Origin: a virus
DNA length: 26,434 nt
IMG/VR virus record: IMGVR_UViG_3300045995_000786
Coordinates: 1 to 26,434 of that record
Strand: one strand, 5' to 3'
Part shown: piece after piece, positions 1 through 26,434 of the stretch
How positions within the stretch are numbered: position 1 is the stretch's first letter
How the letters are laid out: each line of letters starts with the position of its first letter
Translations under genes and position numbers: made by a program
The notes under the pieces: model-generated
Databases searched by the model: none
What the model was told of the DNA's origin: nothing
Seen by the model: only the letters and a program-made list of their open reading frames with translations

Positions 1-2
1 AC

Positions 3-1175
3 AAAGACTACGGAAACTGTATGATACTGGACGAGCAATACGGTGGAGGCGTGATGATGTTTCTAAACTTGGACAGACCTGAAAAATATGACTCCGCAGA
101 GTTCGCGGCGATTGCTGTGGATGAACTGACAAAAAACAAAGAGCAAATCTTCACAGTGCTGAGGCGTAGGCTTCGCTGGACTGACCAGAAAACCCAAAAG
201 CATATACCTGACTGCAAATTCATCGCTGGAACTAATCCGGGAGGAATTGGCCACGCTTGGGTAAAGAAATTGTGGATGGACAGAATCTATGACGACAATG
301 AAATCGAACAGGATGAGTTCGCATATGTCCACGCAAAATATAGCGACAATGTGATCAACAATCCTGAATACGAAAAGGGGTTGCATTCAATGTCAACGAA
401 ACTGCGAAAAGCATTCCGAGACGGAGACTGGGATACATTCGAAGGACAATACTTCGAGCAATGGGGCAGAGCGTGGAATACTTGCAAGCCGTATAAACTG
501 CAATCAAACCTGATGAGGTTCTTGTGGATGGACTATGGATACTCAGCACCGTCATCCGTTCACTGGGCGGCACTCGATGAACTGGGCAGAGTCATCGTCT
601 ACAGGGAACTGTATGGCACAGGAATGACGTACAAAGCACTTGCACGCAAGATTCAAGAAATGACACCTCAATGGGAGCAGGATGTGCTACAAGGGCAAAT
701 GATAGCCGACCCTGCCATATTTGCGAAGAAGGGAGAGGACGAGGGCGAGAAAAGCGGAGCCGAACAGATGGACGAGGCAACCAAAGGATGGCTGTCGTTT
801 CGCCGTGGCAACAATGATCGAGTCAACGGTTGGGGAGTGATGCGTGAATACATGAAGCCATTCAACATGGACGGAGTGATCACATCAAAGCTGATATTCT
901 TCGAAGGACTGTGTGCGAACGCAATCAGAACCATCCCTGCACTGGTGTACGACTCGACTCGAGTGGAAGACTTGGACAGCAAAGGTGAAGACCATTGTGC
1001 CGATGAAGTGCGATATGGACTGATGGACATCTTCGAACTGTTCAGTGAAAAATCTCCTGAAGCACCAAAGGCAGTCAGGACGACTGATGACATTCGAAAG
1101 CGTGACCTGCTCGCACTGAAAAAAGAGCGAGAGGAAAATGAAGAAGAAAGCAATGTCGACTGGATGACAATGTAA
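3..1175 (+). CDS. terL: Terminase large subunit, 5'-truncated by window edge
   Basis: This is the motor and nuclease that packages phage DNA into the prohead. The reading frame is open to the left edge, so the ATG at 21 is probably internal and the Walker A part of the ATPase lies outside the window. Counting from that ATG, a Walker B-like IAVDE is at residues 31-35 and a coupling-type GTNPGG at 70-75. An RNase H-like nuclease domain follows, with its likely acidic metal ligands in MDYGYS (D171), IADP (D230) and HCADE (D328). This motif order is that of the phage terminase family. The C-terminus is a charged tail. It lies upstream of the portal, as is usual. Its last codons overlap the promoter for the next gene. 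The identification is firm; the packaging type (cos, pac or other) cannot be told. Confidence 0.93.
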   Translation, partial: KDYGNCMILDEQYGGGVMMFLNLDRPEKYDSAEFAAIAVDELTKNKEQIFTVLRRRLRWTDQKTQKHIPDCKFIAGTNPGGIGHAWVKKLWMDRIYDDNEIEQDEFAYVHAKYSDNVINNPEYEKGLHSMSTKLRKAFRDGDWDTFEGQYFEQWGRAWNTCKPYKLQSNLMRFLWMDYGYSAPSSVHWAALDELGRVIVYRELYGTGMTYKALARKIQEMTPQWEQDVLQGQMIADPAIFAKKGEDEGEKSGAEQMDEATKGWLSFRRGNNDRVNGWGVMREYMKPFNMDGVITSKLIFFEGLCANAIRTIPALVYDSTRVEDLDSKGEDHCADEVRYGLMDIFELFSEKSPEAPKAVRTTDDIRKRDLLALKKEREENEEESNVDWMTM

Positions 1176-1192
1176 AAATGTTATGTTATAAT
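1164..1192 (+). promoter_or_regulatory. Sigma-70-type promoter, probably leaderless
   Basis: The -35 box ATGACA (1164-1169) and the -10 box TATAAT (1187-1192) are separated by 17 nt. The -10 box ends 8 nt before the ATG at 1201, so transcription would begin at or within a base or two of the start codon. The -35 box lies inside the end of the terminase gene. Confidence 0.7.
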
Positions 1193-1200
1193 AAATTCAT

Positions 1201-1497
1201 ATGATTGAATCAATAAAAAAACTATTCACTCGCGACAAGTCAATCGAACTGCAACTGATTGCAGTGATTCGACAGCAACAAGAATTCATCGCGAAAAACA
1301 TTACTGAAAGAATTGTTTATGTTGATCCAAAGAGCGGATACACAAACGCCGACCGATTCGATGACCCAAACGCAGTGATTGAAAAGAAAGATGATGACGA
1401 TGAAGAATTCGAAGAGCCACAGGATATGAGTCCTGAAGAATTAGTAATGCAAATGGAGGGTAATAAAGCGGAAGGCGAAAAACCAAATGAAGAATAA
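1201..1497 (+). CDS. Small acidic protein of unknown function between terminase and portal
   Basis: A 98-residue protein. The first ~45 residues look helical and amphipathic, and the second half is strongly acidic, with runs of Asp and Glu around residues 62-75 and near the C-terminus. No motif is recognised. It is translated from what looks like a leaderless transcript, because the -10 box ends 8 nt before its ATG and there is no room for a Shine-Dalgarno site. Its end overlaps the portal start by 11 nt, so the two are likely co-expressed. The position between terminase and portal suggests a head-assembly role, but that is inference from context. Confidence 0.75.
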   Translation: MIESIKKLFTRDKSIELQLIAVIRQQQEFIAKNITERIVYVDPKSGYTNADRFDDPNAVIEKKDDDDEEFEEPQDMSPEELVMQMEGNKAEGEKPNEE

Positions 1498-3409
1498 AAA
1501 CATCGACAAGCCTACAAGCAACATGACACCGGACACTCAGTCCGTGACAGATAGGCAATCAATCGACCAGCTCAAATCATACAAGAAACACTGGGAGCCA
1601 AGGTGGTATTTATCACAGGCTTTTTATGAAGGTGTGCATTTTACATATCCAAAGAAAGACGCAACTGGAAACTGGCAGAGACGAAATGAGTTCGGAAAGA
1701 ATAAAGTCATCAGAGAAATTCCAAAGGCCAAGAAACAACTCGATTCAATCAGAAACTTGATACTCAAACTGAAGCAGAGACCAGTTGTGTATCCTGATTC
1801 AAATATCATTCTTGCTCACAATACTGACCCAATAAAGCAGGAACAAGAAAAAGATGCCGCAGAATTGCAAGCACGATATGTTGACAATCAAATGAATCAA
1901 GTGATGAAACTTGCAAGGCACAAAAAGAAACTCATCCGATACGCTGAGTTGTATCATGTTGCCTACATCCAAATCTTGAATGACAATGGCAAGAAAGAAT
2001 TTGCTGTGTACGACCCATTCGAAATATCAATCTTCCCAACAATTTCAAATGTCAATGAATATCCTATGCTGGCCAAACATGTGTCACATAGGTTTGAGGA
2101 TTTGATTGGAAATGAACTGTACGATCAAGAGGCAATCCTGAAAATGAAGGACACTGCCACTGCAGTAGGATCAGGAAAATATTCAGGTTCACTATACAAA
2201 GATTCATACATGCGAGAGCGATACGGAAATGCACCAAAAGACAATGTCTTAGTGGATGAACTGTATCAAATTGTAAAAGTCAAAGTTGCCGATGGCCAAG
2301 TGATTGATGATGAGGAACAATTCCACGCAGACTTCACTGCAGAAAATCAGCCAGTGGAAAATGAAGACGGCACAATGACTGAAGCACCACAACCTCCTGA
2401 AGTGAAAGAAGAAGAAAGATTGAGAGTCCGAGCATACATCGGAAGCGAAAAGGTTCGCGATGAAATCACAAACCTGTCAAAAATTCCAATATCAATGTTC
2501 GTGTGGGGAGACGAAGCATACTCAACAAGTATCATGGAAGACCTGATGCCTTTGAACAAGGCCTATGATATTTTTATGTCAAAACTTGAGCATAAAGCAA
2601 AGAAACTAGACACTGGCCGAATCGTAATGCAGAAAAGCGAAGACGCTAAAATACTCACCACCAACGATGGAGAGTTTATGCGATACAAACGATTCAAACC
2701 TGAAATGATGGATGAAGCAGGTGTACCAAACGCATTCATGGAGGCCGTCAATATGATTGAAAATGACATGAAAGAGCAAGGAGTCGCAATGACTTCGGCC
2801 GCTGGATTGCCAACAGGCGTTGAAGCATGGCGAGCAATCGAATCATTGAAAGAAGCTGATGCCTCAAGCATCGGAACTCAACTCGACAACCTAAATGAAT
2901 GCTTGACTGACCTCACAGAAAAACTGACAGAGATGATGGCATACGACATGACTGAAGAAGAAAATGTTCAGATGAAAGATGCCAATGGTCAAATGCAAAC
3001 ATATCGAGTAGTCGGAAAGCGTGGAGCAGATATCATGACGCAAGGTGGCGGAGTGATGAATCCAAACACAATCGTGCTGGATCCAAGCAGGACTACATTG
3101 GTCGAAATCGAGAGTGATTTGACATGGACGAAAGAAGGACAGCGATACTTCGTGCTTGACCTCGTGAAAGAAGGAATCCTTCCGAAAGAGACAGCACTCG
3201 AGACGCTGAAATTTGGAAACACGAAAGATGTGGTGGCCAAACTTATCCAAGAAGCATCATACGGAAAATCAATGATTGACATGCCTGACTTCCAAGTGTT
3301 GCCTGACGAACTTAAAAAGCAAATTTTAACAATATTATCTAACGGTGCTCCGCAAGGTGGCTCGGCAATTCCGACAGTGGAAACTGCCCCTCCACAGGCG
3401 ACAGCATAA
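1487..3409 (+). CDS. Portal protein
   Basis: This 640-residue protein would form the ring at the unique head vertex through which DNA enters and leaves. Evidence is its position after the terminase, its size, and a middle region typical of large portals. That region runs from a helical stretch near residues 140-160 (LARHKKKLIRYAELYHV), through a beta-rich part with YDPFEISIFP, to the sequence MEDLMPLNKAYD and long helices rich in Glu, Lys and Met. The length is nearer to P22/SU10-like portals than to the smaller siphovirus (HK97-like) type, which fits a short-tailed phage. GGAAGG at 1470-1475 lies 11 nt before the ATG, which supports this start. The C-terminal tail is Pro/Ala/Gln-rich. A portal identity is well supported by context; the exact portal subfamily is not proven. 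Confidence 0.87.
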   Translation: MKNKNIDKPTSNMTPDTQSVTDRQSIDQLKSYKKHWEPRWYLSQAFYEGVHFTYPKKDATGNWQRRNEFGKNKVIREIPKAKKQLDSIRNLILKLKQRPVVYPDSNIILAHNTDPIKQEQEKDAAELQARYVDNQMNQVMKLARHKKKLIRYAELYHVAYIQILNDNGKKEFAVYDPFEISIFPTISNVNEYPMLAKHVSHRFEDLIGNELYDQEAILKMKDTATAVGSGKYSGSLYKDSYMRERYGNAPKDNVLVDELYQIVKVKVADGQVIDDEEQFHADFTAENQPVENEDGTMTEAPQPPEVKEEERLRVRAYIGSEKVRDEITNLSKIPISMFVWGDEAYSTSIMEDLMPLNKAYDIFMSKLEHKAKKLDTGRIVMQKSEDAKILTTNDGEFMRYKRFKPEMMDEAGVPNAFMEAVNMIENDMKEQGVAMTSAAGLPTGVEAWRAIESLKEADASSIGTQLDNLNECLTDLTEKLTEMMAYDMTEEENVQMKDANGQMQTYRVVGKRGADIMTQGGGVMNPNTIVLDPSRTTLVEIESDLTWTKEGQRYFVLDLVKEGILPKETALETLKFGNTKDVVAKLIQEASYGKSMIDMPDFQVLPDELKKQILTILSNGAPQGGSAIPTVETAPPQATA

Positions 3410-3416
3410 TAAAACT

Positions 3417-3773
3417 ATGAGCAAAATGTACGACGCAGGGGAAAAGATGAGTGATTCAATGGACATGGAAATGTCATCTGAATCAAAAAATAAAGTGTAT
3501 TATCCACATCTTGACTTTGATGTGAAACAGTTCCCGGAGATTTCAAAAATGGATGTTGGAAAAACATACATGCTTGAGATGGAAGTGAAAGTCACAAGAA
3601 AATCAGAAAGCGAAACCGAGACAACGAGTCCAAAAGCATCATTGTGTTGCGAGGTTAGAAAAGTTGGATTGTCCGATGATCAGAATGAACCTGCAGATAA
3701 AAAGGTGGACAATTTAGTTGAGAAAATGTATCCAAAGAAAGATGAAAAGAAGATGGCAGACATGAAAAAATAA
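3417..3773 (+). CDS. Small head-region protein, possible capsid stabilising factor
   Basis: A 118-residue protein that begins with a Met- and Ser-rich stretch, followed by a likely beta region (residues ~30-85: YYPHLDFDVKQFPEI, VGKTYMLEMEVKVTRK, ASLCCEVRKVGL) and a Lys/Glu/Asp-rich tail. The ATG at 3417 is chosen because it lies 7 nt after the portal stop; an in-frame GTG at 3345 would add 24 residues read out of frame through the portal end and is unlikely. The pattern of two hydrophobic strands around a VGK turn resembles small proteins found beside portals and capsids in many tailed phages that may decorate or staple the capsid. That role is inferred, not shown. Confidence 0.7.
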   Translation: MSKMYDAGEKMSDSMDMEMSSESKNKVYYPHLDFDVKQFPEISKMDVGKTYMLEMEVKVTRKSESETETTSPKASLCCEVRKVGLSDDQNEPADKKVDNLVEKMYPKKDEKKMADMKK

Positions 3774-3794
3774 TCAACTCGCTGGAGGTGCGAA

Positions 3795-3980
3795 ATGAAA
3801 CCATTGATTATCATGTGTGGATGCGGAAAGGTGCGGAAGTTCGGTGAATGGGTAACACTCACACCCGGACAAAACATTGCAATCAATTCAGGCACATACA
3901 AAAAGCTAATGCAAAACTGCACAGCGTGCCAAGTTGTTCCCGGAACATCAAACAGGTTGCTTCCGGTGCAAGAGGTGTAG
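3795..3980 (+). CDS. Small putative zinc-ribbon protein
   Basis: A 61-residue protein with cysteines arranged as CGC near residue 8-10 and CTAC near 43-46, which could bind one zinc ion; the segment between reads like two or three beta strands. It has the clearest Shine-Dalgarno site in the structural region, GGAGGT at 3784-3789, 5 nt before the ATG. It lies between the portal-side genes and the scaffold. No known family is recognised, and a structural or regulatory role cannot be told apart. Confidence 0.7.
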   Translation: MKPLIIMCGCGKVRKFGEWVTLTPGQNIAINSGTYKKLMQNCTACQVVPGTSNRLLPVQEV

Positions 3981-4027
3981 CTCCATAGATGCTACATAAC
4001 GAGTTCGCGGAGCCTCCAAAACTCCGC
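3976..4027 (+). terminator. Two tandem hairpins, possible weak terminator or processing site
   Basis: The first stem is TGTAGC (3976-3981) with GCTACA (3991-3996). The second is GCGGAG (4007-4012) with CTCCGC (4022-4027). Neither is followed by a run of T, so intrinsic termination would be weak; RNA processing or attenuation between the portal and scaffold units is an alternative. Confidence 0.35.
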
Positions 4028-4042
4028 ACCAATTTCAAAAGT

Positions 4043-4070
4043 TTGACAGAGAAATAAAGAGTGTTATAAT
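4043..4070 (+). promoter_or_regulatory. Consensus sigma-70 promoter for scaffold and capsid genes
   Basis: A perfect TTGACA (4043-4048) and a perfect TATAAT (4065-4070) are separated by 16 nt. It would start RNA near 4077 and read into the scaffold and major capsid genes, the products needed in highest amount. Confidence 0.85.
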
Positions 4071-4160
4071 TAGCACATAAATAACTTAATCGAACAAGTC
4101 CGAGCTGGACTCTTCTCTCTTTGAGGAAGAATAATCCAGAACAGACATTCGCAAAATGTT
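4071..4160 (+). promoter_or_regulatory. Structured 5' leader of the scaffold-capsid transcript
   Basis: About 85 nt separate the expected RNA start from the ATG at 4161. The leader can form AGTCC (4097-4101) with GGACT (4107-4111), and TCTTC (4111-4115) with GAAGA (4126-4130). The stems share base 4111. There is no clear ribosome site right before the ATG; GAGGAAGA (4123-4130) is the best match but is 30 nt away. Confidence 0.4.
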
Positions 4161-4946
4161 ATGAAAGAAGAAAAGAAATATTCCAAGTGGGAATATGACG
4201 AAGAGCAAGAGGACGAGGAACAACCCGAATTCAATGAAGACGGAACTCCCAAAGATCCAAATGCGGAGGATGAGGATCCTGCTAAAAAAACCGAGGATGA
4301 ATTCGCTGATGACGCTCCTGTAAAAGTTAAAATCGATGGTAAGATCGTAACGATGACTGCCAAAGAACTTTCCGAAGGGTACATGAGACATTCAGACTAT
4401 ACTCGCAAAACCCAAGACCTTGCGGTGCAGATGAAAAATGCTACTCCTGCTGAAACAAAAGAGGTTAAGGACAAAGCGAATGAGATTGTTGAAAATCCTG
4501 ATAAGTTTACGGATGAGGATGTCAACACTGCAAAATACCTTCTCAAAGTAATCAAGGGAACCGGAATCGCTAAAGAGTTCGGACTCATGACTCGAGAGGA
4601 TCTAGATGCAGAAAAGGCCAAGGAGAAACAAGTCGCTGAATTTTCTACGAAACTTGACTCCGCCAAGGGAAAGATTGAGAAAATGAAGGGGATGCCAGCG
4701 TGGGATGAAGACTCAGTAATGAGTCACATGCAAGAAACAGGCATTCACGATCCATACGCCGCTTATATCAATATGAACGACGCACAGTATCGAGCTTTCA
4801 TCATCAAGCAATCCAAAGGCGACACTTCTTATCAAAGCGATAAGGGTGGAAAGAAAATAGTTCCGAACGAAAAGGTAGTTGAAGTGCGAACCGAAGAAGG
4901 CCATCGATCATTCCTTGCGGACGAAATTGCGGCGATGAGAAAATAA
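4161..4946 (+). CDS. Head scaffolding protein
   Basis: A 261-residue protein that would guide assembly of the capsid shell and then leave the head. The first ~48 residues are very acidic. Then comes a short conserved-looking unit (VKIDGKIVTMTAKELSEGY followed by MRHSDYTRKTQDLA, ~53-87), which has the typical beta hairpin and helix seen in many phage scaffold proteins. The rest is helical, Lys/Glu-rich and probably a coiled coil to ~185, with a basic C-terminus that could bind capsid subunits. It lies directly before the major capsid gene, the usual place. The call rests on composition, the YMRxxDYTRKTQ signature and position. Confidence 0.85.
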   Translation: MKEEKKYSKWEYDEEQEDEEQPEFNEDGTPKDPNAEDEDPAKKTEDEFADDAPVKVKIDGKIVTMTAKELSEGYMRHSDYTRKTQDLAVQMKNATPAETKEVKDKANEIVENPDKFTDEDVNTAKYLLKVIKGTGIAKEFGLMTREDLDAEKAKEKQVAEFSTKLDSAKGKIEKMKGMPAWDEDSVMSHMQETGIHDPYAAYINMNDAQYRAFIIKQSKGDTSYQSDKGGKKIVPNEKVVEVRTEEGHRSFLADEIAAMRK

Positions 4947-4994
4947 GTAAATTAAATTAAAAAACAGTTTTGGGAAGGAAGACTAACAAGCACT

Positions 4995-6215
4995 ATGGCT
5001 CTATTACCATCAGATGTCTTGAATCTTCTACAAAAATCAATTGACAAGAAGATTGCAGACAATGTGCCGCAGACTACTCCTCTGCTCACAATATTAAAAA
5101 GAAATTCAGGAGTGGATGTCCTTGCCAACGGTACCTTCTATGTTACTGAATGGGTTGGACAGTTCTCAAATGTTGGACAATTCGCGACTGGTTCGCAGTT
5201 GGCTGGCGGAAAAGCGGCAACAGCACAAATCACTGTTACTGCTAAGGACTTGTACGCTGATGTTCAAGTTCATGAGAAAACAGTTGAATCAATGGCTAAG
5301 GTTTCCGAAGGTGCATTGATTGACTTCACGAAAGGTTACACTGACAGAATGGAAGTGGCAATCGGCCGTGAAATGAACCGTACCTACAACGGTAATGGTT
5401 TGGGAAAGATTGCTCGAGCAAACGGCTCAAGTGCAGGTGGAACAGCTTTGACTGTTCAGGCTTTGGATGCTGATACTTCTGATATCGATCCAACAGCATA
5501 TCTTGAAGTAGGTGACTACATCAAGGTTGGTTCAGCCGCAACAACTTACATCACAGCAATCGCTGGAAATGTGGTTACCTTGAACGATTCAATCGCATGG
5601 TCAGATGAAGGAATCATCTACAAAGCGTCTAAGGACGGTGCCGTAGCAATTGAAATGCAAGGGTTGAAAAGTTTGATTGTAAATACCGGAACAGTTCAAG
5701 GTGTGAATGTTGCTAACTATCACAACTTGCAGTCTTTCGTAGACACTGATTCACAAAGTATTGCAACATACAAAGAAGCTCCTATGCAAAAAGCATACTT
5801 GAAAACAGTATCTCATCGCACAGGAAAAATGCTTGGTATCTGCAACTTGACAGTGTTCAACGCATGGGCTAGCATTCTGACCGCTCTTAAGAAAACAGCA
5901 AATACTTCTGAAATTATCAAAGGTGGAATCGGTCTCTCTGGAGACATGGAAATGCCATACTTGGATTTCATGAGTGGACAGGTCTACATGGACATCGATG
6001 CTTGGACGAACCATTGGTTCAACCTTGATCCTCAGTCTATGACGATCGGAGATTTGGGTGGTGGAGTTAAATTCTCTGTTGCTCCAGACGGAAAAGGTGT
6101 TTGGTCTCGTGTGACTGGTTATACTCCTCAATATGAAGCAACTCTTCGCTTCTACGGAGAAATGATCATGAAACGACCAAAAGCAAACTCTGTTTGTACC
6201 TTGCTCGTAGCCTAG
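4995..6215 (+). CDS. Major capsid protein, HK97 fold likely
   Basis: This 406-residue protein would form the icosahedral shell. It follows the scaffold gene and precedes strong terminators, as for a highly expressed capsid gene. The N-terminus (LLPSDVLNLLQKSIDKKIAD) is helical, followed by an extended region with a TFYVTEWVGQ strand, then a long helix (EGALIDFTKGYTDRMEVAIG, ~110-129) like the spine helix of HK97-type capsids. Residues ~155-212 look like an inserted small beta domain (GDYIKVG ... GNVVTLND). The C-terminus (YEATLRFYGEMIMKRPKANS) is the usual final strand. GGAAGGAA lies at 4973-4980, an unusually long 14 nt before the ATG. Codons here use more T-ending forms (ctt, gct, act) than neighbouring genes, which fits high expression. 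Confidence 0.9.
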   Translation: MALLPSDVLNLLQKSIDKKIADNVPQTTPLLTILKRNSGVDVLANGTFYVTEWVGQFSNVGQFATGSQLAGGKAATAQITVTAKDLYADVQVHEKTVESMAKVSEGALIDFTKGYTDRMEVAIGREMNRTYNGNGLGKIARANGSSAGGTALTVQALDADTSDIDPTAYLEVGDYIKVGSAATTYITAIAGNVVTLNDSIAWSDEGIIYKASKDGAVAIEMQGLKSLIVNTGTVQGVNVANYHNLQSFVDTDSQSIATYKEAPMQKAYLKTVSHRTGKMLGICNLTVFNAWASILTALKKTANTSEIIKGGIGLSGDMEMPYLDFMSGQVYMDIDAWTNHWFNLDPQSMTIGDLGGGVKFSVAPDGKGVWSRVTGYTPQYEATLRFYGEMIMKRPKANSVCTLLVA

Positions 6216-6226
6216 TCAGTTTCTAG

Positions 6227-6258
6227 ATTATCGGAGCCTAAAAACTCCGATAATTTTT
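6227..6258 (+). terminator. Intrinsic terminator after the major capsid gene
   Basis: A perfect 10-bp stem, ATTATCGGAG (6227-6236) with CTCCGATAAT (6245-6254), has an 8-nt loop and is followed by TTTT. It lies 11 nt after the capsid stop codon. Confidence 0.88.
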
Positions 6259-6273
6259 GAAGCCAATTAGCCG

Positions 6274-6303
6274 GCCATCCATTCGTGGGTGGCTTGTTTT
6301 TTT
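6274..6303 (+). terminator. Second intrinsic terminator, stacked behind the first
   Basis: The stem GCCATCC (6274-6280) with GGGTGGC (6287-6293) includes one G-T pair, has a 6-nt loop and is followed by TTGTTTTTTT. An outer AAGCCA (6260-6265) / TGGCTT (6290-6295) pairing competes with it. The T tract doubles as the -35 region of the next promoter. Confidence 0.82.
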
Positions 6304-6322
6304 ATTGGAAAAGGTTTATAAT
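6294..6322 (+). promoter_or_regulatory. Promoter overlapping the terminator; likely leaderless transcript
   Basis: The -35 candidate TTGTTT (6294-6299) matches three of six consensus bases. The -10 box TATAAT (6317-6322) is perfect, with 17-nt spacing. The -10 box ends 8 nt before the ATG at 6331, the same geometry as at 1187-1201. Confidence 0.62.
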
Positions 6323-6330
6323 AAAAACAT

Positions 6331-6624
6331 ATGATAGTACCAAATCAAAAAATGCAAAACGCTGTAGAGTTTATGTCAAAACTTGAAAGCGACATGAAAG
6401 AAAGACAAGTAACGGATTACAGAATAATCCGTCTTCGAACTGACCTGCGAAGAATGTCTGCAGATAGGGAATCAGTCGAGCGAAGTAAAAATGAAGAAAG
6501 AATAGTAAAATTCAACAATATATTTATAGCAAAGCTTGGCGAACTGTCACGCATCATGCAAACAACAGGATTCACAAAGCGTGATGATGTCGTGCAAACA
6601 GTCCGAGAAGTGAAAGCAAAATAA
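6331..6624 (+). CDS. Small helical protein of unknown function
   Basis: A 97-residue, highly charged (Arg, Lys, Glu) protein that looks helical throughout, with possible coiled-coil stretches near residues 10-55. No family is recognised. It is the first gene after the capsid terminators and probably sits at the 5' end of a leaderless RNA. It is followed after 6 nt by the first glycosyltransferase, so it is likely co-transcribed with the sugar-modification cassette. A function cannot be given; a small structural or regulatory protein is possible. Confidence 0.72.
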   Translation: MIVPNQKMQNAVEFMSKLESDMKERQVTDYRIIRLRTDLRRMSADRESVERSKNEERIVKFNNIFIAKLGELSRIMQTTGFTKRDDVVQTVREVKAK

Positions 6625-6630
6625 AAAACT

Positions 6631-7707
6631 ATGGAAGGAAAAAAACTCAGCATCTTGATGATCAACAACACGAAGAATGAAAATCCTTCGTACTGCTTCA
6701 GGAATAAAATCGTAGGAATCGCACTCGAGAAACTCGGCCACAAAGTTCATTATGGAACAACGGCCGTGAATATTGATATTGATGACTACGATGTTTTTAT
6801 TTTCAATCGATTCTATGAAGGTACAATGGCAAAATATGTAGAGTTCCTGAAGAGTATTGGCAAGACCATTATTTATGATAGCGATGATAATTACGAAGGA
6901 ATCGATGAGAGCCATGCATTCATGAAGATAAAGGACATTGCAATCCTGTCGTCTCGCGAACTGATAAAGTTGGCAGATGGAATCACAGTCAGCACCCCGG
7001 AACTCAAAGCAGAAATCCACAACTTCTATCCTGAAAAAGATATCTATGTGGTGCCGAATGCATTGGAACTGGACAAATACAAAAAACGAAAAGGAGGAAA
7101 CAAAAAACTCCGCATAGGTTTTCAAGGTTCAAACATTCATGTGCAAGATTTGCTGATAGTCATCGATGCCATCGCTGAACTGCAGAAAGAGTATGGATTT
7201 GAATTTGTCATATTTGGAATTGATGACACACCATTCAAAGACCTGAACAAATTCTGCATGGAATACAAAGACAAGAAATGGCAATGGATGGAAGACTTCC
7301 CAAAACTGTATGAAAAACTCGAGCAGATGGAATACACTCACATCAAGACAGTGGAGTTTGAAAAATATAGAGAGAAACTGTCCGATCTCAATCTTGACAT
7401 CGGAATTGCACCGCTGACAGACAATCGATTCAATAGGTCGAAATCGTGTCTGAAGTTTTATGAGTATGCGGCCGTGGGAACGGTCACACTGGCCAGCAAG
7501 GTGCTTCCGTACACGCTAGAAATGGACGATGAGGACTTGGTAAAGAATCGACACGACAAATGGGTGTCTAAACTCCGAAAACTCATCACAGACGAAGCGT
7601 ATCGCCAAGAAAGACTGTACTCGCAAGAAGCGTGGATTAATGAGAACCGAGACATCAACAAAGTAGTCAAGCAGTGGGAAAATATAATCAATTTAATAAA
7701 AAAATAA
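6631..7707 (+). CDS. Glycosyltransferase, GT-B fold (GT4-like)
   Basis: This 358-residue enzyme would move a sugar from a nucleotide-sugar to an acceptor. The N-terminal half (ILMINNTKNENPSYCFRNKIVG, with IIYDSDDNY near ~92-100) resembles the acceptor-side Rossmann domain, and VSTPELKAEI plus VVPNALELDKY mark the domain link. The donor-side domain carries the conserved SKSCLKFYEYAAVGTVTLAS block (~270-289), whose Glu is expected to contact the donor. No signal peptide is seen, so it should act in the cytoplasm. It is the first of a run of sugar-related genes placed between capsid and tail genes, suggesting that virion proteins or a host surface polymer are the target. The fold call is strong; donor and acceptor are unknown. 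Confidence 0.85.
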   Translation: MEGKKLSILMINNTKNENPSYCFRNKIVGIALEKLGHKVHYGTTAVNIDIDDYDVFIFNRFYEGTMAKYVEFLKSIGKTIIYDSDDNYEGIDESHAFMKIKDIAILSSRELIKLADGITVSTPELKAEIHNFYPEKDIYVVPNALELDKYKKRKGGNKKLRIGFQGSNIHVQDLLIVIDAIAELQKEYGFEFVIFGIDDTPFKDLNKFCMEYKDKKWQWMEDFPKLYEKLEQMEYTHIKTVEFEKYREKLSDLNLDIGIAPLTDNRFNRSKSCLKFYEYAAVGTVTLASKVLPYTLEMDDEDLVKNRHDKWVSKLRKLITDEAYRQERLYSQEAWINENRDINKVVKQWENIINLIKK

Positions 7708-7708
7708 G

Positions 7709-8155
7709 ATGAAAGACATTTTAATTGCAGTAGAAAGAGTTGGAGCCGAAGACACAAACGCTCAAGATGAAAGAATTGTAGAAATTGTTAGAGAATTAGC
7801 GGACGAAAACATTGTGCATGTTTATGCGAGCAGTGTTGTGCTGAATGAATATGGAGAATATCTCCGAGCCAAAGGAATTGAACTTCACACTCAAGGTGGA
7901 ACATCAGTCGCAGATATGCAGAATGAATTTGATGTCATTATTGCATTTGATATTTGGGGAATCAAAAACTCAAGACAATTTCAAGCACCAAAGAAAATCA
8001 GAGTGCAAGAAGACAGCACGCTGATGAGTTTGGTCAGTGAAATCAACAAGAAAGAAGAAAAAAAAGAGGTTGAGGATGAAGATGAGGAAAAAATACAGAA
8101 ACCAAAACCCAAGGCAAAGCCGAAAGCAAAACCAGCAACAAAACCCAAAAAATAA
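7709..8155 (+). CDS. GT-like half-domain protein with a charged Lys/Pro tail
   Basis: A 148-residue protein. Residues 1-100 look like a single Rossmann-type domain: strand ILIAVERV, helix, strand IVHVYASS, then FDVIIAFDIWG, similar to the N-terminal half of GT-B glycosyltransferases. After residue ~110 it becomes low complexity: Lys/Glu/Asp-rich, then Pro-Lys-Ala repeats (PKPKAKPKAKPATKPKK). No donor-side catalytic domain is present, so it may be a relic, a partner subunit of the adjoining enzymes or a sugar-binding protein. It starts 1 nt after the preceding stop and ends 1 nt before the next ATG, so all three genes are probably one translational unit. Confidence 0.68.
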   Translation: MKDILIAVERVGAEDTNAQDERIVEIVRELADENIVHVYASSVVLNEYGEYLRAKGIELHTQGGTSVADMQNEFDVIIAFDIWGIKNSRQFQAPKKIRVQEDSTLMSLVSEINKKEEKKEVEDEDEEKIQKPKPKAKPKAKPATKPKK

Positions 8156-8156
8156 G

Positions 8157-9032
8157 ATGAAAATACTGATCACTGGCAATTCAATGAGCTATTTGAGCGG
8201 ACAGCCACTCTACTGCTATGAATTGGCTCGTGAACTGAAGCGTCTAGGCCACGAAATTGAGGTCAGGAGCGATTGGATGGGCTTCAAGGGTAACGATGGC
8301 CACAAACTCTTTGAAAACCTCGCAGGCGAAGGAATCCGGCCAACAGGGTGGGATTCTACATGGCTGACGAAGGACTTCGACCTGTGGCTGGCCAGTGAGG
8401 ACATCTCAATGCGTGTAAATGCAGAGATTCCAAACATTCCGATGATAAATATCGTCCACAGCGAATATGACTGCGAGACACCAATAATGGACAGGCCGTT
8501 TGCGTGGGTATGCATCCGGCCATCCATTCTTGATCACATCGTCAATGAACATTCAATACCAAAAGATAAATGCCATATCGTGTACAATGGAGTTGACCGC
8601 AAGCGATTCAAAAAAGGAAAGAAACATAGTGGAGACCACAACCTGACGGTGGTGCCTTGTACATTAGATCCGTTGCGTGAAAAGTTTATACGCCACTGCG
8701 AAAGACTGGCCAGCAAAATGAATCATTATCATTTTTATGGAAGCAAGCACGGTGTTGAAATTCAAGAGACAGAATTCGTCAAAGTGTTCCTGGACACATT
8801 CAACATAGAAAAACCAATCGCTGAAGCGGACTATGTCGCAGGGATACTTCTTGGCCGAGTGAACCTTGAAGCAAACAGTTGTGGAGTTCCATCTAAAATA
8901 TACGACCCAGTCACGCTCCAAAATAAAATATTTCTGATGCCTGAAGATGAATTCGACAAGCGTCACAATATAAAAAATGTTGCTAAACAATTATTGCAAA
9001 TATATGATGACATCATTCGCGGAAAACATTAA
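8157..9032 (+). CDS. Second glycosyltransferase, GT-B fold
   Basis: A 291-residue likely cytoplasmic glycosyltransferase. The N-terminus (MKILITGNSMSYLSGQPLYCYELARELKRLGHEI in outline) has the usual start strand, glycine turn and helix of the GT-B acceptor domain. HIVYNGVDRKRFKKG (~141-155) is the typical bridge between the two domains, and GRVNLEANSCGVPSKIYD (~233-250) is the donor-side block with its conserved Glu. The ATG at 8157 is chosen because it begins 1 nt after the previous stop; an in-frame GTG at 8037 would add 40 very basic residues that are only an out-of-frame reading of the previous low-complexity tail. It belongs to the sugar cassette. The substrate is unknown. Confidence 0.83.
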   Translation: MKILITGNSMSYLSGQPLYCYELARELKRLGHEIEVRSDWMGFKGNDGHKLFENLAGEGIRPTGWDSTWLTKDFDLWLASEDISMRVNAEIPNIPMINIVHSEYDCETPIMDRPFAWVCIRPSILDHIVNEHSIPKDKCHIVYNGVDRKRFKKGKKHSGDHNLTVVPCTLDPLREKFIRHCERLASKMNHYHFYGSKHGVEIQETEFVKVFLDTFNIEKPIAEADYVAGILLGRVNLEANSCGVPSKIYDPVTLQNKIFLMPEDEFDKRHNIKNVAKQLLQIYDDIIRGKH

Positions 9033-9543
9033 AAACATCCTAGAGGCTATCGTGGAGACTGATCCAAGGAAAATACTGGACATTGGGTCGGCTTTTGGGA
9101 AATACAGCATAATGGCAAGGGAGGCAATCCTGTCAGTACGAGCTGAGAGGGGAGATTTGACCCCTGTAGACGACTTGGAGATAGGATGTGTGGAAATGGC
9201 CGAATACTTCCAAAAACTGCCGTGGCACGAGAAATTGTACCAATTTCACTATCACACAGATGCCCGGAACATTGAGTGGAAAGACATGCCAAAATTTGAC
9301 CTTGTCCTGTTGATTGATGTGGTTGAGCATTGGAGCAAAGAAGACTCAAAGAAATTGATTGCGGACATAAAAAATAACACCGGAGCAAAGGTGCTAATAT
9401 CCACTCCCAAAGATGTATATTTTTACAAAGAAGAATACTACGGAAAAGATTGTCCAAAACATGTGAGCCAGTGGAGTCGCGAAGACTTTGAAGGATTCAT
9501 CCTTGACAAGTCAACCGAGCAAAGCCATATCTTTATAGTTTGA
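9004..9543 (+). CDS. Class I SAM-dependent methyltransferase
   Basis: A ~179-residue methyltransferase. Motif I is ILDIGSAFGKY near residue 24-34, which binds S-adenosylmethionine. The FDLVLLIDVVEHW block with a following helix and the VLISTPKD strand are those of the type-11/23 small-molecule methyltransferases. The start is taken as the ATG pair at 9004/9007, inside the end of the previous glycosyltransferase gene; an in-frame ATG at 8977 is also possible. No DNA-methylase catalytic motif (DPPY or PC) is seen, so DNA is an unlikely target. As the last gene of the sugar cassette it probably methylates a sugar or an intermediate of the same pathway, which is inference. Its stop overlaps the next promoter. 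Confidence 0.83.
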   Translation: MMTSFAENIKNILEAIVETDPRKILDIGSAFGKYSIMAREAILSVRAERGDLTPVDDLEIGCVEMAEYFQKLPWHEKLYQFHYHTDARNIEWKDMPKFDLVLLIDVVEHWSKEDSKKLIADIKNNTGAKVLISTPKDVYFYKEEYYGKDCPKHVSQWSREDFEGFILDKSTEQSHIFIV

Positions 9544-9568
9544 CGCTCACACGGCATAGTGGTATAAT
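9540..9568 (+). promoter_or_regulatory. Sigma-70-type promoter for tail genes
   Basis: TTGACG (9540-9545) and TATAAT (9563-9568) are spaced 17 nt apart. The -35 box overlaps the methyltransferase stop codon. It would give a leader of about 38 nt for the gene at 9614. Confidence 0.8.
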
Positions 9569-9613
9569 TTAGACAATAATTAATCAAAGTTGCGGAAGGG
9601 ACTTTTCAAAAGT

Positions 9614-10174
9614 ATGTTATTCAACGACACAGTGAATCACGCCGGAGAAATTTCCATTAGGATCATCCGCAATGGAAAAGCAAAACTAATTTGGCAAGAA
9701 TATAGATTCTTGCACTACTTCAGAAAACACTTTGGAATAAACTTCCCAAAGTTTTTTGGCTTGACAGGATACATGACTAGAAATGCACACTATGCAAATC
9801 TTCTCGTGACTGCAGGCAAGGGATTGATCACAACGAGAATCAATGGAATCGGTTCCCCTGCGGCACCATCCTACATGGCTATCGGTACCGGAACGAATGC
9901 GGCGGCCGCTGGAGACACTGCACTGCAGACAGAATCAACAGGCACAGGATATGATCGAGTGTCAGGAACACAATCAACGCAAACAACCGACACAGCAAGC
10001 GATACAAATCAACTGCTCGCTTCTTGGACTGTGTCATCTTCAAAAGCAATCACTGAAATGGGAATATTAAACGCCGCTTCAGTCGGAACATTATTCGTGC
10101 GAAATGTATTCTCTGCATACACTCTGCAAAGCGGTGACACATTTGAAATCACGCATAAGCTGAAGCATGCATAA
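9614..10174 (+). CDS. Probable tail or baseplate-type structural protein
   Basis: A 186-residue protein with a helical, basic first third and a beta-rich remainder. The C-terminal ~110 residues follow a pattern common in phage tail-tip and fibre-associated proteins: MAIGTGTNAAAAGDTALQ near 90-107, a strand, then ITEMGILNA, LFVRNVFSAYTLQSGDTFEITHKL. I prefer the ATG at 9614, 14 nt after GGAAGG (9594-9599); an in-frame TTG at 9590 would add 8 residues but would place that GGAAGG inside the gene. It is the first gene after a strong promoter and leads the tail/host-contact block. The virion location is inferred from the pattern and the neighbours. Confidence 0.75.
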   Translation: MLFNDTVNHAGEISIRIIRNGKAKLIWQEYRFLHYFRKHFGINFPKFFGLTGYMTRNAHYANLLVTAGKGLITTRINGIGSPAAPSYMAIGTGTNAAAAGDTALQTESTGTGYDRVSGTQSTQTTDTASDTNQLLASWTVSSSKAITEMGILNAASVGTLFVRNVFSAYTLQSGDTFEITHKLKHA

Positions 10175-10189
10175 GAATAAAGAAATGAG

Positions 10190-11017
10190 ATGCAATACAA
10201 TGACACAAGAATTCAGTACGATAATTCACTCGTCAATTATGACGGGAGCTGGGCTCTCAAGATAAATGAGACCTGTATTCATTCTGAAGCAATATCAAAA
10301 AAAGTTCAGAAAAGAGTATCTGAAATTGCTACTCATAGCGAAGTCATTGCTAAAAAAATTCAGAAACGAATCAGCGAGATTGCAACATATTCAGAAATTC
10401 AAAAGATAAAAATAGGATTACATATTTCAGAAATAGCCACGCACTCAGAAAGCATGGCTAAGTTCATTAGAAAAAGAATAAACGAGACATCCACGCACTC
10501 AGAGTTATTGTCCAAGAAAATTCAAACATCAATATCCGAAGTGTCAACGCACACAGAAACGCTTGCTAAAAAAGCAAAGGTAGTTTTTGCGGAAACAGTT
10601 ACACATACAGAATCGTTCCTGAAGAAGATCGGCCATCACATTTCGGAGACAGCAACGCATACTGAAGTGTGGACTCGGACAATTCGCGTGCATATCAGTG
10701 AGACTGTGACTCACATAGAGTCTTGGACATTCAATTCGTTTCAAAGAATTCGTGGTGTCATTGGAATGATAAAGGAATTTGTTAGAATCGGAGACAGAAA
10801 AGAAAAAGTCAGTGCTAAAAATGTAGGAGTTGGAGCAAGAGAGGAACTCAATGCACCATATCGTCAATACGATGATGATTCAATACTGTACGATGCACCG
10901 TCAGTGTGTTATAATAATTACATATCAAGTGAAAAGCCAGTATTAGTAATAAATAAACAAAATAAAAATGTCAGCGTGTCCAGCAAAAAGGACAAGCCCG
11001 GCATATCAAAACAATGA
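10190..11017 (+). CDS. Repeat protein with nine 18-residue units, probable fibre or virion surface protein
   Basis: A 275-residue protein. Residues 25-186 are nine back-to-back 18-residue units with consensus I-S-E-x-x-T-H-[ST]-E-x-x-x-K-K-I-x-x-[RH]. Glu-3 and Glu-9 are kept in all nine and His-7 in eight (Tyr in the third). The units drift from Lys-rich at the N-side to Trp/Arg/His-rich at the C-side. Hydrophobic positions 1, 4, 11 and 15, with Ser/Thr at 8, could suit a coiled coil of 7 + 11 residues (18 residues equal five helical turns); the many Thr and Val residues also allow a beta solenoid. Short motifs QYDNSLVNYD (N-side) and QYDDDSILYD (C-side) flank the array. It lies between tail-type genes and overlaps the next gene by 4 nt. 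No known family is recognised. Confidence 0.82.
   Translation: MQYNDTRIQYDNSLVNYDGSWALKINETCIHSEAISKKVQKRVSEIATHSEVIAKKIQKRISEIATYSEIQKIKIGLHISEIATHSESMAKFIRKRINETSTHSELLSKKIQTSISEVSTHTETLAKKAKVVFAETVTHTESFLKKIGHHISETATHTEVWTRTIRVHISETVTHIESWTFNSFQRIRGVIGMIKEFVRIGDRKEKVSAKNVGVGAREELNAPYRQYDDDSILYDAPSVCYNNYISSEKPVLVINKQNKNVSVSSKKDKPGISKQ
10262..10747 (+). repeat. Nine tandem degenerate 54-bp coding units
   Basis: This is the DNA that encodes the nine 18-residue units of the repeat protein. The period is exactly 54 bp with no insertion or deletion between units. DNA identity between units is clearly lower than the protein pattern, with synonymous differences throughout, so it is an old, selected repeat and not a recent expansion. 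Confidence 0.88.
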
Positions 11018-11361
11018 GAACTATTCGAGAAAATCTCGAGGAAGCGATAGGACTCCTCAAATCAAACAAAGTCCTTGAACATATCAGAGCATGCGAGCTG
11101 ATATTCCTTGATTTAAGTACAATTCAGGACTTTCCAAAGGAACCAATATCATTGATGATTAACTATCAAAAATATTTGGTGGAAAAACACCAGTCAGTAA
11201 AAGTGGCAGGAATAATTGAAAAAGTTGTTCAATGGTTTCAATCTAAAAAAACAAAAAGGACGCTGATTGAATTGTTGAATAAGTGCCAATCAACTGAATA
11301 TCAAGGAGATGGTAATAAATATTTACAAGATATATTCTTAGCAATCAGGAAGGCAATATAA
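11014..11361 (+). CDS. Small helical protein of unknown function
   Basis: A 115-residue protein predicted by eye to be almost all helical, with alternating hydrophobic and charged residues and no signal peptide or clear membrane segment. It overlaps the repeat protein gene by the 4-nt ATGA, so it is translationally coupled to it, and lies 4 nt before the probable receptor-binding gene. A fibre-assembly chaperone or a small structural adaptor would fit this context, but the sequence shows no motif that proves it. The gene is more AT-rich than its neighbours. Confidence 0.7.
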   Translation: MRTIRENLEEAIGLLKSNKVLEHIRACELIFLDLSTIQDFPKEPISLMINYQKYLVEKHQSVKVAGIIEKVVQWFQSKKTKRTLIELLNKCQSTEYQGDGNKYLQDIFLAIRKAI

Positions 11362-11365
11362 AATT

Positions 11366-12469
11366 ATGGCTGTAAATTTTCCAACAAGTTTAGACACATT
11401 AACAAATCCAACAGCAACGGATTATTTAAACAGTCCTTCACATGCAGGACAGCATGCAAATGCGAATGATATTCTTGAGGCATTGGAGGCTAAAGTTGGT
11501 ATTGACGGATCCGCAGTGACAACTTCGCATGCATTCTTATTGGCAGGACTTGGTGCAGGAATATCAGTCAAAGCGTATGTTGATGCAATTACTAGATATT
11601 CAAATCTTTCGCTTGCAACTGGACAGATGATTAATGGAAAAATTGTCGTCACAGTCACTTCAAACAACATTACGCTTGCATTGAAAGGTGCTGACGGAAA
11701 CGACCCCTCTGCTTCAAACCCTGTTTATTGTAAAATTGGAGGAGTTATCCGAAGTGTTACCGCCGCACGTTCAGTCACGAAAAATGCCGCAACAAACTGG
11801 ATGAACGCAGGAAGTTCTGAGTTAGCCACAAAAGAAATAGATTATTTTGCATATCTTGGATATAACGCAACGGACGGTGTAACACTTGGATTTTCTCGCA
11901 TTCCTTTTGCTTGTCAGTATTCTGATTTTTCAACAACAACAACTAACGAAAAATACGCCGCCATTTCTACAATCACAAATGCCGCCGCAACTGATTATTA
12001 CAATGTGATTGGACGCTTTGCCGCCACGCTTTCCGCAGGTGCTGGTTATACTTGGAGTGTTCCTACTTATACAGCTATCAATCTTATTCAAAGACCGATT
12101 TGGGAAACAAGGTGGCTATCACTAGCAACACTCGACAACAGATATAAATATGATGAAGGAACTCTTACAATTAAAGGGTGGAATTTTATTCAAATATCTG
12201 GAACAGCTGGTGTACATGGAGCTGTAAAAGCCATTACATTCCCGATGACTTTTGCGTCTGTCCCATCTATTCTAGTAACACCACTTGGTTTTAGAAACAA
12301 TTCAAATCCAACAGTTATTACTGATTTAGGTACATCTGATGGTGCAACTTATGCTGTAAGTCAAGGACATTTGGTAACAGGATTTAGTGGTGGAGCTGGG
12401 TATATCGATGCTGTATTAGCAAATACCTATCGCATAGGATTTGTGTGGGAAGCTAAAGGTAAACAATAA
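11366..12469 (+). CDS. Probable tail fibre / receptor-binding protein
   Basis: A 367-residue protein. The first ~55 residues (FPTSLDTLTNP, SPSHAGQHANANDILEALEAKVG) match the attachment segment seen at the start of many phage fibre-type proteins, probably joining it to the tail. The centre (~115-225) is a Thr/Ala/Gly-rich beta domain with many aromatic residues (DYFAYLGYNATDGVTLGFSRIP, DYYNVIGRFAATLS). The C-terminal ~110 residues form another beta domain (GWNFIQISGTAG, AITFPMTFASVPSILVTPLGF, GFVWEAKGK) like those that bind host surface sugars. Codons are richer in T (ctt, ttt, gct) than in adjoining genes, a hint of domain exchange. AGGAAGG lies 12 nt before the ATG. A role in host recognition is likely; the receptor is unknown. 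Confidence 0.78.
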   Translation: MAVNFPTSLDTLTNPTATDYLNSPSHAGQHANANDILEALEAKVGIDGSAVTTSHAFLLAGLGAGISVKAYVDAITRYSNLSLATGQMINGKIVVTVTSNNITLALKGADGNDPSASNPVYCKIGGVIRSVTAARSVTKNAATNWMNAGSSELATKEIDYFAYLGYNATDGVTLGFSRIPFACQYSDFSTTTTNEKYAAISTITNAAATDYYNVIGRFAATLSAGAGYTWSVPTYTAINLIQRPIWETRWLSLATLDNRYKYDEGTLTIKGWNFIQISGTAGVHGAVKAITFPMTFASVPSILVTPLGFRNNSNPTVITDLGTSDGATYAVSQGHLVTGFSGGAGYIDAVLANTYRIGFVWEAKGKQ

Positions 12470-12485
12470 ACATACATAAAAACAT

Positions 12486-12719
12486 ATGTCAAAATTCATC
12501 ATCACATATTCAAAAAAAATAGGTAAAGAAGAAAAAGAGTTTGAAACTCCTGAATTAGCGTTGGAAGCAATCACGGAAAAAACCGTGCAAATTCGTGAGG
12601 AATATCCAAATGGAATGGCAGTTATTTATAAAAGCGACTTGGAGGATATGATAACGCAGAAAAAAGCCAATGAGGAATATTTAATTGAGCAAGCTAAAAT
12701 AAAAACGGAAGATAAATAA
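12486..12719 (+). CDS. Small protein of unknown function beside the fibre gene
   Basis: A 77-residue protein with two or three beta strands at the start (FIITYSKKIG, KEFETPELALEAI) and a charged helix at the end. No motif is recognised. It follows the probable receptor-binding gene by 16 nt and precedes a small membrane-anchored protein by 4 nt. A fibre-assembly helper is a plausible role from position only. The start has no visible Shine-Dalgarno site; the upstream bases are A-rich. Confidence 0.65.
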   Translation: MSKFIITYSKKIGKEEKEFETPELALEAITEKTVQIREEYPNGMAVIYKSDLEDMITQKKANEEYLIEQAKIKTEDK

Positions 12720-12723
12720 ATGC

Positions 12724-13032
12724 ATGGGAACAATACCTCAAATAATTGGAATGATAACGCAAATTCTCTCAATTCTTGGGGTTGCATTTTTGGTGTATAA
12801 ACATTTTGCTTCAGCCGATCAGGCATTCGACAAAACTCTTGGAATGAATGGAACTGCATGCGATTATAAGCATAGAATCATCGATGATAAATTTCTCACC
12901 ATAACGCAAGAATTGAAATTCATCAAAGAGAACCATCTCACACATATGGAAAAAGATTTGTCATCAATTAAAACAGACATTGCAATTATTCTTGATCGCG
13001 AGAATAGAGGCAAAACTAAATTAAATATATGA
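12724..13032 (+). CDS. Small membrane-anchored coiled-coil protein
   Basis: A 102-residue protein with one clear membrane helix at residues ~4-26 (IPQIIGMITQILSILGVAFLVY) and a charged, helical remainder (~45-95) that could form a coiled coil. One N-terminal anchor with the soluble part on one side is typical of many small phage membrane proteins. A holin-like or tail-associated membrane role is possible, but the actual lysis cassette is at 20729-21598, so this is probably something else. It overlaps the adaptor gene by 4 nt (ATGA). Confidence 0.7.
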   Translation: MGTIPQIIGMITQILSILGVAFLVYKHFASADQAFDKTLGMNGTACDYKHRIIDDKFLTITQELKFIKENHLTHMEKDLSSIKTDIAIILDRENRGKTKLNI

Positions 13033-14138
13033 TAGTAAAAGCATTACATCCATCCATCGATGGAAATATACGAACAAATCTAGCAATTAAGGCTGTCTCT
13101 GCACAGGCCAATTTAACCGTACTGAACGCTGTGGATTTTTCTGCCAATGATTATGTTGTGATAGGAAATCCGGGAGAGGAACTGACTGAAATTAAAAAGA
13201 TTGCAAGCATTGCAGGAAAGGTTATCACGCTGTCGGCCGTACTGGTCAATACTCATCCGCAAAACGCAAAAATCACATTCATAAAATATAATCAAATCAA
13301 GTTCTATAAGGCATCAAGTCTGGCAGGATCATACAACCTCGTCTCAACAAAGGACATTGCGATTGACGAGCCTCACACGCTATATGATGACTCAACAGCA
13401 CTATCAACTGATTATTATAAGATAAAATACTACAACAGCGATTCCGCTGACATCTCGGTGTTCTCGGATCCGATAAACTCTTCAGGTTTTCCAAGATATT
13501 CACTGATAAAAATACAAGACGCAGTGTACGCAAAGAGCGGAGACAAAAAAGAGCAATATTACAATCGAGAAGAAATCACAGTATGGGCAAACGAAGTCAA
13601 GGATGACATGGTCAATCAGATTGTCGACTCAAATGAAAAATACTTCAACAACTTTGAAAACTTGGAAGTTGATGCCAATGGAGAGGCAGACCTTCCTGTT
13701 AATTTTAGGAAATTTCAAAAAGTGTTCGCATTATTTAATGGATCCAACGGAGTCCGAGCAAAGAAATTCGAACTGGAAGAAATCAACGACTTCACTCAGG
13801 TGTTCTCACAAGACTTCCCCGGATATTATTTCAAGCAATACAAAGTAGGTGTCAGACCAAAAGGAACTGTCGGAATCACAGTGATTCAAGTCCATTTTGA
13901 AGACCAGCCTATCGACCTTGAAAACGATATGGATGAGATGCCAAAACCTCTCAGATTTTACATGCATGTCATCATGGATGGAATCATGTCGAAGGCAATG
14001 GAAAAAGCAGGCAAGGACAATCGAGCAGATAGATTTTTCCAAAAATATCAAATGGGTGTTCAAAACATGCTCGAGGAAATAAATAACTTAGTCCTCGACG
14101 AAAATCGTGGAGTTCGCGACGAAGAGGAAGAATACTAA
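13029..14138 (+). CDS. Head-tail adaptor protein with an N-terminal beta extension
   Basis: A 369-residue protein. The C-terminal ~200 residues are the likely adaptor that sits below the portal: a helix (REEITVWANEVKDDMVNQIVDS), a beta sheet (FRKFQKVFALFNGSNG, VQVHFEDQP in outline) and a long helical end with a conserved-looking MPKPLRFYMHVIM and acidic tail. This resembles adaptor proteins of podovirus-like phages. The first ~150 residues add one or two beta domains (NDYVVIGNPGEELTEIKKI, then a fibronectin-like YYKIKYYNSDSADISVFSDP). The next gene is the tail nozzle, which normally binds the adaptor. The adaptor call rests on pattern and gene order; the extra N-terminal domains may decorate the neck. 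Confidence 0.72.
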   Translation: MIVKALHPSIDGNIRTNLAIKAVSAQANLTVLNAVDFSANDYVVIGNPGEELTEIKKIASIAGKVITLSAVLVNTHPQNAKITFIKYNQIKFYKASSLAGSYNLVSTKDIAIDEPHTLYDDSTALSTDYYKIKYYNSDSADISVFSDPINSSGFPRYSLIKIQDAVYAKSGDKKEQYYNREEITVWANEVKDDMVNQIVDSNEKYFNNFENLEVDANGEADLPVNFRKFQKVFALFNGSNGVRAKKFELEEINDFTQVFSQDFPGYYFKQYKVGVRPKGTVGITVIQVHFEDQPIDLENDMDEMPKPLRFYMHVIMDGIMSKAMEKAGKDNRADRFFQKYQMGVQNMLEEINNLVLDENRGVRDEEEEY

Positions 14139-14142
14139 AAAT

Positions 14143-15576
14143 ATGCAATATTATAGAATGTATCAAACCTTGGGAATGCACCGCAATGTCAGTCCGCTGG
14201 CAGTTCTTAAAGGTGAATGGAAAAAAATGGTCAACTGGGATGTGGCCAAGATAGGATGTGCCACAAAGCGAGATGGATACATCTCAATCCTGAACGCTCC
14301 TGATGCGTCTGAAATCCTTTCAATCATGGCATTCGAAGTCGGCACCATTCGCAAACTTATAATGATAAATGCGGCCGGAAAACTCTATGTCGCTGATCCA
14401 GTATCTGACAGTACTTGGGGAGCCGCCAAATTGACAGGATTAAGCACCACAGCACGCTGGACAGGTGCAATGCTTCACGATGATGCTGGTGTAGCTGTTT
14501 TTGTATTTGGCAACGGTGTGGAGACATACAGGACGAGCGACGCAAGCACATTCGTGAACGCAAACTCAACTGACGGTGCTCCTTTGGCACCATTTTGGAC
14601 AACATGGCAAGAAAGAGTCTATGCGGCCGGCGTGCCTGCAGACAAAGATGTGCTTCACTGGTGCTCGATCGGAAACGCAAAGAATTGGTCGGCCGTATCG
14701 CCGAGCGATTCAGCGTCATTAAATATCGACAAATTTTCAGGCGGTGTCATTCAAAACATCCGTATGGTCAATGACCGTATTGTTATTTGGAAAGAAAAAC
14801 TCACAAAGAGATGGGATGAAGAATACCTGCGAACAGTGCTCGATTCAAACGGACTCACTGCTCCGTATTCATTGGCGGATATCAATGGAATGTCATTCTC
14901 ACTCGATCGCAACGCAATCAGATTGTATGATGGAAATGTACCGCAAGAAATATCCTCAAAAATTGAAGACTTGATACTCGGCATAGACATGGGAACCACA
15001 AACATTCAAAGAATTTGTGCATCCGTTTTGAATAAAAGATATTTGTTATCAGTCGGAAACATAACCGATGAAGACGGAGACACAATCAGCAATGCGTGGA
15101 TAGTCTACGACTACAATAAAAATGCATTTTGGCTTTATTCTCTCGCCGTGCAAGCAACCGCAATGGCCAAGCTCAGATGCTTTGATGGAGTGGAAAGAAT
15201 ATACTTCGGCGGAACCGCTGGAACTGTTTTTGAGATGTTCAGCGGAGACACTGACAACGGCACAGAAATTGAGGCACTCATGTCCAGCCACATCACATAT
15301 CCAGCCGGTGCAGAATTATTCATCGATCCTAAAAAAATAATACTAGCATCCAAAGCAGGCAACGAAATGACCGTGCAACTTCGCGATGACAATTCAGACA
15401 ATGTGATGACTATTGGAGAATTTGAAAAATCAGTGAGTAACAACCTCACGGATGAACTCGGCAACGATGTGCTTGGACTCGAAGTCACAGTCACTCACAC
15501 AACAAAAGGAAAACCAATCTTCTACGGATATACACTCGGATACGATGTCGAGGGTTCAAAATTAATGCTTGAATAA
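14143..15576 (+). CDS. Tail nozzle / stabilisation protein, beta-propeller-like
   Basis: A 478-residue protein rich in beta strands with repeated short blade-like units, for example WTTWQERVYAAGVP, VLHWCSIGNAKNWSAVSP and IRMVNDRIVIWKEKLTKRW in the middle. These are characteristic of the short-tail nozzle proteins of podovirus-like phages, which plug the portal-adaptor channel. The ATG at 14143 lies 4 nt after the adaptor stop; an in-frame GTG at 14107 would add 12 residues read through the adaptor end and is unlikely. With the adaptor directly upstream, the pair gives the strongest evidence in the window for a short-tailed virion. Confidence 0.8.
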   Translation: MQYYRMYQTLGMHRNVSPLAVLKGEWKKMVNWDVAKIGCATKRDGYISILNAPDASEILSIMAFEVGTIRKLIMINAAGKLYVADPVSDSTWGAAKLTGLSTTARWTGAMLHDDAGVAVFVFGNGVETYRTSDASTFVNANSTDGAPLAPFWTTWQERVYAAGVPADKDVLHWCSIGNAKNWSAVSPSDSASLNIDKFSGGVIQNIRMVNDRIVIWKEKLTKRWDEEYLRTVLDSNGLTAPYSLADINGMSFSLDRNAIRLYDGNVPQEISSKIEDLILGIDMGTTNIQRICASVLNKRYLLSVGNITDEDGDTISNAWIVYDYNKNAFWLYSLAVQATAMAKLRCFDGVERIYFGGTAGTVFEMFSGDTDNGTEIEALMSSHITYPAGAELFIDPKKIILASKAGNEMTVQLRDDNSDNVMTIGEFEKSVSNNLTDELGNDVLGLEVTVTHTTKGKPIFYGYTLGYDVEGSKLMLE

Positions 15577-15577
15577 A

Positions 15578-15871
15578 ATGAAAGACACATCAATCAATTA
15601 TACGCAGTTAGGATTTGACTCATTCGGTCTCAGCAATATTCAGAGTGCGTCACAAATTCCAGCAAACCTTGCTGACTATATTTTGGAGGTGGCCGAGAAC
15701 TCGGTGTCAAATAAAAAAATCCGAAGCGTGTCTGCAGACAAAATCACTGCAGGAACATTGGTGGCCGTCACAAACATTGGAGACGAATCAATAAAACTTG
15801 ACGGAGAGGATCACTCCATAAAAATATACGATGCATCGAACAGATTGCAGATATATATTCAAGGCCAATAA
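15578..15871 (+). CDS. Small tail-tip or fibre attachment protein
   Basis: A 97-residue protein. After an N-terminal part with several Ser and Gln residues, the stretch KIRSVSADKITAG, then VTNIGDESIKLDGEDHSIKIYDASNRLQIYIQG, has a pattern that recurs in phage tail proteins, in which a short beta unit trimerises and holds fibres. It starts 1 nt after the nozzle stop (an in-frame TTG at 15569 is rejected) and ends 1 nt before the next gene, so it forms one tail-assembly unit with them. The role is inferred from pattern and place. Confidence 0.75.
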   Translation: MKDTSINYTQLGFDSFGLSNIQSASQIPANLADYILEVAENSVSNKKIRSVSADKITAGTLVAVTNIGDESIKLDGEDHSIKIYDASNRLQIYIQGQ

Positions 15872-15872
15872 T

Positions 15873-16298
15873 ATGGGAAAATTCAGAGTATTACGAGATG
15901 ATTATCCTGCGACTGACATGGAAAGTCAGGATTTTTATAAGTTCGCGATGCATGAAGCAAAACAGTCAAGCAAAATAGCATTTTATGATGAGGTCAGTTT
16001 TACAATGACGGCAGGATCAGATCACGCCAGTGCAGTCATTCCTCACAATTTGGGATACACACCAGTCGTCCAGCCGACAATCAAATACGGCACGAAAGGC
16101 TTCCCATTCATGGGAGTTTTTATGCCACAAATCGAAGTGCCATCTGATGACAGTGGCTTCGGATATGAATTGATAATATTCTTTGTTTTGTGGGATGCAA
16201 CCAATGTCACAATCGATGCATATACCTCACTTTTTGGAACAGTCAAAAACAACGAAACATTCACGCTCGAAGCGTATATAATGCTTGATCAACAATAA
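15873..16298 (+). CDS. Single-domain fibre-type protein, homologous to the next gene
   Basis: A 141-residue beta-rich protein with one copy of a domain that occurs twice in the next gene. It begins GKFRV, has a strand with KIAFYDEVSF, the turn IPHNLGYTP (~67-75) and a later WDATNVTIDAY. The HxLGYxP turn is common in phage tail and spike proteins. The ATG at 15873 follows the previous stop by 1 nt; an upstream in-frame ATG at 15831 lies inside the previous gene and is rejected. It probably decorates the tail tip and may contact the host; that is inference. Confidence 0.74.
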   Translation: MGKFRVLRDDYPATDMESQDFYKFAMHEAKQSSKIAFYDEVSFTMTAGSDHASAVIPHNLGYTPVVQPTIKYGTKGFPFMGVFMPQIEVPSDDSGFGYELIIFFVLWDATNVTIDAYTSLFGTVKNNETFTLEAYIMLDQQ

Positions 16299-16300
16299 AT

Positions 16301-17092
16301 ATGGGCAGAATAAGAGTCGCCAAAACAAACGGAGATATTTTGACAGATGCACCAAAGGATCTGGCTTTTGATTCGAGCCAAGAATGTCTCGTTATTGTCA
16401 ATGAAAGAATTGACAGTTTTACGACAGTTGATGGAGACGGTGGCCATATCACATCAATCGCTCACGGACTCGGATACAGGCCGACAATAAAATGCTATCA
16501 AGAGCAACTATATGACCTTGCAGGAAATCCTATCGCCGGAGGACTGTGGTCAAAGGGATTGTCACTCTTGAATATTTGGGCAGATAGCACAAATATAAAT
16601 TATCAACTTTATGATGCGTACGGAACGGTTGAGACCTACAGAATAAAAACAATCATCATCGCGAACTCACAAAATGGAGTGGTGGCCGGAACGCTTTCAA
16701 ATGCGAATGGCAGACTGCAGGTTGCAAAATCAGGATATGATTTGAATAACATCACAGACCTTCGCCAAGTCGCATTCTCTAGCAAGAAAGGAGTCCAACT
16801 GATAAATGAAAAGAAATCAATCGTCGTTCATCACAATGGAATTCCTGACTCTGGTGCCACAGCAACATACGCTCACGGACTCGGATATATACCGCAATTT
16901 GATGCCGTACTGGTTGAATACGGAGCAGTATTGCCGTATGCAATATATGGCGGAGCTGGCATCAATTTATTTCTTGATATTTATGTTGACGCAACAAATT
17001 TCACATGCTCAGTGTACGATGCTGGAGGATTTTTGGGTGGTGCCGCTGACTTTACATTCCGAGTGCATATACTTTGCGGAAAAATAGAATGA
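16301..17092 (+). CDS. Two-domain fibre-type protein with an internal duplication
   Basis: A 263-residue protein built from two copies of one beta-rich domain, about residues 1-130 and 138-263. Both open with GRxxVAK (GRIRVAKTNG; GRLQVAKSGY), both have a VxINE strand (LVIVNERID; VQLINEKKS), both carry AHGLGYxP (AHGLGYRP; AHGLGYIP), and both have a D(S/A)TN strand near the end. The preceding gene holds a third copy. It starts 2 nt after the previous stop. It is the last gene of the tail block before a new promoter. A tail appendage or host-contact role is likely; no enzyme motif is visible. Confidence 0.77.
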   Translation: MGRIRVAKTNGDILTDAPKDLAFDSSQECLVIVNERIDSFTTVDGDGGHITSIAHGLGYRPTIKCYQEQLYDLAGNPIAGGLWSKGLSLLNIWADSTNINYQLYDAYGTVETYRIKTIIIANSQNGVVAGTLSNANGRLQVAKSGYDLNNITDLRQVAFSSKKGVQLINEKKSIVVHHNGIPDSGATATYAHGLGYIPQFDAVLVEYGAVLPYAIYGGAGINLFLDIYVDATNFTCSVYDAGGFLGGAADFTFRVHILCGKIE

Positions 17093-17102
17093 GTGATATA
17101 AT
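17074..17102 (+). promoter_or_regulatory. Candidate promoter for the ejection-protein genes
   Basis: A perfect TATAAT (17097-17102) has TTGCGG (17074-17079) 17 nt upstream, which matches only the TTG half of the -35 consensus. It overlaps the end of the two-domain fibre gene and would give a short leader that includes GGAAGG (17115-17120). Confidence 0.55.
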
Positions 17103-17131
17103 ATAAAAAAAGAAGGAAGGCCAAAATAACT

Positions 17132-18121
17132 ATGGCAATAAATTACGACTCAAGGCCGTCAGGTGTTTCGAAAAGAGAATATGCGGCATCAATTCTAGGA
17201 GGATCAAAAGAAAATTACGATTCAAGTGGAAACAAAAAGTCCTCTTCTTCTTCGTCTTCAAAATCGTCAAGCTCAAACTCATCCGTATATAAACCAGTGA
17301 CCTATAAGTCCTCTGATTTTGTTAATACTAAGCCAGTCGCTCAAGCATACGACTCAGCAAAAACCGTATTCACCGATCAACTCACTGCCCTGAAGCCACG
17401 ATACGAAGAATTGTACAAACAACTTCAGGCATCGCAAGATTTGACCGCTCAGAAAGAAGCTCAGCAATTCGGACAAGAATCAACTCAGCAAAAAGTAGAC
17501 CTCGCAAAGCGTGGTGTTTCAACAGATACAAGCAATTCATTTTATAATACTGAAGCAGGAAAACTTACACAGCAACAAAACATTCAATCAAAAGAAACTG
17601 CCTTGGATTATGCAGGAAAGAGACTGGATGTGTCCGGTGCAGAATCTGCCGATACTCGCGACATTTCAACCTCAATTGCAAATCTTGATTTGACAAAAGC
17701 AAATACAATCGCAAATATGCTTACAGACGCAAAAAAGACTGCGGCCACTTTGAATTCATCAGAACTTGATAGAGCAATGACTGATAAAATTGCTCAAAGA
17801 ACTTATGAATTAACAAAAAGTGAAGGTGCGGCAAATAGAGCTCAAGAATTATATAAATTAGCTAAAAGCGAATCTTCAAGTAAAAACAATGCGTACAATA
17901 CTTCATTATCAGCGTTGGTTTCTGACGCTTATAGTAAAAATGATCCTGCTGAATATACTCGTGAAAAAATTGCGAAACAAATGGAAGCGGCATTCCCAGC
18001 AATGGCAGGACAAGTCAAAAATGATATTAGTAAATTCTTTCCTGATGGATGGGAGGCACAGGCTGGAAATGGTACCGGTGTGACTAAGGAGGGCGACGGC
18101 GAAACTTATATAAAATATTAA
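17132..18121 (+). CDS. Internal virion / ejection-type protein with a poly-Ser segment
   Basis: A 329-residue protein, rich in Ser, Gln, Ala and Lys. Residues ~34-51 are nearly all Ser with some Lys and Asn, a flexible linker. The following ~200 residues are helical and polar, with Gln-rich repeats (QQFGQESTQQKVDLAKRG, ~110-128). There is no signal peptide. Its place after the tail genes, together with the next two genes, matches the group of ejection proteins of short-tailed phages, which are packed in the head and pass into the cell ahead of the DNA. GGAAGG lies 11 nt before the ATG. Sequence alone gives no enzyme activity. Confidence 0.7.
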   Translation: MAINYDSRPSGVSKREYAASILGGSKENYDSSGNKKSSSSSSSKSSSSNSSVYKPVTYKSSDFVNTKPVAQAYDSAKTVFTDQLTALKPRYEELYKQLQASQDLTAQKEAQQFGQESTQQKVDLAKRGVSTDTSNSFYNTEAGKLTQQQNIQSKETALDYAGKRLDVSGAESADTRDISTSIANLDLTKANTIANMLTDAKKTAATLNSSELDRAMTDKIAQRTYELTKSEGAANRAQELYKLAKSESSSKNNAYNTSLSALVSDAYSKNDPAEYTREKIAKQMEAAFPAMAGQVKNDISKFFPDGWEAQAGNGTGVTKEGDGETYIKY

Positions 18122-18131
18122 ATATAAAATT

Positions 18132-18773
18132 ATGCCAAAGATAAACATAAAAGAATTAGGCCTCACGCCACAACAAGCAACCGATACCTTCAGCAATCTG
18201 AAGCCTGATGAGATTTCAAAAAAGGTTGAAGAACTGAAAGCGACAAACATGCAAAATGCAAGCACTGCTCAAACATTCACTGACAAAGTCAGTCAGATCA
18301 AAGGACTCCAAGAAGACAAGAGTGGCGAAGCGGCCGCTGTTGGTTCAAACTTTCTGTCTCGAGACACTGGTGGATGGCTAAGTGGAAGCATCTACAAAAT
18401 GATGCATCCAATTACTGCAGTAAATAACTTTTTGAATGGTGCCAAATCAAACTATGTCGCCGGTGTTCAGCAAATGACAAATCAGGAAACATTGGACAAA
18501 TTGTTGCAATTGAAAGCGGCTGGCGGAACGCTTGGAGCATTGAATGAAAGTGAAGGTCAGATGCTTCGTGATGCGGCCACAAAAATAAACAACTGGGCAA
18601 TCAAAGATGAAAACGGAAATATCACTGGATACAATACGAGTGAGGATTCGTTCAATACTGAACTTAAGAGATTAAAAGACATCGCCCAAAAAGCAGTCGA
18701 TAAAGCAAAGGGTGTTTCCACTGCTGATAATGCTGGCGTGACAGCAAGCGGTGTGAAATATACCATAGAATAA
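18132..18773 (+). CDS. Ejection-type virion protein
   Basis: A 213-residue, mostly helical protein. The central part (NYVAGVQQMTNQETLDKLLQLKA, then GALNESEGQMLRDAATKI, ~108-160) resembles a unit that recurs in phage DNA-transfer and internal virion proteins. The C-terminal helix is Lys-rich and ends in a short beta tail. It lies between two other proteins of similar composition, each separated by about 10 nt or less, so the three probably act together during DNA entry. The function is inferred from this pattern and the gene order. Confidence 0.7.
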   Translation: MPKINIKELGLTPQQATDTFSNLKPDEISKKVEELKATNMQNASTAQTFTDKVSQIKGLQEDKSGEAAAVGSNFLSRDTGGWLSGSIYKMMHPITAVNNFLNGAKSNYVAGVQQMTNQETLDKLLQLKAAGGTLGALNESEGQMLRDAATKINNWAIKDENGNITGYNTSEDSFNTELKRLKDIAQKAVDKAKGVSTADNAGVTASGVKYTIE

Positions 18774-18777
18774 TTCT

Positions 18778-20388
18778 ATGCCAAAAATAAAATTCGAGAA
18801 TGGGGTGACCGTCAATATTGAAGGAAATCCTACTCCTCAAGATATCGAAGAAATAGCATCAAAGGTTGGTGTCTCAAAACCTGCGGAAACTCCCGGAGGT
18901 GTTGTTGGTGCATTAAAAAGTGGATGGAATGGATTGAAAGAATCCTTGAATAAAAGAGTCGACAACACTGGTGCGGCCGTGAACGCAAATCAAAGCGTGG
19001 CATCAAAGGCACTGCAGGTCGCTGGTCAAGGATTTGGAACCATTGGAGATGTGGTCGGTGCTGGAGTCACGACTGCGGCCAGTGCAATTACTCCTGATTC
19101 GATCGAGCAACCAATCAAAAATACATTTACTGAAGGAGTGAAAAAAATCATGGGAACTGAGACGGCACAAAACGCTGTCAAATCTTATGATGAATTTAAA
19201 AAACAACATCCTGAACTTTCAGGAAATCTTGAAGCAGTCGCAAACATAGCGGATGCCGCACTGATGGCCACTGGTGCCGGAGAGGTTGGCAAGGGTGCTG
19301 AACAGGTCATAAAACAAAGCGTAAAGACAGGTGCTAAGGTTGCCGCAGGTGCCGGCGAAAAAGTTGCTGAAGGTGTTGGAAAACTTGCACTTGGTGTTGG
19401 AAAAATTGCCGAGAAAGTCACTGGCCAAGGTGCTGGAGATATTGCAAAGACTGGTGCATCATGGGCAACTGGACTCGAGAAAAGCACAATCGATACAATC
19501 GCAAAAAATCCTGATCTATTCACAAAAGAAGCGATGGCTGGAGTCGACAGAAACTCCGTATTTGAAAAAGTACGAAAAGCAATCGATACTCGGCACAATG
19601 ATTTGGGAGATATTGGATCAGCATATAATGAATTTAAAAAGGATGTGATCACAAAAGTCAATATTCCAAAACAAGCAATTCAGGATGTTCTTGATCAGTT
19701 CGGTATAAAATTGGACAAGGCTGGAAAAATCTTGCATACCGAAGAATCCGCACCGATGTCCGCTGGGGATATTTCGCAGGTTCAAAGATGGCTTGGAAAA
19801 TATGGCAAGACAGAATCGAAATCAACAAACGCATTCATGAACGCTAGAAATGCCACTGGAAAGATGGCTAATTTTTCTTCAGGAACAACTGACGCGGCCA
19901 GCAAATTCGGAAAAGCATTATACGCAAAACTAAACGAAATCGGCAGACCTCAAATCAAAGGACTTGAAGAAATCGACAAGGCATTCGCACCTGAAAAGAA
20001 AATGCTTCAGAAAGCAAAAAGCATTATTTACAATCGAGACGGATCCGTGAAAAACAATGCAATGTCAGTGATTGCAAACTTGACAGGACAGGGCAAAGAG
20101 CAACTGTTGCCAATTATTGAAAAGATGGTTCCCGGAATATCCAAAGATGTTGAACATCTTAAGGCAGTGATGGACATTGAAAAAGCCAAAGGAATCAAAG
20201 TCGGAACATATATGCGAGGTGCGACTGGTGGATTTTTGGCCAGTGGTGGAAATCCAATCGCAACAATCCTGTCGGCCATAGCATCGTCTCCACAGGTAGC
20301 AGTTCCAGCAATTCGCGAAATATCAAAAGCAAAACCAGCAATTGAGAAATCATTAAAAGGTATGCTTTCAAAACTTGGAAAAAAATGA
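18778..20388 (+). CDS. Large Ala/Gly-rich ejection-type protein
   Basis: A 536-residue protein. It opens with a short beta-helix unit (KIKFENGVTVNIEGNPTPQ, then DIEEIASKVG) often found at the start of phage internal proteins. Residues ~100-235 are long amphipathic Ala/Gly/Lys/Val helices with repeated GAG, GVGK and KVA motifs, such as VGKLALGVGKIAEKV, which could insert into or span a membrane. The rest is helical and charged, ending with an Ala/Ile/Pro-rich tail. No catalytic motif is visible. It is the largest of the three head-internal-type genes and overlaps the metallopeptidase gene by 4 nt. Confidence 0.7.
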   Translation: MPKIKFENGVTVNIEGNPTPQDIEEIASKVGVSKPAETPGGVVGALKSGWNGLKESLNKRVDNTGAAVNANQSVASKALQVAGQGFGTIGDVVGAGVTTAASAITPDSIEQPIKNTFTEGVKKIMGTETAQNAVKSYDEFKKQHPELSGNLEAVANIADAALMATGAGEVGKGAEQVIKQSVKTGAKVAAGAGEKVAEGVGKLALGVGKIAEKVTGQGAGDIAKTGASWATGLEKSTIDTIAKNPDLFTKEAMAGVDRNSVFEKVRKAIDTRHNDLGDIGSAYNEFKKDVITKVNIPKQAIQDVLDQFGIKLDKAGKILHTEESAPMSAGDISQVQRWLGKYGKTESKSTNAFMNARNATGKMANFSSGTTDAASKFGKALYAKLNEIGRPQIKGLEEIDKAFAPEKKMLQKAKSIIYNRDGSVKNNAMSVIANLTGQGKEQLLPIIEKMVPGISKDVEHLKAVMDIEKAKGIKVGTYMRGATGGFLASGGNPIATILSAIASSPQVAVPAIREISKAKPAIEKSLKGMLSKLGKK

Positions 20389-20696
20389 TACAAGAATTAG
20401 TCGAAAAATTGAATATAAAAATAACATATCTCGATCGTGAATATATTCCTATCACGAAAAAAAGAAAAGCGAGAGGTGCTTTTCGTTGGAATTATTTGGA
20501 CAATCAAGGAGAAATACTGTTGGCACGATCTGCAACCGATCGTACTAAGATGCACGAAATAGGACACGCAATCAATTTCATACTTGGAAAAGGGAATCCA
20601 ATATCCGAAACACTCGGCATAGAATCAGAAAAATTTGCAGATATGGTAGCGGACATTTTAGAAGTATGTTATAGTAATGATGCCAAGGAAGTATAA
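20385..20696 (+). CDS. Small HExxH zinc metallopeptidase
   Basis: A 103-residue protein with the zinc-peptidase motif HEIGH (His57, Glu58, His61) in TKMHEIGHAINF, and a likely third ligand Glu82 in ESEKFADMVADIL. This is the arrangement of the ImmA/IrrE-like (gluzincin) family. The domain is at the small end of the family, with only a short beta part before the helix. No signal peptide is seen. It starts on the ATGA overlap of the large ejection-type gene, so its product is probably made together with head-internal proteins and may be packaged and injected, or process them. The peptidase call is firm; the target is unknown. Confidence 0.78.
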   Translation: MIQELVEKLNIKITYLDREYIPITKKRKARGAFRWNYLDNQGEILLARSATDRTKMHEIGHAINFILGKGNPISETLGIESEKFADMVADILEVCYSNDAKEV

Positions 20697-20728
20697 TAAT
20701 TAATCCACGGCTTATTAGTAAAAAACTT

Positions 20729-20872
20729 GTGGAACAAATAGCAATAATATTTTTTATAATCGGCGTCATTTTTATATGTACCGGATTTATTATTCTAATA
20801 AAAAAAATACACATCGAGCCGAGATGCACCGAACTGATGCATCGCAGGAACGGATGTGAAATAAACCAATGA
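20729..20872 (+). CDS. Very small membrane protein at the head of the lysis cassette (GTG start)
   Basis: A 47-residue reading frame from GTG 20729 to TGA 20870-20872. Residues ~4-24 (IAIIFFIIGVIFICTGFIILI in outline) form one strong membrane helix, followed by a basic, soluble end with two Cys. The stop overlaps the amidase ATG in an ATGA, typical of coupled lysis genes. It could be a holin-like, antiholin or spanin-type protein. No Shine-Dalgarno site is visible, and a non-ATG start lowers confidence, but the hydrophobic segment and coupling make a chance frame unlikely. Confidence 0.55.
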   Translation: MEQIAIIFFIIGVIFICTGFIILIKKIHIEPRCTELMHRRNGCEINQ

Positions 20873-21357
20873 AAATCATAAATACAATCAAGCAACTTCC
20901 ATCGAAAGGATCCAACGGAACAATGGACAAAAACAAGATTGATACTCTTGTCATTCATCATGACGCAATGATTATTCCTCCAGCATACAATACGCTTGCT
21001 CGCCTGAAGCAAGAAGCACAACTTCACATCAATAATGGATGGAAGCACATATCGTATCATTTCAGTATTGATAATGTTGGCGATATTTTTCAGTGTTTAC
21101 CTGAGACTGAGGTTGCATACCATTGCGGAAATTTAGCAATCAACAAAAAATCCATCGCAATTAAACTTGATGGAAATTTTGAAGTGCAAAAACCAACCGC
21201 AAAACAAATCGCGTCATTGAAAAATTTGCTGGTATATCTCACAACAAAGCGACCCGACCTTCCGAAAATTATCCGAACAAGCGTGAAAGGACATCGTCAA
21301 ATAAAAGCCACGGCTTGTCCGGGCAGAAATCTGTTTCCATTAATTAATAAATTTTAA
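20869..21357 (+). CDS. Endolysin: N-acetylmuramoyl-L-alanine amidase (amidase_2 type)
   Basis: A 162-residue cell-wall hydrolase that should cut the bond between muramic acid and the first stem-peptide alanine. The fold is that of T7 lysozyme/PGRP: TLVIHHD near residue 26-32 (zinc ligand His30 or His31), ISYHF at 61-65 with the likely catalytic Tyr63, and GHRQIKATACPG (141-152) giving ligands His142 and Cys150. The protein is a single catalytic domain with no wall-binding module and no signal peptide, so it needs a holin to reach the wall. The overlap with a tiny membrane gene upstream and a holin-like gene 7 nt downstream completes a lysis cassette. Confidence 0.92.
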   Translation: MKIINTIKQLPSKGSNGTMDKNKIDTLVIHHDAMIIPPAYNTLARLKQEAQLHINNGWKHISYHFSIDNVGDIFQCLPETEVAYHCGNLAINKKSIAIKLDGNFEVQKPTAKQIASLKNLLVYLTTKRPDLPKIIRTSVKGHRQIKATACPGRNLFPLINKF

Positions 21358-21364
21358 TAACCAT

Positions 21365-21598
21365 ATGGAGATTTTATCCCTCACAGTTGTTGGTGCGGTC
21401 GTTTCCGTGATCGTCCAATACTTAAAAAACAAGTACGGAACAAATACGCAAGGCACGCTGACTGCAGTGATCGTGATATCGATTGTTGCCGGCCTAGCAT
21501 ATTACATCATTAGTCAGACAGCATTCCTCCCTGCAGTGATTCAGATATTAGCATTCGCTGGTGCAGTCTACACATTCATATTGAAAAGATTCGAATAG
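21365..21598 (+). CDS. Holin-like membrane protein
   Basis: A 77-residue protein with three likely membrane helices at ~4-20, ~31-50 and ~53-72, joined by short polar loops (KNKYGTNTQG and SQTAF), and a short basic tail ending KRFE. Size, topology and the position 7 nt after the amidase gene are typical of phage holins that open the inner membrane at lysis. The exact holin class cannot be set. It is the last gene of the late transcript, right before a strong terminator. Confidence 0.78.
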   Translation: MEILSLTVVGAVVSVIVQYLKNKYGTNTQGTLTAVIVISIVAGLAYYIISQTAFLPAVIQILAFAGAVYTFILKRFE

Positions 21599-21613
21599 AG
21601 AAAAATTGGCTTC

Positions 21614-21662
21614 AAAATAAAACAGCAGTTACGTTCCTTCCGCGTACCTGCTGTTTTATTTT
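21614..21662. terminator. Strong bidirectional terminator between convergent genes
   Basis: A perfect 15-bp stem, AAAATAAAACAGCAG (21614-21628) with CTGCTGTTTTATTTT (21648-21662), is extended past one mismatch by TACG/CGTA around a short loop. T-rich arms on both strands let it stop the late + strand RNA and the reverse-strand HNH RNA; the stop codon of the HNH gene lies inside the right arm. Confidence 0.92.
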
Positions 21663-22108
21663 CTGACAAATTCTGCGTGATATTTTTTAGCATGAATATT
21701 ATAAGCAATAGATGCTTCCTTTGCAGTGACGAATGTACCAATGTACATTCTTTTTTTATTCACAGTTATTCTAGCAATGAATTTATTTGTGGCCTTCTTA
21801 AGTGACACTCCTTTAAACCCGGAATTATTGTCTTTTCTCTTGATACGATTCCATTGATTTTGTGCTGTGGTGCATATTCTTAAATTGCATCTCCTATTAT
21901 CCAAACCATCGCCATTAATGTGATCAGTTTCCATCCCCTTGGGAGTGTTTAAAATTATACGATGCATTAATACATTTTTGTATTCCCTGCTTTTAGCCAT
22001 CGCATATCCAGCATTATAATACCAGCTATATTTTGATACTTCATTGAAATCTTCATCATCAACAATAGAGTGACCACCATGCCGTCCTGACAGTTTAATT
22101 TTTTTCAT
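21656..22108 (-). CDS. HNH homing endonuclease with AP2 DNA-binding domain
   Basis: A 150-residue selfish nuclease. Residues ~47-88 carry an HNH_3-type core: LMHRIILNTPKG, then the metal-binding DHINGDGLDNRR (62-73) and NLRICTTAQNQWN. Residues ~97-148 are an AP2-like domain (NSGFKGVSLKK, FIARITVNKKRMYIGTF, AKEASIAYNIHAKKYH), which would grip DNA. It is the only gene on the reverse strand, placed alone between the late and early regions, as expected for an inserted free-standing homing nuclease. Its start lies beside a long inverted repeat, and a TATAAA on its strand ends 8 nt before its ATG. Confidence 0.92.
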   Translation of the reverse strand: MKKIKLSGRHGGHSIVDDEDFNEVSKYSWYYNAGYAMAKSREYKNVLMHRIILNTPKGMETDHINGDGLDNRRCNLRICTTAQNQWNRIKRKDNNSGFKGVSLKKATNKFIARITVNKKRMYIGTFVTAKEASIAYNIHAKKYHAEFVRK

Positions 22109-22109
22109 G

Positions 22110-22162
22110 CGATTGTTTTATAATGTTATGCCTTAAGGTTAGCATACATTTAAAAACAATCG
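22110..22162. repeat. Long imperfect inverted repeat upstream of the HNH gene
   Basis: CGATTGTTTT (22110-22119) pairs with AAAACAATCG (22153-22162). The inner parts, ending in TTATGC on the left and starting with GCATAC on the right, continue the pairing with two small slips, leaving CTTAAGGTTA in the centre. The whole is about 53 bp with arms of about 21 bp. It covers the promoter region of the reverse-strand HNH gene and may be an operator, an RNA hairpin or an insertion footprint. Confidence 0.7.
22117..22145 (-). promoter_or_regulatory. Candidate promoter of the HNH gene
   Basis: On the reverse strand, TATAAA (plus 22117-22122) ends 8 nt before the ATG, and a weak -35-like ATGCTA (plus 22140-22145) lies 17 nt further upstream. 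The geometry repeats that of the two leaderless candidates at 1187 and 6317. The -35 match is poor. Confidence 0.4.
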
Positions 22163-22423
22163 TAGATATCAAAAAAAGTAGATTTTAGACGATGGCGATT
22201 GTAACCACTGAATCCTTCCGTCACTTCCCACGCATGCCTTTGCGAGGATCCTGTAACATCCAAGGGTTAAAATGCCATCTGTGCAAGTTGATACACCTGA
22301 CAAAAAAATATATTCCATTGGAAAAAGAAAAAGACACAAAAAAGTTATCCACTGCTAGACAAGGGGAAACACTTGACAAAGATTGGAAAAGAGAATATAC
22401 TGTAAATACATAAGAAAAAATAT
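22163..22423. other. Non-coding divergent region between HNH gene and early operon
   Basis: Apart from the early promoter at 22373-22401, I see no convincing gene here. A 73-codon open frame from 22192 has no family likeness and runs over the promoter. The stretch includes one TTATCCACT (22345-22353), similar to a DnaA box, but single. Composition is less A-biased than the coding regions around it. It may hold control sites for the early genes or the HNH insertion junction. Confidence 0.6.
22373..22401 (+). promoter_or_regulatory. Consensus early promoter
   Basis: A perfect TTGACA (22373-22378) and TATACT (22396-22401, five of six) are spaced exactly 17 nt apart. The expected RNA start near 22408 is 16 nt before the first early gene. 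It is the only strong promoter seen for the early block that ends with the recombination genes. Confidence 0.87.
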
Positions 22424-22717
22424 ATGCAATACGACAGAAAAATATACGAAAAACGCCGAGACAACAAAATAAAGGAAAAAACAGGGTTTAGCAGGTCAAC
22501 AGTCAAGAGATACGGAGAAAACACACTAAAAGAGCTAAAAAATGACTGGAAATGCTCAAAATGCGAAGAAACAAGCGACCTGACAATCCACCATAAAGAC
22601 AGAAATGGGATAAACAAGGCTAAAATAGGAGAAAAGATGAATAACAATATAGAAAATTTGGAAGTAATGTGCAGGAAGTGTCACGGCGGACTGCACAATA
22701 GAGATAGAATTAAATAA
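22424..22717 (+). CDS. HNH endonuclease-like protein (zinc-finger type)
   Basis: A 97-residue protein. After a basic N-terminal helical region (~1-40) that may bind DNA comes an HNH core: WKCSKCEE (Cys pair), TIHHKDRNG (His-His-Lys-Asp), NNIENLEVMCRKCHGGLH (Asn, second Cys pair, final His). The Cys pairs should hold a structural zinc and the HHKD a catalytic metal. It could be a free-standing homing nuclease or a phage DNA nuclease; first position behind the early promoter suggests it is made at once after infection. No Shine-Dalgarno site is seen. Confidence 0.83.
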   Translation: MQYDRKIYEKRRDNKIKEKTGFSRSTVKRYGENTLKELKNDWKCSKCEETSDLTIHHKDRNGINKAKIGEKMNNNIENLEVMCRKCHGGLHNRDRIK

Positions 22718-22756
22718 TAAAAATTTCTATCGGGTGAGTAGAAAACAAAAACAAAA

Positions 22757-23320
22757 ATGAAAACAGTAAACCAAAAAATCGAGGAAGCCAAGGCAAACCT
22801 CGAAAAAGACGAAAAAAGAGACAATAAAGGGAAATATCGCAAACTAACCATAGTAGAGCGATGCGGAAAATGGACGATCGGATGGGTAATCCTCTGGTCA
22901 GCCACAGCAGGGGGAACTTGGACATACGCAATCGACCACAGAAACGAGCTGGTAGGCACCAGAACCATCGCCATAGAGGTCGCACACGCAGAAACGGCCA
23001 ATGACACCAAATCAGACGAAAACACCGCAGAACGCAAAATTGAGAGCCTAAACGGAGAATTTACAGCCTACTCGGCCGGAGATGGCTACACTCCCGGAAT
23101 AATCATGGCCAGCACCAAGGAGGTCTACGAAGGAGCGATGGCATGCCCAAGCAAATATGCCTTCGGAACCAAAATCAAGGTAGGCGGAAAAACATACACC
23201 TGCGAGGACAGAATGGCCAAGAGGTTCAGAGACGGCGAATACTTCGACATCTACATGGCAGATCAAGACAAAGCACTCGGATTCGGAAGACAGCAATTAA
23301 CATACGAAACAATAAAATAA
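22757..23320 (+). CDS. Membrane-anchored 3D-domain (double-psi beta-barrel) protein
   Basis: A 187-residue protein with a basic start, one membrane helix (~38-57) and an outside C-terminal domain (~100-183). That domain reads FTAYSAGDGYTPGIIMAS, then FGTKIKVGGKTYTCEDRM and EYFDIYMADQDKALGFGRQQL, with Asp151 and Asp164 among the acidic residues that give the 3D family its name. Related domains occur in wall-active proteins such as lytic transglycosylases and resuscitation factors. Two Cys (130 and 149) may bond. It is unusual in a phage early region and separate from the lysis cassette. A weak hairpin (22724-22744) lies in its leader. Wall remodelling during infection or blocking of other phages are possible roles; neither is shown. 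Confidence 0.78.
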   Translation: MKTVNQKIEEAKANLEKDEKRDNKGKYRKLTIVERCGKWTIGWVILWSATAGGTWTYAIDHRNELVGTRTIAIEVAHAETANDTKSDENTAERKIESLNGEFTAYSAGDGYTPGIIMASTKEVYEGAMACPSKYAFGTKIKVGGKTYTCEDRMAKRFRDGEYFDIYMADQDKALGFGRQQLTYETIK

Positions 23321-23321
23321 G

Positions 23322-23498
23322 ATGATATCTCAAAAACTACAAAATACATTCAGCATGATGGAAACAGCGACATATCCTGAATACGAAAAAGCTGACAAAA
23401 TTGGACGAGATAAAATATGTAGGGAACTGGCCAAGGTCGAGGCCAAAATGATAATGGATGAGATACACGCCGAAGTAGAAAGGAGGATGAAAACATGA
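23322..23498 (+). CDS. Small helical protein, 58 residues
   Basis: A short open frame from ATG 23322 to TGA 23496-23498. The protein is charged and helical (KADKIGRDKICRELAKVEAK, then MIMDEIHAEVERRMK in outline), with Met-rich parts and one Cys. It starts 1 nt after the 3D-domain gene and overlaps the next ATG in ATGA, so it is likely real despite its length. No family is recognised. Coupled small genes in an early phage block are often host-takeover factors, which is only a guess here. Confidence 0.65.
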   Translation: MISQKLQNTFSMMETATYPEYEKADKIGRDKICRELAKVEAKMIMDEIHAEVERRMKT

Positions 23499-23644
23499 GA
23501 TATAGAGACTGCAAAGCCTGCGGAGACATCCAAAACCCAACAAGCGTGTGTGGAGGATGCCTGAACCAAGAAAAAAGAGATCAGCAAGGAGTGCTCGAGG
23601 AACAAGAAAAATACCAGCAGGAAATAATCAACGAAAATAATTAA
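23495..23644 (+). CDS. Small zinc-ribbon protein, 49 residues
   Basis: A short open frame from ATG 23495 to TAA 23642-23644. The first half holds two CxxC pairs (CKAC and CGGC, residues 6-9 and 19-22), a zinc-ribbon-like knuckle, and the second half is a Gln/Glu-rich helix. It has a strong Shine-Dalgarno site, AGGAGG at 23481-23486, 8 nt before the ATG, among the best in the window, so translation is well supported. It overlaps the preceding gene by 4 nt. Function is unknown; binding to nucleic acid or to a host protein would fit. Confidence 0.68.
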   Translation: MRYRDCKACGDIQNPTSVCGGCLNQEKRDQQGVLEEQEKYQQEIINENN

Positions 23645-23665
23645 AAACTAGGAAGGAAAAACATA

Positions 23666-24001
23666 ATGCAATTCAGGAAAAACTTTCACATCGCTAAAAA
23701 TTATTCAATGAAATATACAAAGCATGTGATAAAGAATTATCCTAAGCAATATCAAACTCCAAAATATCTATTATTCATAAAAGAAATGCTGGCAAATGGA
23801 TATCAGGTAAAAGTATACATCGCTAGGGTATCAAAATATATTTTCTTAGTAAAAAATGACCAGATAACAAAAATAAGATTTTCAAACCATAGGCCACTAT
23901 ACGAAAAAGAAGAAGAAAACGATTGTGATTATTATGTCGGAATAAGTCACAAACAAGTAAGCACGACCGAGCAATTAATTAAAAAACTTTTAAAAAAATA
24001 A
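23666..24001 (+). CDS. Early protein of unknown function
   Basis: A 111-residue basic protein. The first 45 residues are helical and Lys/Tyr-rich; the rest looks like a small beta sheet, with VKVYIARVSKYIFLVKN, a conserved-looking IRFSNHRPL, and DYYVGISHKQVSTTEQLIKKL. The second half reads like a compact domain seen in other mobile-element proteins, but I cannot name it. GGAAGGA lies 9 nt before the ATG. It is 2 nt upstream of the LexA-like gene and probably co-translated with it. Confidence 0.7.
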   Translation: MQFRKNFHIAKNYSMKYTKHVIKNYPKQYQTPKYLLFIKEMLANGYQVKVYIARVSKYIFLVKNDQITKIRFSNHRPLYEKEEENDCDYYVGISHKQVSTTEQLIKKLLKK

Positions 24002-24003
24002 TC

Positions 24004-24222
24004 ATGCCTGAAAAATTAACAACAACTCAAGAAAGAATCTACGCCTACATCGCTGGATACATCGAAGACAACAAATACTCTCCGACATATCAAGAAATCG
24101 CGATGAGAGTGGACTCAACAACGCAGATGGTCGAGAGCCATGTAAAAAACATAGCTAAAAAAGGATTCATAAAATTTAATGGGAAAAAGCATCGAAGAAT
24201 CGAGCTTATACCAAAAGATTAA
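24004..24222 (+). CDS. LexA-type winged-helix DNA-binding protein without peptidase domain
   Basis: A 72-residue protein that covers just the N-terminal DNA-binding domain of LexA: LTTTQERIYAYIAGYIEDNKYSP (first helices), TYQEIAMRVDST (helix-turn-helix start), TQMVESHVKNIAKKGFIKF (recognition helix and wing), RRIELIP (final strand). The dimerisation and self-cleavage part of LexA is absent, so it cannot be cleaved like LexA. It could regulate the early genes or occupy host LexA sites. No clear operator was found by eye near the early promoter. Confidence 0.84.
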   Translation: MPEKLTTTQERIYAYIAGYIEDNKYSPTYQEIAMRVDSTTQMVESHVKNIAKKGFIKFNGKKHRRIELIPKD

Positions 24223-24223
24223 T

Positions 24224-24589
24224 ATGGCGAAAATGAACACTCCTGAATGGAGAAAAAATGTAGGAGACGGAGTCAGGAAAAAATGCCAAGGAGACGGAAA
24301 CAGTCAATGGAAAGGAGATGATGCAAAACCTCCAGCAATGCATAGATGGATAAAAAAACTTAAGGGAACTCCAAAATACTGCGAGCATTGCGAAAGGACT
24401 GACAAGAAAAAATACGAGTGGGCAAACAAGGATCACAAATATAGCAGAAATCCTGATGACTATATGCGATTATGCACAACATGCCACATCAAACATGACA
24501 TAACATTTTTAGGGAAAAAACATGGTGGAGCAAGTCGAACTACACCTCCCAAACAAGATGAAAAAGGAAGATTTATAAAAAACATATGA
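24224..24589 (+). CDS. HNH-type protein with zinc-ribbon core
   Basis: A 121-residue protein. The N-terminal ~40 residues are basic and Gly/Asn-rich (KKCQGDGNSQWKGDDAK), as in other phage HNH proteins. The core is HRWIKKLKGTPKYCEHCER (first Cys pair), YEWANKDHKYSRNPDDYMRLCTTCHIKHD (Asn-Lys-Asp-His and second Cys pair). This is a common free-standing HNH type in phages, close to the EWANKDHKY group. The ATG at 24224 follows the LexA-like stop by 1 nt; an in-frame ATG at 24179 lies in the end of that gene and is rejected. It is coupled to the next gene by ATGA. A nuclease or homing role is probable. Confidence 0.82.
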   Translation: MAKMNTPEWRKNVGDGVRKKCQGDGNSQWKGDDAKPPAMHRWIKKLKGTPKYCEHCERTDKKKYEWANKDHKYSRNPDDYMRLCTTCHIKHDITFLGKKHGGASRTTPPKQDEKGRFIKNI

Positions 24590-24996
24590 TACAGGTATAC
24601 ATCAAGGCACCGATATGGAAAACAAAATCCATCGGAGTCAACAAAAGAATTATCAAGGACGACCTGTTGATAGAAATCACATATCAGCAAGCGGACGGAT
24701 CGAGATTATATCCGCAAACATACTACATGCGAAAAGACATCGCACTGCGATACCCAATCCAGCAAGTCTCCGGCGGAGTCAAACTGCACATCATCCCAAT
24801 CTACGACCTAGTGGTGCTGACTCGCGACCAAATCGACTACGCTCAATACTGCCAATCAGAAAGAATACCATTCAGACTGATGACCACGGAACCGCCGGCA
24901 CCAACCAAGGAAGCAACATTGGAGACAGTCGAAACTCCAAAAAAACCTGAGGTACACGAAGCAGTCCAGCAAAGAATGGACTGGATAAATAATTAA
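24586..24996 (+). CDS. Early protein of unknown function
   Basis: A 136-residue protein. Residues 1-90 look like a beta-rich domain (IQVYIKAPIWKTKSIGVNKR, LLIEITYQQADG, VKLHIIPIYDLVVLT); the end is a Pro/Thr/Glu-rich linker and a short helix. No motif is recognised. It overlaps the HNH gene by 4 nt. Its place upstream of the recombination genes suggests a replication or recombination accessory role, which is inference only. Confidence 0.68.
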   Translation: MIQVYIKAPIWKTKSIGVNKRIIKDDLLIEITYQQADGSRLYPQTYYMRKDIALRYPIQQVSGGVKLHIIPIYDLVVLTRDQIDYAQYCQSERIPFRLMTTEPPAPTKEATLETVETPKKPEVHEAVQQRMDWINN

Positions 24997-25012
24997 AACA
25001 ATCGGAAAACAT

Positions 25013-25210
25013 ATGAAACAATTCAAACTTATAGACTCGCTCAACTCGAACAAACACATCAAACACATTCAAGCATGTAACAACTACATGAGACGATTCG
25101 CAGAAAAACACGGCATAAAAAAGACGCTTGACAACATTGGAAAAGAAGCACATACTGGGATTAAGGTAATCACAGTAATAACGAAACAAGAAATATGGGT
25201 AAAAGGATAA
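25013..25210 (+). CDS. Small basic protein of unknown function
   Basis: A 65-residue protein, strongly basic and mostly helical (SNKHIKHIQACNNYMRRFAEKHG), ending with a short beta hairpin (IKVITVITKQEIWVKG). It overlaps the zinc-ribbon gene by 16 nt, so both are probably translated together. No family is recognised; nucleic-acid binding is possible from the charge alone. Confidence 0.6.
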   Translation: MKQFKLIDSLNSNKHIKHIQACNNYMRRFAEKHGIKKTLDNIGKEAHTGIKVITVITKQEIWVKG

Positions 25211-25413
25211 AGACAATTTGCAAGACATGCGGACGAGAAATGAAAATCAGTCCTGCTCAAGGTAGAAAAAAGATGTGTACGGAATGTGCATACGAAATCA
25301 AGAAAGTACGAAGCAGTGAGCGGTACTGGAATAAAAAAGAAACTGGATCAACACGCCATCAATATTGGAGAGGTCGGCTTCAAGAAATGGAAAGGATGTT
25401 GAATAAAAAATAA
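25195..25413 (+). CDS. Small zinc-ribbon protein
   Basis: A 72-residue protein with two CxxC pairs, CKTCGRE (near residue 9-12) and CTEC (near 28-31), followed by a basic helix rich in Arg, Lys and Trp. This is a one-zinc ribbon of the kind common in phage early regions, likely to bind nucleic acid or a host protein. It lies 22 nt before the ERF gene. No closer family can be named. Confidence 0.7.
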   Translation: MGKRIKTICKTCGREMKISPAQGRKKMCTECAYEIKKVRSSERYWNKKETGSTRHQYWRGRLQEMERMLNKK

Positions 25414-25435
25414 TTAAAATAATTTTAAAAAAATT

Positions 25436-26257
25436 ATGAAAAAAGTGAAGGCAACCACGGACAAGGTTGAGAAAAAAAGTCCAAGCCAAGAATGCATGGT
25501 AGTGGAACCGAAACAAGAAATCTCGGTCTATCAACAGCAACAAGCGTCTGTCGAGAATATGATAATGCAAGCCATAAAAGAAGGAACGCCGGTGGAAACA
25601 CTCGAGCGAGTTTTGGCTATGCGAAAAGAACTCAAGGCAGAATACGCCAAGGAGCAATACGACATCGCAATGTCAGGCTTCCAATCTGAGTGCCCAATCA
25701 TAAAAAGGGTAAAAGAAGGATCCAAAACAAAAAGCGGCCAACTTGCATTCAAGTATGCACCGCTGGAAGTCATCATCAAAGCAGTTCAGCCGATGATGCA
25801 AAAATACAACCTGAGCTACAACTTCAAACCAATGAAGAATGAAGCAGGAAAAATAACGGATGTCAGATGCTACGCAACGCACATCAATGGATACTCAGAC
25901 TTCAGCGAGATGCCAGTAACAGAGGGCGGTGGAACATCACTGATGAGCGGTTCGCAAATATCGGCGGCAAGCATAACATTTTCGAAGAGATATGCATTCT
26001 GCAACATCTTCGGAATAGTGACTGAAGAGGAAGACAATGAAAACGAACTTCCAAAGGATGTGCCTGCAGAACCAAGCGTCCACGAAAGACTTCCGATCAT
26101 AAAGCAGATGATAAAAGACGCTGGATTCAAAGAAGGAGTCATCGCACAAAAATTCAACTCGCCATCAATCGATGACATGGATGAGCGAAATCTAAAAATA
26201 CTGGAAAAATCCCTTCAGGAAAAACTCGGAAAGGATTACACTCCGGTCGTAGAATAA
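25436..26257 (+). CDS. erf: ERF-family single-strand annealing protein
   Basis: A 273-residue recombinase that would coat single-stranded DNA and anneal it to a complementary strand. The ERF core runs from ~65 to ~200: helix LAMRKELKAEYAKEQYDIAMSGFQ, then SGQLAFKYAPLEVIIKAVQPMM, strands around LSYNFKP, and GTSLMSGSQISAASITFSKRYAFCNIFGI near the end. This order is characteristic of the ERF superfamily. The N-terminal ~35 residues are a Lys/Gln-rich linker and the C-terminus is acidic with a helical tail. Its stop overlaps the next ATG by one base, so annealase and exonuclease are made as a pair, as in Red- and RecET-like systems. Confidence 0.92.
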   Translation: MKKVKATTDKVEKKSPSQECMVVEPKQEISVYQQQQASVENMIMQAIKEGTPVETLERVLAMRKELKAEYAKEQYDIAMSGFQSECPIIKRVKEGSKTKSGQLAFKYAPLEVIIKAVQPMMQKYNLSYNFKPMKNEAGKITDVRCYATHINGYSDFSEMPVTEGGGTSLMSGSQISAASITFSKRYAFCNIFGIVTEEEDNENELPKDVPAEPSVHERLPIIKQMIKDAGFKEGVIAQKFNSPSIDDMDERNLKILEKSLQEKLGKDYTPVVE

Positions 26258-26434
26258 TGAAAATACACTACATGGAACAGCAGACTGAGGAATGGTTCGC
26301 GGCACGCCTCGGAAAAATGACAGCCTCCGAAGGACAGACAATCGCCGCCAACGGAATCGGACTGAAGACATACTGCTACAAAGTGGTGGTGGGAAAAATA
26401 ACAGGCAAGAGCCAAAACTCATTCGCTGGCAATA
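26257..26434 (+). CDS. YqaJ-type viral exonuclease, 3'-truncated by window edge
   Basis: Open to the right edge, 59 codons visible. The start (QQTEEWFAARLGKMTASEG) matches the opening motif of the YqaJ/lambda-exonuclease group, where an EW..RLGK.TAS block positions the DNA end. Catalytic acidic residues lie beyond the window. The product would digest one strand of a double-stranded end so that the ERF protein can load. The call is well supported by the motif and by its neighbour, but the fragment is short. Confidence 0.82.
   Translation, partial: MKIHYMEQQTEEWFAARLGKMTASEGQTIAANGIGLKTYCYKVVVGKITGKSQNSFAGN

Follow-up and report, generated by a model that had tools for sequence, protein, structure and literature searches.

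The fibre I of Ralstonia phage GP4, with its gp80 module (Pfam PF23140), is among the described systems closest to the locus presented here. Moreover, helix-plus-turn shafts are found in R-pyocin and phi29 fibres (PMC6116203, PMC6542822), and HxH iron sites in the fibres of T4 (gp37) and of R-pyocins (PMC6116203). The 26,434-nucleotide stretch of viral DNA analysed here (further referred to as the window) carries genes for a terminase large subunit, a P22-like portal, a major head protein, an amidase endolysin, and an ERF-type annealing protein. The features surrounding its repeat array are as follows:

9590–10174, + strand: gp80-like gene for a fibre/collar adaptor of 194 aa (Pfam PF23140 Gp80, phrog_5417), directly upstream of the repeat gene
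10190–11017, + strand: gene for a putative repeat-bearing fibre protein (ORF of 275 aa), related to repeat ORFs beside gp80 relatives
10196–10243, + strand: N-terminal Tyr heptads YNDTRIQ-YDNSLVN-YD, residues 3–18 of the repeat protein
10262–10747, + strand: nine 18-residue units with the consensus [IV]-S-E-[TI]-x-T-H-[ST]-E-x-x-x-K-K-I-x-x-x
10868–10915, + strand: C-terminal Tyr heptads YDDDSIL-YDAPSVC-YN, residues 227–242 of the repeat protein
11366–12469, + strand: putative fibre gene of 367 aa, sharing 65% identity across its N-terminal 65 aa with an ORF in the IMG/VR locus L006

The repeat gene and its neighbourhood

The 194-aa ORF matched PF23140 ("Podophage GP4 fiber I protein gp80") with an E-value of 1.1e-6 and 29.4 bits (cutoff of 27), which is the one moderate Pfam match linking the window to GP4 fibre I, and matched phrog_5417 with an E-value of 1e-14. 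A profile of gp80 relatives retrieved no chain from the PDB. The repeat gene starts (at 10190) 15 bases past the stop of this gp80-like gene (at 10174) and on the same strand, a position in keeping with an earlier reading of the letters (the sequence-only reading), which took the repeat protein for a phage fibre. The order of the window is kept in L006, where a gp80 gene is followed by a repeat gene whose product has these Tyr heptads at its N-terminus, too, and then by the fibre gene related to 11366–12469. Three Y[DNGS]x5 heptads in a row were encountered only in the window protein and in L006 among 8590 ORFs from the loci (zero being expected from shuffling).

Between the head and fibre genes (6631–9543), two glycosyltransferase-like ORFs and one methyltransferase-like ORF were observed. 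Since the first glycosyltransferase-like ORF has a relative in L006 that sits upstream of the same fibre block, glycosylation of the fibre or the capsid is possible. Elsewhere in the window, small ORFs at 21656–22108 (– strand), 22424–22717 (+ strand), and 24179–24589 (+ strand) resemble HNH-type endonucleases by eye. A further contig (L080; 8684 bases) encodes a major head protein and a portal that are 79% and 77% identical to those of the window, respectively, and ends just before the fibre block.

The array spans residues 25–186 of the repeat ORF and is composed of nine in-frame 54-bp units with zero indels. Glu3 and Glu9 occur in 9/9 units each, while His7 (replaced by Tyr in unit 3) and Thr6 occur in 8/9. 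Residue identity within the protein reached 0.48 at a lag of 18 and 0.44 at a lag of 36, vs. a maximum of 0.20 over lags 5–39 in 5000 shuffles. Mean identity between units was 42% for protein, 48% for DNA, and 33% for third codon positions, and the conserved sites make use of both His codons (CAT and CAC) and both Glu codons. Because pS was near saturation (0.84) vs. a pN of 0.42, the repeat pattern is under purifying selection. In addition, Tandem Repeats Finder reported no DNA array at the repeat, and the unit copies are therefore old; taken with the third-position, pS, and pN values, this indicates old copies of which the protein pattern was kept by selection. Both the exact 18-residue register, with its invariant Glu3 and Glu9 and near-invariant His7, and the selection acting on diverged DNA copies had been proposed in the sequence-only reading, and both stood up to recounting.

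A repeat family at gp80 loci

The family was delineated in 77 IMG/VR loci with gp80 relatives, all of which were chosen via gp80. A model-free repeat scan of all their reading frames revealed 18-residue arrays in many loci (e.g., LSEVITLVDILIKTSQRL in L005, ISDSITGTEAIIKETSKT in L006, and LAGTLTSSGTLIKQTGKV in L031), and some of these arrays were used to seed an HMM. At 38 loci, this HMM picked out a single repeat ORF apiece, which always shared its strand with gp80 and often lay tens of bases from it; in the 141-kb control phage Slicko01, the HMM had zero matches. A stricter unit scan, which replaced an iterated low-threshold scan that drifted, found at least two chained units at 46 of the 77 loci, often directly beside gp80. 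The 501 distinct, mutually non-independent units that it yielded have the consensus [LFVI]-[AST]-[GED]-[TSA]-[LIV]-[TS]-[PSL]-[AST]-[GDE]-[AST]-[LVI]-x-[KR]-x-x-x-[KR]-x. The window repeat protein matched that of L036 by BLASTP with the low-complexity filter (E-value of 5e-13) and shares with the family its 18-residue tandem units, a gp80-like neighbour on the same strand, one class of residue at positions 3 and 9, and small residues at even positions.

In a slightly smaller deduplicated set of units, 116 units had acids at both positions 3 and 9, 246 had Gly at both, and none combined an acid with a Gly, with the class being uniform within whole proteins and thus a property of proteins rather than of 501 independent units. 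The acidic and Gly classes could be aligned in register (hhalign probability of 95.6, pairwise E-value of 1e-8). Moreover, residues 1–6 and 7–12 of the unit are pseudo-equivalent, with their likeness being strongest at positions 3 and 9, which explains why Glu3 and Glu9 are both invariant and linked.

Arrays in relatives run up to about 30 units and lie beside or around other domains, such as a concanavalin A-like lectin domain that precedes the repeats in L004. Because of this arrangement, the array would serve as a spacer that presents adhesins. Within L058 (10837–13077), the 18-residue repeats are broken by a long segment that looks Kelch/beta-propeller-like by eye and suggests an inserted receptor-binding domain. 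Other repeats were seen near gp80 relatives as well, i.e., a different, PPDVHVDARTEIAEGAVQV-like 20-residue repeat, again acidic and with His, in L054 (2200–3783), and an ORF of L011 (5832–7199) that has collagen-like G-x-x repeats and precedes a gp80 relative.

The 18-residue repeat is without a model in Pfam or NCBIfam and without a PDB relative by sequence. The earlier statement that no described family has this unit is therefore correct as far as curation goes, but the unit is far from unique, given its presence at 46 of the 77 gp80-type loci. Three PHROGs of unknown function (phrog_12240, phrog_26712, and phrog_35289) were matched weakly over the repeat region by L003, L036, L026, L063, and L040, while the window protein itself had no significant match to any of the three. 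The only INPHARED record with a gp80 relative (MW202796.1) encodes an adjacent hypothetical protein with Ser-rich 18-residue repeats. Searching the window protein and its repeat relatives against cultured phages by tblastn gave no match, with the low-complexity filter possibly masking them. Some candidate relatives were discarded: L002, which came up in the direct search with the protein, was matched by chance and is a phage locus that is unrelated and devoid of repeats; apolipoprotein, FUT8, and similar Pfam matches to the window protein were below cutoff; and LSH1 gp34-type adhesins (PMC13243795) were dismissed as repeat carriers, since the related phage Slicko01 shows none.

Fold and role of the array

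We infer, with a probability of roughly 0.58, that the product of the repeat gene is a short structural component of a tail fibre attached at the collar, in which the repeats would form a rigid and probably homotrimeric beta shaft. The gp80-like protein (9590–10174) would link this fibre to the tail, and the repeat protein (10190–11017) would be the next element outward. Its nine units would then make a stiff shaft whose length is fixed, with the Tyr-rich heptads as a cap at each end. Each unit would comprise three hexads, of which the first (I-S-E-x-x-T) and the second (H-S-E-x-x-x) are pseudo-equivalent, and the beta-structured chains, probably three identical ones, would expose small Ser/Thr/Ala residues on one side and larger or charged residues on the other.

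The sequence-only reading had offered two folds, a straight 7+11 coiled coil and a beta structure, and both are still live candidates. Of the two, we prefer beta structure, in an oligomeric shaft, to the coiled coil, at somewhat better than even odds. Ser, Thr, and Ala together account for a share of 0.64 at even positions vs. 0.16 at odd positions, and even positions exceed odd ones in all 42 of the 42 proteins with at least four units (exact p-values of 2e-5 for the acidic class, 4e-4 for the Gly class, and 0.009 for the window alone). This parity pattern spans unit positions 1–12. A period-2 component in composition was also the largest one in each set by identity score (p ≤ 0.003 for both classes and 0.04 for the window), and was weaker with BLOSUM62.

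Unit lengths provide a second line of evidence. Units other than 18 residues long were 20 residues in 58 cases, 19 in three, 21 once, and 24 once. Since an insertion of two residues keeps the parity of a strand whereas it rotates a helix by 200 degrees, these +2 insertions favour beta structure. Among Gly-class arrays, a 20-residue unit ("..ALTLVRLILQS") was seen at every third or fourth place in L063 (13739–15067), L071 (7136–8299), L043 (8502–9503), and L077 (648–1556), with the most regular pattern being 18+18+18+20 (74 residues) in different phages.

The left-handed beta-helix (hexapeptide repeat) is built from [LIV]-[GAED]-x-x-[STAV]-x hexads, three per 18-residue coil. Although 18 equals 3 × 6, this particular beta fold was rejected upon comparison by hand, since in every phase at least one of the three hexad starts lacks an aliphatic residue (in the odd phases, Lys is found there at position 13 or 17) and the last hexad is unlike the other two.

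A long, nearly straight alpha-helical coiled coil, with 18 residues making five turns (7+11) to give the fibre rod and with the small residues at even positions being incidental, is an alternative that we regard as rather unlikely. It is in line with AlphaFold2, which drew helices in both classes, i.e., helices 20–133 and 140–210 for the window protein as a monomer (40-row alignment; pLDDT of about 90 across the first five units) and a long helix for a Gly-class relative as a monomer (pLDDT of 77). However, pTM was only 0.3 in these models (0.31 and 0.30, respectively), and AlphaFold2 can draw long helices for repetitive, low-information sequence. Foldseek searches of the helical models against the PDB and BFVD returned nothing useful. 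A weak hydrophobicity component at 100 degrees per residue, which was the largest or near-largest in all sets, and the weak apolipoprotein-like and helical-bundle matches further speak for helices. They are countered by the alternation of small residues in all 42 proteins, by the +2 insertions that would turn the core by 200 degrees, by a Ser plus Thr content of about 25% of residues, and by the make-up of the Gly-class units, 46% of which have Pro7 and about 80% of which have Gly3 and Gly9.

Even less probable appears a trimeric helix-plus-turn or helix-turn-helix supercoil, in which each unit would consist of a short capped helix (with a Thr6-x-x-Glu9 capping box or Thr6-Pro7) and an extended link. 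While T-x-x-E and T-P at positions 6–9 fit a helix start and some phage-like fibres, such as those of R-pyocins, have shafts of this helix-plus-turn kind (PMC6116203), no PDB chain was matched by sequence, the internal pseudo-repeat measures 6 rather than 9 residues, and the period-2 pattern runs across positions 1–12.

The histidine row

The sequence-only reading had proposed a ladder of HxE residues that could bind metal or polyanions such as host wall polymers; as the point of the repeat, this ladder is not supported as a family property. In the strict scan, His7 was present in 0/501 other family units, from which it follows that His-based metal or polyanion binding is not the function of the family. 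Two adjacent T-H-[S/T]-E units were found in no other IMG/VR contig, and in GTDB genomes in five unrelated stretches only, which were rejected as relatives for being low-complexity His/Glu sequence or out-of-frame repeats. Moreover, relatives with Leu, Ile, Gly, or Thr at position 7 keep Glu (or Asp) at positions 3 and 9, and the larger part of the family has Gly3 and Gly9 instead of acids, so that the acidic residues do not depend on His. With His being private to the window virus and the acids not being tied to it, the repeat must have a basic function other than a His/Glu ladder. Judged by its distribution in sequence, the His7 row of the window is a lineage-specific decoration.

A metal-binding ladder of HxE residues along the fibre axis, added later and comparable, though repeated, to the HxH iron sites known in T4 gp37 and R-pyocin fibres (PMC6116203), could account for His7 being kept in 8/9 units despite near-saturated synonymous sites and for the one parity of His7, Glu9, and Glu3 (hence a shared strand face), but we consider it very doubtful because His7 is found in 0/501 family units and the pattern in no second virus, relatives without His have the acidic positions 3 and 9, and the known sites are HxH whereas the window motif is HxE. 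In the same highly speculative vein, one lineage might have evolved, on the widespread 18-residue shaft, nine HxE units that are aligned on a single face across several chains and there hold a column of metal ions or work as a pH-sensitive switch.

From the sequence comparisons, then, the repeat is a widespread, undescribed, and unnamed putative variant of phage fibre shaft, for which the acids of the window are normal (Glu or Gly being found there) and its His row is not. "Hypothetical" phage proteins beside gp80-type fibre genes are hereby brought into one frame, that of a modular, putative shaft repeat which comes in two chemical classes (acidic/acidic and Gly/Gly) and has a two-residue length variant, often in every third or fourth unit. 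One solved member would allow the annotation of many uncultured phage fibres and decide between a new beta fibre and a coiled coil, and whether such shafts can carry metal or pH sites could naturally be tested on the His row of the window virus.

Compared with known systems, the R-pyocin and T4 gp37 fibres are likewise of phage type and bind metal on the axis of the trimer through His residues spaced two apart, whereas the window has HxE instead of HxH, in nine units, without conservation in the family and without a sequence match. The phi29 head fibre stem and the R-pyocin rods are, like the putative shaft of the window, short-period repetitive shafts of virion fibres, but differ from it in internal periodicity and have no sequence match to it. 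The PHROG families of unknown function matched by repeat relatives come with no function or structure attached. Finally, for the GP4 gp80 fibre module, the window repeat protein itself has no Pfam or PDB match, whereas the gene upstream of it scores above the Pfam cutoff and repeat ORFs adjoin gp80 relatives in many phages.
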